Shown here: piece after piece, positions 1 through 64,000 of the stretch | Numbering within the stretch: the first letter of the stretch is position 1 | Layout: every line of letters begins with the position of its first letter | NCBI RefSeq assembly: GCF_008709555.1 | Contig: NZ_VYIJ01000006.1 | Span: 1 to 64,000, forward strand | Length of the DNA stretch: 64,000 nt | Source of the DNA: Thermoplasma sp. | Lineage (GTDB): Archaea; Thermoplasmatota; Thermoplasmata; Thermoplasmatales; Thermoplasmataceae | Reading direction: 5' to 3' | Position numbers and translations under genes: made by a program | Notes under the pieces: model-generated | Database searches by the model: none | The model's input: only the letters and a program-made list of their open reading frames with translations | Told to the model about the DNA's origin: nothing

Positions 1-111
1 TATCTGAGGGAATACTTCAGAAGAAGCAATTCTGAAGCAGGATTCTCTGCAGACAAGAGATCAACTAGACATATGATATTCCAGAGGAGAAGAGACCGGA
101 TTGAAACCTCC

Positions 112-773
112 GGATTCTGCAAGGGACTGCTGCACAACCTGATGCTTGTGAATGGATAGGCTACTTATGTCCCATAGTCGCCCTGGATGGAAACTATGTC
201 ACTAGCATACCTGATGGTGTGTCCAGCGCACAGGCGGCTCCTCTCTTCTGCGCAGGTATAACGGCCTATACTGCTGTAAAAAGAACGCATCCAGAGGCTG
301 GAAAGAAGATTGCCGTATTCGGCGTGGGCGGGCTTGGCCATTACGCAATACAGCTCATAGCTGCATCCGGAGCGAAGGCCATAGCCATAACCTCCAGGCA
401 TGCAAAACTGGCCGAATCTTCAGGAGCGTATCAGGTGCTGGAAAAACCCGAAGGAAATTATGACGCAGCCATAGTTTTCGCCCCGAACAGCAGCATTGTT
501 GCAAATGCGGCACGTTCCGTCAAGCCAGGAGGAACCGTGGTGGTACCAGCAATAATGGACAGAATAGATATACCGTTCGATGCGTTCACATAGGAAAAGG
601 ATATAACAAGCGTTGCATCAGGCTTCAGAAAGGAGGCCAGAGAGGTGCTGAAGCTCGCCGCAGAGGGAGTGCTGAAGTCTCAGGTGATGGAGCGCCCACT
701 CTCTGAGGTTGCAGATGTTCTGAAAGACCTGAAGGCCGGAAAGATTGAGGGAAGGGCGGTGCTCAAACCATGA
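112..773 (+). pseudogene. Broken zinc-type alcohol dehydrogenase
   Basis: This is the remnant of a medium-chain zinc alcohol dehydrogenase. Bases 180-593 read as the family's middle, with NYVTSIPDG, the AAPLFCAG segment and the Rossmann motif GVGGLGHYAIQ that binds NAD(P). A TAG at 591-593 interrupts the frame, which then continues open to TGA 771-773 and ends in the usual family tail (KIEGRAVLKP). Upstream, bases 112-158 carry GLLHNLMLVNG in another frame, like the end of the structural-zinc lobe, so a frameshift is also present. The N-terminal third, with the catalytic zinc ligands, is not recognisable before the window edge. At least two lesions make function unlikely. Confidence 0.75.
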
Positions 774-787
774 TCTAACGGCGTTGA

Positions 788-801
788 TGAACCATGGTTC
801 A
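788..801. terminator. 14-bp perfect palindrome before a T-rich tract
   Basis: TGAACCATGGTTCA is a perfect palindrome just after the dehydrogenase remnant and is followed by a T-rich run (803-820). The arrangement fits a terminator for rightward transcription. A protein-binding site is the alternative. Confidence 0.35.
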
Positions 802-963
802 CCGTTTTTATTCATTTTTCCCTTTCTGAATGGGCCGTATGAGGTTCTCCATGGTATAAATCTAAGAAATGATATGGTGACGCTACTAGAACCAATTTCA
901 ACAGAAGACCGCCATACGTTCAATAAACGTGGATAAGAATTATATAAAACACTTAGAATTTCA

Positions 964-1038
964 TGCTCCGGTCGGGATTTGGACCCGAGTCGGGGGATTG
1001 AGAGTCCCTAATGCTTGGCCGGACTACACCACCGGAGC
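964..1038 (-). tRNA. tRNA-Glu (anticodon CTC)
   Basis: On the minus strand the acceptor stem GCTCCGG pairs exactly with CCGGAGC, with discriminator A. The anticodon loop is CTCTCAA (CTC, reading GAG), and the T stem TCGGG/CCCGA closes a TCCAAAT loop. The outer pair of the anticodon stem appears as an A27-C43 mismatch. T-loop position 55 is C where T is nearly universal. No CCA is encoded and no intron is seen. Confidence 0.93.
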
Positions 1039-1230
1039 TCTGGGGGAAATTTCATTTAGACATTTATTCTTTTTGCTTCCCAGCATACTTTGGAAATATT
1101 TGGCTCCTGATTGCCGCTATGATATCTGGCATTACGTAATTCAAATATAATAGTGGAATGGGTGTTATCGGAATCAGATTCGCAGAACGCCGTTATTCTG
1201 CAATTATCCGGTACCTATGTTCTAATTTGA

Positions 1231-2445
1231 TCACCCGGTCCGCTTGCCTATAGATCTCATCAGCATGCTTCCTGCGATGGTTATCGATACCGACGCAAAT
1301 ATGGCTATTATAAGCACAGGCGTCCATATCATCAGCGGATCTGAAGGGTTTTTATATATCAGAAATGTGCCCAGGACAGGTGCCAGTGGAGCTATGAAAC
1401 CGCTTATCAGTTGCGCCGACCCGAAGTATTCGCCCCTCCGGTCTTCAGGTGCAATCTTCGATATTATTGAATTGGTGACCGGCGCAAGTATGTTCTCTCC
1501 GATTGTTATGAATACTATGTCGATCCCAAGGAGTACGAAGTTGTGTGTCAGTGCCAGTACGAAGAATCCTAAGCCATAGACGATCGTACCGAGAGCAAGC
1601 TGCCAGAAGCCGTTGATCTTCTCAATAACCCTGATTATAGGCATTTGCAGCAGTATCACCGTTATGCCATTGATTGAGTAAAGGATACCTATCATGTTAT
1701 TGGAGACCCTGTAGACGACAGAAAGGAACAGTGTGAGCGTTGTACCCCACTGTCCAGAGACAAAGTACGTCACTCCTATCATTATTGCGACTATGACGAA
1801 GTATCTGTCCGCTAATGGCATGCTGAACCTTCCGGACCCCTTCCTGAGTTTACCGGTTTCGTTCACAAGGAAGTAGTAGAGAAGGAGTTCAACTATGGCT
1901 CCTGCAGCACCGAAAAAGAATATATAGGAGTATGAGTAATCGGCCAGAAAACCACCAATTGCAGGCCCAGCACTAAAACCAAGATTGCCTGCAATTCGCA
2001 GGATTCCGAATGAGCCTGTACGTTCACCTATACCGGTCACGTCTGACACTATTGCATTATCCGCAATCCACTGTATCACAGATATTGGTTCTATTGACAG
2101 GAATTCTATGACGATGGATATGATACCTGCCCTGTAGAGCACTGAAAATGCCGTTATGATCATGAGTACGAAGAGGAAAAGCGGTATGGCGAGCGAGACC
2201 TTTCTCCTGCCTATGGTATCGACAAGGTTCCCCCCGTAGACGGAAAACGGAAGGGCGATTATTGCAGTGAGCAGGAATAGTATGCCGCTGAAGTACACGG
2301 GCAGGCCTCTCACCCTTGTCAGGTATACCGGTATGAATATCCATATCTGGGATCTTGCGAGCACCCTTATGAACTGCGCTCCAGATACAGCCTGCATCTG
2401 TTTTCTCATAAGGATGGATCTGTAGGTGAATGTCGGTTCAGACAA
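1231..2445 (-). CDS. Major facilitator superfamily transporter
   Basis: This is a 404-residue, 12-helix secondary transporter of the cytoplasmic membrane; the substrate is unknown. The loop between helices 2 and 3 carries the family motif GNLVDTIGRRK (about residues 71-81). A distinctive segment near helix 10, ITIGEN followed by SKIAPEDRRGEYFG, is shared with the transporter at 58186-59397, so the two are likely paralogues. The start is TTG at 2445; an ATG at 2409 (MRKQMQAV) is a good alternative because helix 1 begins after it. The gene stands alone, with no partner that hints at its cargo. Drug or sugar efflux would be a guess. Confidence 0.85.
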   Translation of the reverse strand: MSEPTFTYRSILMRKQMQAVSGAQFIRVLARSQIWIFIPVYLTRVRGLPVYFSGILFLLTAIIALPFSVYGGNLVDTIGRRKVSLAIPLFLFVLMIITAFSVLYRAGIISIVIEFLSIEPISVIQWIADNAIVSDVTGIGERTGSFGILRIAGNLGFSAGPAIGGFLADYSYSYIFFFGAAGAIVELLLYYFLVNETGKLRKGSGRFSMPLADRYFVIVAIMIGVTYFVSGQWGTTLTLFLSVVYRVSNNMIGILYSINGITVILLQMPIIRVIEKINGFWQLALGTIVYGLGFFVLALTHNFVLLGIDIVFITIGENILAPVTNSIISKIAPEDRRGEYFGSAQLISGFIAPLAPVLGTFLIYKNPSDPLMIWTPVLIIAIFASVSITIAGSMLMRSIGKRTG

Positions 2446-2547
2446 GCGTATACCTTGCTGGGTGATAGCCTTGGAATGGATAATGGTTCCTGTGCAGGAT
2501 TATCGATCAGGCCGGTCAAAAAGAAGTATTCAAGGCAACGGCCGTAT

Positions 2548-3117
2548 TCATCGGTGAGGCCCGAAATGATCGATGAACCAGTACCTGCTCTCTGCAGGGC
2601 ACAGTATCATCGTATTTGGCGTAACTCCGGTCATCTCTATGTTCTCCATGATCTCCCTGTGCTTGTTCTCCCAGGTAAGGACCTCAAGCTCAGGGAACAT
2701 CGCCGATGTAAGCCTGTGCTTTGCCCTGTACAGAGAATCTGTGACCTCTGAATTTACCGTCTGTGGATCCTTCCAGTAGCCTTCGAGATAGGAATTCAGC
2801 GTAGTATTCATTATGTCGAGAACGTTGAACTTGATCACGAATTCAGGCGATGATCGATTTTCCTCGATGTACTTCTGATATAGCGTGCTGTACTTCTTCT
2901 CGTCAGCGCCACGAAACGATACCCTGTCCGCAAGCATGTCCTCGCTCATCAGCTTTCTTATCTCCTCTCCGTAGAGACCATGATCGTAATCGTAGTGAGT
3001 CAGATAGGTCACGTATATTTTGCTGGGGTTCAGTGATAGTATGTACCTCAGCATTGCGTTATAGCTGTACCCCTCTATCTTTTCGTGAGCCTTGCCTATG
3101 GTCGCTACAAAAAACAT
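2548..3117 (-). CDS. Hypothetical protein with HxDxDH motif
   Basis: I do not recognise this 189-residue soluble protein. Near residue 42 it has THYDYDHG, which recalls the HxHxDH zinc motif of metallo-beta-lactamases with the second His replaced by Asp, but the preceding beta-strand pattern and later ligands of that fold are not evident. The remainder looks mostly helical and charged. A TATA-like TTTATAATA on the minus strand lies about 25 bases before the ATG at 3117, which suggests a leaderless transcript and supports this start. It runs divergently from the signal peptidase gene. No function is assigned. Confidence 0.7.
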   Translation of the reverse strand: MFFVATIGKAHEKIEGYSYNAMLRYILSLNPSKIYVTYLTHYDYDHGLYGEEIRKLMSEDMLADRVSFRGADEKKYSTLYQKYIEENRSSPEFVIKFNVLDIMNTTLNSYLEGYWKDPQTVNSEVTDSLYRAKHRLTSAMFPELEVLTWENKHREIMENIEMTGVTPNTMILCPAESRYWFIDHFGPHR

Positions 3118-3344
3118 AGTTGTATAGTTGAACTTATTATAAAGATGTTATCTGCAATTTGCATACGACAGATCAATAAAGCGCAGGCTTAGTATTCTCG
3201 GTATTGGTCTTCGGGCAGGACATGCGTCTATGTGAGGCGACACTGGCGTAATTTTAATGAGAAACACGCATATGAGTCTAAAGAGCGAGTCTAAATTTCT
3301 CCGGCCAGAAAGGTATAAAATATGATGGTTTGATACGGAACGCG

Positions 3345-4136
3345 TTGTCTGCAATTCGATATTTATTGAAGCATGGAACGATCATCCTGGTCATAGCGAT
3401 CGTGCTGATCATGGCATCGCTCACCATATACGGCGGGATATGGCCCCCAGCGTCAGTTGTGGAATCGGAGAGCATGCAGCATTCCAGCGCCTGGGAGTTC
3501 GGCGTCATAAATACTGGAGACATCGTTTTGCTCAAGAAGGTGAACGATCCTGTGAAGGACGTGATAACGTACGTTGTTGGCAGGGAGATTAACTACAGAA
3601 CCTACGGAGAGTATGGTAACGTAATACTTTACAATGCACCGAACGGCGATGTGATAATCCACCGGGCAATGTTCTACCTGTCCTGGAATAACGGAACGCC
3701 CGTGGTTTATGGCTATCACAACCAGAGCTGGATGATCGTTACAAAGGACTACGTGATAATATACAACTGCAGCTACAACGGTAGGAATCTATACGTGAAT
3801 CTGCAGGGACTTCAGGGGCAAGACGGTTTCATAACCGTCGGCGACCACAACCTAGCAACATCTCCGATATTCGTATCGAAATACGATGCATACATTGCCG
3901 CGGATCAGAACATATTCGGATACCCGCCTGTCAAACCAGATAAGGTGGTCGCAGTGGCCTATGGCCAGATACCGTGGCTTGGCCTGATAAAGCTCAACAT
4001 AATGCGTCTGTACGGTCAATGGCCATATTACAACGAAGTACCGCAGTACGCCTACGATTACCTTTTCATAACACTGTTCGCTGTATTCGTACTGCCCTAC
4101 ATATCATATTATTCGTATAAAAAAATAAAGAAATGA
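3345..4136 (+). CDS. Archaeal signal peptidase I (S26B, Sec11-like)
   Basis: This membrane protease probably removes signal peptides from exported proteins. An N-terminal membrane helix (GTIILVIAIVLIMASLTI) precedes the catalytic serine segment ESESMQH. A His follows in VIIHRAMF and an Asp in TVGDHNLAT, giving the Ser-His-Asp arrangement of archaeal and ER signal peptidases in place of the bacterial Ser-Lys. A second hydrophobic helix lies near the C terminus before a lysine-rich tail. A TATA box GGTATAAAATA at 3311-3321 would place the transcript start near 3345, where TTG begins MSAIRYLLKHG. A TTG at 3330 is possible but lies too close to the TATA box. At about 264 residues it is longer than many archaeal homologues. 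Confidence 0.8.
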   Translation: MSAIRYLLKHGTIILVIAIVLIMASLTIYGGIWPPASVVESESMQHSSAWEFGVINTGDIVLLKKVNDPVKDVITYVVGREINYRTYGEYGNVILYNAPNGDVIIHRAMFYLSWNNGTPVVYGYHNQSWMIVTKDYVIIYNCSYNGRNLYVNLQGLQGQDGFITVGDHNLATSPIFVSKYDAYIAADQNIFGYPPVKPDKVVAVAYGQIPWLGLIKLNIMRLYGQWPYYNEVPQYAYDYLFITLFAVFVLPYISYYSYKKIKK

Positions 4137-4143
4137 GGTCTGT

Positions 4144-4668
4144 TCAGACCTTTATTGTCGGCTGGCCCTCGTGCCAGTTGACCGGGCATAGACCGCCAGA
4201 CTGCAGGGCCTCGAGAACCCTGAGCGTCTCGTCCGTGCTCCTGCCAACGTTGTCGTCGGTTATTACCACGTATTTGACGATGCCATCCGGATTTATTATG
4301 AATAGGCCTCTCTGTGCGTTTCCAGTTTCCTCGTTGTACACATCGTAAGCCTTTGCTATGTTGCCCTTTCTGTCCTCGACCATCGGGAACTTTGCCTTTG
4401 CGACTCTCTCGTCGTGCTGAACCCATGCCTGGTGCACGTATACGGTATCAGCGCTGACCGATATCACTTCCGTGTTCTTCTTCTTGAACTTCTCATAGTC
4501 TTCGGCGAATCCCTCAACCTCAGTTGGGCACACGAAGGTGAAATCCGCTGGGTAAAAGAACAGAACTACCCACTTTCCTCTATAGCTGCTCAGTCTAACT
4601 TTCTTTACCTGGCCGTTTACGAAGGCATTAGCCTCGAAGTCAGGTGCCGCTTTGTTTACAAGAGACAT
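4144..4668 (-). CDS. Typical 2-Cys peroxiredoxin (AhpC/TSA family)
   Basis: This 174-residue thiol peroxidase reduces hydrogen peroxide and organic peroxides in the cytoplasm. The peroxidatic cysteine is Cys47 in FTFVCPTEVEGF and the resolving cysteine is Cys161 in GLCPVNWHEG, which defines the typical 2-Cys class. The ATG at 4668 sits about 25 bases after TTATAAAC on the minus strand, so the mRNA is probably leaderless. A 15-base PerR/Fur-like palindrome (4690-4704) overlaps that TATA box, so peroxide or iron control is likely. The gene converges with the signal peptidase gene 7 bases away. Length and motifs are normal for the family. Confidence 0.95.
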   Translation of the reverse strand: MSLVNKAAPDFEANAFVNGQVKKVRLSSYRGKWVVLFFYPADFTFVCPTEVEGFAEDYEKFKKKNTEVISVSADTVYVHQAWVQHDERVAKAKFPMVEDRKGNIAKAYDVYNEETGNAQRGLFIINPDGIVKYVVITDDNVGRSTDETLRVLEALQSGGLCPVNWHEGQPTIKV

Positions 4669-4689
4669 AATGGTATATCACTAATTTGT

Positions 4690-4704
4690 TTATAATGATT
4701 ATCA
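4690..4704 (-). promoter_or_regulatory. PerR/Fur-like box over the peroxiredoxin TATA element
   Basis: The plus-strand sequence TTATAATGATTATCA matches the known PerR consensus TTATAATNATTATAA at all fixed positions but one. On the minus strand it runs into TTATAAAC, the likely TATA box of the peroxiredoxin gene, 25 bases before its ATG. Repressor binding here would block TBP. A Fur/PerR-family gene lies at 42074-42523. That it binds here is inference. Confidence 0.55.
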
Positions 4705-4939
4705 TCTGATTGTTTTTAAAAATAATTCCTATAAATTAAGCTATTTTTATAAATTTATTTATGCAGATTTCTCGTGGAAGCCAGATGGTGCGGAAATAGG
4801 TTTTACCAAATGAGGATAAATTTAAATCTATGCATCGTTTGATCTTAAAGCGCCTTCGAACAGCAGTATATCCGATCCGGTCTCATATTGGGATGCCGGT
4901 TTTCGGATACAGGGGCCGCCGTGTAAAGAGTGTGTGCCG

Positions 4940-5617
4940 ATGATGATCGATGACAGCAGGGTCAGCTTTGTGATTCCAACGATAAACGAAGAAGGTACTA
5001 TAGGATCAGTCATTGACGGGATACGTTCTGATTTCAGGAATTCAGAGATAATAGTTGTTGATACAAATTCCACGGACAGGACGAGGGAGATAGCCAGATC
5101 AAAGGGCGCCAGGGTCATAGAGGAACCCAGGCGTGGTTATGGACGGGCATACCAGACCGGAATACCGGCGGCATCTGGCGATATAATCGTGTGCATGGAT
5201 GGAGATGGTACTTATCCCACAGACGTTGTGAAGCCACTGATCGAGCTTCTCCTTGTGGACCGTGTGGATTTCATCTCGTGCGACAGGATAACGTTCAGGA
5301 CAAGCACTAACTACACAACCCTTCACTACGTTGGCAACATGGTACTCAACCTCACTATAAGGATACTCTTCAAGGTAAGGATGGTTGATTCGCAGAGCGG
5401 CATGTGGATCTTCCGTTCAGAGATATACAGGAAGATGAAGAACCTGGGAAACGGCATGTCATTCTCGCAGAACATAAAGATAGAGGCCGTAAGGCACGGG
5501 GTCTTCATGGAGATACCCATAAGGTATGGCGTAAGGATAACGAAACCAAAGCTCAAGACCTGGCATGATGGTTTCCACAATCTCTTTGCGCTCTTCGTAA
5601 AGCGCGTTTCTGAGTGA
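4940..5617 (+). CDS. Family 2 glycosyltransferase, dolichol-phosphate-mannose-synthase type
   Basis: This 225-residue GT-A fold enzyme transfers a sugar from a nucleotide donor, most likely to a dolichyl phosphate or another lipid carrier on the inner membrane face. The N terminus has FVIPTINEEGTIG and VVDTNSTDRT, typical of the nucleotide-binding half, and CMDGDGTYP carries the metal-binding DxD-type element. The later SQSGMW and FSQNIKIEA segments match the acceptor side of DPM1-like proteins. No membrane helices follow, so this is the short soluble form. Start choice is open among GTG 4934, ATG 4940 and ATG 4943. A basic 37-codon frame at 4830-4943 overlaps the start and might be a leader. 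Confidence 0.85.
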   Translation: MMIDDSRVSFVIPTINEEGTIGSVIDGIRSDFRNSEIIVVDTNSTDRTREIARSKGARVIEEPRRGYGRAYQTGIPAASGDIIVCMDGDGTYPTDVVKPLIELLLVDRVDFISCDRITFRTSTNYTTLHYVGNMVLNLTIRILFKVRMVDSQSGMWIFRSEIYRKMKNLGNGMSFSQNIKIEAVRHGVFMEIPIRYGVRITKPKLKTWHDGFHNLFALFVKRVSE

Positions 5618-6745
5618 TCACTTCAGGGCCTTTATATAGCCTATGACGGTGAACGATAATGCCGGTATGGCCAGCGCATAATCGTATATCGATACGCCGG
5701 CTATGGAAATAACGGATAAAATCAGGAAAGCTATGATCCTTCCTGATACCAGATAGTATTCCCTGTTTATCCAGTACCCGGAGGTGTATTCGATCCCGTC
5801 AAGAAAGTTCATGAAGCTTGACATGGCCGCGTTTCCAAGCGGCGTCATCAGGAATGTTATTATGCCGGATGCCACGAAAACGGCTATAATGGCATATTGA
5901 CCGCGGACAGCGTAGAGGAAAGATGAAGCGATCACGATCGCAATTATGGTGCGGTAAGATGACCCTATCCTCCTCTGAAGGTACATTGAGGACACGTTGG
6001 ATGATATCACTATGATGGCGGAAAATGTGCCGAAGAAACCTGCTATTATGTAGCTGTGGGTCAGGTAGAATACATAGACGGGCACAAAGGTCGATATCAC
6101 TATGGTCATCATGTTCGAGAGAAAGAAGAATATCTTGAAACGCAGGTACTCGGGATTGTTGATGATCGTGTCCCTGACGCTAAAGCTCTTCCTCCTCTCA
6201 CCGGTCTCCCTTATGGTCATTGCTATTATACCTGCAGCTATGAGCAGGAGCGCAGAAATGAGGAAGTCAAGCCTGTACCTGGCGATGCCTGTCCCATGAG
6301 ACTCGGATACTATGAAACCGGCTATGAGCGGTGCCAGCAGACCGGCCGCACTCGATAAGGCTGAGTTCGTTGACAGGAAGTTGAACCTGTTGACCTTCCT
6401 GGTTATGGCCTGGCTGAGTGTGTTGTTACCTGCCCAGAAAACCCCAGATGGTATCCCGTAAAGAAGACCGAAGGTGTAAGGAACGTAGAATGGGCCTCTG
6501 ATGAAGATCATGCCGAAAATTATGACGGATCTTGCTATTGTCCCAATTGAGAAAAGCGCCCTTGCGTTGGTGAACCTGAGAATATAGCCAGAAACGATGA
6601 ACATGATGGTCTGCGTGGTCTGTATCGCTGCCTGATACTCCATCACGCTCAGTATGCTGAATCTTGTGAAGAACAGTATGTTGATGAATATACCGAACAT
6701 GCCGTTTGCGAACGCAAATATATTGTATGATGCATAGTATATCAT
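5618..6745 (-). CDS. Major facilitator superfamily transporter
   Basis: This is a multi-helix secondary transporter of about 375 residues with hydrophobic segments throughout and a short basic central loop (RETGERRKS) between the two six-helix halves. Motif A is weak, so subfamily and substrate cannot be named. The frame is open up to a GTG at 6838, but residues before ATG 6745 (MIYYASYNIFAF) are hydrophilic and unlike a transporter N terminus. A minus-strand TATA (TTTATATATAG, about 6840-6850) implies transcription from near 6820, so a short leader or an unusual start between 6820 and 6745 is possible. It is convergent with the glycosyltransferase gene, with no spacer. Confidence 0.78.
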   Translation of the reverse strand: MIYYASYNIFAFANGMFGIFINILFFTRFSILSVMEYQAAIQTTQTIMFIVSGYILRFTNARALFSIGTIARSVIIFGMIFIRGPFYVPYTFGLLYGIPSGVFWAGNNTLSQAITRKVNRFNFLSTNSALSSAAGLLAPLIAGFIVSESHGTGIARYRLDFLISALLLIAAGIIAMTIRETGERRKSFSVRDTIINNPEYLRFKIFFFLSNMMTIVISTFVPVYVFYLTHSYIIAGFFGTFSAIIVISSNVSSMYLQRRIGSSYRTIIAIVIASSFLYAVRGQYAIIAVFVASGIITFLMTPLGNAAMSSFMNFLDGIEYTSGYWINREYYLVSGRIIAFLILSVISIAGVSIYDYALAIPALSFTVIGYIKALK

Positions 6746-6905
6746 TAGATCCGATGTTGGTATCGCAGTGCCAGCGCCGTTTCTGCTACGAGGACTGTGG
6801 AAGTTCAAGCTATGTCTAAATGATGGGCATAGGCACACTATATATAAATTTAGGCAGAATACTGCGTTTTTCGTTTGCGGAGGTTTTCTTCCTCCCAGTG
6901 CTAAG

Positions 6906-6913
6906 TTTAAATA
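6906..6913 (+). promoter_or_regulatory. TATA box of sepF
   Basis: TTTAAATA is centred about 25 bases before ATG 6934. This fixes a leaderless start there and argues against the open frame that extends upstream to 6820. Confidence 0.6.
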
Positions 6914-6933
6914 CGCAATGCAGATCTTTGATC

Positions 6934-7296
6934 ATGCTCTTCAGGAAGAAAACTGACCAGAAAAAGAATGATGGAAAGGTCAGATACATAGACCTTGCGA
7001 GATACCCCCCTGAGAACTCGCCTGAGGATCAGAGGATCGTCAAGGTAGCTGAGATATACACTTACGAGGATCTGCTGGACGCAAGCCGCTTCATCTATAA
7101 CGGAAACATACTCATGGTTGATATATCTGGCGTAACTGATGAGGTATCGTCGAGGCGCATCATGGAGAAATGTGCAAGCATGGGGAAGGAGATTAATGGC
7201 GACGTTGCCAAGGTATCGAAAAACATGATAATGATAACGCCCAACGGAATAAAGATAGACCGGGAAAAGTACAGGGGCAGCATGAGCCTGATCTGA
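6934..7296 (+). CDS. sepF: SepF-like cell division protein (YlmF/DUF552)
   Basis: This 120-residue protein contains the compact SepF domain: YIDLARYP, then VKVAEIYTYEDL, NGNILMVDISGVTDE, and GDVAKVSKNMIMITP near the end. Archaeal SepF is the membrane anchor for FtsZ. The short N terminus MLFRKKTDQKK is basic and could be the membrane-touching segment, although it is less clearly amphipathic than in other archaea. The start at 6934 is chosen because a TATA box lies 25 bases upstream. The gene is monocistronic and divergent from a transporter; no ftsZ lies in the window. Family assignment is by recognition of the domain pattern; the division role is inferred from the family. Confidence 0.82.
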   Translation: MLFRKKTDQKKNDGKVRYIDLARYPPENSPEDQRIVKVAEIYTYEDLLDASRFIYNGNILMVDISGVTDEVSSRRIMEKCASMGKEINGDVAKVSKNMIMITPNGIKIDREKYRGSMSLI

Positions 7297-7350
7297 CGTT
7301 ATAATACCCAAGGACATTTGATCATGCCAGAATTGTCTTTATTGCCATTT

Positions 7351-8628
7351 CTACACTATGGGCCTTGTTCTGGCTTTAAAGAGTTTTTCTCCCCTATATA
7401 TTCTCATTATTATGGCAATACCTAAGGTTATCACCGCTGCCGCCATCAGGTAATCGATGGAGTACCCAAAAAGGGTGGTGACCTCACCGGAAACCAGGCC
7501 TCCGAATATCTGCCCAACACCGAGCAGTGAGTTGTAGAGCCCGATGGCCTTTCCTCTGGTCTGCTGTGTTGCGTTCTTCGAGACATAGTTAGTCTGGCTC
7601 ACGCTTATGATGCTCCAGACACCTCCCAGAAACGAATATATACTCACTGCAGAAATTATCGCCAGATCCTTGGATGATATACCCGGTATCAGCGATGAGA
7701 TGCCGAAGACGATTATACGAGTGGTCACAGCGAGGAAAAGTGCTGTTTTGCCGCCTATCCTGTCAACGATGCGTCCGGAGAAGATGAAGGAAACCGTGGA
7801 GAAAGCAGAGTTGAGCATATACATGAGGAATATCAGTGTATTGTTGGCTCCGAAATCTATCACCATGACCGGATATGGAACAAAGAAGAGCTGGAAGCCG
7901 AACATCAGGAAAGCGGTCATCGATATGAAAAATACGAGATTCCCATCAAGACGGTGTCCGTTTTTCCTTCCATTCAGGCGCAGGTAGTGTATGACTGCGG
8001 CAGGGAAAAAGCGTGTCCTCTCTATAACCCTGAACGTGCTTGCCTGTATCGAATTCCTGTTCAGCGCCCTCTCCGGCTCGCGTATGAACCTTATGGCCAT
8101 GATCCCCGCGATGAGGTACACGGCTGAGGATACAATGTACACATATGGCAGGTCAGATGGGCTGTAGTAGAAGGTTATCAATGTGGTTCCTAGTCCGAGA
8201 CCGAGGACGGATCCGATGCCTGATATCATGCTGAACTTCGATATTATCTGTGGCCAGACGGACCTGTCATTCTGCTCCAGCAGCATGATGGTTGATACCG
8301 GCACACTAGCCATCGCCAGAACCTGAAATGCTATCAATATCACCAGATACTGATAGATGTCATGCACTAATAATATGGGCAGAAATGATGCAAAGGCGCC
8401 AAAGAATCCTATGAGGACGAAGATCTTTCTCCTCGATATTGCGTCCGAAAGATCTCCCCAGAAGATCAGAGCTGGGACGGATGCCGCGGATGATATGGCT
8501 GATGCAAGCCCCACAAAGAAGACGTTTGAATGAAGATACACGACCACAAACAGTGGTATCATTGGGTTTGTGATGCCAGAGGCCATGCTGGACATCAGAT
8601 AGCTAACGAACCACCTGTTATCGGGCAA
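7351..8628 (-). CDS. Major facilitator superfamily transporter (DHA1-like)
   Basis: This is a 425-residue, 12-helix secondary transporter. Motif A appears twice, GDLSDAISRRK between helices 2 and 3 and GRIVDRIGGK between helices 8 and 9, as in the drug:proton antiporter group. A long basic central loop (about residues 190-225, with ERTRF and NGRKNGHR) separates the halves. The substrate is unknown; multidrug export is the usual role of this group but is only inference. The start is TTG at 8628 (MPDNRWFVSYL). A minus-strand TATA-like TTATATAG lies about 34 bases upstream, which allows a leader of a few bases. It is convergent with sepF. Confidence 0.85.
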   Translation of the reverse strand: MPDNRWFVSYLMSSMASGITNPMIPLFVVVYLHSNVFFVGLASAISSAASVPALIFWGDLSDAISRRKIFVLIGFFGAFASFLPILLVHDIYQYLVILIAFQVLAMASVPVSTIMLLEQNDRSVWPQIISKFSMISGIGSVLGLGLGTTLITFYYSPSDLPYVYIVSSAVYLIAGIMAIRFIREPERALNRNSIQASTFRVIERTRFFPAAVIHYLRLNGRKNGHRLDGNLVFFISMTAFLMFGFQLFFVPYPVMVIDFGANNTLIFLMYMLNSAFSTVSFIFSGRIVDRIGGKTALFLAVTTRIIVFGISSLIPGISSKDLAIISAVSIYSFLGGVWSIISVSQTNYVSKNATQQTRGKAIGLYNSLLGVGQIFGGLVSGEVTTLFGYSIDYLMAAAVITLGIAIIMRIYRGEKLFKARTRPIV

Positions 8629-8729
8629 TGCATCACGGAATTGAGGAATATCTGGGCACTATATAACGCTTATCCGTATGCAAATGCCGTTCGCATAGCC
8701 ATTATTTGCCTGTTGCGTGAAATCATCAG

Positions 8730-8743
8730 AAAAGAAAAAAAAA
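8730..8743 (-). terminator. Oligo-T terminator of the nurA-herA-mre11-rad50 operon
   Basis: Read on the minus strand, a run of nine T followed by CTTTTCT begins about 20 bases after the rad50 stop codon. Archaeal RNA polymerase terminates at such tracts, and no further leftward gene is close enough to be co-transcribed. Confidence 0.6.
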
Positions 8744-8762
8744 TCGAAGATTTCTGCATACG

Positions 8763-11453
8763 CTAATCCGCATTGATCACGACGGATTTACCGCCTACCT
8801 TCTTCACCTCTATGGCCACGTTTGCGCTCGAAAGCAGTTCTCTATGATGAGAAATTATTATCACCTGGGGTATGATTGAGCTGTCCTTGAGCGTATACTC
8901 GATGATGTTCGAAAGGCTGTTCCTCCTCTCCTCGTCCAGGAAAGCGGTAGGTTCGTCAAGTATGAGCAGACTCAGATCCGTGTTCAGGAACTGAGCCACG
9001 GCAACCCTTATTGCAAATGCAACGGCTGTCCTCTCTCCTCCGCTGAGGGAATCGATACCCTCAGGAATACCGCCTCTGTATATGGTCACATTGAAGTCCT
9101 GATCGATCGACACGTCATCGAAATCAAGCTCGAAGCTGGAGAGGTAATCGCGCGTCTTCGATGTCAGGTACTCTGACACGCTCTGCCTTATCAGCGCGGG
9201 AACCCCGTTCTTGCTGAACGCCTCCCTTATCTTCCTCATGCTGTCTATCGCTTTTTCGATCCTCCTCATCCTCTCTATTTCCTGGTCCCTCTCTCTTATC
9301 TTCTCTTCAAGTTCGTTCATACGGGATCTTATGGTATCAGCCTTCGATCTATTCCCTGAGATGGATTCTATCGTTTTCTTTATCTGAGCGGTGATGCCAT
9401 TTAACTGTTGTCCAGCGACATTAAGATTCTCCTCTGCCTCTTTCCTTTGCCTCTCTATCGCATCCATGCCGGCGGATCTCGCCCTGAGTTCCTGTATTTT
9501 ATTAAGCAGTGTGTCCTTCTGCCTTCCAAGCTCATCGGCTTTTCTGACCTCCGCTTCGAGTGACCTAGCCTCATCCTCCAATCCGCTTATGTAAGATGGT
9601 GTATACGAATTTATATCCCCGAATTTCGATTCCATCTCCTCCGTTCTGCCCTGCGTTTCCCTGATCTTCTGGAGGAGATCATCCCTGTCCCTTTTCAGGG
9701 CATCTATGTCACCGATGGCTTCGACTGTGGCCTTTGCATTCCTCCATTTTTCATCCTTTTTCCTGAGATCATCCAGATCGATGGATCTGTACTCCTGATC
9801 CAGCTGAACGTACCTCTGATGCTTTTCCTCAAGGCTGGAAAGCGAATCTCTGTCTTCGCCTATCTTCTTCTCAAGATCCATGATCTGATTCTCAAGTGAA
9901 GAGTATTCCCTGATCTTACCACTCGCAAGGTATGTCTCAAGGGATCTCAACGTCTTCTTCTCGTCCTCATATTTTGAGATCTCCTCTTCGATCTTCTTCA
10001 TTTCGTTATCGAGCCTTTTGATCTCCTCCGAGTAGTGATCGAGGAGATCTCTGGATCCTTTCTCACCGAGATCAGTCCCGCATACCGGGCAGGTGTTGTG
10101 TCCCCCAAGAAGTCCCATGTTCCTCCTGATCTCATTCTCCTGCTGTTTCATGGTTCCCATTCTGACCTTGAGGTCGCCCTGTACTTCTGTGACGTTATCA
10201 AGACGCTTTCTTACGTCATCGTATATCGCCTGGAGTTCTCCTGTGCTGCTGAAAGGCTTGCCCACGATCCTCGATATCTCCGCCCCCAGGGACTCCTTCT
10301 TCCGGCTGTAGTCATTAAGAGTCTCCACCTTTTGCTGTAGCCCAAGGGAAAACGATCCGTATTTGCTCTCGTACTGCCTAAGATCATCAAGTTCATGTTT
10401 TATCTCGTCAAGCCTCACCCTTTTCCTTTCGTACTCCTCGTGCTGGGCTTCCAGTTCACTGGCCAGCTTCATGCTGTCCTCATAGGTTTTTATCTGATCA
10501 TCGAGCCGTGAAAGCGATTTCATGTATTCTTGAAGCTGTCCCTTGTCGATCCAGTAGGCCCTGATCCTATCTCTGTTCAGATAAACTTCAGAGGATGTTA
10601 TCTCACCGTACCTCTGCATCGATCTTGATATCTCCTGCAGCTTTTTCTCTATGCTCTTTATTTCATTCTCATTTCTGGCAGCCTCGTCCAGATAAGATCT
10701 CATTGTGTCCAGCTTCGTATTGAAGGTGGTTATCTGACTTTTGAGTTCCTCATACCGTGTTCTGGCTTCCATCTCTTTCTTACTTAGTTCAGCTTCAGCG
10801 TTCTGATCCCTCTCTATCAGCTTCGATATCTCCGATATATCATTTCTGTAACGTTCAAGATCCTGCTTGTCCCTGTCATTGTCCGATACGAGATAATCCA
10901 GGTTTGATATCGATCTCTGCATACTGTCGATGACATCCTTGAGCATGACGTATGTTTCCTCGAGCCTGTCGATCTCAAGTATCTCATCGAGAAGCTGTTT
11001 TCTTCTGGCAGGATCCCCGGAGATCAGGTCATCCATCTCTCCCTGCTTGGAGAATATGGAATTCAGAAACACGTCCTTGCCCTTGGTTATTATGTTCTTC
11101 TCTATGTAATCGTTCGCGTCCTTCACCGATTGGGAAAGCGCATTCCCATCAACCATTATCATGGCGTTGCTCTCTGGATTTTTGGATCTCCTCGTCACGG
11201 ACCTCCTGATAATGTACTTGTGCCCTGCATTCCTGAACTCCATCTCCACTTCCATGCTCTTCGCCCCCTTTCTTATCATGTCCTCGATCTTCTTCGTCCT
11301 CCTGTCGCCGAAGAGCGCGAAACGTATTGCATCTATTATGCTTGATTTTCCAGCCCCATTATGGCCAACTATGACGTTCACGCCGGTATCGAAGTAGATC
11401 TCGCTGTCCTCATGCGAGAGGAAATTAATCAGGCGTATCCTGTCTATTATCAC
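8763..11453 (-). CDS. rad50: DNA double-strand break repair ATPase Rad50
   Basis: Rad50 is the SMC-like ATPase that works with Mre11 at DNA ends. The 896-residue chain has an N-terminal ATPase half with Walker A VGHNGAGKSS (residues 29-38), long heptad-rich coiled coils, a zinc-hook CPVC at about residues 455-458, returning coiled coil, then signature LSGGERTA (near 798) and Walker B LLILDEPTAFLDEE (near 833). All expected parts are present and the length is usual. The start is GTG 11453, with a strong Shine-Dalgarno GAGGTG 7 bases upstream, inside the mre11 3' end (29-base overlap). It is the last gene of the four-gene operon, followed by an oligo-T terminator. Confidence 0.97.
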   Translation of the reverse strand: MIIDRIRLINFLSHEDSEIYFDTGVNVIVGHNGAGKSSIIDAIRFALFGDRRTKKIEDMIRKGAKSMEVEMEFRNAGHKYIIRRSVTRRSKNPESNAMIMVDGNALSQSVKDANDYIEKNIITKGKDVFLNSIFSKQGEMDDLISGDPARRKQLLDEILEIDRLEETYVMLKDVIDSMQRSISNLDYLVSDNDRDKQDLERYRNDISEISKLIERDQNAEAELSKKEMEARTRYEELKSQITTFNTKLDTMRSYLDEAARNENEIKSIEKKLQEISRSMQRYGEITSSEVYLNRDRIRAYWIDKGQLQEYMKSLSRLDDQIKTYEDSMKLASELEAQHEEYERKRVRLDEIKHELDDLRQYESKYGSFSLGLQQKVETLNDYSRKKESLGAEISRIVGKPFSSTGELQAIYDDVRKRLDNVTEVQGDLKVRMGTMKQQENEIRRNMGLLGGHNTCPVCGTDLGEKGSRDLLDHYSEEIKRLDNEMKKIEEEISKYEDEKKTLRSLETYLASGKIREYSSLENQIMDLEKKIGEDRDSLSSLEEKHQRYVQLDQEYRSIDLDDLRKKDEKWRNAKATVEAIGDIDALKRDRDDLLQKIRETQGRTEEMESKFGDINSYTPSYISGLEDEARSLEAEVRKADELGRQKDTLLNKIQELRARSAGMDAIERQRKEAEENLNVAGQQLNGITAQIKKTIESISGNRSKADTIRSRMNELEEKIRERDQEIERMRRIEKAIDSMRKIREAFSKNGVPALIRQSVSEYLTSKTRDYLSSFELDFDDVSIDQDFNVTIYRGGIPEGIDSLSGGERTAVAFAIRVAVAQFLNTDLSLLILDEPTAFLDEERRNSLSNIIEYTLKDSSIIPQVIIISHHRELLSSANVAIEVKKVGGKSVVINAD

Positions 11454-12573
11454 CGTAAAGCACCTCTATCTCCTTCATGATCCCTTCGATATCCTCGCTT
11501 CTTGAATGCGCCATGATCTTCATGGCAAGGTCAGCCAGTCTCTCGTCCTTCAGGTATGCGGTGAAATAATCCCTGAGATCTGCAGTTTCTGTATGTATGG
11601 ACGGTATTGTGGATTCCTTCCTGATCTTTGGCCTTGAGAATATGGCATCATCGAATTTCGATATCTCCTGAATCACTGTCTCCATGGAGATGTCTCCATG
11701 GATCTCCAGGCTGACAAGCGGTTTCTTTCCATCATCACCGATCTTCAGGGATGAGAGTCTGCTGGTGATGTCGCGTATATAGTTTTCCGCATCGCTCTCC
11801 ACCTTGATCTGTGGCCTGACGCTCTTCAACCGAACACGCTGTAGATCGACCTCACCGTTTCTGATATCCACTATGTTGACGCCCTTGCCCTGCTTCAGGT
11901 ACCCGTTTATCTCGTTCTCGCTCTTTATCTCCGTTGACCCTGGATATGATATCAGAGGGCCAATTCTGCGTTCCATGAAATCGTGCAGGTGGCCCATAGC
12001 GATGTATGAAAAATTCATAGGGAGATCGTTCAGCTTTGCCTCGCACTGATCCGGCACGAAGAATGGATCGATGGCCTGATGGGACATCAGTATGCGGTTT
12101 CTATAACCATCCTCTATCTTTTCAGACCTCCCATATTCCTCTTTAAGTTTCGGCTTCATGTACCCTTTCATATTTGAGATGCCTCCAATAAGGACGTCTT
12201 CACCGTCGAACCTTCTCACCACGTACTCATATTGATCGCGTCCAAGCACCTGGACACCGAGAAAGTCGAAGATCCCGGCTGCCGGTTCACCGTTCCTCCT
12301 TGGCCTGTCGTGATCACCGAATATGACAAACATCGGTATGTTCTTAGCATTCAGTTTCATGACGGCATTCCTGAACTCCTTAATGGCCCTGTTACCTGGC
12401 ACCCATGTATCGAAGAGATCGCCCGTGTGTATGACGAAGTCAACGCTGCTGTCCAGCGCGACATCTATGGCCTCATGAAAAGCATCGTAGAAGTCCTGTT
12501 CCCTCTCATCAAGGACCAATGATCTGTATCCTATATGCGTATCGGAAAAGTGCATGAACCTTGGCATGTGCAT
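11425..12573 (-). CDS. mre11: DNA double-strand break repair nuclease Mre11
   Basis: This is the metallophosphoesterase-type nuclease partner of Rad50. The five phosphodiesterase motifs occur in order: HFSDTHIGY, HTGDLFDTW, FGDHDRP, MSHQAID and MGHLHDF, supplying the two-metal site. A capping domain and a charged C-terminal region that would contact the Rad50 coiled coil follow. The protein is about 382 residues, normal for archaea. Start candidates are GTG 12576, ATG 12573 and ATG 12567; ATG 12573 overlaps the herA TGA as TGATG, a typical translational coupling. The 3' end overlaps rad50 by 29 bases, so the two are co-translated and probably dosage-matched. Confidence 0.96.
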   Translation of the reverse strand: MHMPRFMHFSDTHIGYRSLVLDEREQDFYDAFHEAIDVALDSSVDFVIHTGDLFDTWVPGNRAIKEFRNAVMKLNAKNIPMFVIFGDHDRPRRNGEPAAGIFDFLGVQVLGRDQYEYVVRRFDGEDVLIGGISNMKGYMKPKLKEEYGRSEKIEDGYRNRILMSHQAIDPFFVPDQCEAKLNDLPMNFSYIAMGHLHDFMERRIGPLISYPGSTEIKSENEINGYLKQGKGVNIVDIRNGEVDLQRVRLKSVRPQIKVESDAENYIRDITSRLSSLKIGDDGKKPLVSLEIHGDISMETVIQEISKFDDAIFSRPKIRKESTIPSIHTETADLRDYFTAYLKDERLADLAMKIMAHSRSEDIEGIMKEIEVLYGDNRQDTPD

Positions 12574-14108
12574 CACTCGATGAGTTTTCTTGTCCTCTCA
12601 AGTATCTCTGACGGATCTCGTGTCTTAGAGGCTTCCTCTCTGGCCTTCTTCAGCATCTCGGTTATGTCAACGTCAACCCCGCCTTCCTCGGTCTCTCTCT
12701 GCCTGATCTTAGCTATCGTTGGCATCTTTACGATTTCACCTATTATGATGGCCTCGCCTATGTCGAGCGAAGGAAGATCCTCCATGAGCGATGCGCTCAT
12801 ATTTTCGCTGCTCTCAAGTATGGCCTTCTGGTCAACGGGATTGGTGATACGGAGAATTATCTGGGAGTTGCACTGGCTCAGCACGTCCTGATCGATCTTT
12901 CCAGGCCTCTGTGTTATTATCGCAAGGAATATGCCGAATTTTCTGCCTTCTGCTGCTATCTTCTTGACCAGATCGTAGAGGAGCCTGGAAGACCCAGCAC
13001 CTCTGTTCTTCTCAGGCGGCGCAAAGTTGTGCGCCTCTTCGATGAACAGGAATACAGGATACTCGAACGATCCCGTGGTCTTTGCATCGTACACCTGGCT
13101 AATTACCCTGTAGGCAAAGTAGTTGGCTAAGCTCTGATCGAGGCCGGAGAGATCGATCACGCTCATCCTTGACGGCGCAAGATATTCTCCGATATCGGTG
13201 GTCCTGGTTCCGAAGATGTTTTTGATCCTGCGCAGGTATTTTATCCTGGCTGTTATGCGATGCTCAACATCAATGCTGTCGCTCTTCTCTATGAATTCAT
13301 CGACATCCTTCCTTCCGCGCAGTTCCTCCATGATCTTCTTCACAACATTTGCCTGGTTCACATAATTCTCGTGGATGCCCATTATATCGCAGACCTCTTC
13401 GTAGTTGAGGTCCTGGAACCTTATGGTGAAGTCATCAACCTTTCCCAGCCTCTCGGTATAGCGCCCAGTGCTCATCGGAGTGCGGAACACCCTCACGCTG
13501 TCCCTGTACAGCGGGTTCTGGCTGTTCTTCATTAGCACGTAGTCCGCATGCGGATCCAGAACTATTATGGAGGCACCCTTTTTCAGAAGCTCCTCCATTA
13601 TTACACCCGCGGTATGGCTCTTTCCCGCACCGGTCTGCGCTATTATGGCGAGATGCCGCCTGAGGCCGTTTATGTTGGCAAAGACCTTGACGTCAGGCTG
13701 ATCCGCAAGATGTCCGAGGAACAGCGATCTGTCATCATCGAATCTGAGTATGCTTTCAAGTATTTCCTTTTCCGCCCTGTATACGGGCTGTCCCGGCCTT
13801 ATGAGATATCTTGACCGCGATATTTTGCCATCCTTCACGCTCCCTATTATACGCACAATGCACAGATCCACGTTTTCGTTCATCCTGTTCTCTGAATACT
13901 TTCTGACGCTGTTGAAGTCTATGCGATCGTTCAGAAGATCGCTCCTCGAAAGAAGATCTTCAACCCTCCCGAGTATGAGATCCTCGTAAGCCTTTATGTA
14001 CACATATTCCCACTTCTTGATCTGTATCTCTGGATTCACAACAAACATATAAGATTCCGATCTGTTGTCTCCAACCGTATATCCTATTTCAGATCCTGAT
14101 CCTTGCAC
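12573..14108 (-). CDS. herA: HerA-type bipolar DNA helicase/translocase
   Basis: HerA is a hexameric FtsK-like DNA pump that drives NurA in DNA end resection. The N-terminal HAS-barrel (GYTVGDN, PEIQIKKWEYVYI) precedes the RecA-type ATPase, with P-loop AQTGAGKSHTAG near residue 156, IIVLDPHADY after it, Walker B FLFIEEAHNF near residue 351, and a sensor region AIITQRPGKIDQD. The start is set at GTG 14108 because GAGGTGA lies 5 bases before it; ATG 14129 and a frame open to 14156 are alternatives. Any of these overlaps the nurA 3' end. It is the second gene of the nurA-herA-mre11-rad50 operon and overlaps mre11 at its stop. Confidence 0.94.
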   Translation of the reverse strand: MQGSGSEIGYTVGDNRSESYMFVVNPEIQIKKWEYVYIKAYEDLILGRVEDLLSRSDLLNDRIDFNSVRKYSENRMNENVDLCIVRIIGSVKDGKISRSRYLIRPGQPVYRAEKEILESILRFDDDRSLFLGHLADQPDVKVFANINGLRRHLAIIAQTGAGKSHTAGVIMEELLKKGASIIVLDPHADYVLMKNSQNPLYRDSVRVFRTPMSTGRYTERLGKVDDFTIRFQDLNYEEVCDIMGIHENYVNQANVVKKIMEELRGRKDVDEFIEKSDSIDVEHRITARIKYLRRIKNIFGTRTTDIGEYLAPSRMSVIDLSGLDQSLANYFAYRVISQVYDAKTTGSFEYPVFLFIEEAHNFAPPEKNRGAGSSRLLYDLVKKIAAEGRKFGIFLAIITQRPGKIDQDVLSQCNSQIILRITNPVDQKAILESSENMSASLMEDLPSLDIGEAIIIGEIVKMPTIAKIRQRETEEGGVDVDITEMLKKAREEASKTRDPSEILERTRKLIE

Positions 14109-15093
14109 GCCTCTCACCTCTGGTCTCATAAAAAGGGATGCCGGTTGTGCGTTCAAATTCCTTCAGGTAAACGTTCTCAACCTCATTTTTCCGAAACTTG
14201 ACCATGTTATCTATATCGGAAAGCCAGAGATTGTAGACCTTGTAGCCCGTATAACCATACATCATAACCTGAAGCACCTTCTCGAACGGCACATGGCTTC
14301 CGAACACCTCGAACCTTATCGGCACATCCTCCAGCCGGGGGAGAATATCTGATACCATAACTTCCAGGGATAGGTTTCCTATGCCCATCCTAACTGGCAA
14401 TGGCTTGATATACCCAGGTCTCTCCGCAAGAGACTTTATTATGTAATGATCGAAATGCCAGCTGTTCCGCTCAGCATCCACAAGCTGGTTATGTTCCGCC
14501 TCATCAAGGAGCGTATCCCTCAGAACCCTTGACCTGGTGGATTTTGAAACGAACACGAGCGTTGTCTTTCCTGCTGCAGCCTCAAGCAAGCTCCTGAGGC
14601 CCATGCAGTAATCCTCATCAGCATCAACTGACATCTGATAGTTCTGACACCGGCCTATCCTGCCCATGAGCGAACCATCAACAAGCGATATATCGGGTGA
14701 TTCTGAATTTATGAGCTTCAGCAGACTCCTGTGTTCTGATGATTCCATCATCATTATGGTTTCCTTCTTGACCTCCTCCGGTGTAACCGATTTTATGGAA
14801 GACCTGAAGTCAACATAGATCTTCCCGTGGATCTTCGAATATGAACGCACAAGTATGAAGAAAGGCCCGCTGTACAGCTCCCTTGAAAACTCGCTGCTGT
14901 CGGTTGCTGATATGGACAGATCCTTCACATCAGCATCCTGTTCCGGTAGATCGGTGTAATGCCTAGTGAAGGGATCTCTGTACACGCTTCTCAGGGGAGA
15001 ATCCCTGGGCATTATCATGGCATCCCTTATGCTGTTTGCATTCTGCCTCAGGTACTCCCTGTACTGCGTGAATGCATCAGAATCAAAGCTCAT
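14089..15093 (-). CDS. nurA: NurA 5'-3' exonuclease
   Basis: NurA is the nuclease partner of HerA that degrades the 5' strand at DNA breaks. The 334-residue protein carries the NurA-domain metal-binding segment SLVDGSLMGRI (near residue 134), preceded by the conserved beta core beginning ISATDSSEF and followed by LVFVSKSTRSR. Length and layout match archaeal NurA. It is the promoter-proximal gene of the resection operon: a minus-strand TATA (GTTAAATAG, about 15119-15127) lies about 30 bases before ATG 15093. Its stop lies inside the herA coding start, which indicates coupled translation. Confidence 0.9.
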   Translation of the reverse strand: MSFDSDAFTQYREYLRQNANSIRDAMIMPRDSPLRSVYRDPFTRHYTDLPEQDADVKDLSISATDSSEFSRELYSGPFFILVRSYSKIHGKIYVDFRSSIKSVTPEEVKKETIMMMESSEHRSLLKLINSESPDISLVDGSLMGRIGRCQNYQMSVDADEDYCMGLRSLLEAAAGKTTLVFVSKSTRSRVLRDTLLDEAEHNQLVDAERNSWHFDHYIIKSLAERPGYIKPLPVRMGIGNLSLEVMVSDILPRLEDVPIRFEVFGSHVPFEKVLQVMMYGYTGYKVYNLWLSDIDNMVKFRKNEVENVYLKEFERTTGIPFYETRGERRARIRI

Positions 15094-15250
15094 GCATTAC
15101 AAGTAAACATAATATCTATTTAACTTTAAGTTGGAGGCAGTGCAGGATCACAGTCACCGACCGGTCTGATGCATAAGGCGCATGTCTAATGACGTTATTG
15201 CCAAATCGCAGAACGGTAATTTTAGTATAGTATGAATTAATTGAGACGCC

Positions 15251-16108
15251 ATGCAGAACAGAGTTCTTCTTGCAGGTCTGGGTGTCATGGGTTCAAGGAT
15301 TGCATCCAACTTTGCCTCGGCGGGAAAGCTGGCAGGTGTTTATGACCGGAATGCCGATAAGGCGAGAAACACCGCATCAGCCCTGAAGGTCAAATATTAC
15401 ACTGATCTAAGCGAAGCGGTGAGAAATAGCGATGTCATAGTGACGATGCTATACGATGACGGATCGGTGCAGGAAGTATATTCAAAGATGGCTGCTGATG
15501 CCCGCGGAAAGCTATTCATAGACATGTCCACGATATCGCCAGAGACATCAGTAGAGGTGGCAAATACCATAAAGGAAAAAGGCGGAAAGATGTACGATGC
15601 ACCGGTGATAGGCACATCCATCGCTGTGGAGAGGAAGGCGCTTGTGGTACTTGTTGGTGGCGATAGATCTGGCTTCGATGATGTACGGGATCTACTATCC
15701 GCAACGGCAAACCAGGTCGTATACATCGGCGGCAACGGTTCTGGCCTTTACGCCAAGCTGGTGAACAACCTATTTCTTGGATCATACATGGCATCACTTG
15801 CAGAGGCGGTGAAATTCGGTAGAAAGAACGGCATTCCGGATGATGTGATAACAGACGTCCTCACGAAGTACTCAAGCGCAAGGTCGCCAACATCGGAGCT
15901 GAAGGTTCCGAAGATGATCTCCGGAGACTACAGCGTTCAGTTTTCCATCAGGAACATGCTCAAGGACATGGAGATAGTTGACAAGCTTGCGGCTGAAAGA
16001 CATGTGGTGCTTCCCATGGCTTCTCTGGCGCTCCAGATATTCAGATACCTCATGGATTTGGGATACGGTGAAGAGGACATAGCAGCAATATACAGATCAC
16101 TGAGGTGA
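15251..16108 (+). CDS. NAD(P)-dependent beta-hydroxyacid dehydrogenase (HIBADH family)
   Basis: This 285-residue oxidoreductase belongs to the 3-hydroxyisobutyrate, tartronate semialdehyde and GLYR reductase family. The N-terminal Rossmann motif is GLGVMGSRIASNF. The substrate-binding FIDMSTISP follows near residue 95, then the catalytic-lysine segment GSGLYAKLVNN (Lys near residue 170) and a C-terminal helical domain with LKDMEIV. After the Rossmann motif the acceptor position reads YDRNADK, with Arg next to the turn, which leans toward NADP. It is followed after 7 bases by an old-yellow-enzyme reductase, so the pair is probably one operon. Exact substrate unknown. Confidence 0.88.
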   Translation: MQNRVLLAGLGVMGSRIASNFASAGKLAGVYDRNADKARNTASALKVKYYTDLSEAVRNSDVIVTMLYDDGSVQEVYSKMAADARGKLFIDMSTISPETSVEVANTIKEKGGKMYDAPVIGTSIAVERKALVVLVGGDRSGFDDVRDLLSATANQVVYIGGNGSGLYAKLVNNLFLGSYMASLAEAVKFGRKNGIPDDVITDVLTKYSSARSPTSELKVPKMISGDYSVQFSIRNMLKDMEIVDKLAAERHVVLPMASLALQIFRYLMDLGYGEEDIAAIYRSLR

Positions 16109-16115
16109 TTGCAGG

Positions 16116-17762
16116 TTGGTCTCAGCAGCGGAACCAGGTTACATAGGAAGCGTCAGAATACCCAACAGGCTTGTCATGTCCCCGATGATATCGAACATGG
16201 CCGATCCTGATGGCAACACCAACGAGAACCACATATCATACCTCGAGGAGAGGGCAAAAGGCGGGGCCGGCCTGATCATCACAGAATACACCTATGTTGA
16301 CAGGAGATCCGGCATCGGATCAAGGAACCAGATGGGCATGTACGATGAGAGGCAGATTCCAAAGTTCTCCAGGCTGACGGAGAGGATACATGCGCATGGT
16401 TCCAGGGTGTTTGTGCAGCTGGTGCATGCTGGAGCAAAGGCCATTGGTTCCATCAACGAATACAAGATAGCGCCGTCGAAGACATCGTTCGATCCAGCAG
16501 CCCGTGAGATGGATCTTTCTGACATAGAGGACGTAATATACGCCTACAGGAGAGCCGCAAAGATAGCCGAAAGATCCGGCTTCGATGGTATAGAGATACA
16601 CGGTGCCCATGGATACCTCGTGGATGAATTCATATCGCCATGGTGGAACAGGCGCACCGACAGGTATGGCGGTTCCTTCGAGAACAGGATGAGGTTTCCG
16701 CAGGAGGTAATAGAAGCAGTAAGGTCTGAGGTAGATTTGCCGGTTGGCATAAGGATAAGCCTGTACGAGGACGAGAACGACGGATACGGCCCTGATTATG
16801 GTATGAAGGTTGTTGAATCGCTCAAGAACATCGACTATGTTCATGTGTCAGCAGGGAACAACGAACCTCCAGGTTCATCAGCTTCATTCTATTCTCCGCA
16901 TGCGCACATATTCCAGAAGATCAGGGGCAAAGCTGGCAAAACGCTGATCATTGCAGGTTCCATAACTTCCGGCGAGGATGTTGACCGCGTGCTATCCGTG
17001 GCTGATTTCGCGGCCATCGGCAGGGGCATGCTTGCAGATCCATACTTCTCCATCAAGATCCTGACCAGAAATGATGGAATAAGGCCATGCATAAGATGCA
17101 ACCAGGGATGCAGGAACCTGGCGTATGGAGAGGTACGCTGCACTGTGAATCCGTACTTCGTAGTTCCTGAACCAAGGAAGATGTACAGCGGAGAAATTGT
17201 CATAGCTGGTGCCGGCATAAAGGGTCTAGAGGCATCGCTGTACGCTTCAAAGTCTGGACTGAAAGTGATACTCTATGAAAAGGAGGACAGGATAGGCGGC
17301 CAGCTCAACGATATATTCGATGCGTCCAAGGCTCAGGAGTTTAGAAGGTTGATTGACTATTACGGGAAGGCACTTGCGAAATACGGAGTAGATATTAGAG
17401 TCGGAGAGAGGTACAGTGGGGATGGAATATACTGCCTTCCGGACATGGTCTATCCCGATCTTCCGGACAGGAATGAGATCTGGATAGACTCAAACGTTTA
17501 CATGTATCACGACCTTGCATTGAAATATGCGAGCGAACACAGGGTATACCTATCTTCCTACAGCCTGAGCAGTCTTGACAGGGCTAGGAAGAAGGCGTAC
17601 ATTGAGATCGCGAAGAAATACGGTGTAACCATAGTTGATTCCTCGGATCACTACGATATAAGCATACATGAGAAAAATCAGTACGACATCTACCGGGCCA
17701 TGCTGTCTGGAATAGAAGCGGTGAGGAGATATTTGGCCGCGTCCGAAAACGAATTCCTCTGA
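16116..17762 (+). CDS. NADH:flavin oxidoreductase, 2,4-dienoyl-CoA reductase type
   Basis: This is an iron-sulfur flavoprotein of the old yellow enzyme family. The FMN-binding TIM barrel spans about residues 1-335 (PMISNMAD; QLVHAGAKA; DGIEIHGAHGYLVDEF, with the substrate-binding His pair; YGGSFENRMRF). The 4Fe-4S cluster motif CIRCNQGCRN is followed by RCTVNP. A C-terminal dinucleotide fold opens with VIAGAGIKGLEASLYA. At 548 residues the protein is about 100 shorter than usual, and the second dinucleotide-binding half looks reduced. The start is TTG 16116, because GAGGTGAT at 16102-16109 is a strong Shine-Dalgarno; it lies at the stop of the dehydrogenase before it. Substrate is probably an unsaturated acyl compound; unproven. 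Confidence 0.88.
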   Translation: MVSAAEPGYIGSVRIPNRLVMSPMISNMADPDGNTNENHISYLEERAKGGAGLIITEYTYVDRRSGIGSRNQMGMYDERQIPKFSRLTERIHAHGSRVFVQLVHAGAKAIGSINEYKIAPSKTSFDPAAREMDLSDIEDVIYAYRRAAKIAERSGFDGIEIHGAHGYLVDEFISPWWNRRTDRYGGSFENRMRFPQEVIEAVRSEVDLPVGIRISLYEDENDGYGPDYGMKVVESLKNIDYVHVSAGNNEPPGSSASFYSPHAHIFQKIRGKAGKTLIIAGSITSGEDVDRVLSVADFAAIGRGMLADPYFSIKILTRNDGIRPCIRCNQGCRNLAYGEVRCTVNPYFVVPEPRKMYSGEIVIAGAGIKGLEASLYASKSGLKVILYEKEDRIGGQLNDIFDASKAQEFRRLIDYYGKALAKYGVDIRVGERYSGDGIYCLPDMVYPDLPDRNEIWIDSNVYMYHDLALKYASEHRVYLSSYSLSSLDRARKKAYIEIAKKYGVTIVDSSDHYDISIHEKNQYDIYRAMLSGIEAVRRYLAASENEFL

Positions 17763-17836
17763 TCGTCCGATCAGAGCATCACCCCTGAGAAGTTGAAGAC
17801 CAATCATTTATATTTTGCTTTTTCGAGCGCCAGAAT

Positions 17837-18277
17837 TCATATTATGCCCATCTGCGTCCTAATGTATGGGGATCCAACAAAGTGCCCGTGTATCATTCCT
17901 ATGTGTATGATCGGGAAGAGGAATACGCCTAGCAGCAGTGATATTACAACCGCTATGAATATGGCTATTATTGCGAGCGCCAGTGAATCAATCCAGCCGA
18001 TGCCGTAGACCTCCTTGAATACCCAGAGCGATCCAATGAATCCAAATATTATCCCTATGAAGGGCGTGAACAGGGAGAAGATAAAGAAGAAGACATAAAA
18101 TATTATGATGGACAGTAGCGTGGCAGCCATGGCTTGACCGAATGTCGATCGCCTCGATACCAGTTTACCGGCGATCCACACAGGAACAGATGCTATTATC
18201 AGTGTCAGCACTATGGCTATTACGAATGCGATGAAATCTCCAATTATGACAAGCACGGTGCTATATATCCTTTCCAT
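17837..18277 (-). CDS. Small integral membrane protein
   Basis: This is a 146-residue, very hydrophobic protein with four predicted membrane helices: residues about 7-30 (VLVIIGDFIAFVIAIVLTLI), 50-75, 76-90 and 95-125. One basic loop, KLVSRRSTFGQ, lies between the first two. I do not recognise the family; it resembles generic archaeal DUF membrane proteins. It sits 34 bases after the zinc-ribbon membrane protein on the same strand, so the two are probably co-transcribed. It is convergent with the reductase gene. No catalytic residues are evident. Confidence 0.65.
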   Translation of the reverse strand: MERIYSTVLVIIGDFIAFVIAIVLTLIIASVPVWIAGKLVSRRSTFGQAMAATLLSIIIFYVFFFIFSLFTPFIGIIFGFIGSLWVFKEVYGIGWIDSLALAIIAIFIAVVISLLLGVFLFPIIHIGMIHGHFVGSPYIRTQMGII

Positions 18278-18311
18278 TTAAAAAAGTTGACAGGGATATG
18301 GCTTGATTTCA

Positions 18312-19082
18312 TCATGCATTTCTTTTCAGGTCGGATCTGAAGCGTTTAACGCCATATCGGACCAGCATCACGAACACGGCGACTACCACAACGTACGGTA
18401 TCCATGTCAAAAAAAGTACCGCAAAATTGTTGGATCTCTCCAATGCTATTGTCCAGGACTCGAATATGCCGGCGGTGAGGAGCTCCAGTCCCACCATCAG
18501 CCAAACTATTATGGCGGTCTTGACCTCCTTCCTGAAGGACCGCCTGAAGATAGAGGCGATCAGGAAAGCCCCTTCCGTGGAAGCTATGGCATACGAAGGA
18601 AGCTCAAGCCATGAGTATGGTAGGAGAAGAAGCGATAGGAGTGCAAGCGGCCCGGTCACTCCTTCAGATATGGCAAGTGCATTAAGCACTATGGCGGTGG
18701 AATAGGTTGATATTATGAAGAATATCTGCCCTATGACCGGTATGATCTCTATCGTTGCGATCTCGTAGTTGTGGGAGAATATGGAGAAGGATCTCACTAT
18801 CAAGGGGAGGGACCTCACGGACTGCAGGCTCGGCTCGTTCTGATTCACGATCTGGCTCGCCGTCGATCCTGACATGGGCAGAGCCGTGAGTGCGAACATA
18901 AGCGCAAGCTCCGCAACGAACACAAGGACCATTGTGAGTACCCGCTGCCTTGAGAATATACGCACAAATGCGGCCTTCCAGCTGTTGTCCTCTACGGCAG
19001 GAAACCTGTATCCGCACACCGGGCACTGTTCGGTACCTTCTGGAACAAGACTGCCGCACTGGGGGCACTGAAGTTCTTTCAT
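18312..19082 (-). CDS. Zinc-ribbon membrane protein, possibly SpoIIM/DUF95-like
   Basis: This 256-residue protein opens with a two-CxxC zinc ribbon, LQCPQCGSLVPEGTEQCPVCG (residues 4-24; Cys pairs about 14 apart), then a basic linker and five to six membrane helices from about residue 50. The segment from ILSHNYEI-like residues through NALAISEG and LPYSWLELPSYAIASTEG resembles SpoIIM/DUF95 proteins, which share a glycine-rich GxxELxAxxxAxxxG pattern; I hold this only as a resemblance. A lysine/arginine-rich C terminus faces the cytoplasm. It probably forms an operon with the 146-residue membrane protein downstream. Function unknown. Confidence 0.62.
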   Translation of the reverse strand: MKELQCPQCGSLVPEGTEQCPVCGYRFPAVEDNSWKAAFVRIFSRQRVLTMVLVFVAELALMFALTALPMSGSTASQIVNQNEPSLQSVRSLPLIVRSFSIFSHNYEIATIEIIPVIGQIFFIISTYSTAIVLNALAISEGVTGPLALLSLLLLPYSWLELPSYAIASTEGAFLIASIFRRSFRKEVKTAIIVWLMVGLELLTAGIFESWTIALERSNNFAVLFLTWIPYVVVVAVFVMLVRYGVKRFRSDLKRNA

Positions 19083-19154
19083 GTATTTAAAAAATGGAAA
19101 AGCACAATATTAAATTTTTTAAAATATTTGAAATATATTCAAATAAACATAGTA

Positions 19155-19415
19155 TCACAGAAGCTTCTGTGTGGCGAAGATCTCATGCTTCGTGGGGGGA
19201 TTCACCTTCTCCATCAGGCTCCTGAAGTCTTCCAGGCTTGGCGCCTCCCACTCACATATGGCCATCCTCTCATTGCCTATGACGTTCACGGACTTGAGCG
19301 TGAACCCAGCCGGCAGCTTGCCGTTCTTCTGCATATCAATGATGCTTCCAACTACCTTGAAGGCCTCATCCTGGTTCTTTTCCTTCCATCTGTGCTCCAC
19401 TATCAGTGAAACCAT
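19155..19415 (-). CDS. Small conserved alpha/beta protein (DUF3303-like)
   Basis: This 86-residue protein has a beta-alpha-beta-beta-alpha-beta pattern (SLIVEHRW; helix from DEAFKVVGSIIDMQ; TLKSVNVIGNERMAICEW; helix DFRSLMEKV; HEIFATQKLL), which fits a ferredoxin-like barrel of the dabb or DUF3303 kind. A Shine-Dalgarno GGTGAT lies 6 bases before ATG 19415. It is divergent from the Bat-type regulator, and both read from one TATA-like element (19447-19456). Neighbouring a sensor-less regulator suggests a stress or small-molecule role, but that is inference. Confidence 0.62.
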   Translation of the reverse strand: MVSLIVEHRWKEKNQDEAFKVVGSIIDMQKNGKLPAGFTLKSVNVIGNERMAICEWEAPSLEDFRSLMEKVNPPTKHEIFATQKLL

Positions 19416-19446
19416 TTTTTATCACCATGTTTATGAATACGATGAA

Positions 19447-19456
19447 AGATATATAA
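19447..19456. promoter_or_regulatory. Shared TATA element of a divergent promoter
   Basis: GATATATAAG is centred about 25 bases before ATG 19478 on the plus strand. On the minus strand the same bases read CTTATATATC, about 35 bases before ATG 19415. One TATA element may serve both genes or make them compete for TBP. Confidence 0.5.
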
Positions 19457-19477
19457 GTGATGCCGGTATGTGACGGT

Positions 19478-20179
19478 ATGGAGGAGATCGAGTTCGATCT
19501 TGTGAATGATCTGCCATTCTGCAGACTCAGTAAACTCTTCCCGGATGTCAGTTTTTACAGGTGGTGCAACTCTGCCGTCGACTACCTTGAATTTTACGGA
19601 AAAGATGAGGATCTGAAGAAGGTGGATAGCTTCCTCCCGGAGATCGAGAGAGAACTGAACACGCATGTGATATACAAAACTGAGGGAAAGGGGAGTTTGT
19701 CCGTAATGCTTCTATGCAGGTGCAACGCTTTAAATTCCACGATAAGGAAGGCAGAATCAAAGAACCTCATGTGGAAGGCTCCGGTTTACTATCAGAGCGG
19801 CCATGAGAAACTTTCACTCATATCCCCTGTGTCGGAGAGCTTCCTGTCGATATTCGATGAGTTCGGGAAAATAGGTGACGCCAATGTCGTCAAGAAGTCA
19901 GAGATAAAGCCTGAACTTGTGAGGGATACCTACGCCGTCTCAATGTCGGATCTGCTCTCTGGTCTGACTACAAAGCAGCTGAAGTATCTGGTCAATGCAT
20001 ACCACATGGGATACTTCGACACACCGAAGAGAGTTCAGATAGGCGAGATGGCCAGGGAATTCGGCATATCATATTCTACGTTGCAGGAACACCTTGAGAA
20101 GGCTGTTAACAGGATACTGAAGGGTCTGGAGCCTTATCTTACCATAGACCTGCACATACGGGATGACAGGGAGGAGTGA
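19478..20179 (+). CDS. Bat-type HTH_10 transcriptional regulator
   Basis: This 233-residue DNA-binding protein has an N-terminal region of about 150 residues without a recognised sensor domain. The C-terminal HTH_10 domain of the bacterio-opsin activator (Bat) family begins LTTKQLKYLVNAYHMGYFD, the signature segment, and continues with EMAREFGISYSTLQEHLEKA as the helix-turn-helix. The start at 19478 (MEEIEFDL) is preferred over the GTG at 19457, because the TATA box ends just before the latter and lies about 25 bases from 19478. Target genes are unknown. The divergent small protein is the obvious first candidate. Confidence 0.85.
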   Translation: MEEIEFDLVNDLPFCRLSKLFPDVSFYRWCNSAVDYLEFYGKDEDLKKVDSFLPEIERELNTHVIYKTEGKGSLSVMLLCRCNALNSTIRKAESKNLMWKAPVYYQSGHEKLSLISPVSESFLSIFDEFGKIGDANVVKKSEIKPELVRDTYAVSMSDLLSGLTTKQLKYLVNAYHMGYFDTPKRVQIGEMAREFGISYSTLQEHLEKAVNRILKGLEPYLTIDLHIRDDREE

Positions 20180-20196
20180 AGCGAAGGCTCCACATC

Positions 20197-20207
20197 TTTT
20201 TATATCC
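20197..20207 (+). promoter_or_regulatory. TATA box of the thermopsin-family gene
   Basis: TTTTTATATCC would start transcripts near 20229, inside the codons of a signal peptide that has no ATG, GTG or TTG before 20284. This makes the true initiation codon an open question. Confidence 0.5.
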
Positions 20208-20283
20208 ATTTTTCTTTTAGACGATCACGTCGCAGAAGATACTCGTCATATTTCTGGTCATCATTGCTCTCGCCGGATCTTCG

Positions 20284-23229
20284 ATGGCAGCTTTTCCGCT
20301 TCACGCATCGCCTGCCGGTGTGCATCATTATGAAACGAATGTTCCTAATGAATCCCAGGAGGGTCAGATCCTGTCCAGGATAGGCAGTCTGAATCTGAGC
20401 AGCAGGTACGCTTTCCTGCCAAATTTCAACGCGATGAATGATTATTCATCGGCCGGTCACATCACGATCACCTATCCCATTAGTCCCGCTCCAATGGGTG
20501 TTTCGGATGTTGGCCTCAAGAATTCAAGCAGTGGCATCGTACCATATTCCATCAATACTACAGGGGTGATGGGGGTCGCCGATCTTAACAGCACGCAGGT
20601 ATTCTATCCATACGATGATCAACCCTACAGCTTCGCAGTACAGCTCAATGCTGTACTCCATGGCGTCGATCTCTTCGGAAATTCCTCATACTCTTTTTGG
20701 ACGCAAAACGTCGTGATATATTCGACTAGGACGCATCAGCTCACCTTCATAGACAACATATGGAATTTCTCAAGCCAGGCATTCAACATGACTCCGAACG
20801 CACTCCATGGCGACGGTAAGCTTGTGCCGGGAGTTTACTACTATGATATCGGGCCGACCATGAACGTGTCTTTCCCCTTTATTCTGGAGCTGTACCTTAA
20901 TTCAACCCTTCAGAATGGAAACGATGTGGTCTACTTCAATTATAGTCTGCATAACGGCAAGGTGATCAGACCTGGAGTGTACGATAAGGTCACGTTCAAT
21001 TCATCTGAAGAAGCTTCTTCGCCGGCGGAGTTCATGATCTCGGGGTATTCTCCATCGCCATCTGGACTGCTTTACGATGCTGAAATGGCCATAACCGGGC
21101 CGGGTGGAGGCAGCAACGTGGACGTCTATGAGATCAACGGCACGATGGCCCTTTACCTGTACAACACAACTTCTGCATCATTCGTTCCAGCTGCATCAGC
21201 CTATGATGCAGGCGTGGATACCGGTGAAACATCTTACGGCATCGATGTGGGCTGGTACGGTCATACCGCAACGCTGCAGCCCGGTCCATCTCTGGTTTAT
21301 GGGCTCTGGAATGTGTCTGGTGGTGAGAGAAGAATATCCGGCAGTGCTGAACCTTACGGTTACATATTCGTGAGCCCAGGTACGCAATTCAGCAATATCT
21401 CAGCCTCATGGGCACCTTATAATGGCACGCATTTCAGCTTCGTCCTTCCGGATGGGGATTATTCAATTGCCGTGCTGAGGAATTTCTATCAGCCGGAATA
21501 CGTGAACAATGTGAGTGATTCAGCGGTGCTTCTTAAAAGCCCCAGAACCGGGGAGATATACACGCCTGTGCTGATTGAGAACTACAGCGAAGCCATCTTT
21601 TATGCATTCTCTGGCAATGGGACATCGGAGAACCCGTTCATCATGTCCTTTGGCCAGTCGGTATCTGTATCTTCCCTCTTCGGTGTTCTGAACGATTACC
21701 TGTTTCCGGTGTTCCCTGGCATCTCCATAATAAACGTGGATTACCACATGGATATCGAAAACGCCAGCTCGTTCCGGATAACCTATGGAACCCAGTACGA
21801 AGGCATGCTTAATGGCCATGGTCTCAGCGATACAAACTGGATGGGCATAGTCCTTTACGGGACTTCAAACGTATCCATAGTTGGAGGTCTGAATATAACG
21901 GGCTGGTTCCCTGAGACGATGAAAGGTTTCATAGTGGCGAACCTCATGGTCTGGAACTCTTCAAACGATCTGATCGCAGACAACATCTTCTATTCGGTCC
22001 ATGCCATATCAGGAGAGCTCCAGCCCCCATACTACTCATCACTTCTCATATACGGAAGGAACTCAACAAACGAGAACAACACGGTATGGGGTAACTATTT
22101 TCCCGATCAGTACGTGTCTGAAAACGGAAACGGAACAGTCGGGATCTTCATAGATTCCTCCGGCAACCTGATATACAACAACGCCTTCACGCAGTACGAC
22201 ATAGCGTATTCACCGGACTTCAACATCTATACTGATTCCAATGCCACGTATCATGATAACTGGAACATCTCTTCTGTTGAGCCCGTAAATTACACGATCA
22301 GTGTTGATGGCTTCGACCTAAACGGAAGCATCGTGGATGGAGGATATGAGGGCGGAAACTACTGGGGATCCCCTCTGATAACGCCACCATGGAACGAGAG
22401 CGGATACATACAGAGTGGATACGATTACCATCCGCTCGTGTATTTCATCTATGAGCTGTCATTCGTGATCCATGGGCTTCCGACTGGAGCCAGCTGGGAG
22501 ATCGTTGCGGACGGCATATACTACGTCAGCTCCGGAAGGTACATAAATGTCACGGAGTTCAACTTCGGAAACACAACCTACGCAGTGTTCCTGCCTCCAG
22601 GATACATCAGCAGCTATTCTGGATACGCGCTATCCTATAAAAATATGAGTGTGGTGAACGTATACGTGAAGCAGGTCATGACCTATGGGATCGTGTTCCG
22701 CGCGATGAACTACGTAAGGAATGAGACATGGTACCTGGATATAGCTGGGAACCTCTACTCATCAACCTCGCAGGATCTCATAGTGAACCTTCCAAACGGG
22801 ACGTATTCATACTCTGTGTTTGCGCCGCCAAACAACTACACAGCGGTATCAGGCTACGTTTCCGTCAATGGAAGATCTATTATCGTGAATGTGACTTTCC
22901 CGGAGGAGCTATACACCGTCGTGATAAGGGAAACAGGCCTGCCTGCAGGTTCCTCATGGTATGTGGTCATAGACGGCAGGGCGTACTATTCCAACAGCAC
23001 AACAATATCGATACTGCTTCCCAACGGCCAGTATCCGGCCCAGTTTGCTAGGATACCAGGCTACAGGGCATCAGCACAGAGTGCAAGCATCGTGGTCAAC
23101 GATCAGCCTGTTCAATATATAGAAACGTATACCTACAGCGGAAACTATGACTATTACCTTGGTGCGGGAATAATCATAGGTGCAATGATAACGGCCTTCG
23201 TGTTCTTCATAGATCGCCGCAGGAGATAA
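20284..23229 (+). CDS. Thermopsin-family (A5) acid protease, large surface form
   Basis: This is a secreted or cell-surface acid protease candidate of 981 residues from the first usual start. Thermopsin (peptidase A5) marks are present: GVADLNST, YSFAVQLNAVL, SFWTQNVVIY, ITGPGGGS and GVDTGETSYGID. Many NxS/T sites suggest glycosylation. Residues of about 520-690 look like a parallel beta-helix (NNTVWGN, GNLIYNNAF). Two GLPxGxxW repeats (near 740 and 915) precede a C-terminal helix (YLGAGIIIGAMITAFVFFI) and RRR anchor. The frame is open upstream from 20221 and encodes an excellent signal peptide (SQKILVIFLVIIALAG) with no standard start codon, so ATG 20284 would cut it in half. Confidence 0.85.
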   Translation: MAAFPLHASPAGVHHYETNVPNESQEGQILSRIGSLNLSSRYAFLPNFNAMNDYSSAGHITITYPISPAPMGVSDVGLKNSSSGIVPYSINTTGVMGVADLNSTQVFYPYDDQPYSFAVQLNAVLHGVDLFGNSSYSFWTQNVVIYSTRTHQLTFIDNIWNFSSQAFNMTPNALHGDGKLVPGVYYYDIGPTMNVSFPFILELYLNSTLQNGNDVVYFNYSLHNGKVIRPGVYDKVTFNSSEEASSPAEFMISGYSPSPSGLLYDAEMAITGPGGGSNVDVYEINGTMALYLYNTTSASFVPAASAYDAGVDTGETSYGIDVGWYGHTATLQPGPSLVYGLWNVSGGERRISGSAEPYGYIFVSPGTQFSNISASWAPYNGTHFSFVLPDGDYSIAVLRNFYQPEYVNNVSDSAVLLKSPRTGEIYTPVLIENYSEAIFYAFSGNGTSENPFIMSFGQSVSVSSLFGVLNDYLFPVFPGISIINVDYHMDIENASSFRITYGTQYEGMLNGHGLSDTNWMGIVLYGTSNVSIVGGLNITGWFPETMKGFIVANLMVWNSSNDLIADNIFYSVHAISGELQPPYYSSLLIYGRNSTNENNTVWGNYFPDQYVSENGNGTVGIFIDSSGNLIYNNAFTQYDIAYSPDFNIYTDSNATYHDNWNISSVEPVNYTISVDGFDLNGSIVDGGYEGGNYWGSPLITPPWNESGYIQSGYDYHPLVYFIYELSFVIHGLPTGASWEIVADGIYYVSSGRYINVTEFNFGNTTYAVFLPPGYISSYSGYALSYKNMSVVNVYVKQVMTYGIVFRAMNYVRNETWYLDIAGNLYSSTSQDLIVNLPNGTYSYSVFAPPNNYTAVSGYVSVNGRSIIVNVTFPEELYTVVIRETGLPAGSSWYVVIDGRAYYSNSTTISILLPNGQYPAQFARIPGYRASAQSASIVVNDQPVQYIETYTYSGNYDYYLGAGIIIGAMITAFVFFIDRRRR

Positions 23230-23233
23230 TGGT

Positions 23234-23776
23234 TCATGCGATCAGCATGGATAAGGACAGGACATCCTCAATCACACTGTTCGATCTGGACGAAAGGAAG
23301 TAAAGGTGGTTATCGTTGGTACGGGGATCCACCATCGACAGGAACGATCTCATGAACTCCGTTGTGAACTCAGGATTTGGGCCGTTGAAATCAAAGATCA
23401 TCAGCCTGTCGTAACCTACCAGAAATATGTTTATACCGCGGAAAGAGGCCTCCTCGCCGAATATCTCAGACGCCAGCTGGTGCCCAAGATTCCTGGATCT
23501 CCTGACGCTGTCCACTATCATCTTTGAGAAATCGGCGATCTCGAAGAGATCGGTGTCAGGAACTTCCACCGCGATCCTGTTCGCCATCCTCGCGTGTCCA
23601 GGAGTGTAAATTATTATCTTCTTCCCGTAAATGTCCCTGATCAGATCGGTTGCGGAACGCTCAAGATCCGAATCGTTTTTATATTTCATCATAACCAGAT
23701 TTCCGTACTTGTCTCTGATCACTTCGTTCCACTTGTTTGATCTACCGCTTCGGCGTATTAATCTTATTTCACGCAT
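23234..23776 (-). CDS. Hypothetical protein
   Basis: I do not recognise this 180-residue soluble protein. It has a basic N terminus (MREIRLIRRSGRSNKW), an alpha/beta pattern with strands such as KKIIIYTPGH and INIFLVGYDRLMIFDF, and a helix EIADFSKMIVDSVRR. The alternation could fit a Rossmann-like or restriction-fold core, but no catalytic motif stands out. It ends 4 bases from the thermopsin-family stop on the opposite strand and starts opposite the citrate synthase leader. Codon use resembles its neighbours, so I take it as a real gene. Confidence 0.6.
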   Translation of the reverse strand: MREIRLIRRSGRSNKWNEVIRDKYGNLVMMKYKNDSDLERSATDLIRDIYGKKIIIYTPGHARMANRIAVEVPDTDLFEIADFSKMIVDSVRRSRNLGHQLASEIFGEEASFRGINIFLVGYDRLMIFDFNGPNPEFTTEFMRSFLSMVDPRTNDNHLYFLSSRSNSVIEDVLSLSMLIA

Positions 23777-23922
23777 GGATTGTTCTTCGCTGTATCAAAT
23801 TCATATGCATGGTGACTAAATAGTATATTTTTAATCTATTTATTTGAAAATTAAATTATGTATACCGATAATGGAATTATACGACGAAATTTCAAATAGC
23901 GTTAAAAGATATCATATATGTA

Positions 23923-23928
23923 GAGGTG
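23923..23928 (+). promoter_or_regulatory. Shine-Dalgarno deciding the citrate synthase start
   Basis: GAGGTG lies 5 bases before ATG 23934 and complements the archaeal 16S 3' end. It selects this ATG although the frame is open from 23844. Confidence 0.75.
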
Positions 23929-23933
23929 CTTTA

Positions 23934-25091
23934 ATGCCAGAAACTGAAGAGATTAGCAAGGGGCTTGAGGATGTCAATATAAAATGGACGAGGCTCACGA
24001 CCATCGATGGGAACAAGGGTATTCTGAGATATGGCGGTTATTCCGTCGAGGATATAATCGCCTCTGGAGCTCAGGATGAGGAGATACAGTATCTCTTTCT
24101 GTATGGGAATCTGCCTACGGAGCAGGAGCTGAGGAAATATAAGGAGACCGTGCAGAAGGGCTACAAGATACCGGACTTCGTGATAAATGCAATAAGGCAG
24201 CTTCCAAGGGAGTCGGACTCTGTGGCGATGCAGATGGCAGCGGTGGCAGCCATGGCCGCATCGGAAACAAAATTCAAGTGGAACAAGGATACTGACAGGG
24301 ATGTTGCCGCAGAGATGATAGGCAGGATGTCCGCGATCACCGTGAACGTCTACAGGCATATAATGAACATGCCAGCGGAGCTTCCAAAGCCATCGGACAG
24401 CTACGCCGAGAGCTTCCTGAATGCTGCCTTCGGCCGGAAGGCCACGAAGGAAGAGATAGACGCCATGAACACGGCACTGATACTCTACACGGACCACGAG
24501 GTGCCTGCTTCCACTACGGCCGGTCTCGTTGCTGTATCTACTTTATCGGACATGTACTCTGGCATAACGGCTGCGCTCGCGGCTCTGAAGGGCCCGCTGC
24601 ACGGCGGCGCGGCAGAGGCGGCGATCGCCCAGTTCGACGAGATCAAGGATCCATCTGCTGTTGAGAAGTGGTTCAACGATAACATAATAAACGGAAAGAA
24701 GAGGTTGATGGGCTTTGGTCACAGAGTTTACAAGACATACGATCCGAGGGCGAAGATATTCAAGGGTATTGCAGAGAAACTGTCCAGCAAAAAACCGGAG
24801 GTACACAAGATATACGAGATAGCGACGAAGCTTGAGGATCTCGGAGTCAAGACATTCGGTTCCAAGGGTATATATCCAAACACAGACTACTTCTCTGGAA
24901 TAGTGTACATGTCGATAGGATTCCCGCTGAGGAACAATATTTACACTGCTCTATTCGCTCTGTCCAGGGTCACCGGATGGCAGGCCCACTTCATCGAGTA
25001 CGTAGAGGAACAACAGAGACTCATAAGGCCGAGGGCCGTATACGTTGGTCCGGCTGAGAGGAAGTTCGTTCCAATAGCTCAGAGAAAATAA
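23934..25091 (+). CDS. gltA: Citrate synthase
   Basis: This enzyme condenses oxaloacetate with acetyl-CoA to citrate, the entry step of the citric acid cycle. The 385-residue length equals the well-studied dimeric Thermoplasma acidophilum enzyme. Motifs include GPLHGGAAEAA (His near 222), LMGFGHRVYKTYDPRA with the oxaloacetate-binding His near 262, and the C-terminal arginine segment RPRAVYVGP. The start is ATG 23934 (MPETEEIS), fixed by the Shine-Dalgarno GAGGTG. It has a leader of its own and a T-rich tract after the stop, so it is monocistronic. Nothing odd is seen. Confidence 0.97.
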   Translation: MPETEEISKGLEDVNIKWTRLTTIDGNKGILRYGGYSVEDIIASGAQDEEIQYLFLYGNLPTEQELRKYKETVQKGYKIPDFVINAIRQLPRESDSVAMQMAAVAAMAASETKFKWNKDTDRDVAAEMIGRMSAITVNVYRHIMNMPAELPKPSDSYAESFLNAAFGRKATKEEIDAMNTALILYTDHEVPASTTAGLVAVSTLSDMYSGITAALAALKGPLHGGAAEAAIAQFDEIKDPSAVEKWFNDNIINGKKRLMGFGHRVYKTYDPRAKIFKGIAEKLSSKKPEVHKIYEIATKLEDLGVKTFGSKGIYPNTDYFSGIVYMSIGFPLRNNIYTALFALSRVTGWQAHFIEYVEEQQRLIRPRAVYVGPAERKFVPIAQRK

Positions 25092-25108
25092 GTTTTCAAA
25101 ACAACACC

Positions 25109-25118
25109 TTTTTATTTC
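25109..25118 (+). terminator. T-rich terminator after citrate synthase
   Basis: TTTTTATTTC follows the stop codon by about 17 bases and precedes the arsB promoter TATA at 25154-25163. Confidence 0.4.
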
Positions 25119-25181
25119 CATAAAATAATTTACATTTCAGTTAATATATCAAATTTTTATAAGCAGTGAGGATACTGTGCG

Positions 25182-26477
25182 GTGGTATTGTTCCGTCTCA
25201 TCCTTGCAGCCGCAGTTTTTGCTTTCACACTCATCCTTGTGATAATCAAGCCATGGAAGCTCGATATAGGCTATTCAGCTCTGATAGGTGCACTTGTATC
25301 GATCCTTGTCGGCATTTCCACACCAGAGGACATACTGAAGGTCTGGGATATCATCTGGAATCCAACATTCACCTTCGTTGCCATAATAATAATGTCACTG
25401 GTATTCGACTACTCGGGTTTCTTCGAATACTATGCCATAAAAATATCCAAGCTTGCAGGCGGGAACGGGCTCAAGCTCTTCGTATTCATAGTGCTTCTTG
25501 GTGCAGCCATTTCCGCATTCTTTGCCAACGACGGCACAGCGCTTGTCCTCACGCCCATAGTATCCGCAATAACCGCGAGGACAGGAATGGACAGGAAGAG
25601 GGCAACGGCATTCATAATGGCAACTGGTTTCATAGCAGATTCTTCAAGTCTTCCTTTCATAATAAGCAACCTCGTTAACATAATAGGGGCAGGATACTTT
25701 GGGGTATCATTCGCTCAGTACGCTGAAACCATGATAATACCTGATGCCGTGAGTGTCCTAGCAAGCCTGGCAATGCTCCTGATAATATACAGGAAAGAGG
25801 CGTCTGTCAGGTACAGCCCTGCTGATGTGGGGGACGAAGATAAGGTAATAACGGACAGGCAGATATTCAGGCTCGCATTCCCGTTCATAATACTGGTCGT
25901 TATTGCCTATTTCGTATCAAGCTTTGACAGCGTTCCCGTGAGCTTCATAGCTCTCCCCGCTGCTCTGATATTGCTCTATATGGCACGCGTTAATGGTAAG
26001 ATAAACACCAACCTTGTGCTAAAGGAAGCACCATGGCAGATAGTCCTGTTCTCCCTTGGCATGTATGTCGTTGTCTATGGCTTCGGAAACGCCGGCCTCA
26101 CCAGCCTTCTAACCGATCTCATGCGATCGGCAATGTATCTGGGGAACCCGGCGTATACAGTGATCGGTGGTCTCTTCTTCGGTTTCCTCGCAGGTGCGAT
26201 GAATAACCTGCCATCCACCATGATGGGCGTACTCACGGTTTCAAATCTAAATGGAAACAGATTTCTGATGTACGCAAACGTGATAGGAAACGATATCGGC
26301 CCTAAGTTCACGCCAATAGGGTCGCTGGCAACCCTGCTCTGGATGTACACCCTGAAGAGAAAGCATGGCATAGAGATAACCCCAGCATATTACATGAAGA
26401 TAGGCTTCATAGCCGCGCTTCCAGTTCTTGTTCTGACGCTGATTTCGCTCTACGCCGTTGTATCGATTGGTCTGTGA
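25182..26477 (+). CDS. arsB: ArsB/ion transporter superfamily arsenite efflux pump
   Basis: This is a 431-residue, roughly 11-helix membrane antiporter of the ArsB/NhaD ion transporter superfamily. Recognisable segments are AFFANDGTALVLTPI near residue 110, MNNLPSTMM near residue 348, and the strongly conserved IGNDIGPKFTPIGSLATLLW near 370. These favour ArsB over dicarboxylate carriers. It would export arsenite from the cell. No arsR, arsA or arsC lies beside it, so the pump acts alone here. The start is GTG 25182; TATA TTTTTATAAGC (25153-25163) lies about 25 bases upstream, so the mRNA is probably leaderless with a GTG start. Confidence 0.88.
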   Translation: MVLFRLILAAAVFAFTLILVIIKPWKLDIGYSALIGALVSILVGISTPEDILKVWDIIWNPTFTFVAIIIMSLVFDYSGFFEYYAIKISKLAGGNGLKLFVFIVLLGAAISAFFANDGTALVLTPIVSAITARTGMDRKRATAFIMATGFIADSSSLPFIISNLVNIIGAGYFGVSFAQYAETMIIPDAVSVLASLAMLLIIYRKEASVRYSPADVGDEDKVITDRQIFRLAFPFIILVVIAYFVSSFDSVPVSFIALPAALILLYMARVNGKINTNLVLKEAPWQIVLFSLGMYVVVYGFGNAGLTSLLTDLMRSAMYLGNPAYTVIGGLFFGFLAGAMNNLPSTMMGVLTVSNLNGNRFLMYANVIGNDIGPKFTPIGSLATLLWMYTLKRKHGIEITPAYYMKIGFIAALPVLVLTLISLYAVVSIGL

Positions 26478-26558
26478 ATGCATCCGTCCTCTACATGAAA
26501 CCTTTTATGTAAAAATTGTGTTTGAAAAAATGATGGTATTCAGATAATGAACCGTTTT

Positions 26559-27518
26559 TCAGAATGATGAGGGAGCAGGGTTATCTGCCAGTTGAATGGG
26601 GAAAGCTGGTACGTTCACCGTGGTGTTGTAGACCTCGTCTATGAGCCACTGGACAGCGTACACGGATCTGAACGCCGGCTGGTTGAAGTAGTTGTCGTCG
26701 AATATTGTGAAGTACATATTGTTCTTATACGCGTTTGTCTGGTCGAACGGGGCCGTCTTCATGACAGATGAATTTACGTACTGATCCAGGAGTATTATGT
26801 CTGGAGAATCATTGAGTATCATGGAGCCAGGAACGGTGTAATAGCCTGATTCGTTGGCGATGTTTTGCAGATCGGCTATGTTGAAGAAGTCGTTTATGAA
26901 GGTCTGGTTGCCGGCTGTCCAGTAACCGCCCTCTGTGCTCAGAAGGTAGAATATGCTCATCCTCTTCCCATGGGACAGTTCGGTGGCATTCTGGTGCAGG
27001 TACATCAGCGAGGTCTGCATCCACTGCACTATTTCTGTCGCGTTCTTCTGTGTCCCCGTTATGTTTCCGAGTTCCAGGATCTGCTGCTCTATCTGTGTGA
27101 AGTTGTTCTGGCCGACCTCGATCACCGGTATGCCCATGTCAAGGATCTTCGTTATAACGTCCTGCGGGTAGTATGAAGGTATGGTTATCACCGCCTGTGG
27201 GGACACGTTCAGAAGTTCCTCATAATTGACTGTGTCCAACTCACCCACAATGGGTATGCTAAGATTCTTCGGATAGGTAGTGTACGTGCTTATGCCGACC
27301 AGATCCTTCTCAGCTCCCAGCGCGTAGAGATTGACCGTTATGCTGGGCAGCAGTGATACGATTCTTGTCAGCGGGTGCGTGAATGGCAGCTTCGCGTTAG
27401 GTGCATAGACCTGCGCCACGTCGGTTGTGCCTATGTTCTCCCTGTAGTAAAAGTATGAAACACCAGCCACGACAACAACAATTATGATTGCGATGGCCAC
27501 TACGGAATTTCTGTTCAT
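26559..27518 (-). CDS. Metal-chelate/cobalamin ABC transporter substrate-binding protein (BtuF/FepB-like)
   Basis: This is an extracellular solute-binding protein of about 319 residues, held by one N-terminal membrane helix (VVAIAIIIVVVVAGVSYFYY) in place of a lipid anchor. The fold of the FecB/BtuF family is shown by RIVSLLPSITVNLYALGAEKDLVG, which begins the first lobe, then a long connecting helix and a second lobe with SPDIILLDQYV and YAVQWLIDEVY. Ligand would be a ferric siderophore, haem or cobalamin. The start is ATG 27518, preceded by GGTGA; the frame extends to TTG 27530. It is divergent from the permease gene that follows, sharing a 93-base control region with a 9-bp inverted repeat. 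Confidence 0.88.
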   Translation of the reverse strand: MNRNSVVAIAIIIVVVVAGVSYFYYRENIGTTDVAQVYAPNAKLPFTHPLTRIVSLLPSITVNLYALGAEKDLVGISTYTTYPKNLSIPIVGELDTVNYEELLNVSPQAVITIPSYYPQDVITKILDMGIPVIEVGQNNFTQIEQQILELGNITGTQKNATEIVQWMQTSLMYLHQNATELSHGKRMSIFYLLSTEGGYWTAGNQTFINDFFNIADLQNIANESGYYTVPGSMILNDSPDIILLDQYVNSSVMKTAPFDQTNAYKNNMYFTIFDDNYFNQPAFRSVYAVQWLIDEVYNTTVNVPAFPIQLADNPAPSSF

Positions 27519-27537
27519 GAATTTCACCAAATTAATT

Positions 27538-27598
27538 TCAGTTTCAGTAAACTCACTTCAATATATTAAGATAGCGATCTTTATTATGGTGAAACTGA
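27538..27598. promoter_or_regulatory. Inverted repeat in the divergent uptake promoter
   Basis: TCAGTTTCA (27538-27546) and its exact reverse complement TGAAACTGA (27590-27598) flank the two TATA-like elements (about 27561-27570 leftward, 27579-27588 rightward) between the binding protein and permease genes. A looping or paired operator that controls both is plausible. Confidence 0.45.
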
Positions 27599-27623
27599 TT
27601 TAAGTAACATAAAGGGGGATTGA

Positions 27624-28685
27624 TTGGTGTTCTCTGACATACGATACCACGGAAAGGTTCTGAAGGTACCGGTTGCAGTTTCGAGTATCCTTATACTGGT
27701 ACTGGTATCGGTGATCTCGCTGGGTATAGGCAGCATATCCATATCTGTCAGGAGGACAGTTGAGATAATATGGGATCAGATACCCATTCTCTCCTCATTG
27801 CATCACTTCGCAGTTCCAAGGAACGATTATCTCATAATAACGGAGCTGAGGGAGCCGCAGGTGATCGGCGCCATAATAGTTGGGTCTACGCTGGCCATTG
27901 GCGGTTCCGTGGTCCAGAGCATATTCAGAAACCCGATAACTGAACCGTACATCATCGGCATATCCAGCGGTGCCGCGCTCGGTGCTGTGCTCAGCATAGC
28001 TCTTTCACTTTCCTTTCTTGGATACTACACGCTCGAAATAAACGCTTTCCTGTTCAGCACGGTCACGGTTGCCATAGTATATCTCATATCATTCAGGCAT
28101 GGCAGGGCTCCGCCAACGTTCCTTCTTCTGATCGGCATCTCACTTTCCTTCTTCTCTTCATCTATAGTATCATTCATAATATTCTCAGATGTGAATCTGG
28201 CAGGCAGTGAGTATTTCTGGCTCCTTGGATCCATAGAGACCATAAGCTGGTCCGAGATCGTTGCACTCATACCAATCGTTCTCTTCTCATCTATAGGCAT
28301 ATACCTCCTCAGGAGCGAGATCGATGCACTGCAGATGGGGGACGAGCACGCGCATTCCATAGGAGTAAATGTGGAGAGGACAAAGGCCATCCTCATAGCG
28401 CTCGTCACGCTGAGTACATCAGCAGTGGTATCCGTATCCGGGCTCATTGGGTTCGTCGGACTGATCATGCCGCATGTATCAAGGCTCATATACGGCGGGT
28501 CGAACAGATACGTCATACCAACATCCGCGGTCTTCGGTTCAATATTTCTGATGGCCGCAAATGACATCTCAAAGATCATAATCCACGGTGAGGTTATACC
28601 CATAGGCATAGTGACCGGAATGATAGGTGTGCCGGTCTTCATATACCTTCTGGGCAGGATGGCAAAGGGGTCATATGTACAGTGA
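27624..28685 (+). CDS. FecCD-family ABC transporter permease
   Basis: This is a 353-residue permease with about ten membrane helices for uptake of iron-siderophore, haem or cobalamin. Family marks are LREPQVIGAIIVGSTLAIGG, SIFRNPITEPYIIGISSGA (near 98-116) and GLIGFVGLIMPHVSRL (near 277), the last containing the cytoplasmic coupling region. The start is TTG 27624 or GTG 27627, after the Shine-Dalgarno GGGGGAT. It pairs with the divergent binding protein, but no ATPase gene lies nearby; the ATPase must be supplied elsewhere. The next gene is convergent. Confidence 0.92.
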   Translation: MVFSDIRYHGKVLKVPVAVSSILILVLVSVISLGIGSISISVRRTVEIIWDQIPILSSLHHFAVPRNDYLIITELREPQVIGAIIVGSTLAIGGSVVQSIFRNPITEPYIIGISSGAALGAVLSIALSLSFLGYYTLEINAFLFSTVTVAIVYLISFRHGRAPPTFLLLIGISLSFFSSSIVSFIIFSDVNLAGSEYFWLLGSIETISWSEIVALIPIVLFSSIGIYLLRSEIDALQMGDEHAHSIGVNVERTKAILIALVTLSTSAVVSVSGLIGFVGLIMPHVSRLIYGGSNRYVIPTSAVFGSIFLMAANDISKIIIHGEVIPIGIVTGMIGVPVFIYLLGRMAKGSYVQ

Positions 28686-28694
28686 TGCACGATT

Positions 28695-29525
28695 TCATCT
28701 ATAGATCACAAGAATAGATATGAGTATGGCGATGTTGAATCCTGTTGCTATGAAACCCACGCGCTTCATGGGCATGTTCTTCATGGCGACATCTGATGCG
28801 GCCGCTACAGTGAATATCGAGGCGAAGACGTAGAAGGCATACCTGCCGGTCAGGATAAGAACAGGCAGGATCAGGATCATTGATGATACGTAAACAGGCA
28901 CGATGCGTTCAGCGAAGAGTCTCTCAAACCTGATCTTCATTATCCTTGAGTTGGCTATCTCAACCGGCCCAGATCCCATTAGCATCTCTCCGGTGCTCAG
29001 TATCAGGAATATTATCAAGATCCGCATGGTTATGGAATGCTGGAATGCGGACGATACGATGAGGAACATGGATGTCAGCGTGAGTATTGATAATATACGT
29101 GTGTAGAGCTTTCTCTCGCCGTACCTGAAAAGTACTGCATAGACGATAAGAAAGATGGCGAAGGCGAGCATCGATGTATACGGCAGTACGCCTATCACGG
29201 CGATATACGCAATCCAGGCAAGCAGCAGGAATCCCAGAAAGACAACATGCAGGTGGTTTTCCGCAAGAAATTTCAATGGATTCCTCCCGGCCTTCCATAT
29301 CCTGAGCGCTGACAGTACTGGATCGTAGATGAAGAACGTCGTTAGCATGATTAAGAACGTTATGATTCCATATGCGGATGGTCTGTAGCTTGAGATGATG
29401 GAGATAATCATCGTATTGGCCCAGACAACGATGAGCCCGTGTTCCCTTGGAATTGCAATCTTGAATCTCCCTAAAGCTGGCTTCTGGTTAATCATCCCAA
29501 GTATCTCCGATGAAGCTATCATCAT
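28695..29525 (-). CDS. YwiC-like integral membrane protein
   Basis: This is a 276-residue protein with about eight membrane helices. After a short hydrophilic N terminus comes IAIPREHGLIVVW, the PREHG element that marks the YwiC-like family, then hydrophobic segments to the end. The family's function is unknown; its pattern is distantly like UbiA prenyltransferases, but I see no DxxxD pair. The neighbour, divergent at 29568, is MqnD-like, which makes a menaquinone-related role tempting; that is inference from position alone. It is convergent with the permease gene. Confidence 0.7.
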   Translation of the reverse strand: MMIASSEILGMINQKPALGRFKIAIPREHGLIVVWANTMIISIISSYRPSAYGIITFLIMLTTFFIYDPVLSALRIWKAGRNPLKFLAENHLHVVFLGFLLLAWIAYIAVIGVLPYTSMLAFAIFLIVYAVLFRYGERKLYTRILSILTLTSMFLIVSSAFQHSITMRILIIFLILSTGEMLMGSGPVEIANSRIMKIRFERLFAERIVPVYVSSMILILPVLILTGRYAFYVFASIFTVAAASDVAMKNMPMKRVGFIATGFNIAILISILVIYR

Positions 29526-29567
29526 GCACCGGTAAAAAAATATTATGTCATGACGCTATAACGTGTT

Positions 29568-30383
29568 ATGAGGATAACAGTTGCACACACCCCTGATCCA
29601 GACGATGCATTCATGTTCTATGCCATGTTTCAGGGGAAAATAAGGACGAAGCTTGAGTATGATCAGGTCATAAAGGATATAGAGACGCTGAACAGGGAAT
29701 CGAAGAATGCAATTTATGATGTTACTGCATTATCAGCGAATGGATACGTGCAGGTGAGCGACAGGTACATGCTCACCAGATCCGGAGCGAGTTTTGGCAT
29801 AAGCTACGGACCGATGGTGGTCGCGGCACACGACGTTGATCTGTCCAGATCACGGATGGGTGTGCCAGGGTTCATGACCTCATCATACCTGCTATACCGG
29901 ATGTTCGGGCCGGAGGCCAGAGAATACGTTGAGATCAGGTTCGACAGGATCCCGGAGGCCATACTGAACGGAGAGGTCGACGCAGGCATACTTATACATG
30001 ATGAACAGCTGACATACGAGAAACATGGCCTGAAGAAGGTCTTCGATATATATGAGGCATGGAGGAGCTATGCCGGAAACCTCCCGGTACCGCTTGGTTT
30101 CAATGCAATACGCAAGGATCTGCCGAAGGACGTCATATCAGGATTTTTGGACGACTTTGAGAGATCGATCAGGTACGCAATGGCACATGAAGACGAGGCG
30201 GTGAAATATGCAATGCAGTACGCCAGGTACACTGATCTGGAGATGGAGAAGAGGTTCGTCAGGATGTACGTGAACGAACTCTCCATAAACTTTGGTGAAA
30301 CCGGTAAAAAGGCCCTCGAACTTTATTACAGGCGGGCAGCTGAAAAGGGACTTATAAAGCCATTCCAGCCGGAGATAGTCTGA
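29568..30383 (+). CDS. mqnD: MqnD-like 1,4-dihydroxy-6-naphthoate synthase
   Basis: This 271-residue protein has the periplasmic-binding-protein-like fold used by the MqnA/MqnD enzymes of the futalosine pathway to menaquinone. HTPDPDDAFMFYAM at the N terminus matches the MqnD signature with its conserved Asp-Asp and Phe; YDVTALSANGY and GPMVVAAHD follow, and a central VDAGILIHDEQLTY. MqnD would convert cyclic dehypoxanthinyl futalosine to 1,4-dihydroxy-6-naphthoate. Thermoplasma contains menaquinone-type quinones, so the step is expected. No other mqn gene is in the window. A general solute-binding role cannot be excluded. Confidence 0.8.
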   Translation: MRITVAHTPDPDDAFMFYAMFQGKIRTKLEYDQVIKDIETLNRESKNAIYDVTALSANGYVQVSDRYMLTRSGASFGISYGPMVVAAHDVDLSRSRMGVPGFMTSSYLLYRMFGPEAREYVEIRFDRIPEAILNGEVDAGILIHDEQLTYEKHGLKKVFDIYEAWRSYAGNLPVPLGFNAIRKDLPKDVISGFLDDFERSIRYAMAHEDEAVKYAMQYARYTDLEMEKRFVRMYVNELSINFGETGKKALELYYRRAAEKGLIKPFQPEIV

Positions 30384-30413
30384 TCCCATAACGGCAATAA
30401 ATTTTTAACATTT

Positions 30414-31088
30414 TCATATGAGCCCAAAGTGATCGAATATCTGGCCTATTTCCTCTCCGTAGGAATAGTCTGATATGAAATCGCTCATGGCCTTTATGTT
30501 CTCCGTGGCATTTGCCGGGCAGGCCTTCCTTACGGGTAGCTGGAACATGGGCATGTCGTTATTGGAATCGCCGATCACCAGTATCTCATCATAACCGAGT
30601 GAGTATTTCTCTCTGAGCTTGTTTACAGCGAAGGCTTTATCCTCGCCGCGGTTCATCAGATGCCATGAGTAGCCGCTGTAGAATATAACAAGCCCCCTGG
30701 ATTCAGCCTCCTTTCTGACGTAATCCACATCCTTCGGGTCTATATCGAAGCCTGTCGATGCCTCCCTCCAACGGTTGGTCAGTATGCTCCTCATTGAGGT
30801 TTTCTTTGACATCTCCTCTAGGAATCTGTTAGTCTCATCGTTGCTGAAGAACTTCTGTATGGAGCCGTCGTTATCGAACATTATGCCGCCGTTCTCGCCG
30901 AACACCGGTCCGTTTATGCCGAGAAAGATCTTCAGTGCGTAGACCACGGGAATGACGTTGCCGCTCAGCAGAGAAACTATGAGGCCGTTCCTCTCAGCCG
31001 CCCTTATGCTCTCGATTGCGGCCGTCGATATTAGTCGATCCTTATCGGTTAGTGTACCATCGACATCTATTGCTGCCAACCTTATCAT
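30414..31088 (-). CDS. Phosphoglycolate phosphatase (HAD superfamily, TA0175 type)
   Basis: This 224-residue HAD phosphatase has the type C2 (Cof) cap. The nucleophile is Asp8 and the acid/base Asp10 in AIDVDGTLTD; motif II is SLLSGN; the Lys is in EDKAFAVNKL; and motif IV is VIGDSNNDMPMF. I recognise it as close to T. acidophilum TA0175, a Mg-dependent phosphoglycolate phosphatase of known structure. It removes 2-phosphoglycolate, a product of DNA repair and other reactions. The gene's 5' end abuts the divergent RNase P protein gene; if the latter starts at 31087 the two overlap by two bases. Confidence 0.93.
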   Translation of the reverse strand: MIRLAAIDVDGTLTDKDRLISTAAIESIRAAERNGLIVSLLSGNVIPVVYALKIFLGINGPVFGENGGIMFDNDGSIQKFFSNDETNRFLEEMSKKTSMRSILTNRWREASTGFDIDPKDVDYVRKEAESRGLVIFYSGYSWHLMNRGEDKAFAVNKLREKYSLGYDEILVIGDSNNDMPMFQLPVRKACPANATENIKAMSDFISDYSYGEEIGQIFDHFGLI

Positions 31089-31125
31089 GCGGGGAAATTA
31101 TTATGAAACTAATAACTATTATTGG

Positions 31126-31401
31126 ATGTTGATAACAAAGAAAGATGTGGACGCAATAGCGAAGAGACGCATAGAAAAGCTTTACGATTTCGCCCTCAGA
31201 ACGGGAGATAAGCGCTACATAATACAGATGGAACGGATTGCCCTTCGCATGGACATAACGCTTCCAGCAGGGATAAAGAGAGGATACTGCAAGAAGTGCA
31301 AGAATCCCTACAGAAACCAGGTAGTCAGAATAAAGAAAAATCTTGTCACTGTAAGGTGTCCTATCTGTGGAAATATAAGGAGATTCCAGATCAGTCGCTG
31401 A
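31126..31401 (+). CDS. rnp4: Ribonuclease P protein component 4 (Rpp21 homologue)
   Basis: This protein subunit of archaeal RNase P helps the catalytic RNA to mature tRNA 5' ends. An N-terminal helical part (DVDAIAKRRIEKLYDFA) precedes a zinc ribbon with CKKC (near residue 62) and CPIC (near residue 83), both CxxC pairs present. From ATG 31126 the length is 91 residues, slightly short for the family; ATG 31087 (MRGNYYET) would give 104 but overlaps the divergent phosphatase start. The 3' end overlaps the convergent small gene by 11 bases. Confidence 0.9.
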   Translation: MLITKKDVDAIAKRRIEKLYDFALRTGDKRYIIQMERIALRMDITLPAGIKRGYCKKCKNPYRNQVVRIKKNLVTVRCPICGNIRRFQISR

Positions 31402-31618
31402 CGGTTTCTATCTCAAACAGGACATTGAAGCCAGCAAGTGTAGCGTGGATCTTGTCTGCGAACCAGATGGCATCCTCTGGTGTGGCGCCATTTCCCCATT
31501 CGTATACCATGTCCTGTTCCCCTATTACTGGCTTGAAACCAAGCGATCTCAGTCTGTTTATGACCTCACTAGGTCTCGCACCCTCGCTCGAAAATGAGAC
31601 CTTTATGTAAGTTTTCAT
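31391..31618 (-). CDS. Small conserved hypothetical protein
   Basis: This 75-residue alpha/beta protein reads as strand (TYIKVSFSS), helix (PSEVINRLRSLGF), strand (DMVYEWG), helix (PEDAIWFADKIHATL) and strand (NVLFEIETV), which would fit a small ferredoxin-like fold. I do not recognise the family. It is tail-to-tail with rnp4 and overlaps its last 11 bases. No ligand motif is evident. Regular codon use and a compact fold pattern support a real gene. Confidence 0.6.
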   Translation of the reverse strand: MKTYIKVSFSSEGARPSEVINRLRSLGFKPVIGEQDMVYEWGNGATPEDAIWFADKIHATLAGFNVLFEIETVSD

Positions 31619-31834
31619 TGATATCCATGGGTCATTTTCACTTAATATAAAAGATTTGTTCAGTACACAGGGATGTCATATATAGGAATACCTATTCGTA
31701 ATAGATATAGAGATGCAATTTGTCTAACTTTGATATAATTTTATGTCTTTTTATTATTACCTTTCCGAAATAGACCCGGGTAAATTTTTTAAAGCCAGTT
31801 TTAATTAGCAAACGTAAGTGTTCTCCCCCAGAAA
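31619..31834. other. AT-rich intergenic stretch
   Basis: No gene is seen here. It holds the leftward promoter of the 75-residue gene and, near 31797-31807, an AT-rich element (GTTTTAATTAG) suitable as TATA box for the next rightward gene. A near-repeat of ATACCTATTC/GTAATAGATAT occurs at 31694-31715. Confidence 0.5.
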
Positions 31835-31843
31835 GTGTTGAAG

Positions 31844-32446
31844 ATGAAACCGATAATTGTTAAGAAGGGCGATGTACGAAGGCTTCTCAAAGAAAGTGGC
31901 GAGATCGATGGAAATGATGGGAGGATATCAGTTGCCGCACATATACTTTATCAGTTCGGTGACAGGATAGTATTCGTTAAGGCTTACGAAAACGAGGACA
32001 TAGATCTGAAGATAAAGAACAGGAAAAACGACTATAGATACATCAAGGTCATAGGTTCCCAGAATGGAGAGTTTCACATAATGGATCTACCAATAGGAGA
32101 CAGGAAGATAGGATCAGAAACGCTCTATGGCATGATCATGTCAAGTGAAACCTTTGGGCCCAGGATAAGAAACGAAATACTCAACATGATAAGCTTCGAG
32201 ATGAAGAGGAGGAACTCCATCTGGATACTGGTGGATAAGGATAACCACGCGTACTATCCGTTCACAACGCATTCCATAACAGAGATCATACTTCATGATG
32301 TTGAATACAGGTTTGAACGTGGTTTGATAGGCAGGAACCTCGAGATAAGGGTACCGGTACAGTTCATAGACAATTACTGGCAGAGGTACCTTAAGGCAAA
32401 GAACAGAACGCCAAGCGAGGTATGGGCGGCCATGATCGTGCAGTGA
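31844..32446 (+). CDS. Hypothetical protein
   Basis: I do not recognise this roughly 200-residue protein. It begins MKPIIVKKGDVRRLLKES and contains beta-rich stretches (AHILYQFGDRIVFVKAY; SIWILVDKDNHAYYPF) and a C-terminal helix (YWQRYLKAKNRTPSEVW). No catalytic motif or membrane segment is visible. Starts at GTG 31835, TTG 31838 or ATG 31844 are possible; the TATA-like element near 31800 fits any of them. It stands alone before a P-loop kinase gene, with 113 bases between. The base composition is like its neighbours. Confidence 0.6.
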   Translation: MKPIIVKKGDVRRLLKESGEIDGNDGRISVAAHILYQFGDRIVFVKAYENEDIDLKIKNRKNDYRYIKVIGSQNGEFHIMDLPIGDRKIGSETLYGMIMSSETFGPRIRNEILNMISFEMKRRNSIWILVDKDNHAYYPFTTHSITEIILHDVEYRFERGLIGRNLEIRVPVQFIDNYWQRYLKAKNRTPSEVWAAMIVQ

Positions 32447-32559
32447 ATGGCATTGGGTTAGAGGTCAATTTTTCAATAAAAATGCGAAGTATGGGCCTTA
32501 TCAGCTGATCAGAACATCTAGACGAAATTTCATATGATGCTTGATAATACGGCAGAGAA

Positions 32560-33105
32560 ATGATAGTAGTCACCGGTATGCCAGGCGCGGGGAAGGATGA
32601 ATTCGTCAAAGTGGCGAGAAGCCTGGGCTTCATGGATCTGCATATGGGCAACACCGTACGTGAATTTGCAAAGAGGGCGGGTATTCCCGAGATAGACCAT
32701 GAGATAGGATCATTTGCCACGTCGGAGAGGAAGAAATACGGTATGGATATATGGGCGGTCAGAACCGCTGAGAAGATAACCGACGATGGGCGCACCGTGA
32801 TAGATGGCCTGAGAAACTATGAGGAACTCCAGTATTTCTCAAGGTTTTCTGAGAATCCGTATGTTGTTGCCATATTTGCCAGCAGGAAAGACAGGTTCAG
32901 CAGGATAGTGAAGAGGGACAGGCCAGACGATATCAGGACGATGGAGGAACTCATAGAACGCGATACAAGAGAGCTCTCATGGGGAATAGGCAACGTTATC
33001 GCCCTAGCAGACTACATGATAGTGAACGATGACACGCTGGAAACTTTCCATGAAAGGTGCAGGAAACTTCTCACGGAGAAGTTTTCCATCAGCAACAGGG
33101 TATGA
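32560..33105 (+). CDS. UPF0200 P-loop nucleotide kinase-like protein
   Basis: This is a 181-residue archaeal P-loop protein of the adenylate/CMP kinase type. Walker A is GMPGAGKD (residues 6-13), followed by helix FVKVARSLGF. HMGNTVREFA binds the substrate side in related kinases, VIDGLRNYEE holds the Walker B-like Asp, and a lid with arginines occurs around RIVKRDRPDD. The substrate is not established for UPF0200. It sits alone upstream of tRNA-Lys. The ATG at 32560 starts the beta strand that leads directly into the P-loop, as usual for the family. Confidence 0.85.
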   Translation: MIVVTGMPGAGKDEFVKVARSLGFMDLHMGNTVREFAKRAGIPEIDHEIGSFATSERKKYGMDIWAVRTAEKITDDGRTVIDGLRNYEELQYFSRFSENPYVVAIFASRKDRFSRIVKRDRPDDIRTMEELIERDTRELSWGIGNVIALADYMIVNDDTLETFHERCRKLLTEKFSISNRV

Positions 33106-33183
33106 AGCACAGACAGATCCAGATGAATGGTCTGAAAATATGGGAAAGTTTTTATCGCTCGATTTAATCCGCTTTTGCTCTGT

Positions 33184-33257
33184 GGGTCCGTAGCTTAGCT
33201 AGGTAGAGCGATGGACTCTTAATCCATAGGTCAGGGGTCCAAATCCCCTCGGACCCG
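33184..33257 (+). tRNA. tRNA-Lys (anticodon CTT)
   Basis: The acceptor stem GGGTCCG pairs with CGGACCC, with discriminator G. The anticodon arm ATGGA-CTCTTAA-TCCAT carries CTT. The T arm AGGGG-TCCAAAT-CCCCT has C at position 55. A TATA-like AGTTTTTATCG lies about 35 bases upstream. No CCA is encoded and no intron is seen. Confidence 0.95.
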
Positions 33258-34436
33258 CATATACCGTTACTGGAAGAATGCTAGGCAAAAGAGACTTAAC
33301 AGCGTTTATGGTACTCCTTGGTCCGGATTCAGTTATGTCTGGATTTAGGATATATTAACGGAAATGATGGCGCTAGTTGAGGATATAGTATATTTAATTA
33401 AATTCAAATAATAATTTATATAACCAGTATTATTACGCAATCAACTATAAGGGCAGATAGGTTATTTGATCCATTACGGGCATAAAAAGGAAACACTTAA
33501 CGTTCAAGTTATTTGTCATCAATGAAACTGTATTCCCGAAGAAACAACAGTTCAATAGAGACATGTCATGAAACTACTGAGGATTGAAAAAGATATTCAT
33601 CCTTGATAACGATGTAATACCTAGGATTTGCAGTTTATTAGAGAAACAATTATCTCAGATCTCTTCCATTCTAAGATAGCGTTTTTCATTCATGGCAGAC
33701 TGCCAGCATATAATGATACTGCGAAGTGCTTGCAGACGGGATATAAGATTCTGGTTTGCATCCGTGGAGCTTAAGCGTCAGTAAGATGATAGCTCCAGAA
33801 GGTGGTTGTTAACAGGATTAGCGGAAACCACAACCTAGCCGAATAGAAATGATGCCTAGGATTAAATCAACTAGTTACCATTCCAATATAACAGCAGTCG
33901 GATTGATCGATAAGAGGAAAAAATGGAACTCTTCTGATATACTTTGAGTTATAAATAAATGAGGGCCGTCACTTTTTGCGCCGGTTTCAAAGTCATTCCT
34001 CATTCTGGTGATTCCGCGAGAGCAAGTCACCGTATTTTAAGGTTGTTCCGGACAAGGACTTTAATCCTTCAGGAATACCTGCTTTGCAATCACGTGCATC
34101 TTTGTCTGTCTTTCTCTGGATATCGGGCAATGATACATGGCTATATGTAAATATTTCAATTGGCAGTTAAAACCCATCTAATAGGGTTAAATAAGAGCCC
34201 CTAAATCCATATTAAGTCATCTCCAGTCTGGCATATCCTTTGGATCTTCGTACGAGATTTCTGTTGTTTTTACCGGGTCAGTTTCATGCCTATATGCTTG
34301 TAAGGCCGCCTCAAATAGGATAGCTGAAATCTATTCTTTGGAATAAGATAATTCGAAATATGGTCTCATTTTTATGTCAAAATGATGACATGAGGTTACT
34401 GAGAACAGCATGGTGTTATTGTTGATTAAATATGAT
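33258..34436. other. 1.2 kb without a credible gene
   Basis: The longest open frames are 63 codons or less and show no domain, and stops are dense in all frames. It is AT-rich with many short runs. A minus-strand frame from about 34328 down to TGA 34217 (ISAILFEAALQAYRHETDP, then PKDMPDWR at the end) looks like a genuine C terminus, perhaps of a small ribbon-helix-helix antitoxin, but has no start. I take the region as decayed accessory DNA next to tRNA-Lys; an unseen RNA gene is possible. Confidence 0.5.
34217..34328 (-). pseudogene. Possible C-terminal gene fragment
   Basis: About 36 codons read in one frame on the minus strand to TGA 34217-34219, containing FEAALQAYRHETDP and ending in PKDMPDWR. 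The amino-acid usage looks protein-like, and the tail resembles short helix-rich antitoxins. An in-frame stop precedes it and no start is seen. The parent gene cannot be named. Confidence 0.3.
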
Positions 34437-34469
34437 AATAAACCTATCGGATCTGCTTATCAATATCCG

Positions 34470-35687
34470 TTATACGCTTTCTTTCTCATGCACGTCTCTG
34501 GAAGCGATATTGAAAAATTTTGGTATCGCTATGGTCGCATATATGGCCAGGGGTACTGTCAATATTGAAACCCAGATCAGAACTGTTGGTATGCTAAAGA
34601 ATATAGAAACAGCGGAAAACAAGACTCCTAGAGCTGGCGTTGATCCACTTGCGAATATTTTGATAAATGCCATCACTCTGCCGTAGATTGCCTGTGGAAT
34701 AGCCTGCATGAGTTTTGTATTTATCGGGATGTTGATAATAGGCAGCACGAAGCCCATTATGAAAGCGTCGATAATATCCATCAAAGGTGATCTGCCGATG
34801 GCAATAATTGCCACCATCGGACAGAACACAAACATCAACATAGCAATCACAATTGGTTTGTCATCCTTGAAATAACCAGTAGAAGCCATTGGCGTACCTG
34901 CGATCTGGCCAATTGGAAAGCTCATATTAAATAGGGTATGATATATGGGTGAAGCTCTTAGAACCAGATTGAAAAGACCAGCAGAATAGGTATCCATAGA
35001 TATTAAGAGGCCATTTATGAAGAATGCCAAGATCAGAAACCCGGTGATCTTCAGGAGGAATGATCCGATCGACCTGATTTCATTTCTGGTGCTTGATTTG
35101 CTGGATTCATTTTTATTGAATGTTTCATGCACTGGTATAGACAAGATGAGGGACAATGATGCTATAATTATAAGAATATAATTAAAGAAATCAGTAAGAT
35201 ATACGATTGACATACCGCCAAGCAGAGTTCCCATGATGGATGATCCGCTGACCGTAGCATAGTTTACGGATACGGCCTTTTTGAACGAGTTTTCATGAAG
35301 ATGTTTCTTCATAATGGCAGAAAACGAATCGACCTTTACTGTGAGTCCAGAAACTATCAACAATGTGGAAGAATAAAGCATCAACAGGTTATAATGGCCA
35401 AGGATGAACATCAATCCAATGATCATCAAGACGCTTGGAATGGCATTAAGGATCGTATTGTTCATCCGGTCGATCAGATGCCCTATTGGGAAAGAAAGAG
35501 CGATCTCAACAGCAAGATAGATTGTTATCAGAATTCCAGAGAGAAAGACCGAATGTTACCTGTTCACCACCGCCCACATGTAGAATGTTATGAATGCCAT
35601 AACAAGGATGCTTGATAGGGTTCTTGAAGCCAGAAAACGAAAAAATAAGGATGGGAGGTGGACTCCGCTATCGGTCATATCAGTCAT
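34470..35687 (-). pseudogene. Major facilitator transporter gene with one in-frame stop
   Basis: The frame from ATG 35687 runs 405 codons to the stop at 34470-34472 and is interrupted only by TAA at 35556-35558 (codon 44). The first 43 codons (SLFFRFLASRTLSSILVMAF) form a good helix 1, and after the stop SGILITIYLAVEIALSFPIGHLIDRMNN continues helix 2 and the motif-A loop, so both parts belong to one 12-helix transporter. Translation from ATG 35465 would lack the first two helices. The rest is intact, which suggests recent inactivation, a sequencing error or readthrough. It lies in the accessory-looking segment between the empty 1.2 kb and a possible IS scrap. Confidence 0.75.
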
Positions 35688-35769
35688 GAAGATTTCTATT
35701 GATAATATTTACTACTTATGTTTTTTTAATTGAAATATTTTCGAACATAATATACACCGTCATTGATCT

Positions 35770-35905
35770 GTTTCTGTATTGCTTTTGCGTGGACAATTGT
35801 ATGAAAATGGGGCTGTAGGCAGGGAGCGCTGGCATCCCCAGAGGGGCAACTCCGATGGATGCTGGCGATGCAAGAAATTCCAAGCTTCAGAGATAAAAGC
35901 ATATT
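35770..35905 (+). mobile_element. Possible insertion-sequence remnant
   Basis: This GC-richer island (around GGGAGCGCTGGCATCCCC) lies inside AT-rich intergenic DNA. It carries a CCCC-AGA-GGGG hairpin within a CATCC/GGATG inverted repeat (35832-35860), and in several frames it gives tail-like peptides such as AGSAGIPRGATPMDAG that recall the C terminus and right end of IS200/IS605-type OrfB elements. No transposase body remains. This is a weak resemblance by eye only. Confidence 0.3.
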
Positions 35906-35960
35906 GGTGTTCTTTTAGACTAAAAACAAGAGATCGCTTTTCATTTTTTATCAGGAAACT

Positions 35961-35972
35961 TTTAAATATATA
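35961..35972 (+). promoter_or_regulatory. TATA box of the YbjQ-family gene
   Basis: TTTAAATATATA would start transcripts near 35990, leaving a short leader with GGGAGAGG (35998-36005), a Shine-Dalgarno 7 bases before ATG 36013. Confidence 0.5.
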
Positions 35973-36012
35973 TGTTCTATATTTATTAGAAAAAATAGGG
36001 AGAGGCAGGATT

Positions 36013-36372
36013 ATGTCTGATGTCATTATGGTAAACACGGAATACATACCGGGAAAGCGCATAGTTAAGGTCTTCGGAACAATATGGGGCATAACCGTCA
36101 GGAGTAGGGGGCTTGGCGGCAATCTAGTGGCCGGTATTCGATCGCTGGCCGGTGGCGAGATAAAGGAATACACAAAGATGCTTTCCGATGCAAGGAACAC
36201 GGCGATGGAAAGACTTCAGAGCGCGGCAGAGCAGATTGGTGCCAACGCAGTGATAAACGTCAGGTTTGATTCCTCAGACATAGGCCAGGTCATGACCGAG
36301 ATAGTAGCTTACGGGACGGCAGTTGTCGTTGAAGACGTGACGGATAACGTACAGCGTGTAGGTCTATCTTGA
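36013..36372 (+). CDS. YbjQ family protein (UPF0145)
   Basis: This 119-residue protein belongs to the YbjQ/UPF0145 family, which forms pentameric rings; its role is unproven although it was once called a heavy-metal-binding domain. Marks are VNTEYIPGKRIVKVFGTIWG, then SRGLGGNLVAGIRSLAGGE, a helix with ARNTAMERL, GANAVINVRFDSS and a closing strand VAYGTAVVVE. The ATG at 36013 is preceded by a TATA box and a Shine-Dalgarno, so the frame open from 35779 is not used. A membrane protein follows after 18 bases and is probably co-transcribed. Confidence 0.92.
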   Translation: MSDVIMVNTEYIPGKRIVKVFGTIWGITVRSRGLGGNLVAGIRSLAGGEIKEYTKMLSDARNTAMERLQSAAEQIGANAVINVRFDSSDIGQVMTEIVAYGTAVVVEDVTDNVQRVGLS

Positions 36373-36390
36373 AACGGTGATTGGACGAGA

Positions 36391-37101
36391 ATGTTCAACA
36401 GCATCGATCGCAGGGAGGCATTGGCAGCGGTCGGTGTTGGTGTACTTTTCATGATAATCGCGCTGGTTGTGCAGGATATCGTACAGGAGATACCTGCCCT
36501 CTTGTTCCTGACCAGGGATCACTTCACCGTGTCAGGCCTTGTTGATCGGCTATCATCGTTTGAACTAAAAAATTCGATCTTGTATTCTCTCTATATAGGG
36601 ATCACGGCCGGCTTCATACAGGAGGGATTCACATTCATTGCTGTTGACACAAGAACAAGATATATGGCCTTCTTCATCGGGCTCGGTTTCTCCGCAGTGG
36701 ATATAGCGATACTCTCACTTGAAATGTATTTCGAGCCTCTGATAGATATCCACGGATCCATGAGCATATCTGGATTTGAGTGGATTCTTGTGTCTCTCAA
36801 CGTAGTGTCATCGATCCTGTTTCATCCAGGTACGGCTACGTTCATGAAATGGGGGCAGCTGCGAGGTTTAGGCAGATTCACTTATATTATATCTTCATCG
36901 ATGCACACAGTCTTGGATGGTGGTGTCGTGTACACAGATCTCTATGTGATCGTAGACAGATCGATGTATGTTGAAGCAAGTGTGATGTTCTGGATCATCG
37001 CCATTGCGATATCTGTTGTCATGTTTGTCTTGGGTGTAACGAAGCTGTCATCGGTAAGTGATGAAGAAGAATTCAAAAAAGAGGAGCCAGTGGTATTCTG
37101 A
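36391..37101 (+). CDS. Integral membrane protein, possibly YhfC-like
   Basis: This is a 236-residue protein with about six membrane helices and an acidic/basic C-terminal tail (SDEEEFKKEEP). The segment GITAGFIQEGFTFIAVD followed by FFIGLGFSAVDIAIL recalls YhfC/CPBP-like membrane proteins, where a Glu-rich helix and a later Gly-rich helix face the membrane active site; the glutamate pair here is reduced to a single Glu, so activity is doubtful. The start ATG 36391 has GGTGAT 9 bases upstream. It is probably in an operon with the YbjQ gene. The family call is tentative. Confidence 0.6.
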   Translation: MFNSIDRREALAAVGVGVLFMIIALVVQDIVQEIPALLFLTRDHFTVSGLVDRLSSFELKNSILYSLYIGITAGFIQEGFTFIAVDTRTRYMAFFIGLGFSAVDIAILSLEMYFEPLIDIHGSMSISGFEWILVSLNVVSSILFHPGTATFMKWGQLRGLGRFTYIISSSMHTVLDGGVVYTDLYVIVDRSMYVEASVMFWIIAIAISVVMFVLGVTKLSSVSDEEEFKKEEPVVF

Positions 37102-37233
37102 AGACAAGCAATGACTATATCTTTATAACATTTGAGTTTGAAACCTAACCTGTAGTACAAAAAAAGAAAGATATATTTTTCATGGCGTGCTGCCATTAAA
37201 AGATCTATTGGATATCTGTAGTATTTTTCTGAA

Positions 37234-37713
37234 TCAGTTCAGCTTGGCAACGAAATCCTGTATCTCCTTGTAGTTCGGTTCCTTTCCAGGATCATCGCTT
37301 ATCCAGGCATACCTTACTATACCGTCCCTGTCTATGACGAAGACCGACCTCTTTGATGCGGTAAGGCCAGGTACGTTCACGAAGTTTTCGTGTAATACGC
37401 CATACTTCTTCGATATCTCCCTGTTCGAATCGCTGATGAGGTCAAATGTCAGATTGTTCTTCTTTGCGAATTCAGCCAGAGAAAATGGAGAATCGACGCT
37501 TATGCCTATGACCTTGGCATTCACCTTATTGAAGTTCGCCATAGAATCCCTGAACGTGCACATCTCCTTTGTACACACGCTGGTGAACGCACCAGGGAAG
37601 AAGGCCAGAACAACCTTCTGACCCTTGAAATCGGAGAGCTTTCTCATCTTCAGATTTGTGTCCGGAGCCTCGAAGTCCGGAGCCTTGTCACCTACTTTTA
37701 CTACCATAACCAT
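37234..37713 (-). CDS. Peroxiredoxin (BCP/AhpE-like, atypical)
   Basis: This is a second thiol peroxidase, 159 residues. The peroxidatic Cys47 lies in [14 protein letters not shown], where Cys52 is five residues on and could resolve it intramolecularly, as in BCP-type enzymes. There is no C-terminal resolving cysteine, in contrast to the 2-Cys peroxiredoxin at 4144-4668. The start is ATG 37713 ([10 protein letters not shown]) with AGAGGT just upstream, so the frame open to 37785 is not used; ATG 37707 is also possible. No PerR-like box is visible in its promoter. It lies between purA and a convergent membrane protein gene. Confidence 0.92.
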
Positions 37714-37851
37714 ACCTCTGTTTTGCCCAAAAACCTGTAATGGGCCATCTCGGGCTATGCCAGGATATTCATGCATATGCTGCACATTTCCTGGATCGCC
37801 TGAGGATGTATGGACATCGACGTAAATTAATTTAAGCTTTTGTAGCTGGAA

Positions 37852-39159
37852 TTATTTTATTATCCTCACAGTTCTGTTTCTCTCCTTGCCCATTGATATT
37901 ATGCCTATCGGCTTTCCTACCTGTTCCTCAACGTACTTTATGTATCTGACAAGTCTTGGCGGCAGTTGCTCTATGGAGATCTTCCTTCCACTGATCGAGT
38001 CCGATATCTGGCCCCAGCCATCGAACTCATCATACACGGGCTGAACTCTCTTTATGGTATCCATATCCCTTGGAATGTAATCTATGGGCTTTCCATCAAG
38101 GACGTACTGCCTGCACACCTTAACCTTGTCCAGCATGCCAAGGGTGTCAACTTTTGTTATCGCTATCTCATCCACATCATCTATCCTGACAGCATACTTC
38201 AGCATCGGCAGATCGAGCCATCCAACGCGCCTTGGCCTTCCCGTGGTTGTCCCGTATTCACCTCCGAGATCCCTGAGCTGCTTGGCCAGATCTCCGGTGA
38301 CCTCCGTTGGGAAAGGTCCCTCCCCTACCTTAGATACGTAGGCCTTTGCCACTCCTATTATCCTGTTAACCTTTCTCAGAGAAAAGCCTGTTCCGGTATA
38401 AATCGATGCGCTTATTGTGTTTGAGGATGTAACGAAGGGATAGAAACCGAAATCAGGGTCTAGAAATACACCCTGTGCTCCTTCAAAGAGTATTCTCTTG
38501 CCCTGAGAATACAGGCCTTCTATCGCTAGTTCTGTATAATCTAGGTATCCATTCAGCTTCTGCGCGGCCCCATTGATCTCCTTGGCCATATCCTCTCTCT
38601 TCGATGGATCGGAAAATTCTGTACCGGACAGGAGGTTCGAGTGCATCCTGTACATGGTTTCGATCTTCTCCCTCAGCACGTTGAGGTCGGAGATATCCGC
38701 CATCCTTATCCCTGTGCGTGCATACTTGTCCTCATAGGTGGGGCCTATGCCCTGCGCCGTCGTTCCTATCATCAGGCTGGATCTGATCTTCTCCTCCTCG
38801 ACGTCTATCTGCCTGTGCATCTTCGTCACAACGTGTGCATTCCTGCTTATCATTATCTTCAGTGCCGGGTTTATTTTCTTCACTATCTCTATCTCAGGAA
38901 TCAGTGAAACCGGATCGATCACCATACCGCTGCCCAGGACAACGTAGGAGGTTCGCAGTGATCCTGATGGAAGAAGATGGAACTTGAATGTGCCTTCATC
39001 GGTCACCACGGTATGTCCAGCGTTCGTTCCACCGTTGAATCTCACAACAACATCGTATGATCCGCTCAGATAATCGGTTATCTTGCCCTTTCCCTCATCA
39101 CCAAACTGCAGGCCAACAACCGCTGCAGTCCTATCGCCCTCTCCATTAGGTACAACCAT
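37852..39159 (-). CDS. purA: Adenylosuccinate synthetase
   Basis: This enzyme joins IMP and aspartate with GTP to make adenylosuccinate, the first step from IMP to AMP. The 435-residue protein opens with GLQFGDEGKGKITDYL (GTP-binding P-loop and catalytic Asp), then VVRFNGGTNAGHTVV with the catalytic His, IGTTAQGIGPTYEDK for IMP binding, GAQGVFLDPDFG, and the C-terminal aspartate loop in the region TTTGRPRRVGWLDL. All expected motifs are present and length is normal. The start is ATG 39159, ten residues longer at the N terminus than many. It is divergent from gcvH. Confidence 0.97.
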   Translation of the reverse strand: MVVPNGEGDRTAAVVGLQFGDEGKGKITDYLSGSYDVVVRFNGGTNAGHTVVTDEGTFKFHLLPSGSLRTSYVVLGSGMVIDPVSLIPEIEIVKKINPALKIMISRNAHVVTKMHRQIDVEEEKIRSSLMIGTTAQGIGPTYEDKYARTGIRMADISDLNVLREKIETMYRMHSNLLSGTEFSDPSKREDMAKEINGAAQKLNGYLDYTELAIEGLYSQGKRILFEGAQGVFLDPDFGFYPFVTSSNTISASIYTGTGFSLRKVNRIIGVAKAYVSKVGEGPFPTEVTGDLAKQLRDLGGEYGTTTGRPRRVGWLDLPMLKYAVRIDDVDEIAITKVDTLGMLDKVKVCRQYVLDGKPIDYIPRDMDTIKRVQPVYDEFDGWGQISDSISGRKISIEQLPPRLVRYIKYVEEQVGKPIGIISMGKERNRTVRIIK

Positions 39160-39266
39160 AGAGACCTTAACACTATATTCTGGTAAGATAAAAGGTTTCT
39201 TTGCGCTGTATGCCTGCTTTAGCAGGGAGAAGAAGTGAAAATGAATGGATGATCCTAAAACGACAA

Positions 39267-39276
39267 AAAAATATAG
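39267..39276 (+). promoter_or_regulatory. TATA box of gcvH
   Basis: AAAATATAGG is centred about 27 bases before ATG 39299. This favours the leaderless start MTEVPEG over TTG 39293. Confidence 0.5.
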
Positions 39277-39298
39277 GCTTTAGCGCTTTAGATTGATC

Positions 39299-39667
39299 AT
39301 GACAGAGGTACCAGAGGGTTTGAACTACACGAAGACGCATGAATGGTACAAGAAGGATGGAAAAACCGCAACCATCGGCATAACGGATTACGCGCAGTCC
39401 CAGATGACGGACATAGTCTATGTGGATCTGCCGAAGGTGGGCGACAAAAAGAAGGCAGGCGATGTCCTTCTAACGATAGAGTCCGTTAAATCTGCGGAGG
39501 ACGTCTATTCTCCCATAACCGGCACGGTAACGGCCGTGAACGATGAGGTTGTAAAGCATCCGGAATCCATAAACAAGGATCCTTATGGCAGCTGGCTCGT
39601 GAAGATGACTATAGAAAGCGAGGGAGAACACCTATCTGCTTCTGAATACAGGAAGTTAATACAATGA
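39299..39667 (+). CDS. gcvH: Glycine cleavage system H protein
   Basis: This 122-residue lipoyl carrier shuttles the aminomethyl group of glycine between the P, T and L proteins. The lipoylated lysine is Lys64 in LTIESVKSAEDVYSP, flanked by the conserved Glu and Ser. TKTHEWYKKDG and YAQSQMTDIVYVDLP are typical H-protein strands. The gcvPA/gcvPB subunits lie 5.7 kb downstream; no T protein is in the window. The gene overlaps the rRNA methyltransferase start by 4 bases (ATGA), so the two are translationally coupled. Start is chosen by TATA spacing. Confidence 0.96.
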   Translation: MTEVPEGLNYTKTHEWYKKDGKTATIGITDYAQSQMTDIVYVDLPKVGDKKKAGDVLLTIESVKSAEDVYSPITGTVTAVNDEVVKHPESINKDPYGSWLVKMTIESEGEHLSASEYRKLIQ

Positions 39668-40299
39668 GCGAGGATCACAGGGACCAGTACTACTGGCGGG
39701 CCAAGAAGGACCAGTTCAGGAGCAGGGCAGCATACAAGCTGGAGTTCCTGATCGATCGATACGGCATAGTGAAGGATGGGCAGACTATACTTGAGATAGG
39801 CTCTTCTCCAGGTGGATGGACTCAGGTCCTTGTCGATCGATCATGCCGGGTGCTTGCAGTGGATATGCAACCCATGGACGAGATCCCGGACGTGACGTTC
39901 CTCAAACTCAACATACTCAGGGAGAACGCGCTAGATCGGATAAAGGATGGGATGGTCAGATCTGGGATACAGAAATTCGATGCTGTCCTTTCTGACGCCA
40001 TGGCGAAGACCAGCGGGATAAGAAGCTCCGACCATGCGGCCTCTGTGATGATAGGAGAATCGGTCATGAGGATCGCCACTGAAACGCTGCGGAAGGGAGG
40101 TAATGCCGTGGTGAAGCAGTTTCAGGGCGACATGACCGCAGATTTCATAAGGAGATGGGGAAAGTATTTCAGGGATCACAGGATAACAAAACCTCCTGCA
40201 TCCAGAAAGGAATCCAGCGAGATATACATAATCTTTTACGGATTAGCAACTGAGGCAACTGATAAAAATATGCATGACCCAGGATCGGATCTTGCTTAA
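39664..40299 (+). CDS. rlmE: 23S rRNA 2'-O-ribose methyltransferase RlmE (FtsJ)
   Basis: This is a 211-residue SAM-dependent methyltransferase that modifies a uridine ribose in 23S rRNA. Family marks are AKKDQFRSRAAYKLEF with the first catalytic Lys, LEIGSSPGGWTQVL for SAM binding, LAVDMQPMD, DAVLSDAMAKTSG with the catalytic Asp, and GGNAVVKQFQGD with the second Lys. The K-D-K-E set closes with Glu in ASRKESSEIYII. It overlaps gcvH by 4 bases, an unusual pairing. A short tail beyond the fold is present. Length is usual. Confidence 0.95.
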   Translation: MSEDHRDQYYWRAKKDQFRSRAAYKLEFLIDRYGIVKDGQTILEIGSSPGGWTQVLVDRSCRVLAVDMQPMDEIPDVTFLKLNILRENALDRIKDGMVRSGIQKFDAVLSDAMAKTSGIRSSDHAASVMIGESVMRIATETLRKGGNAVVKQFQGDMTADFIRRWGKYFRDHRITKPPASRKESSEIYIIFYGLATEATDKNMHDPGSDLA

Positions 40300-40925
40300 A
40301 TGCCATCCGACAGGAATTTCTTAAGCTGATCATAGAATTCAAGTTCTGTTATTATGAATACGGTGCTTCCCCTTTCAGAGGATAGGTATTCTCTGATCTT
40401 TCCCTCTATGTAGGAAAGCCTGTAATCCTCAACCCTCTTGAGGCCCTTCACCCTGTTCATGGTCTCCTCCCATCTCCTGACGAAATCCTCTGGGCTTGTA
40501 TCTCCGAATTCCATCCTTGTGACGCGCCTTTTCCTGAGAGAATTCCGCAGAAGATCGAATATCTTCACGTTCTTCACATAGAAGTCAGAATATTCCTTCT
40601 CAGGAACATCCAGTGGTTTCAGTTCCTTGCCGTTTTCCTCGGCATACTTCACCGCCTCGATGTATATCGGAGGCGGAGTCATGACCTCGCCATAGACCGA
40701 TAAATGCAGACCATACGATATCTCGTAATCCGACATCGATAGTTCAAATGGATCTTTAAGAAAAGCGGACAGCCCATCGATCTGCTCCCTGCTCAGAACG
40801 ATATAGATGGCGTCCGGATGATCCTGGTTCAGCTCATTCCTGAGATCGTCTCCGTCCCTGACAAGGCCCTTTATGCCACCGAACAGTGTTATGTCATGCC
40901 CGCCATTCTGGAATCTGGCGATCAT
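40296..40925 (-). CDS. Conserved hypothetical protein
   Basis: I do not recognise this 209-residue protein. From ATG 40925 it begins MIARFQNGGHDITLFGGIKG, followed by alpha/beta stretches (AIYIVLSREQIDGL) and a long helical C-terminal half rich in Arg and Glu (RKRRVTRMEFGD; ETMNRVKGLKRVEDYRL). The end STVFIITELEFYDQL is a final strand and helix. The pattern recalls TraB-like or nucleotide-utilising proteins, but no motif decides. It overlaps the upstream HTH regulator by 4 bases (ATGA), so the two are coupled and may work together. The last 4 bases overlap rlmE tail-to-tail. Confidence 0.7.
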   Translation of the reverse strand: MIARFQNGGHDITLFGGIKGLVRDGDDLRNELNQDHPDAIYIVLSREQIDGLSAFLKDPFELSMSDYEISYGLHLSVYGEVMTPPPIYIEAVKYAEENGKELKPLDVPEKEYSDFYVKNVKIFDLLRNSLRKRRVTRMEFGDTSPEDFVRRWEETMNRVKGLKRVEDYRLSYIEGKIREYLSSERGSTVFIITELEFYDQLKKFLSDGI

Positions 40926-41860
40926 CTTGCCCTTTTCTCCAGCATCCTGAGGAGTTCGTCCTTGCCAGTCATCCTCTCCAGATCCACCATGCTGATCACT
41001 GGGCATCCGCTTATGTTCTCTTTTGTTGTGTTGTTCTTGCTTATGAGAAAAGCATCATCTTCCAGAACATCGCTTATTCTCTTCATGATCTTTATTCTAG
41101 TGCTGTCTGCATCATCTGATAGAAGAGAGGCTATGATCGATACAACCTCCTCATCCCTGGCCAGTATGTCAAATGGCATCCTGTAAGCTGGCTTTGTGTC
41201 TAGGCCTATTCTCTCGAAGATATCGAGGAGCATCTGTATGTATATGTCATCAACCTTTTCCTCCTGCTGGAAATTCTCTGGAAGGATCTTGAAAAGATCC
41301 GTGTGATCGACCAGATCCGACTTCATGATCTCCTGCAGCTTGAGGAATATGTCTATGGTCGCGGATGATCCGTTTTCGTACAGCGAGACGGATCTCCTGG
41401 ATACGCCCAGGTAATGCGATAGGTATCCTATGGACAGACTCATCTTGACCCTCATCTCCCTGAGGGCCTCGCCATTTATCTTCACATAGAAGCCGCCCGG
41501 GCCAGAGTATATATATGGTTTCTCCCCGTTGATATAGTCCCTTAAGGTGTCGAGGGATGATATTGGAATTCCGTGCCTGTAGTATATCACGCCGTCTTCG
41601 AGGCGCCCACCGCCCGTCTTCTCTCCCACGATGGCTGCCGTCGATCTGAGGAACTTTGCGACCTTTGCTAGTTGATACGCCGTGGTCGGTTTCAGTGTAT
41701 CTATATTGTAAAGAACCTTGAGCACGTATCTCTCTATATCTCTCCTGGCGATTATATCAAAGGATGCTGAGAACTGCCCGCCCACATCGGCCACCGCAAA
41801 GCCATTGTCCAGAAGCATAGATATGGTCTTTGATATCAGAGCATCCTTCTTATCTTCCAC
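40922..41860 (-). CDS. Archaeal XRE-type HTH transcriptional regulator
   Basis: This is a 312-residue regulator of an archaea-specific family with a central helix-turn-helix. The N-terminal half (KDALISKTISMLLDNGF; FDIIARRDIERYVLKVLYNID) resembles a restriction-endonuclease-like or nuclease-derived fold in this family. The HTH MSLSIGYLSHYLGVSRRSVS lies near residues 140-160, and a helical C-terminal domain follows. The start is GTG 41860; TATA CTTAAATATAG (41882-41892) lies about 27 bases upstream, so the mRNA is leaderless with GTG. The downstream gene is coupled. Target genes are unknown. Confidence 0.85.
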   Translation of the reverse strand: MEDKKDALISKTISMLLDNGFAVADVGGQFSASFDIIARRDIERYVLKVLYNIDTLKPTTAYQLAKVAKFLRSTAAIVGEKTGGGRLEDGVIYYRHGIPISSLDTLRDYINGEKPYIYSGPGGFYVKINGEALREMRVKMSLSIGYLSHYLGVSRRSVSLYENGSSATIDIFLKLQEIMKSDLVDHTDLFKILPENFQQEEKVDDIYIQMLLDIFERIGLDTKPAYRMPFDILARDEEVVSIIASLLSDDADSTRIKIMKRISDVLEDDAFLISKNNTTKENISGCPVISMVDLERMTGKDELLRMLEKRAR

Positions 41861-42073
41861 AGCACTTATTATGATATTCTATATTTAAGCATTTCCATAC
41901 GGAATATAAAGACCAAGTTTAATTTTAATTATTAAATAGATATAGGCCATATTTTGACTCCATGCACGGAATTGTCAGTTCAGTTTGATAATAATTTTAA
42001 TATTCGATTTATTATGTTTACATATTAATTAGTATAATTTAAATATGCATTTGAAATATCATATCTGATAGAT

Positions 42074-42523
42074 ATGGTTAAAGACTATGTCGCTATGCTC
42101 AAGGAGGCCGGGTACAAGATAACCCCGCAGAGGCTGGCGGTTATAGAGTATCTGAAGAAGGGGCCAGGGCACTTCACTGCAAACGATGTTTATAAGGAGA
42201 TCAAGAAGAGCATCCCAACGATCACCCTCGCCACAGTATACAACATACTGAAGGCCTTTGCAGATGTCAGATGCATAAACTCATTCGATGTGGATGGGAC
42301 GACCTGGTTTGAGAATGAGGTAGAACTCCACGCGAATCTTATGTGCAAGGTCTGTGGGAACATAGTTGATGTCAAGATAGACAAGGGAAAACTGCTGGAC
42401 CTGCTCAGGGAAAACTCAGATGCCGATTTCGAGAACATAACACTCTTCGTCAGGGGAGTGTGCCCTGAGTGTAAGGCAAAGGAGAAGCAGGAATCAGTGA
42501 GCACGAAGCCGATCGTTCACTGA
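42074..42523 (+). CDS. Fur/PerR-family metalloregulator
   Basis: This is a 149-residue winged-helix repressor of the Fur family. The DNA-binding part has YKITPQRLAVIEYLKK and TITLATVYNILKAF (recognition helix). The metal-binding and dimerisation part has ELHANLMCKVCGN (His and first CxxC) and GVCPECK (second CxxC), the structural zinc site found in PerR and many Fur proteins. The residue pattern does not settle Fur versus PerR. A PerR-like box lies on the 2-Cys peroxiredoxin promoter at 4690-4704, which makes it the likeliest target in this window. A TATA-like AATTTAAATATG (42035-42046) serves the gene. Confidence 0.92.
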   Translation: MVKDYVAMLKEAGYKITPQRLAVIEYLKKGPGHFTANDVYKEIKKSIPTITLATVYNILKAFADVRCINSFDVDGTTWFENEVELHANLMCKVCGNIVDVKIDKGKLLDLLRENSDADFENITLFVRGVCPECKAKEKQESVSTKPIVH

Positions 42524-42571
42524 CCCCTTTAACATTTTATAGAAAGCCTTCATTTAAATTTAATCTATCCG

Positions 42572-42593
42572 TATCCATACGAAATCGTTCGGA
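42572..42593. terminator. Hairpin between convergent genes
   Basis: ATCC and ACGA pair with TCGT and GGAT around a tight loop (42572-42593), between the convergent regulator and guaA-B genes. It could be a two-way terminator. Weak evidence. Confidence 0.3.
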
Positions 42594-42621
42594 TATGGCT
42601 TTTTGGAACTTACGCTTGCGT

Positions 42622-43554
42622 TCATTCCCATTCTATTGTTGCTGGTGGCTTGTTGGTTATATCGTATACAACACGATTTATTTCCGGCAGTTCATCCGTT
42701 ATGGTATTCGCTATATCCTCAAGGAGATCCCATGATGGTTTCGTGAAGGTACCGGTCATCGCATCTATGCTGTCGATCATCCTTACGGCCACAGTATATC
42801 CGTAAGCCCTCCTGTCTCCATGGACACCCGTCGTTCTCACTGGAAGAAGAACTGCGAAGTACTGCCATGGCCTCTGATCAGGTTTGAGCGCGTTCTCGAT
42901 CTTATCCTCAACGATCTTTGTGGCCTTCCTCAGGAGATCGATCTTTTCCGGTGTGACTTCGCCCATGATCCGCACCGCAAGGCCAGGGCCAGGAAAAGGC
43001 TGGAGATCCGTCCTCAGGCCAAGCTCTCTGGACATGGATCTGATCTCATCCTTGTAGAAATCACGCAGCGGCTCGACGAGCTTCAGTTTCATCTCCTTGG
43101 GAAGCCCGCCCACGTTGTGATGGCTCTTTATTGTATCCCTCTTCTGGCCACCGCTCTCTATCCAATCCGGAGCTATTGTGCCCTGAAGCAGGTACTCAGC
43201 TTGAAAATTTTCTGCCTCTTCATTCAGGACGTCTATGAATGTCTTACCTATGATCTTGCGCTTCTCTTCGGGATCGGTGACCCCCTTCAGGGCACCAATG
43301 AAGCGATCCGAAGCATCCACGATCCTGTAGTTCATGCCATGATCTTCGAAGAATTTCCTTACACGATCTGCCTCTCCTATCCTGATAAGGCCCGTATCAA
43401 CGAAGACGCAAAGAAGCCTGTCTCCAAGGACCTGGGAGGCTAAAACCGAAAGAAGCGAGCTGTCCTGTCCCCCAGAAACAGCCATTATCGCACGGCCCTT
43501 GACCTTTTCAGAAATTTCACTTTTAACCTGATCAATGTAAGAAGAGCTGTTCAT
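42622..43554 (-). CDS. guaAB: GMP synthase subunit B (ATP pyrophosphatase)
   Basis: This is the synthetase half of GMP synthase: it adenylates XMP and accepts ammonia from the separate glutaminase subunit to make GMP. The 310-residue protein has the PP-loop [14 protein letters not shown] (residues 24-37), [20 protein letters not shown], and the C-terminal dimer domain with [14 protein letters not shown] and [20 protein letters not shown]. As in many archaea the glutaminase is a separate gene, not seen here. It ends in the usual IEWE. Start at ATG 43554. Length is normal. Confidence 0.96.
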
Positions 43555-43601
43555 TATGGCCGATTAAAAATATGGATAAATATTTTGTTTAATCCTGATC
43601 C

Positions 43602-43919
43602 TCAGGTTTTCATTATGAAGCCGAGGAAGACCAGGAGACCGATCACAACGCCTATTATGGCAGCTATTACATAGAAGATCGTCCCGAGCGCAACATATGC
43701 AGCCCACTGACCGAGACCGAAGTGGAACATGTATTTCGGTCCGACGATGTCAATAACCGCTACCACAAGACCAATGACCAGAAGTGCTGCTCCGGCTATC
43801 CTGCTCTTTCCGCTTCCAAAGTACGCGGTGAGTATACCGAGCACTATCAGCGACAGAGCCAGAAGGGCCAGAATCACAAGTAGGAAAACCTCCCAGTTCC
43901 ATGGAGACCAAGGAATCAC
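43602..43919 (-). CDS. Small membrane protein with three to four helices
   Basis: This 105-residue hydrophobic protein has helices at about 9-32 (VFLLVILALLALSLIVLGIL), 38-60, and 75-103, with a conserved-looking SGKSRIAG loop. It looks like generic small archaeal membrane proteins, and I cannot name it. It follows a stand-alone AsnC-type ligand-binding protein by 9 bases on the same strand, so the two are probably co-transcribed. No signal for localisation beyond the membrane is seen. Confidence 0.6.
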   Translation of the reverse strand: MIPWSPWNWEVFLLVILALLALSLIVLGILTAYFGSGKSRIAGAALLVIGLVVAVIDIVGPKYMFHFGLGQWAAYVALGTIFYVIAAIIGVVIGLLVFLGFIMKT

Positions 43920-43928
43920 TATACCACC

Positions 43929-44162
43929 TCACAGTTTTATTCCTGTCAGTGTCTTTGTGTCAATAACCCCGTCGATCGTCCTGATCTTCTCGATGACCAC
44001 CTCACCTATCTCGGTGAAATCCTTCATGTCCAGCTTAACTATTATATCGTATTCCCCGAACAGGGGGTGGGCTTCAACCACACCGTTAATCTTGAGCACC
44101 TTGTTATACACTTCATGTTCCTTTCCGGGAACGGTGCTAATCAGAACGAAGGCTATTGACAA
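43929..44162 (-). CDS. Stand-alone AsnC/Lrp ligand-binding (RAM) domain protein
   Basis: This 77-residue protein consists only of the RAM/AsnC_trans_reg domain: IAFVLISTVPGKEHEVYNKV, then EAHPLFGEYDIIVKLD and a helix and strand ending TIDGVIDTKTLTGI. The helix-turn-helix of Lrp regulators is absent, so it probably binds a small effector, such as an amino acid, and assembles with other regulators. It is the first gene of a two-gene unit with a small membrane protein. Stand-alone RAM proteins are common in archaea. Confidence 0.85.
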   Translation of the reverse strand: MSIAFVLISTVPGKEHEVYNKVLKINGVVEAHPLFGEYDIIVKLDMKDFTEIGEVVIEKIRTIDGVIDTKTLTGIKL

Positions 44163-44298
44163 TTTTCACCACTAAACTGTAATACTGTAAAATGTTAATA
44201 AATTTTGTGTTTTTCAGCGTATCGATATCATCTGTGATACCTGCATCCACGGTGCAGTGATGACGATAATGATATTAGTCCGTTATCGATAGACAACC

Positions 44299-44928
44299 GT
44301 GCTCATAACAGAGATATTCCACAGCATACAGGGTGAGGGGCCATATGCTGGTCTGCCCATGATATTTGTCAGAACTAATGTATGCAATATAAGATGCGAA
44401 TGGTGCGATACAAAGTATTCGTTTTATGGCGGAAAGGATATGGCGCTTTCCGATATATTGAATATAGTGAAGGAAGCAAAGGAAAATTGGGTCTGTTTCA
44501 CTGGTGGAGAACCTCTTGTACAGAGGGAGGCGCAGGAATTCGTGAGAGGCGTCGTAGACATGGGCAAAAATATTCTCATAGAAACAAACGGAACCATAAG
44601 CATAAGGAACTTTGTGTTCTCCGATCGCATATTCATAGATATGGACGTAAAGCCGCCCTCTGCGAAGGTCACAAAAGGTTTCCTTATGGACAACCTGAGA
44701 TACCTCCGCAGACAGGACTATCTTAAGATCGTGATTAAGGACGATGCCGATCTTGAGTTTGCCATGGATTTCGTGGATAGACATGGCGATGGGATAAGCT
44801 TCGTTTTTCAGCCGGCATGGGGATCAGATATACGTAGAATAGCCGATCGTGTGGTCGGTACTGGATACAACATCAGGGTACTGCCACAGATCCACAAGAT
44901 CATATACGGAGATGTGCCAGGAGTGTGA
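44299..44928 (+). CDS. queE: 7-carboxy-7-deazaguanine synthase (QueE)
   Basis: This radical SAM enzyme makes 7-carboxy-7-deazaguanine, the core of archaeosine in tRNA. The 209-residue protein begins TEIFHSIQGEGPYAGLPMIF, the QueE signature. It has the cluster motif CNIRCEWC (Cys29, 33, 36), then FTGGEPLVQ for SAM binding and ETNGTISI. The start is GTG 44299; ATGATATTAG (44269-44278) lies about 25 bases upstream, so the mRNA is likely leaderless with GTG. Other archaeosine genes are not in the window. Length is usual for archaeal QueE. Confidence 0.94.
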   Translation: MLITEIFHSIQGEGPYAGLPMIFVRTNVCNIRCEWCDTKYSFYGGKDMALSDILNIVKEAKENWVCFTGGEPLVQREAQEFVRGVVDMGKNILIETNGTISIRNFVFSDRIFIDMDVKPPSAKVTKGFLMDNLRYLRRQDYLKIVIKDDADLEFAMDFVDRHGDGISFVFQPAWGSDIRRIADRVVGTGYNIRVLPQIHKIIYGDVPGV

Positions 44929-44997
44929 AATGATATGCCATATCAGGAAATGCCTGTTTTTGCAAACAAATAAATCATCATAAGCGCTTATTGGATC

Positions 44998-46299
44998 ATG
45001 GATGAACTTCTATCTATGCTCAATTTTCTGGGCATGAAGGATACGGAGGAACTCTTCTCGGATATACCGAAATCTGTGAGGAAGGAGAGTATAGGGATAG
45101 GAAGGGGCTTGGACGAGTACCGTGTCACCGAACGCGCGCTCGAGATAGGCAGGAGGAACAAAACAGGGATGATCAACTTCCTCGGAAACGGTATCTACGA
45201 CAGGATGATACCAGAAGCTGTAAATTATATACTCTCAAAACCGGAGTTCCTTGATTCATACACGCCGTATCAGCCTGAAATATCTCAGGGAATGCTTCAG
45301 TCCCTCTTCGAGTATCAGAGCCTGATATCAGATCTCATGGCCATGGATGTGACAAATGCCTCCATGTATGATGGATATTCTGCTCTCGGAGAGGCCGCCA
45401 GAATGGCTTACAGGATAAATGGCCGCAGCAAGATTCTTGTACCAGAATCAAGCTACGATTCCAAGATCTCCGTTCTCCGGAACTACGTCTGGGGGCTCGA
45501 CATGAAGATCGTGAAATACAGGATCGGCGACGATGGCATGATCGACCTGGACGATCTATCATCGAAGATAGACGGCGACACCTCAGCTGTGGTTGTGGAG
45601 AACCCGAATGGATACGGGATCCTGGACAGCAACGTCTTTGCAGTCAAGGATATAAAGAAGGATGCCGTCCTCATATCGTATGTGGACCCGATATCGCTTG
45701 GAGCTGTAAAGCCTCCGGGAGAGTACGGATCAGATATAGCAGTTGCAGAGGGCCAGCAGCTAGGCATGCCAATGAACTTTGGCGGGCCACTCCTGGGCCT
45801 CATGTCGTTCAAGATGGACCACATAAGGCGTTCACCAGGAAGAATAATAGGAGAATCAGTAGATTCCAATGGCAGAAGGGCATACGTTATGACGCTGCAG
45901 ACAAGGGAGCAGCACATCAGACGCGCGAAGGCAACAAGCAACATATGTTCCAACCAGGCGCTCCTTACGCTTGCTGCATCTGCATACCTTTCGATAATGG
46001 GTTCTTCTGGCCTCAAGAAGGTTGCCCTCCTTACAATAAAGCATGCTAGGATGATAAAGGAAAGGCTTTCCGCCATAGGAATAAAACCGTATTTCACAAC
46101 TGAATCATTCTCAGACGTTATGTTCAGGCTTGACAGAGACGTCATGGATGGGCTGGCTTCTAAGGGAATACTCGGCGGGATCAAATTGAGGCAGCTCATA
46201 GCAGATACACCAATGAAGGATGCAACATTCTTCACTGTGACAGAGAAAACTGATGCGGCTGCTATAGAGAAGCTTGCGGGTGCGCTGGAGGTGATCTGA
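44998..46299 (+). CDS. gcvPA: Glycine dehydrogenase (decarboxylating) subunit 1
   Basis: This is the N-terminal half of the split P protein, which decarboxylates glycine with PLP and passes the aminomethyl group to GcvH. The 433-residue protein has FLGNGIYDRMIP, SYTPYQPEISQGMLQ, MDVTNASMYDGYSALGEA and AVAEGQQLGMPMNFGGP, all hallmarks of subunit 1. TATA AACAAATAAATC (44963-44974) lies about 28 bases before ATG 44998. The stop overlaps the start of subunit 2, so the two are made together. Nothing is missing. Confidence 0.96.
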   Translation: MDELLSMLNFLGMKDTEELFSDIPKSVRKESIGIGRGLDEYRVTERALEIGRRNKTGMINFLGNGIYDRMIPEAVNYILSKPEFLDSYTPYQPEISQGMLQSLFEYQSLISDLMAMDVTNASMYDGYSALGEAARMAYRINGRSKILVPESSYDSKISVLRNYVWGLDMKIVKYRIGDDGMIDLDDLSSKIDGDTSAVVVENPNGYGILDSNVFAVKDIKKDAVLISYVDPISLGAVKPPGEYGSDIAVAEGQQLGMPMNFGGPLLGLMSFKMDHIRRSPGRIIGESVDSNGRRAYVMTLQTREQHIRRAKATSNICSNQALLTLAASAYLSIMGSSGLKKVALLTIKHARMIKERLSAIGIKPYFTTESFSDVMFRLDRDVMDGLASKGILGGIKLRQLIADTPMKDATFFTVTEKTDAAAIEKLAGALEVI

Positions 46300-47717
46300 T
46301 GGAATTCAGGCAGGCTTACTATGATGAACCGCTGATAAAGGATATAAGATCCGATAACAGTTTCAAGTTATCCGAGGATGTTGATGAAAACATACTGCCG
46401 CAGAACCTGAAGAGAACGAACCTGAAGCTACCCGAGGTTTCAGAGGTTGATGTTGTCAGACACTACACCAGGCTATCACAGATGAACTATACAGTGGACG
46501 TTGGCATCTATCCGCTGGGATCATGCACCATGAAATACAACCCGAAGTACGCCGACAGAATCGCTTCTTATGAGGAGTTCAGAAATGTCCATCCGTTCCA
46601 GCCTGAGTCTACCGTTCAGGGAACACTTCAGGTCATGTATGAGCTCCAGGAGTTCCTGAAGAAGATCTCGGATATGGATGCAGTCACACTTCAGCCAATG
46701 GCCGGTGCAGACGGTGAGTTCACGGGCATACTGATAATAAAGAAGTACTTCGAGGACAGGCATGAGGACAGGACAGAGATAATCGTTCCAGACTCAGCTC
46801 ACGGTACGAATCCGGCATCCGCGACCATGGGCGGTTTCGATGTCGTCGAGATACCATCAAACAGTGATGGCATGGTTGATCTTGCAGCTTTGAAGGCTGC
46901 GGTCTCAAAGAAGACCGCTGGGCTGATGATAACGAACCCGAATACGCTGGGCATATTCGAACAGAATATAACGGAGATAGCAAAGATCATGCACGATGCC
47001 GGATCGCTTCTGTACTACGACGGTGCGAACCTTAACGCAATATTTGGCATAACATCCCCTGGCCTCATGGGCTTCGATATAGTGCATTTCAATCTGCACA
47101 AGAGCTTTGCAACGCCGCATGGAGGGGGTGGGCCGGGTGCAGGTCCGGTTGCCGTCAAGGCTTTTCTTTCAGATTTCCTTCCTATTCCGATCGTTGGCTA
47201 CGACGGAAAGAGGTACTTCTTGGATTATGGAAAGAAGAAGAGCATAGGCAAGGTCTCATCGTTCTACGGCTCCTTCTCAATACTCCTGCGCGCCTGGTCC
47301 TATGTCATCAGGAACGGAGACGAGGGCCTGAAAAACGCCACAATAAGGGCAGTCCTAAACTCGAACTACCTGAAGAAGAGGGTCGAAGATCACTACGAGG
47401 TACCTTACTATCCGCTCAAGAAGCATGAATTCGTGCTATCGACAGAGAACACTGGAAGGCGCGCACTCGACATCGGAAAATACCTTCTGGACTTTGGAAT
47501 CCATTCGCCAACGGTCTACTTCCCGCTCATAGTGAAGGAGGCTATGATGATTGAGCCCACCGAAACAGTGAGCAAGGATGATCTAGACAGGTACGCAGAC
47601 GTGCTTATTTCCGCACTCAAGGTGCCTGAGGATGACCTGAAGTCCAGACCTAAGAACACCGCGGTATCCAGGATAGACGAGGTTAAGGCTGCAAGGGATC
47701 TGAAGGTGAGATGGTGA
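46299..47717 (+). CDS. gcvPB: Glycine dehydrogenase (decarboxylating) subunit 2
   Basis: This is the PLP-binding half of the split P protein, 472 residues. Key segments are IYPLGSCTMKYNPK, FHPFQPE-like VHPFQPESTVQG, DSAHGTNPASATMGGF, and the PLP lysine near residue 268 in FNLHKSFATPHGGGGPGAG. It forms a heterodimer with subunit 1, whose stop codon it overlaps (TGATG). The H protein is at 39299-39667; the T protein is not in the window. The AT-rich stretch after the stop is a likely terminator. Confidence 0.97.
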   Translation: MEFRQAYYDEPLIKDIRSDNSFKLSEDVDENILPQNLKRTNLKLPEVSEVDVVRHYTRLSQMNYTVDVGIYPLGSCTMKYNPKYADRIASYEEFRNVHPFQPESTVQGTLQVMYELQEFLKKISDMDAVTLQPMAGADGEFTGILIIKKYFEDRHEDRTEIIVPDSAHGTNPASATMGGFDVVEIPSNSDGMVDLAALKAAVSKKTAGLMITNPNTLGIFEQNITEIAKIMHDAGSLLYYDGANLNAIFGITSPGLMGFDIVHFNLHKSFATPHGGGGPGAGPVAVKAFLSDFLPIPIVGYDGKRYFLDYGKKKSIGKVSSFYGSFSILLRAWSYVIRNGDEGLKNATIRAVLNSNYLKKRVEDHYEVPYYPLKKHEFVLSTENTGRRALDIGKYLLDFGIHSPTVYFPLIVKEAMMIEPTETVSKDDLDRYADVLISALKVPEDDLKSRPKNTAVSRIDEVKAARDLKVRW

Positions 47718-47825
47718 AACCAGGCATATGTTAAATATTATACAATAACAAATAAAAAAATAAATTTATCTGGTTTTATCTGTATTTTATTGTGCATGCA
47801 ATTTGTTTCTTCAAATATTAAGTAA

Positions 47826-47833
47826 GTTTAAAT
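47826..47833 (+). promoter_or_regulatory. TATA box of the radical SAM gene
   Basis: TTTAAATA is centred about 26 bases before ATG 47856. This favours that start over TTG 47841. Confidence 0.5.
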
Positions 47834-47855
47834 ATCTATTTTGATTGATAATATA

Positions 47856-48866
47856 ATGGCCATAATCGAACCTGTCATCGGTAGAACAATAAAGAGAAAG
47901 ATGTCAGCGATGTCCGGAAAGAAGCTCCCGTTCATAGCCGGGCACAAGCTGCTCTACACATGCAATCTTAGGTGCGATATGTGCCCGTTCTGGAGGAGAA
48001 AGGACGAGAAGCTCCTCTCCCTGGATGAGGAAATAAAGATGATGGATTCTCTTGCCTCTGCCGGCGTGTCATTCATGGGTTTTGAGGGGGGTGAACCGCT
48101 GCTCAGGAACGACCTCGAGGATATACTTAGGGAGTCGCACAGGCGTTTTCACACCTCGCTTGTTACAAACGGCTGGCTTCTGAAAGGACGTGCATCATCC
48201 ATATCAAAATATCTCGATTATCTCTTCGTCTCTATAGATGGCCGCAGGGAAACACATGATGCGCAGCGTGGCATAGCGGGTTCCTTCGATCATGCAATAG
48301 AGGGCATAAAGGAGGCGAAGAAGTACGTGCCGGTGGCTATGAGTACAACCATAACCACGAACAACATGGACGACATAAAATACGTTGTCAACCTAGCCGA
48401 GGAACTCGGAATTGGGGTGAATATACAGGTGTCTTACGACTACAGCACGGCTGATAAGTTATCTCCGGACAGGCAGAAGCTGTACAATCTGCTGCTCGAT
48501 CTCAAGAAGATGAAAGAAGACGGAGCTCCAATAGTAAATTCAAGGGAATATTTCGATACTCTCGTCAACTCATGGTATTATGGAATACCATGGGCATGCA
48601 AGCCTTGGTCTACGGTGAATATAGATCCGCAGGGCAGGATCGTCATGCCCTGCTATGTACTGAATGAATACGCCGGAGAGAAGAAGGTGTGGGAAACTAA
48701 TATCAGGGAACTTTGGAACACCTATGACTGGAAGCCATACGAGTCCTGCAACAAGTGTTCTCTCTCATGCTACCTTGAACCGTCTATATTCTCATGGAGA
48801 AAGCCATCGATGGTCAGTGAGAGAATCTTCGGAAGCATAGCAGACTACATAGCATCCATATTCTGA
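47856..48866 (+). CDS. Radical SAM protein with C-terminal cysteine cluster
   Basis: This 336-residue radical SAM enzyme has the cluster motif CNLRCDMC (Cys36, 40, 43), GFEGGEPLLRND for SAM binding, and SLVTNGWLL and LFVSIDGRRETHD along the barrel. The C-terminal part has ACKPWS, VMPCYVL and SCNKCSLSC, enough cysteines for an auxiliary iron-sulfur cluster of SPASM type. The layout resembles HpnH and MoaA/PqqE-like enzymes, but the substrate cannot be told. It is monocistronic, with a TATA box giving a leaderless start, and is followed by tRNA-Arg on the other strand. Confidence 0.88.
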   Translation: MAIIEPVIGRTIKRKMSAMSGKKLPFIAGHKLLYTCNLRCDMCPFWRRKDEKLLSLDEEIKMMDSLASAGVSFMGFEGGEPLLRNDLEDILRESHRRFHTSLVTNGWLLKGRASSISKYLDYLFVSIDGRRETHDAQRGIAGSFDHAIEGIKEAKKYVPVAMSTTITTNNMDDIKYVVNLAEELGIGVNIQVSYDYSTADKLSPDRQKLYNLLLDLKKMKEDGAPIVNSREYFDTLVNSWYYGIPWACKPWSTVNIDPQGRIVMPCYVLNEYAGEKKVWETNIRELWNTYDWKPYESCNKCSLSCYLEPSIFSWRKPSMVSERIFGSIADYIASIF

Positions 48867-48895
48867 TTTTTATCGCCGAATATGTATAGGCCCAA

Positions 48896-48970
48896 CGGGC
48901 GCAAGGGGATTTGGACCCCTGATCTACAGCTTAGGAGGCTGTTGCCCTATCCAGGCTAGGCCATGCGCCC
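48896..48970 (-). tRNA. tRNA-Arg (anticodon CCT)
   Basis: The acceptor GGGCGCA pairs with TGCGCCC, with discriminator G. The anticodon arm ACAGC-CTCCTAA-GCTGT carries CCT (AGG codon). The T arm AGGGG-TCCAAAT-CCCCT has C at position 55. No intron or CCA is seen. Confidence 0.94.
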
Positions 48971-49232
48971 ATTAAATCGACCTAACGCTATTGAAACCGA
49001 ATATTTAGAATTAACTTTATCCTGCCGGGGCAACACCTCCATAACATCATAATCTTCGTATCTCTGAAGAGTTCTATGCCCGATCGATGATGAGGAATTT
49101 CCCGTTTTTCCGAAAGCAAATAAAAAATTTGCAACATTTTTCACGTTCAGGATCTATGATTTTCTTTTCCAGATAGAAGCAGGATAACATACAGCAAAGC
49201 TTATTAACCATGAATTCATGATATTCGTTGTC
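48971..49232. other. Intergenic region, no gene supported
   Basis: A 62-codon minus-strand frame (49144 down to 48956) runs into the tRNA-Arg and contains IGHRTLQRYEDY, but it has no further support. The plus-strand TATA AGCTTATTAA (49198-49207) serves the next gene. Confidence 0.4.
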
Positions 49233-49724
49233 ATGACACATAAATACAAAACTATATCTGGAAATAGTTACGATGAGGTCATTCAGATACTGCTAAGGCG
49301 CATTGCCGAGTTGAAGATGCAGAGGGAGAAATCGTACAGGAAGATTGCAAATTCAGGTCTACCCGATCATGTGAGAAGCATGCTGCTGAAGGTGGCGGAT
49401 CTGGAGATGCAGAGCAGGAAGAAGATAGAAGAAGCGCTGAGAATCGGTGATCTGGACGCTGTTAAGCCGGAATCGAAGAGCTATCAGATGATAGAGCACA
49501 TTGTGAGAAATGCCGATATAGAAGAGATATCCGACATAAGGAGTGCGCTTCTGAAATCCATAAGAGAGGAGGACGATCTGCACAGGGCCCTGCAGATAAT
49601 GACCGCCGAATACAGTGGTACAAAGATCGAACCGGTGCTGAAATCCATAATGAAATACGAGGAGATCAACAAGAACGAATTAGCGGATCTTTACGATGAA
49701 TATGTTAATGAGGACTACTGGTGA
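49233..49724 (+). CDS. Helical hypothetical protein (ferritin-like pattern possible)
   Basis: This is a 163-residue, almost entirely helical, charged protein. Four long helices can be drawn: SYDEVIQILLRRIAELKMQR, DHVRSMLLKVADLEMQSRKK, SYQMIEHIVRNAD, and DDLHRALQIMTAEYSG with KYEEINKNELADLYDEYV. The pattern recalls a four-helix bundle of the rubrerythrin/ferritin type, yet the Glu-x-x-His metal pairs are not complete, so iron binding is unproven. ATG 49233 is preferred by TATA spacing over 49218. It is tail-to-tail with the TatD-like gene, one base apart. Confidence 0.65.
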   Translation: MTHKYKTISGNSYDEVIQILLRRIAELKMQREKSYRKIANSGLPDHVRSMLLKVADLEMQSRKKIEEALRIGDLDAVKPESKSYQMIEHIVRNADIEEISDIRSALLKSIREEDDLHRALQIMTAEYSGTKIEPVLKSIMKYEEINKNELADLYDEYVNEDYW

Positions 49725-49725
49725 T

Positions 49726-50559
49726 TCATAATCGCCTCTCCCTGAGTCTGGCATAGACCGACTCCGGCAAGGTGTTGAATATCCTGTTCAGTATCTCTGG
49801 TCCATCTTCATTTTCTTGAATTATCATCTGTGCCCTTTTAGGAACACTGTCTGGAGGTAGAAACTTGTTCATATCCACAGGGTCATTTATGAAATCCGTC
49901 TCCAGCAGGAAATCTCTGGATATGGCAAGCGATTCCCTCACAGCGCTTCGGCTTGCGGGTACGGATCTAACGATCCGTGTCATGCAGGAAAGATCCGCTG
50001 GCCTGGCATGATGCTTCACCACTGCTATTGATCCATGAGAATCTGCAAGTTTTTCTATCCGTTCATAGTCTTTACATGACAGATCGAACGTGTGAATCAC
50101 TATGGGCGATCCAGCATCATGCGCTACATTCATCGCATAGTCAAGCATCTCCCAGAATCTCTGCATGACAGCCTCCTGCTGCGGCACATGCGGGAAGCCT
50201 ATCTCCCCGATCGCATCTGCTTTTCCGTCCTCAACGTATCTTGCGGCTAGATCAAAGCCCTTCTGCATAATGCTCACCGGATCTGTACCTGCACTTTCGA
50301 AGAAGAAGTAGTCAAAGGGGTAAGGCCCTATCGTAACTAGGGTCTCCACTCCGGTCTCAGATTCCACGATCTTGGCCATCCTTACGGTTTCATCGTACAG
50401 CCTCTGATAATATTCATCGATCGTATCGTGCATGGGGAGATTGGTTATATTAAGCGATGTACCGCCAGACCTCCTGAAGATCCTCACAGCATTCACGAAG
50501 TCCGATCCGGGATTGAGATGGAAGTGATTGTCAAATATTCTTCCACTGTATTTCTCCAT
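49726..50559 (-). CDS. TatD-like metal-dependent hydrolase
   Basis: This 277-residue amidohydrolase-superfamily protein is related to TatD DNases. The metal-binding start FDNHFHLNP is an HxH motif. IGEIGFPH carries the bridging Glu, IVIHTFD a His, VVKHHARPAD a His pair, and LETDFIND the last Asp, so the metal site is intact. It could act as a 3'-5' exonuclease or on another substrate; archaeal homologues are uncharacterised. The start at ATG 50559 (MEKYSGRIF) follows GGAGTGTAC; the frame open to 50589 approaches the tRNA-Arg upstream. The tRNA precedes it on the same strand. Confidence 0.85.
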   Translation of the reverse strand: MEKYSGRIFDNHFHLNPGSDFVNAVRIFRRSGGTSLNITNLPMHDTIDEYYQRLYDETVRMAKIVESETGVETLVTIGPYPFDYFFFESAGTDPVSIMQKGFDLAARYVEDGKADAIGEIGFPHVPQQEAVMQRFWEMLDYAMNVAHDAGSPIVIHTFDLSCKDYERIEKLADSHGSIAVVKHHARPADLSCMTRIVRSVPASRSAVRESLAISRDFLLETDFINDPVDMNKFLPPDSVPKRAQMIIQENEDGPEILNRIFNTLPESVYARLRERRL

Positions 50560-50594
50560 GTACACTCCTGCTCCTAACATGATCCACAATGGAA

Positions 50595-50667
50595 CGGGCC
50601 CGCCGGGAATCGAACCCGGATTAGGGGCTCCGGAGGCCCCTGTGATATCCGTTTACACTACGGGCCC
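50595..50667 (-). tRNA. tRNA-Arg (anticodon CCG)
   Basis: The acceptor GGGCCCG pairs with CGGGCCC, with discriminator G. The anticodon arm GGGGC-CTCCGGA-GCCCC carries CCG (CGG codon). The T arm CCGGG-TTCGATT-CCCGG is canonical, in contrast to the other tRNAs here. The upstream gene's stop codon ends on the first base of the tRNA, so the tRNA is probably cut from a read-through transcript. Confidence 0.95.
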
Positions 50668-51170
50668 TACTCCTTATAGCCTATGCGCCTGAGAAACTCG
50701 CGCCTCTTCTCCTTGTCGGACGCTGATTCGACGCCCACAGGGGAATACCCATCAATTACCCCAAGCACACCGTTACCGCGTTCACCCTTATATATTATGA
50801 TCTGCAGGGGGTTGGCAGTTGCGGCGAATATGGATCCGACCTCCTGGCACATCTTCACTGCATTCAGTATGTTTATCGGATATGCATTTCTTATCAGTAT
50901 CACGAACGTGTGCCCTGCGGATATTCTTTTTATGTTCTCTATCGATGCGCTCACAAGTTCCTCATCGTTTCCATCGTAGCGGATCAACCGGTCTCCACTT
51001 GCCTCTGAGAAACCTATCCCGTACCTCGATCCAGGCACGTGTGTTCTGATGATCTCATTGAGGTCTTCGACAGTCTTTATGAAATGAGAGTACCCAACTA
51101 TTATGTTTGCGTCCTGAGGTATAACCATATCAACAGTTTCGATCGACACGCTCATGTTAATGTTAGACAT
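50667..51170 (-). CDS. Adenosine-specific kinase family protein (DUF355)
   Basis: This is a 167-residue protein of the archaeal and bacterial DUF355 family, described as adenosine-specific kinase. Marks are PQDANIIVGYSHFIKTVEDL, SRYGIGFSEASGDRLIRYDG, GHTFVILIRNAYPINILNAV and VGSIFAATANPLQIIIY, matching the family closely along its length. It would phosphorylate adenosine or bind a nucleotide; activity has been reported for only a few members. The stop codon TAG 50669-50667 shares one base with the tRNA-Arg 5' end, so the two are likely on one transcript. Start at ATG 51170 (MSNINMSV). Confidence 0.92.
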   Translation of the reverse strand: MSNINMSVSIETVDMVIPQDANIIVGYSHFIKTVEDLNEIIRTHVPGSRYGIGFSEASGDRLIRYDGNDEELVSASIENIKRISAGHTFVILIRNAYPINILNAVKMCQEVGSIFAATANPLQIIIYKGERGNGVLGVIDGYSPVGVESASDKEKRREFLRRIGYKE

Positions 51171-51243
51171 GATTTATTGCTTTCGAACTTTTCTCCATCT
51201 GAAAATCACCAAAGCTTTTTAACGCGTATCAGCTAAGGCAACC

Positions 51244-51720
51244 ATGGTGAGCACAAGGACAGGCCTCAAAATTCAGGCGGTTATTTACAGGTGTAACGAT
51301 GGCCCTGAGTTTCTGATACTCCACAGGAATACCGAACACGGAGATTTCTGGCAGAATGTGACGGGAAATGTTGAACCGGGAGAAGATCTGAAGGTGGCAC
51401 TGATGCGTGAGATCCGTGAGGAGGCTGGCATAGGGGAGGATTGCATAGATCATGTGACTGATGACGTGACGGCATTCAGGTTCAGGGCGCATGACATGAA
51501 CTTCACCGAACATGTTTACGCTGTGCGCATCAGAGACTCATGCTCCATAGACATCACTAGAAATGTGGATCATGAGCATGACAGGTATGAATGGGTAAAC
51601 ATGGATGAGGCTGTTAGAAAGGTCAGATGGTACACGAACGCGGATGCAATTAGGATATCTTACATAGTGGCCTCTTCCGCATGTGCATCGCTATCGCAGC
51701 CTTCGGACAAAAAGAATTAA
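51244..51720 (+). CDS. Nudix hydrolase
   Basis: This 158-residue enzyme cleaves a nucleoside diphosphate linked to another group. The Nudix box is at about residues 39-61: GNVEPGEDL, then ALMREIREEAGI, with the REUxEE core intact for Mg binding. The N-terminal strand LKIQAVIYRCNDGPEFLIL and the C-terminal YEWVNMDEAV are typical. It resembles dihydroneopterin triphosphate pyrophosphatase (NudB) and diadenosine polyphosphatase types equally. The adjacent phosphoribosyltransferase follows after 24 bases on the same strand, suggesting nucleotide salvage or cleaning; inference. Confidence 0.9.
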   Translation: MVSTRTGLKIQAVIYRCNDGPEFLILHRNTEHGDFWQNVTGNVEPGEDLKVALMREIREEAGIGEDCIDHVTDDVTAFRFRAHDMNFTEHVYAVRIRDSCSIDITRNVDHEHDRYEWVNMDEAVRKVRWYTNADAIRISYIVASSACASLSQPSDKKN

Positions 51721-51744
51721 ACACATTCACATAATCACGATAGC

Positions 51745-52398
51745 ATGGCCAACAAGTTCAAGGCCACCCTCGTCAGCTGGGCTGACATAGACAGGTGGTG
51801 CGGAAACATCAGCAGAAAGGTGCAGGCATCTTTCCATGTCGACACGATCATAGGGATAGCAAGGGGAGGCCTGGTTCCAGCCAGAATACTTTCAGACAGG
51901 CTCTGGGTCAAGGATCTACTGAGTGTAAAGACGGAGCACTGGGGGATCACTGCAACCAAGGATGGTGAGGCTGTACTCAAAACGAAGCTCAACATGGATC
52001 TCTCTGGAAAGAACGTGCTCGTCGTTGATGACATAACTGATACTGGAGAGAGCATGGGGCTCGCCTACGATTATGTGAAATCACTGAAACCGGGACAGAT
52101 AAGGAGTGCCACAATGCTGCACATAAGCAGATCAAAGTTCGTACCTGACTATTACTCTGAATTGATCACCGAGAAGAACTGGGCATGGTTCATTTTTCCG
52201 TGGAACGTCTACGAGGATCTGAACAATCTCATAAGGAAATCATTCACCGATAAGATAAATGTAGATGATGTTGTAGATGCTCTGAAGGAGGATTACGATC
52301 TTGATGTATCTTCTCTGAACATGGAGGAGATACTCAATGATTTCGTTGTATTCGGGAGAATGAAAAAGGAGGGAAGGGACTTCGTCATTGTACAATGA
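51745..52398 (+). CDS. Purine-type phosphoribosyltransferase
   Basis: This 217-residue protein has the type I phosphoribosyltransferase fold. The PRPP-binding motif is VLVVDDITDTGESMG (near residues 91-105), with the acidic pair Asp-Asp; IIGIARGGLVPARIL lies earlier, and SRSKFVPDYYSE and NWAWFIFPWN follow in the hood region, as in archaeal xanthine/hypoxanthine enzymes. A C-terminal extension of about 50 residues (KINVDDVVDALKED) is longer than in typical family members. It probably salvages purine bases. The 3' end overlaps the convergent carbamate kinase by 14 bases. Confidence 0.88.
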   Translation: MANKFKATLVSWADIDRWCGNISRKVQASFHVDTIIGIARGGLVPARILSDRLWVKDLLSVKTEHWGITATKDGEAVLKTKLNMDLSGKNVLVVDDITDTGESMGLAYDYVKSLKPGQIRSATMLHISRSKFVPDYYSELITEKNWAWFIFPWNVYEDLNNLIRKSFTDKINVDDVVDALKEDYDLDVSSLNMEEILNDFVVFGRMKKEGRDFVIVQ

Positions 52399-53302
52399 TC
52401 GTTCCTGATCTCCCAGACAATGCGTTCATGCTGTTTTCTATGGAGGTTATGAACGCCTTCCTGCCGCCGTTCTTTACAAACCTGATGGCGGCCATCACTT
52501 TTGGCTTCATGCTTCCCTCCCCAAACTGTCCTTCCCTGAGGTATTTTTCGATCTCATCGACATGTACTTCATGAAGCGCTTTCTGATCCGGTTTTCCGTA
52601 GTTGATGAATACATGATCCACATCGGTGAGTATCATCAGGAAATCGGCATTTATTGCGGTTGCTAGGACAGATGAGGCCAGATCCTTGTCGATGACTGCA
52701 TCTATACCATAGATTGATCCGCCCCTTCTGACAACAGGCACCCCACCACCGCCGACAGCAATTGGGAGATTTCCATTGTGAAGAAGGTATTCTATGACGG
52801 GCTCTTCCAGGATCTCCCTGGGCTCAGGAGACGGTACCACTCTGCGCCAGCCATCTTTGAACTTCTTCATGATCCATCCGTTCCTTTTCGCTTCCTCAAG
52901 TCCTTCATCACTGTAGTACCGGCCAATGGGTTTTTCAGGGTTGCTGAATGCAGCATCGTTTTCGTCCACAAGAACTCTCGTTATTATGGTGAATATATTC
53001 TTGCGCAAGCCGTATTTCGTCCTTATATTGCCGTATGCATTTGCAAGTATTTCTCCGATGTATCCCTGTGACATCGCGACACTCTGGTGCAGGTGTGCGG
53101 CTATGCCAGAGATATCATGACTCTGCTGTATGTCGCCAACCTGGGGCCCGTTTCCGTGCGTTATGACGGTTTCGTTGTTCTCGGTCACAAACCTCAGGTT
53201 CTCAAATGTCTGGTAGGCGTGGGCGTACTGCGTCTCATAATCCCTCTTTTCACCATTCTGAAGGAGGGCATTCCCTCCCAATGCTATAACGATCCTGCTC
53301 AT
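52385..53302 (-). CDS. arcC: Carbamate kinase
   Basis: This 305-residue amino-acid-kinase-fold enzyme transfers phosphate between carbamoyl phosphate and ADP to form ATP, or runs in reverse. Marks are VIALGGNALLQ at the N terminus, VITHGNGPQVG, the carbamate kinase insert with SQGYIGEILANAYGN, PIAVGGGGVPVVRRGG, and ILTDVDHVFINYG, ending in the GSMKPKV loop. No arginine deiminase or ornithine transcarbamylase gene is adjacent, so its pathway is open; in archaea it can supply carbamoyl phosphate. It overlaps the phosphoribosyltransferase gene tail-to-tail. Confidence 0.95.
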   Translation of the reverse strand: MSRIVIALGGNALLQNGEKRDYETQYAHAYQTFENLRFVTENNETVITHGNGPQVGDIQQSHDISGIAAHLHQSVAMSQGYIGEILANAYGNIRTKYGLRKNIFTIITRVLVDENDAAFSNPEKPIGRYYSDEGLEEAKRNGWIMKKFKDGWRRVVPSPEPREILEEPVIEYLLHNGNLPIAVGGGGVPVVRRGGSIYGIDAVIDKDLASSVLATAINADFLMILTDVDHVFINYGKPDQKALHEVHVDEIEKYLREGQFGEGSMKPKVMAAIRFVKNGGRKAFITSIENSMNALSGRSGTIIVQ

Positions 53303-53410
53303 TGTTTCACCGGGGAAAGTGAGAAATCCCTTAGAAATATATAAAGTTGGGCAATATGCATACTATCCTGGATTGCTATATATTTTCTATTAATTGCATG
53401 CCGCACCTCA

Positions 53411-53420
53411 GATTTATAAC
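53411..53420 (+). promoter_or_regulatory. TATA box of the phosphodiesterase gene
   Basis: GATTTATAAC is centred about 25 bases before ATG 53441, giving a leaderless start. Confidence 0.5.
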
Positions 53421-53440
53421 CGATCAGGCGATCGGCCGTT

Positions 53441-54706
53441 ATGATCATAGATACCTACGGGGAAGCCACTAAAAACAGGATCGATGAAGATAGGATAAAA
53501 CCGAACTACGATGGCTACAACCTGTATAATGTGCCAAACTCCATACTTGATGTCTTCGGAATAGATGGCCAGGAAAGGCTTGCAGACAGCATATTCACAT
53601 ATTTTCGTGGACAGTACGAGAAGGTCGTATTCTTCTATCTTGATGGCTTCGGCTACGATAAGTTCACGGATCCGGCCTTTGGTTCTCGGCTTAACGAGGC
53701 CTTTGTGCAGAACGGATACCTGTGCCCGATAACAACGGTCTTTCCTTCGACCACAGCCGCGGCAAACACAACGATAAATACGGGGCTCCCCCCATCGGAC
53801 CATGGCCTGCTTGAGTGGATACTTTACTTTGACGAAGCGAGGACAGTTGCCCTGACGCTGCCATACAGGCCCATAGTTAAAAGGTACAGGAAGCGCTTTG
53901 AAAACATGAGGCCGGCAAACCTGTTCAGGGGAGAGACCGTATTCCACAAACTCAGATCGGAGGGAATACGCAGCGTTTCATTCCTGAAGTCTAACATTGT
54001 GAATGGAGAGTATACAAAACTTGTCCAGGACGGTTCAGACATCATAGGCTATTCTTACATAACTGACGGTCTTCTGCTGCTGAGGAACGAGATAATGCGT
54101 GGTGCATACGATTATTATTATTTCTATGTGGATAACATAGACCACATCGGTCATGTCTATGGGCCGGAGAGCGATATGTACAGGGTAGAATCATCCATGA
54201 TATCGAATATGATAGTGGACATGTTCAGGCAGATACCCAAGGAAAATCTGAAAAACACTCTTGTCGTGGTGACATCGGACCATGGCCACATCCAGGTCGA
54301 TTCCTCAAGGATGATATATCTCAACGATAAGAAGAAGATATTCAGATCGCTGAAGAGTGACGGCAGGTACAAGATACCGCCGGTCGGCAGCCCCAGGGAC
54401 GTCTTTCTCTTCATCAAGAAGGAATACCTTGATGATGTGATCAGATACGCGCAGAAGGAGTTCAGCGGTGCATTCATAGACCGTGTTGAGAATATCGTTT
54501 TTCAGCAGTTCTTTGGGCCGAGAAAACCAGCAGATCTTGCTCTGCGGAGGGCCGGAAACATGCTGATCGTGCCGCCTGGCAATGAGATGGTTTGGTACAG
54601 GTTGCCTGGAATGCGGGATTCGCATATGAAAGGAATGCACGGCGGTCTTTCCGAGAAGGAGATGACCATACCACTGGCGTTCGGCGACGCATCAAAACTC
54701 TTCTGA
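53441..54706 (+). CDS. Alkaline-phosphatase-superfamily phosphodiesterase
   Basis: This 421-residue protein is related to nucleotide pyrophosphatases/phosphodiesterases. The first metal Asp lies in FFYLDGFGYD; the nucleophile Thr in VFPSTTAAANTTIN; later metal ligands in YVDNIDHIGHVYGP (Asp, His) and VVTSDHGHIQVD (Asp, His), with the last His in GMHGGLSEKEM. All two-zinc ligands are present. There is no signal peptide, so it acts in the cytoplasm. The substrate may be nucleotide pyrophosphates, phosphonates or phospholipid headgroups. It is leaderless from ATG 53441 and followed by tRNA-Thr. Confidence 0.9.
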   Translation: MIIDTYGEATKNRIDEDRIKPNYDGYNLYNVPNSILDVFGIDGQERLADSIFTYFRGQYEKVVFFYLDGFGYDKFTDPAFGSRLNEAFVQNGYLCPITTVFPSTTAAANTTINTGLPPSDHGLLEWILYFDEARTVALTLPYRPIVKRYRKRFENMRPANLFRGETVFHKLRSEGIRSVSFLKSNIVNGEYTKLVQDGSDIIGYSYITDGLLLLRNEIMRGAYDYYYFYVDNIDHIGHVYGPESDMYRVESSMISNMIVDMFRQIPKENLKNTLVVVTSDHGHIQVDSSRMIYLNDKKKIFRSLKSDGRYKIPPVGSPRDVFLFIKKEYLDDVIRYAQKEFSGAFIDRVENIVFQQFFGPRKPADLALRRAGNMLIVPPGNEMVWYRLPGMRDSHMKGMHGGLSEKEMTIPLAFGDASKLF

Positions 54707-54758
54707 AGACTCGAAAAGATAAAAAATAATATACAAAATTGAATTTCCTGACAGGTAA

Positions 54759-54831
54759 GCCACTGTAGCTCAGTTGGTAGAGCAGCTGACTTGTAATCAG
54801 CAGGTCGGGGGATCGATGCCCTCCAGTGGCT
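54759..54831 (+). tRNA. tRNA-Thr (anticodon TGT)
   Basis: The acceptor GCCACTG pairs with CAGTGGC, with discriminator T. The anticodon arm GCTGA-CTTGTAA-TCAGC carries TGT. The T stem GGGGG/CCCTC closes the loop ATCGATG, with A at position 54 where T is usual in elongator tRNAs. No intron or CCA is seen. Confidence 0.94.
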
Positions 54832-54997
54832 TCTCCATTGAATGTTTCATATCCGGATGTTCGGTTATGGTATGTGAATTTTTCAATTCCTCTATTTTCA
54901 GGAATTTCCAGCAGTCAGAAACCTTTTTATCGCCGATTGCCGTATTAAGGTCAGCCACACGATGATTTAAAAATATGTCTGGTGGGGTTAGATTCCT
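54832..54997. other. Promoter region of the methyltransferase gene
   Basis: A TATA-like GATTTAAAAATATG (54963-54976) is centred 28 bases before ATG 54998. Nothing else is recognised between the tRNA and this element. Confidence 0.45.
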
Positions 54998-55753
54998 ATG
55001 GCGTCAGCAGAGGGAGATTTCACAGGCAGGGCAGAGGCCTATTCGAAATACAGACCTTCGTATCCGCCAGAGATAATCAGGCTTCTTAACGATAAATATG
55101 GTTTCACAAGAGAAATGGTTGTTGCTGATATAGGTTGTGGAACAGGAATTCTAGCGGCGATGTTTCTCGAGAATGGGAATCCTGTTGTATGCGTGGATCC
55201 TAATGAGGACATGCTGTCCGTGGCCAAAAAGAACCTTTCACAGTTCAGGAATGCGACGTTCGTGAACGGCAAGGCAGAGGCCACACATCTGAACGACCAT
55301 TCTGTCAACGTAGTAACAGCGGGTCAGGCGTTTCACTGGTTTGATGAGGATAAGGCCAAGAGGGAATTCAGAAGGATACTTAAGGCCCCGAACCTTGTTG
55401 TCCTCATCTGGAACGACAGGGACACGAGGGATCCGGTCACCGAGCAGTACGAAGAGGTCATACGCGAGTTCAACAGAGGATATCGTGGTACAGGCAGCAC
55501 CGCAATCTCTGTTGAGCGTATATACAGCTTCTTCAACTACGATTACGACTACTATCAGATGGATAATTTCCAGGCACTCGATCTTGAGGGTCTGATAGGA
55601 AGGTATCTGTCCAACTCATACAGCCTGAAAGAAGACGATCCAAAATACAAGGAAGCGATGGCAAGGCTTCAGGATCTGTTCAGCATAAACCAGAAAAACG
55701 GTAAGATAACACTGAAGTACACCACCAGGATATTCATCGGAAGGGTCCTATGA
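54998..55753 (+). CDS. Class I SAM-dependent methyltransferase
   Basis: This 251-residue methyltransferase is of the UbiE/Methyltransf_11 type. After YSKYRPSYPPEI comes the SAM-binding motif I VVADIGCGTGILAAMF, then VVCVDPNEDML with the acidic residue that binds the SAM ribose, NGKAEATHLNDHSVNVVTAG and HWFDEDKAKREFRRIL. The pattern of FTGRAEAYSKYRPSYP at the start is common in small-molecule methyltransferases. Substrate unknown; no quinone or lipid genes are adjacent. The start is leaderless by TATA spacing. Length is usual. Confidence 0.88.
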   Translation: MASAEGDFTGRAEAYSKYRPSYPPEIIRLLNDKYGFTREMVVADIGCGTGILAAMFLENGNPVVCVDPNEDMLSVAKKNLSQFRNATFVNGKAEATHLNDHSVNVVTAGQAFHWFDEDKAKREFRRILKAPNLVVLIWNDRDTRDPVTEQYEEVIREFNRGYRGTGSTAISVERIYSFFNYDYDYYQMDNFQALDLEGLIGRYLSNSYSLKEDDPKYKEAMARLQDLFSINQKNGKITLKYTTRIFIGRVL

Positions 55754-55879
55754 GTTATGCGTTTGCCTGAGCCGTTCGCACCATAATACCGAGTTTTGAT
55801 ATGCTGAATCAGCATTGATGCGGGCAATGTAATGTTTACGTGGAAAAATTGATATGTTTCAGGGATATAATTTGCAAAA

Positions 55880-57451
55880 ATGCAGGATCAACAATATCAC
55901 AACAGTACGCATGATGGCTACCGCATACTTGCAGTATCGCTTTCAATTGCGTTCTCAGCGATATTCTCCTATTATTCAATTCTGAGATATCTTTCCGGAG
56001 ACGCAACCGGATTTGATCTGGGAATATATGCGTCAGCGCTGTACAATGCGATACATGGCGGCCTTTTCTACACGAATCTTCTCGGGGGAAGTTTCCTAGG
56101 CAACCACTTCTCCCCATTCATGTTCATTCTTGTCCCATTTTTTTATCTTTACCCTCATAATGCAACGATCCTCGTACTTCAGGGTTTTGCTCTCGGTATG
56201 ACGGGGGTGCCAGCATATCTCGTATTCGAATCAAATGCAAAAAGCCAGGAACAAAAGGCCATTGCTATACTATTCCTGATACTATTGGAGGTTTCTCCAA
56301 TACTGATCGGCCCAATAAGTTTCGATTTTCATCTCATGGTTTTCTTTCCCGTCTTCTATCTTACTGCATTCTACTACCTGCTGAAAGGGAACGTTTATAA
56401 GGCTGCGGTTTTTATTGTCCTGTCCGTATCCCTCCATGCCTTCTTCTCAGTGATAGTTGCATTCCTTTTCATATCAATATATCTCCAGGGCGTTTGGAGC
56501 AGGCGTCATGGTTCCACAATCTTTTCGCGTGCCCTGTCAGCCAGATCATTGATTGCATTTTTAATAATGCTGGGAATTTATCTGATCCTCGCAGAACATG
56601 TAAAGGGTATTATCTCGGGCCAAAGTATCGATCTTGTGAATCTGCATTCATTGCTGGCCTTCATTAAACTTAGGTACAACATAGTTTTTTCCATCGCATC
56701 TCTGGAACAGAGTCTGCAGATGAAGCTGTTAATGGTAATGTTCATTGTCATTGGAGGTCTTATATTTGCCATCCGTTATCCTATTCTTCTGCTCCCTCTG
56801 GTTCCATATATAGTGTTCGCTTTCTTTTCAGGCAATACGGCATATTTCACGGTTGGTTACCAGTACACCGCAATGTTTATACCCATAATACTGGCAGGAG
56901 CCTCTCTGGCACTTTCAGATATGTTGTCGAAGAGCGTGAGCAAAGGAAGAAGGTTCAATTCTATGAGATACGGGATCGCGATGATATTAGTCCTCTTGAT
57001 AATCTTAAACTTCATTTATAGCCCTGTTAGTCCAGAACCAATACATATTTCAGCAGGAAATATAACCTCCATATCCAGTTTCGATCGTAACAGCACTTCT
57101 GTGGCAATTTTTGCGGTACGTTCCTACCTGAATCATTCTTCATACATACTTCTACAGAATGATGTTTATCCTCCATTTTTCCAGTTCAGGAACGCCTATC
57201 TTCTGTATTCTTACAACCTCATAGGCAATCTCAATGATCTGCTCAGGCAGAATTTCACATATGTGATTGGTGATGAATACAATACTTTCTATTACCAGAC
57301 GGCCGCAGTGGGGATATCCATGCAGTCTCTCATCGAATACGATCTGATGCATGGATACGGCATCCTATTCGATGAGTATGGAATAATTGTGATAGAGAGA
57401 GGCTATGTCGGGCCAGAACTTCACCTTCAGGGAAACAGAATAGTCAGCTGA
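55880..57451 (+). CDS. DUF2079 family membrane protein
   Basis: This is a 523-residue polytopic membrane protein with about ten to twelve helices. Near the N terminus, FDLGIYASALYNAIHGG and FLGNHFSPFMFILVPFF are the DUF2079 hallmarks; the family is distantly like GT-C glycosyltransferases, with a conserved Asp after helix 1 (here in GDATGFDLG) and a large C-terminal outer domain (NITSISSFDRNSTSVAIF onward). A role in transferring sugars from lipid carriers is possible but unproven. NxS/T sites in the C-terminal part suggest an external position. It is monocistronic. Confidence 0.8.
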   Translation: MQDQQYHNSTHDGYRILAVSLSIAFSAIFSYYSILRYLSGDATGFDLGIYASALYNAIHGGLFYTNLLGGSFLGNHFSPFMFILVPFFYLYPHNATILVLQGFALGMTGVPAYLVFESNAKSQEQKAIAILFLILLEVSPILIGPISFDFHLMVFFPVFYLTAFYYLLKGNVYKAAVFIVLSVSLHAFFSVIVAFLFISIYLQGVWSRRHGSTIFSRALSARSLIAFLIMLGIYLILAEHVKGIISGQSIDLVNLHSLLAFIKLRYNIVFSIASLEQSLQMKLLMVMFIVIGGLIFAIRYPILLLPLVPYIVFAFFSGNTAYFTVGYQYTAMFIPIILAGASLALSDMLSKSVSKGRRFNSMRYGIAMILVLLIILNFIYSPVSPEPIHISAGNITSISSFDRNSTSVAIFAVRSYLNHSSYILLQNDVYPPFFQFRNAYLLYSYNLIGNLNDLLRQNFTYVIGDEYNTFYYQTAAVGISMQSLIEYDLMHGYGILFDEYGIIVIERGYVGPELHLQGNRIVS

Positions 57452-57454
57452 TAT

Positions 57455-57540
57455 ATTGAAATATAATCCGCATGTAAATTTCAAGTCCCCGCAAGCGCGC
57501 GTTATGCAATTCAGAAATGCCTAAGCTTGCATATTTCAAT
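57455..57540. repeat. Nested inverted repeats
   Basis: ATTGAAATAT (57455-57464) is the exact reverse complement of ATATTTCAAT (57531-57540). Just inside, GCAAGC (57491-57496) pairs with GCTTGC (57525-57530). The right arms are contiguous, so a bulged hairpin can form downstream of the DUF2079 gene. It may be a terminator or a small structured RNA. Confidence 0.4.
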
Positions 57541-57581
57541 CAGGCATAAAAATTTCTAATATGTGATGGCGATGAGTCCTC

Positions 57582-58196
57582 ATGAAGATCGCTATATTGA
57601 TCAGGCACGGCGAGAGTGATATAAATGTTAAAGGCATATTATCAGATACAATAGATAATAACATGCTGACGGAGAAGGGCATGAGGCAGGCCGAACATGC
57701 AGCATCTGAGCTGAAGGGCCTGGATATAAAGAATTTCTATTCAAGCCCTATAAAGCGTGCATTTGAGACGGCGCAGATCATAGCAGATGCATTCAACAAA
57801 GATGTCGTCACCGATCAGCGACTTTTGGAAATTGGCCTAGGAAAAGCACGAGGCAGGAAGGCAAGCGAATTCCATGACGAACTGTATGGTGGACACATAA
57901 CCGGAAAGATCAGGGAAGATCTAGAGATGGAAAAATGGGAGAGCCTTCAGCGTCGTGTCGTGGAGGCAATAGCGTCACGAGACGGTATCAACGTGTATGT
58001 GACACATTCCGATCCAGTGAGGGCTGCGGTATCATATTTTCTGGAGATGGGAGAGGAGGAAACGTACGGTCTTTCAATAAAGAACGCATCGATGACGGTG
58101 ATCGATGTGGAGATAGGTAAGCCGTTAACGATAGGTGCAATATCCATAACAGATAGGGTCAGAAACTATCTTAAAGACCAGCAGGTCATATATTAA
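57582..58196 (+). CDS. Histidine phosphatase / phosphoglycerate-mutase-like protein
   Basis: This 204-residue protein belongs to the histidine phosphatase superfamily. The catalytic His and Arg are in AILIRHGESDINVKG (residues 3-17); FYSSPIKRAFETAQII carries a second Arg; LGKARGRKASEF and then VYVTHSDPVRAAV give the last His. It could be a cofactor-dependent phosphoglycerate mutase or a broad phosphatase; length and absence of an extended lid favour phosphatase. The 3' end overlaps the convergent transporter by 11 bases. Confidence 0.9.
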   Translation: MKIAILIRHGESDINVKGILSDTIDNNMLTEKGMRQAEHAASELKGLDIKNFYSSPIKRAFETAQIIADAFNKDVVTDQRLLEIGLGKARGRKASEFHDELYGGHITGKIREDLEMEKWESLQRRVVEAIASRDGINVYVTHSDPVRAAVSYFLEMGEEETYGLSIKNASMTVIDVEIGKPLTIGAISITDRVRNYLKDQQVIY

Positions 58197-59397
58197 CGGG
58201 CCTGCCCGAGGTACGGCTCCTGTCAACGAAAACTATCTTGAAGACAAGGAACAGCACTATGGCAGATATACCGAAGCCGTCTATTGCAGGCCAGACCATT
58301 ATCGGAGATGAGGAAAGCGAATAAAGTATGAACGTACCCACGGATGGGGATGCAGTCCTGGCCAGCTGATTTATCATCCCGATGAATCCCATGTAGCGCC
58401 CGACCTTGTCCCTAGGTGCTATCTTTGATGCCACAGTGCTTATATTGGGAGAGGTGAAGTTCTCCCCTATCGTTATTATGACCATATCAACTATCAAATA
58501 GAACAGGCTGTGTGAAAACGAGACCAGCAGATAGCCAACCGTATAGAAGACGGATCCGAATATCAGTCCGTAGAGATCCGAATGGCCCCTCATCATCCTT
58601 GATATGGGGTACTGCCCAACGACGACCACTATGCCGTTCACCGCGTAGAAGTACGCAAGGTTCCTGATGACTATGTGCAGATCATCGACTATGTATATCG
58701 GCAGCGTTACCGAGAACTGCGAGGATACCATTATGAGAAGAAACACCGGTATACTGAAGAAGAAGAGCGTATAATCCTTCACGAGGAAACCTGATCTGTG
58801 CGATCTGAATTTTGCGTTGGTGCTTATGAATAGCAGCGAGACAGCGGTGGCAAAGGCATTTGCTATGGCAACGAACAGGAATATGAATGAGAAACCGTAG
58901 GAAAATATTATGGCGCTTATCAGCGGGCCTATGGCCCAGCCAAGGTTCGCCATGATCCTGTATATGGCGTAACCCATCTCTCTATCGGTGTTCGACGTAA
59001 TATCTGAAACTATGGAATTTGCCGATGGGAATACAAGGGACCCGGAAAACGCGGTGAACACGAACAGCGTCGATATGATCGTGACGTTGCCACCAGCGAA
59101 TATGGACAGCAGCAGATACAGAATGAAACCTGATGCATTTCCGAGAACTAGGGTGAACTTTCTCCCCAACGCATCTGCCATGTATCCGGCGAAGAGGCTG
59201 AAGACGATGGAAATGCCGGAGTTAAGGGTGAAAATGAGGCCAACGAATATCAGGCTCATGTGCAGATAGGTGTTGAAGTAGACTGCAAGAAATGGCCAGG
59301 TTGCACCGTAACCTATAGATCGTACGGATGCTGCGATACTGACTCCCCACAGCGATCTGTTTCTGTAGTAGGGCACAGATCTCTCTTCGCCGTTCAT
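58186..59397 (-). CDS. Major facilitator superfamily transporter
   Basis: This is a 403-residue, 12-helix transporter with motif A FAGYMADALGRKF between helices 2 and 3 and the segment ITIGENFTSPNIS followed by SKIAPRDKVGRYMG in the second half, shared with the transporter at 1231-2445. The two are likely paralogues from an older duplication. Substrate unknown. The start is ATG 59397 (MNGEERSVPYYRNRSLW). It is divergent from a broken transporter gene (59513-60601) and overlaps the histidine phosphatase gene tail-to-tail. Confidence 0.86.
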   Translation of the reverse strand: MNGEERSVPYYRNRSLWGVSIAASVRSIGYGATWPFLAVYFNTYLHMSLIFVGLIFTLNSGISIVFSLFAGYMADALGRKFTLVLGNASGFILYLLLSIFAGGNVTIISTLFVFTAFSGSLVFPSANSIVSDITSNTDREMGYAIYRIMANLGWAIGPLISAIIFSYGFSFIFLFVAIANAFATAVSLLFISTNAKFRSHRSGFLVKDYTLFFFSIPVFLLIMVSSQFSVTLPIYIVDDLHIVIRNLAYFYAVNGIVVVVGQYPISRMMRGHSDLYGLIFGSVFYTVGYLLVSFSHSLFYLIVDMVIITIGENFTSPNISTVASKIAPRDKVGRYMGFIGMINQLARTASPSVGTFILYSLSSSPIMVWPAIDGFGISAIVLFLVFKIVFVDRSRTSGRPVNI

Positions 59398-59479
59398 TCC
59401 TCTGAAATGGCCTGCAACTTAATCTATTCTTCTATTCCATGTGAATTTTCGTCACAACGTCTGTTGCAGGTCTGGCAAC

Positions 59480-59491
59480 GCTTAAATATTG
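59480..59491 (+). promoter_or_regulatory. TATA box of the broken transporter gene
   Basis: GCTTAAATATTG is centred about 27 bases before ATG 59513, the true original start of the interrupted frame. The promoter therefore survives although the gene is broken. Confidence 0.5.
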
Positions 59492-59512
59492 AAACAAAAT
59501 GTCGAAAAAAGC

Positions 59513-60601
59513 ATGGAAAACACTTACACAGTAAGATAATATGGACATATATCTGAAATTATGGCAATAATTGGCTATGTTGTTCCGACATTTATTCTCG
59601 TCACTCCAACATTTTATATCACATATATATCAAAAACTTTCAGTATACCATATTATACCACATTCATTATAATTGGGTCCCCATACATAGGTAGATTTAT
59701 AGGGACCTATATGTATTCGCGTTTCAGGTTTCTCGGCACGCCGTTCATGGTATCGATGTCCGTCCTTGGCCTCATATCCGCCTACATGTCTTTCACGGAC
59801 AACGTGTCTGTGATGATAATCTTACGTTTTCTCATCGGAATAGTCTTCGGCATATCAACATCATTTGCCGTTGAGGTGGCGGTCAGAACAAGAAAACAGC
59901 ACATAATAGGTCTTACGACTGGATGATGGGCCATAGGCTGGATAATTGCAGCCTTCGTTTCTGCAATGCTTCCCTACAGGTATGCGCTTCTCTCCGGTGC
60001 AATAGCGCTGCCGATCTCAGCAATGGGCCTGCTCCTCAGGAAGGTTGGTATAGGACATGTGATAGCATCCGGTTTCAACTTCTCCCTGTATGGATTTCTC
60101 ATCTATTTCCTGGCGTTCGAGCCCGCATTCGTCCTCCAGATAATCCCTCAGGTCTTCGGTTCTCAGGCTTTCCTTGAATCGGAGATAGCCTATTTCCTAA
60201 CTGTACCTGCCTATATGACGTTCCCGATCATCGCAAAGCGTTATGGTTTCAGGAGGGCGGTTTATTCAATAGCCTCACTTTCCATTGCGCTATCCATATT
60301 TGCCTTCATGTATCTGAACTTCTACGCCGCAATCATATTCACGGTCTTCGGGCTAGCCGTCAATGCGGTGATCACTGGCTTCCTCAGGGATGAGGATCTG
60401 AGTCCTGAGAAGATAGGGCCTTCAATGAATTTTTCCGCAATAAATGGTTTCATAGTACCTACGATGATCTACCTGATCGGATACATCAGGGTATCTGCTG
60501 TGGCCATAACGGTTGTATCGATGGCGCTTCTTTTCACCTTTTCGGCGATGGGCCAGAAGGCCTTCTCCGCCTCAACATCTTCGATAACTCACCGAGCTTG
60601 A
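59513..60601 (+). pseudogene. Major facilitator transporter gene with two in-frame stops
   Basis: The frame from ATG 59513 runs 363 codons to TGA at 60599-60601, with TAA at 59537-59539 (codon 9) and TGA at 59924-59926 as the only interruptions. Around the second stop, GLTTG and WAIGWIIAAFVSAML read as one helix 4/5 region, so a Gly codon (GGA) probably became TGA. Helices before and after are intact. At about 360 codons the gene is also shorter than the usual 400, so the C-terminal helices may be reduced. Two stops argue against a sequencing error for both. It is divergent from an intact transporter. Confidence 0.78.
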
Positions 60602-60652
60602 AAATGTATAACGGCCTTCGAAAAGGCATTGAAGGTAAAAGTAATTAAATCA

Positions 60653-60664
60653 ATTTTTAATATT
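60653..60664 (+). promoter_or_regulatory. TATA-like element before the candidate RNA
   Basis: CAATTTTTAATA precedes position 60684 by about 26 bases and no coding start follows at that spacing. It would serve the structured RNA candidate. Alternatively it is AT-rich spacer after the broken transporter. Confidence 0.35.
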
Positions 60665-60683
60665 GGGTTGTCTCATCATCTAG

Positions 60684-60860
60684 TTCCATGAACCATGAGT
60701 GGCAACGACGACGTGAGACTAGAGGTTGCCCTGCCATGGGCCTCGAATTGAGAATATGTGGTGTAGCTTTCGGTGATAATCCGATCAGAGGCGGGCAAAG
60801 AATTCCCCGGAGGGTCAGAGTGCAGGAAACGTGACTGTATCTCGTTACTTCCGGGGAAGA
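60684..60860 (+). ncRNA. Candidate structured non-coding RNA
   Basis: This GC-rich block of about 175 bases between AT-rich flanks has no credible protein frame. A 9-bp perfect stem joins TTCCCCGGA (60803-60811) and TCCGGGGAA (60850-60858). A bulged hairpin GAG..GCCC/GGGC..CTC lies at 60722-60744, a TCGG/CCGA hairpin with loop TGATAAT near 60770-60784, and GGCAAC (60701-60706) can pair with GTTGCC. It has a TATA-like element 26 bases before its start, and the next gene has its own TATA box at 60859-60866, so it is not that gene's leader. I could not match it to SRP or RNase P RNA. An H/ACA-type or unknown RNA fits. Confidence 0.5.
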
Positions 60861-60866
60861 TATATC
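60859..60866 (+). promoter_or_regulatory. TATA box of the site-2 protease gene
   Basis: GATATATC is centred about 23 bases before ATG 60885, which suggests a leaderless transcript. Confidence 0.5.
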
Positions 60867-60884
60867 AGGATCAGGTAATGATAA

Positions 60885-61964
60885 ATGGAACAGACCATCA
60901 GGGTTCAGAATGAGGATTTGAGATACGTTGTGTCCGTTGTCACCTCGAGGGTAAATGTATACGATATAATAGTAGATCCAATTTCGGTCAAGTTCTACTT
61001 CTTTGACAGCGATAATCCTGACATAGACGATGCGTTCGATTACATAAGGAGGGATCTGATAGATCACGGATTCATACCCATGGTTATCCGCGACGGAGAG
61101 AACATCATACAGGTGACGAAGAGACCAAAGCAGCGTTATTTTGGCAACATCGTCAACCTCATACTCCTGGTGGCCACAATACTCTCCACCATGTATGTAG
61201 GTTCCCAGTACTCCATAAACTTCGTGCCGAAAGGGGCCTACTACACGCTCAGGTTATGGGGCTACGGTTTCCTATTCTTCTCTGCTCCGCTTCTGCTGAT
61301 ACTGGGCATACATGAAAGCGCGCATTTCCTTGTGGCAAGGAGGCACCATGTTAAGGCTTCATTGCCATTCTTCATTCCGTTTCCGGTCGGCATAGGCACA
61401 TTTGGTGCATTCATATCGCTCAGGGATCCGCTTCCTAACAGGAAGGCCATGGCCGAGATAGGTGCTGCAGGCCCAATAGCCGGATTTCTCACCGCTCTTC
61501 CGCTGCTCTTTGTCGCGGATCATTTTCAGAACGTTGTAAAGCCGATACCGCCTGCGTACATACCATTCAAGGTTACCTTCCCGCTTATATACCATCTCTT
61601 TGGTCTAAACACGGACTTCACCGGGCCCATATTCCCAATGGTATTCGCGGTTTGGGTTGGTATGTTCGCCACAGCTATGAACCTGATCCCGGCCGGGCAG
61701 CTGGACGGAAGCCACATAGTACGCGGCGTTCTCGGAAGCAGGGCCAACATACTCTCCTACGTATTCCTCGCATTCCTCTTCGCCATAGGTTTCTTCTATA
61801 CCGGCTGGTGGATAATCGCAATATTCGTCATATTCACCGGGCTGGTCCATCCCCCTGCTCTGAACGACTATTCGAAGATCTCCGGTCTGGACATAGCGCT
61901 TGGCGTCGTTTCCCTCATCATGTTCATCCTTACCTTCACCATCATACCTATAAGGCCAGCATGA
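60885..61964 (+). CDS. Site-2 protease family membrane metalloprotease (M50)
   Basis: This 359-residue intramembrane zinc protease probably cuts membrane-bound regulators. An N-terminal soluble part of about 85 residues (FIPMVIRDGENIIQVTKRP) precedes the membrane core. The zinc motif HESAH is near residue 145 (GIHESAHFLVARRHHV), and the third ligand is in NLIPAGQLDGSH near residue 270. Between them FPVGIGTFGAFISLRDP and GAAGPIAGFLTAL are typical. All catalytic elements are intact. A leaderless start at ATG 60885 is given by the TATA box; the stop is 10 bases from the convergent HPP gene. Substrates are unknown. Confidence 0.92.
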   Translation: MEQTIRVQNEDLRYVVSVVTSRVNVYDIIVDPISVKFYFFDSDNPDIDDAFDYIRRDLIDHGFIPMVIRDGENIIQVTKRPKQRYFGNIVNLILLVATILSTMYVGSQYSINFVPKGAYYTLRLWGYGFLFFSAPLLLILGIHESAHFLVARRHHVKASLPFFIPFPVGIGTFGAFISLRDPLPNRKAMAEIGAAGPIAGFLTALPLLFVADHFQNVVKPIPPAYIPFKVTFPLIYHLFGLNTDFTGPIFPMVFAVWVGMFATAMNLIPAGQLDGSHIVRGVLGSRANILSYVFLAFLFAIGFFYTGWWIIAIFVIFTGLVHPPALNDYSKISGLDIALGVVSLIMFILTFTIIPIRPA

Positions 61965-61973
61965 TATGCCTAT

Positions 61974-62414
61974 TCATTTAGCAATTCGGTGTATCAGGAA
62001 ATCTGATACAACCAAAAGCGCAACTACGATCAGACTTGATCCCACGAAGGCAATGTCGCTATGAACTATGTAAGAAAATATGGCGAGCGCGATTGCTGGG
62101 GGATGGCTGTACCTTGTGAACGTTATGATCGCGGATACAGCTATTGTGGTCAGATAGAGCGAGATAGGCCCAGTACCGATGGTGATATGGAACGCAGTCG
62201 TGATCACGATGACTGCGAAGTATGAAACAAGAATGCCGTCCGGTTCTGAAAACCTACCTCTGTGTCCAACGGTTATGAGGTACGCTGATACTGCAAATGG
62301 AGGTGCCAGCAGTACTATTCTGAATATAAGGCCGATTACTGCTATGATCGTGAACAGCAACAAAAAGAAGGCGTACGCGATCCTTCTGTCAAAGGCATCA
62401 TATTCTTTTCTCAT
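61974..62414 (-). CDS. HPP family membrane protein
   Basis: This is a roughly 146-residue integral membrane protein with four helices. From ATG 62414 it begins MRKEYDAFDRRIAYAFFLLL; the HPP motif occurs in RYSHPPAIALAIFSY before a last helix. HPP-family proteins in bacteria and plastids are linked to nitrite transport, but the archaeal role is unknown. GGTGAT 11 bases upstream supports this start; the frame is open to 62498, but those residues are hydrophilic. It is convergent with the site-2 protease and divergent from the MerP-like gene. Confidence 0.72.
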   Translation of the reverse strand: MRKEYDAFDRRIAYAFFLLLFTIIAVIGLIFRIVLLAPPFAVSAYLITVGHRGRFSEPDGILVSYFAVIVITTAFHITIGTGPISLYLTTIAVSAIITFTRYSHPPAIALAIFSYIVHSDIAFVGSSLIVVALLVVSDFLIHRIAK

Positions 62415-62496
62415 ATTATTGATCACCAGCGATGAATTTGTCTCAGGATAGCCGCCGATACACCACAGCGTAACCATAGATATAAGGCCAAAGCAC

Positions 62497-62516
62497 AAGT
62501 AAGGAAATTTTTACTT
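62497..62516. promoter_or_regulatory. Inverted repeat before the MerP-like gene
   Basis: AAGTAA (62497-62502) and TTACTT (62511-62516) are exact reverse complements 8 bases apart, directly before the TATA-like GATTATATAT (62521-62530). The position suits a repressor or activator site for the metal genes downstream. Confidence 0.4.
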
Positions 62517-62551
62517 ACACGATTATATATTTTGCATATATATGTACTGAT

Positions 62552-62779
62552 ATGAAGAAGGTAGTTATGAAGGTATACGGAATGACATGCGATGACTGCG
62601 TTGTAACTGTGAAGAAAGGACTTGAAAGTGTCCCTGGTGTGATAAGTGCGGATGTATCTCTGCCGGAGAAGAAGGCTGAGATCCTGATAGACGAAAACAA
62701 AGTTTCTCCAGAGAGTCTTGAGGATGCACAGGTGTTCAAGGTCACAAGGTATAGAGGAGAGGTAAGGAAGGTTGAGTAA
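62552..62779 (+). CDS. Heavy-metal-associated (MerP/CopZ-like) carrier protein
   Basis: This 75-residue cytoplasmic metal carrier is a single HMA domain. The metal-binding motif GMTCDDC (Cys13, Cys16) is intact, and the betaalphabeta-betaalphabeta pattern continues with VKKGLESVPGVISADVSLPEKKAEI. It could pass Hg(II) or Cu(I). TATA GATTATATAT lies about 26 bases before ATG 62552, so it is leaderless. Its last 8 bases overlap the reductase start (TTG 62772), so the two are translated together, which favours a role with mercury. Confidence 0.9.
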   Translation: MKKVVMKVYGMTCDDCVVTVKKGLESVPGVISADVSLPEKKAEILIDENKVSPESLEDAQVFKVTRYRGEVRKVE

Positions 62780-64000
62780 GGAATATGATCTCCTGATAAT
62801 CGGTTATGGTGCCGCAGCCTTCTCTGCGGCGATCAAGGCCTCAGAGATAACATCTGGGCAGGCCAGTATAGCGATGGTCGGAACAGGACCACTTGGAGGC
62901 ACCTGCGTCAATGTTGGCTGCGTGCCATCCAAGATGCTGATATCGGCAGCCAGAAACATAATGTACATGGCCAGGCCGAGATACCCAGGCATAGAGGCTG
63001 AATACAGAACCGATAGCAGTAAGATCCTGGAGTTCATAAGGCAGGCGGTTGGTGAGGAGAGGCATAACAAGTACGAGACTGTCGTTTCAGGATACGAGAA
63101 CATAGACCTGTATAGATCGAGAGCAGTCTTCACGGGGGACAGGAAGATCAGCATCGAAGACGGGACCGAAATATTCGGTTACAACGTTATCATAGGAACT
63201 GGCAGCAGGCCATCAATACCGCCAATCCAAGGCTTAAAGGATGCAGGATACATCACGAGCAACGAGTTCTGGTCTCTGGAGAAGATCCCTGGGGAGCTGG
63301 TAATAATCGGAAGCGGCCCAATCGGTTCTGAGATAGGACAGGCTGCTGCCAGGATCGGGAGCAGGGTCAAGATCATAGAGATAGCAGACCAGATACTCCC
63401 TGGAATACCAAGAGACATGGCTCAAAAGGTCATGGAAAGCATGGTGAGGGATGGAATTGAATTCCACCTTTCTTCTGCTGTTAAAAGCGTTTCCGTAGAG
63501 AATGGGAAGAAGATCGTCAGATTCGAAACTGGCGGCTTACAGCGGGAAGTGGAAGCAGATGAGATCCTTGTTGCCACGGGCAGATCCCCCAACGTTGATC
63601 TGGATCTGGAGAAGACAGGCGTACAGTACGACAGATACGGAATAGTTGTGGACGGGAATCTCAGAACGTCAAACAGAAAGATATATGCTGCCGGTGACGT
63701 GGTAAAGCAGAGATTCAAGCTGGAGACGCTGGCGGCAAAGCAAGGCGTGATAGCGGCGGAGAACATCTTCAACCGTGCAGGCATAATGATCGATCTTAGC
63801 AGCTTCCCGTTGGCCATCTTCACAGATCCGGAGTATGCATCGGTCGGCTACACCGAGGATGAGGCCAGATCCGCCGGTCTCAGATACGATGTCAGGGCCA
63901 TATCAACGGGAGATGTGGCCAAGGAGAGGATACTCCGTAATGCGGATGGTATCATAAGGATGATAGTCGAACAGGGTACCAAAAGGATCCTCGGTATACA
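62772..64000 (+). CDS. merA: Mercuric reductase-like flavoprotein disulfide reductase (partial)
   Basis: This is a class I pyridine nucleotide-disulfide oxidoreductase, cut by the window edge after about 410 codons. The FAD-binding IIGYGAAAFSAAI and the redox-active pair in GGTCVNVGCVPSKML (Cys near 45 and 50) are followed by VIIGTGSRPSIPP, the NAD(P) motif VIIGSGPIGSEIGQAAA, VATGRSPNVD and IYAAGDVV. GYGAAAFSAAIKA resembles MerA more than dihydrolipoamide dehydrogenase, and coupling with the HMA protein supports this. MerA's C-terminal Cys pair lies outside the window, so lipoamide dehydrogenase remains possible. The start is TTG 62772 with GGAGAGGT upstream. Confidence 0.85.
   Translation, partial: MSKEYDLLIIGYGAAAFSAAIKASEITSGQASIAMVGTGPLGGTCVNVGCVPSKMLISAARNIMYMARPRYPGIEAEYRTDSSKILEFIRQAVGEERHNKYETVVSGYENIDLYRSRAVFTGDRKISIEDGTEIFGYNVIIGTGSRPSIPPIQGLKDAGYITSNEFWSLEKIPGELVIIGSGPIGSEIGQAAARIGSRVKIIEIADQILPGIPRDMAQKVMESMVRDGIEFHLSSAVKSVSVENGKKIVRFETGGLQREVEADEILVATGRSPNVDLDLEKTGVQYDRYGIVVDGNLRTSNRKIYAAGDVVKQRFKLETLAAKQGVIAAENIFNRAGIMIDLSSFPLAIFTDPEYASVGYTEDEARSAGLRYDVRAISTGDVAKERILRNADGIIRMIVEQGTKRILGI

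Follow-up and report, generated by a model that had tools for sequence, protein, structure and literature searches.

In the window, the whole stretch of 64,000 nucleotides of Thermoplasma sp. DNA that was analysed, a block of conserved sequence separates a transporter-like membrane protein gene (59561-60601) from a gene encoding a site-2 (M50) protease. The transporter gene was described as broken in an earlier note made from this DNA, and its reading frame is indeed interrupted once, by a TGA at codon 122 (59924-59926) that is absent from four congeners, where the homologue is uninterrupted over the aligned stretch. Neither half of the interrupted gene matched Pfam, and it is either a pseudogene of recent origin or an artefact of assembly. 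Within the block the only sense open reading frames extend to 48 and 46 codons, in agreement with the view that it holds no sizeable protein frame, and the 9-bp stem previously reported between 60803-60811 (TTCCCCGGA) and 60850-60858 (TCCGGGGAA) proved exact on reading the sequence. While the earlier note proposed a structured RNA and left its class unnamed, here we assign it to the box H/ACA guide RNAs. The features of the locus are as follows:

60637-60650, + strand: promoter-like BRE/TATA element, TAAAAGTAATTAAA (consensus only)
60670-60719, + strand: hairpin 1 (alignment and pair counts, helices 1-2; target rank)
60670-60676/60713-60719, + strand: hairpin 1 lower stem
60683-60689/60699-60706, + strand: hairpin 1 upper stem
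60677-60682 and 60707-60712, + strand: hairpin 1 guides, left CAUCUA and right GACGAC
60690-60691 and 60696-60698, + strand: hairpin 1 K-loop, GA and UGA
60721-60723, + strand: hairpin 1 ANA box (AGA), +14 from the upper-stem closing pair
60727-60798, + strand: hairpin 2 (alignment and pair counts, helices 3-5)
About 60727-60735/60790-60798, + strand: hairpin 2 lower stem
60743-60749/60777-60784, + strand: hairpin 2 upper stem
60736-60742 and 60785-60789, + strand: hairpin 2 guides, left AUGGGCC and right UCAGA
60750-60751 and 60774-60776, + strand: hairpin 2 K-turn, GA and UGA
60799-60801, + strand: hairpin 2 ANA box (AGA), +14 from the closing pair
60803-60858, + strand: hairpin 3 (pair counts, helices 6-8; perfect two-armed U1915 match)
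60803-60811/60850-60858, + strand: hairpin 3 lower stem, the 9-bp stem mentioned above
60818-60825/60835-60843, + strand: hairpin 3 upper stem
60812-60817 and 60844-60849, + strand: hairpin 3 guides, left GGGUCA and right GUUACU
60826-60827 and 60832-60834, + strand: hairpin 3 K-loop, GA and UGA
60858-60860, + strand: hairpin 3 ANA box (AGA), +14 from the closing pair in the window
60885-61964, + strand: site-2 (M50) protease gene, a neighbour outside the RNA (Pfam Peptidase_M50, 3e-22)

The whole guide RNA spans about 195 nt (60668-60864, + strand), its approximate ends being those of the block shared by 20 aligned genomes; a covariance model built from these 20 relatives, R1, matches 60668-60862 of the window. 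A start at 60684, as first suggested, is too late by some 14-16 nt and removes the first stem arm at 60670-60676. Likewise, the conserved promoter-like element is located at about 60637-60650 and not where a start at 60684 implies; in most of the 20 relatives, RAAA followed by a TTTAA-like (TTAAA-like) box occurs approximately 25-30 nt before the first stem. Similarly, the description of the block as GC-rich holds only with respect to the flanking spacer (about 0.47-0.53 versus about 0.41). Folding of the single sequence is unremarkable (-67 kcal/mol, z = -1.54, with 14 of 200 shuffles as good), and the RNA is judged to be real because it is conserved, since folding energy alone would not single the block out.

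By DNA search, each of the five genomes of the genus has the block, as does roughly half of the sampled family; identities are 87-96% within the genus, and similarity is weaker across the family. The R1 model extends this range to 82 of 400 genomes of the class Thermoplasmata, comprising 59 of the 62 genomes of its own family, 19 from the rest of the order and four from another part of the class. Across the 20 sequences the drawn structure pairs 84% of alignment cells, a percentage somewhat flattered by drawing the structure from the same sequences used for the pair counts. The stems are conserved in the comparison with Thermoplasmata genomes that the earlier note had proposed, and both sides have changed in 30 of the 47 pairs, with such pairs occurring in all eight helices; these double changes would not be easily explained other than by a conserved structure. 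The covariation score of 0.423 compares with 0.184 +/- 0.012 for shuffled alignments and at most 0.119 for slid ones, and on four of five structure measures none of 500 shuffles reaches the observed values.

As a yardstick for class membership we used published archaeal H/ACA anatomy, in which a K-loop carries GA and UGA, the GA stem measures about 10 layers and the ANA box lies 14 nt from the closing pair (PMC4652768), accepting an ANA box at 14-16 nt past the pair that closes the pocket. The aligned sequences support an RNA of this geometry: all 20 contain three consecutive archaeal H/ACA motifs, each comprising a lower stem, a two-sided pocket and an upper stem with a K-loop or K-turn. ANA is found at +14 in 18 of the 20 relatives for hairpin 1 and in 19 of 20 for hairpin 2. 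For hairpin 3, with the closing pair taken from the alignment, almost all of the 20 have ANA at either +13 or +14; the spacing varies because the bottom pair of the upper stem does not form in every case. The GA and UGA of hairpins 1 and 3 are conserved in nearly all alignment rows; in hairpin 2 the UGA is nearly invariant, and the left GA is replaced by CA or UA in some rows, such that its G is not invariant. A U.U pair often accompanies the sheared pairs of the K-loops and K-turn. The genome itself encodes a single Cbf5-like protein, which combines a TruB domain with a PUA domain and has archaeal Cbf5 as its best PDB matches.

Candidate targets were sought by scoring every 23S uridine with each species' own guides, read off the alignment by eye, and requiring the two arms to flank an unpaired UN; positions are given in E. 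coli numbering. As a control, the same procedure recovered the published targets of two hairpins of HgcG (PMC6138745, PMC4652768). For hairpin 3, U1915 in helix 69 ranks first of 1146 columns with a score of 23.9 (next best 11.9, column mean 1.5), and a two-armed match to this position is present in all genomes tested, one of them with one skipped base. When guide positions were shuffled in the same way in all species, none of 200 sets equalled the observed score for U1915, or for the U2511 site discussed below. Guide and rRNA also covary: GGGUCA faces UGACCC in the Thermoplasmata, whereas in Thermococcus both sides have changed to GGGUUA and UAACCC.

For hairpin 1, the highest-ranking of 1070 columns is U2511, with a score of 17.1 (next best 9.8, mean 1.0). 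In two other families (f3 and f4), whose guides read GGAA on the left and GAC(GAC) on the right, pairing around U2511 is two-armed, with 4-5 bp and 3-7 bp and no skipped base. Within the Thermoplasma family, pairing with the U2511 region reaches 8 bp for the right guide and is limited to a single pair for the left; the activity of hairpin 1 in this family is uncertain because its left guide pairs at one position only. Another site, U757, matched well in the genus Thermoplasma alone and was set aside, as the match is not conserved in other genera. A further family, f8 (L164, L165, L168 and L170), has a right guide, UCCGAC, unlike that of other families, and its 23S rRNA at 2509-2510 likewise differs from theirs (G and U in G129); of these changes, that at 2509 is compensatory (U-A to G-C), and that at 2510 is not.

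The U2511 site can be related to published positions in the Thermococcales. The 23S rRNA of a Thermococcus genome, G403, aligns gap-free over E. coli 2485-2530, placing G403 2606 at 2511 and G403 2591 at 2496. The best score of HgcG hairpin 1 falls at G403 2591, a single base away from the target published as T. kodakarensis 2592 / P. abyssi 2588; with the same offset, G403 2606 would be T. kodakarensis 2607 / P. abyssi 2603. Through this mapping via G403 and published numbering, U2511 appears to correspond to a uridine that Cbf5 and Gar1 convert to pseudouridine without a guide, and for which no guide RNA was found in P. abyssi (PMC6138745). Hairpin 1 may represent a U2511 guide that is two-armed in some families of the Thermoplasmata and reduced to one arm in the Thermoplasma family. 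The lineage would then preserve an intermediate stage between pseudouridylation of one rRNA site with and without RNA guidance, a scenario on which we judge the balance to be even.

Combining these observations, we conclude with high confidence that this block specifies a box H/ACA guide sRNA of the archaeal type, with three motifs and a predicted transcription unit of its own, in which hairpin 3 would be directed to U1915 and hairpin 1 to U2511. The sequences themselves establish the RNA, its structure and H/ACA geometry, the complementarity of guides and targets and the presence of a Cbf5 gene; beyond this, we would expect the RNA to be transcribed, bound by protein and responsible for pseudouridylation as follows. 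L7Ae would bind the K-loop or K-turn of each hairpin, and Cbf5, Nop10 and Gar1 the stem and ANA box. The internal loop would then capture a stretch of rRNA such that a single uridine is offered to Cbf5 and converted to pseudouridine: 23S U1915 in the case of hairpin 3, and U2511 in the case of hairpin 1, held by both arms in the two other families and, in the Thermoplasma family, mainly by the right one.

The alternative that survives best retains the H/ACA assignment and takes hairpin 3 as the sole guide, leaving hairpins 1 and 2 as structural elements or orphans and treating the pairing with U2511 as incidental. Consistent with this, the left guide of hairpin 1 is unconserved and contributes just one pair in the RNA's own family, and hairpin 2 yielded no convincing target in 16S or 23S rRNA, the tRNAs of congener G004, or RNase P and SRP RNA, despite a strongly conserved pocket (UGGGCY / YCAGM). 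Its weak sites, at E. coli 1060, 2580 and 2291, are equally poor, and a genome pattern search returned scattered one-mismatch matches only. One further candidate, the segment CCUCUGGAUCGGAGGCCCAU of the genome's own SRP RNA (L022), is a near-complete complement of hairpin 2 (window 60736-60791); this complementarity is lost in G004 and most other genera, and is probably a coincidence. Against hairpin 3 being the only guide, however, the two arms of hairpin 1 in f3 and f4 form canonical pairs to either side of U2511, shuffling the guides never produced a set that scores as high as hairpin 1 does at this site, and a guide is reported to be productive with only a single pair in one of its duplexes (PMC4652768). 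We consider a sole-guide role for hairpin 3 rather unlikely.

Far less probable is that the block forms a structured 5' leader of the site-2 protease gene, for example a riboswitch or an attenuator. Such an arrangement is suggested by 19 of the 20 first-found relatives, in which a protease-like ORF on the same strand begins a few tens of bases past the end of the RNA. It is largely refuted by the genomes that retain the RNA beside different genes: tblastn searches, which included L009 as a positive control, revealed no protease homologue near the RNA in G012 (one genus of its own family) or in the other families examined, and in several genomes the neighbours lie on the strand opposite to the RNA. 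The RNA is thus INDEPENDENCE from the protease gene, being kept where the neighbour differs or is on the opposite strand. In addition, conservation in the RNA falls on its K-loops, its ANA boxes and pockets complementary to rRNA, and a promoter-like box lies just upstream of the RNA. These findings, together with the compensatory changes in its stems, bear out the earlier proposal of an independent RNA that is not the leader of the downstream gene. The TATA box then ascribed to the protease gene itself fares less well, as the GATATATC element is lost even within the genus. Within the genus Thermoplasma, co-transcription with the protease gene followed by processing is possible. In a separate genome, G029, a tRNA gene (L009 1264-1336, - strand) lies upstream of the guide RNA, at a distance of about 125 nt and encoded on the other strand. 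Finally, a divergent SRP RNA or RNase P RNA, which would share with the block little more than being structured and a few hundred bases long at most, can be dismissed in line with the earlier note, as single strong genes for both occur elsewhere in the genome (RNase P RNA, E = 9e-63; SRP RNA, E = 4e-46).

The covariance search against Rfam that had been recommended for the block matched no family at gathering level, and at lax thresholds (E up to 10) returned chance matches only. Of known RNAs, that most similar to the box H/ACA RNA described here is HgcG (Pab40/Pf7; RF00064), a triple guide RNA of the Thermococcales that likewise consists of three consecutive H/ACA hairpins. The third hairpin of both is directed to U1915 (P. 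abyssi 2016), through equivalent pockets (GGGUUA/GUUAC in HgcG and GGGUCA/GUUAC in the Thermoplasma RNA). In contrast, hairpin 1 of HgcG targets U2496 (E. coli numbering; P. abyssi 2588) and that of the Thermoplasma RNA U2511. The RF00064 model does not match the Thermoplasma RNA even at E up to 10, nor does R1 match HgcG in the reverse test. Common descent is plausible, and the RNA is not filed as HgcG because the two models are mutually negative and the first-hairpin targets differ. A Thermococcus genome also contains a second, sub-threshold HgcG-like match (42.8 bits; L260, G403:C26:30854-31062), which might be a paralogue.

Hairpins for the equivalent of U1915 have also been reported in other archaea, namely Archaeoglobus Afu4 and the L2015 motif of M. 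jannaschii (PMC4652768, PMC2584109), which by their published description have this target in common with the Thermoplasma RNA. In the HP1/HP2 RNA of Haloferax volcanii, HP2 is predicted to target U1915 and U1917, and HP1 U2586 (PMC2584109). HP2 thereby resembles hairpin 3 in its U1915 target, whereas the H. volcanii RNA has two hairpins and a long spacer in place of three consecutive hairpins, and the position targeted by HP1 is a C in the Thermoplasmata examined. A limited search of the open literature found no description of a Thermoplasma H/ACA RNA. Very probably, then, this is a real H/ACA guide RNA that is absent from Rfam, an unlisted member of an already known class.

Together, this analysis describes a guide RNA that had not been listed and that occurs across much of the Thermoplasmata, at a locus where no Rfam family matched, and offers what may be an explanation for modification of helix 69 in this class. 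Furthermore, should hairpin 1 indeed guide U2511, one archaeal lineage would use a guide to modify an rRNA uridine that another modifies guide-free, and the origin or loss of RNA guidance would become directly testable.
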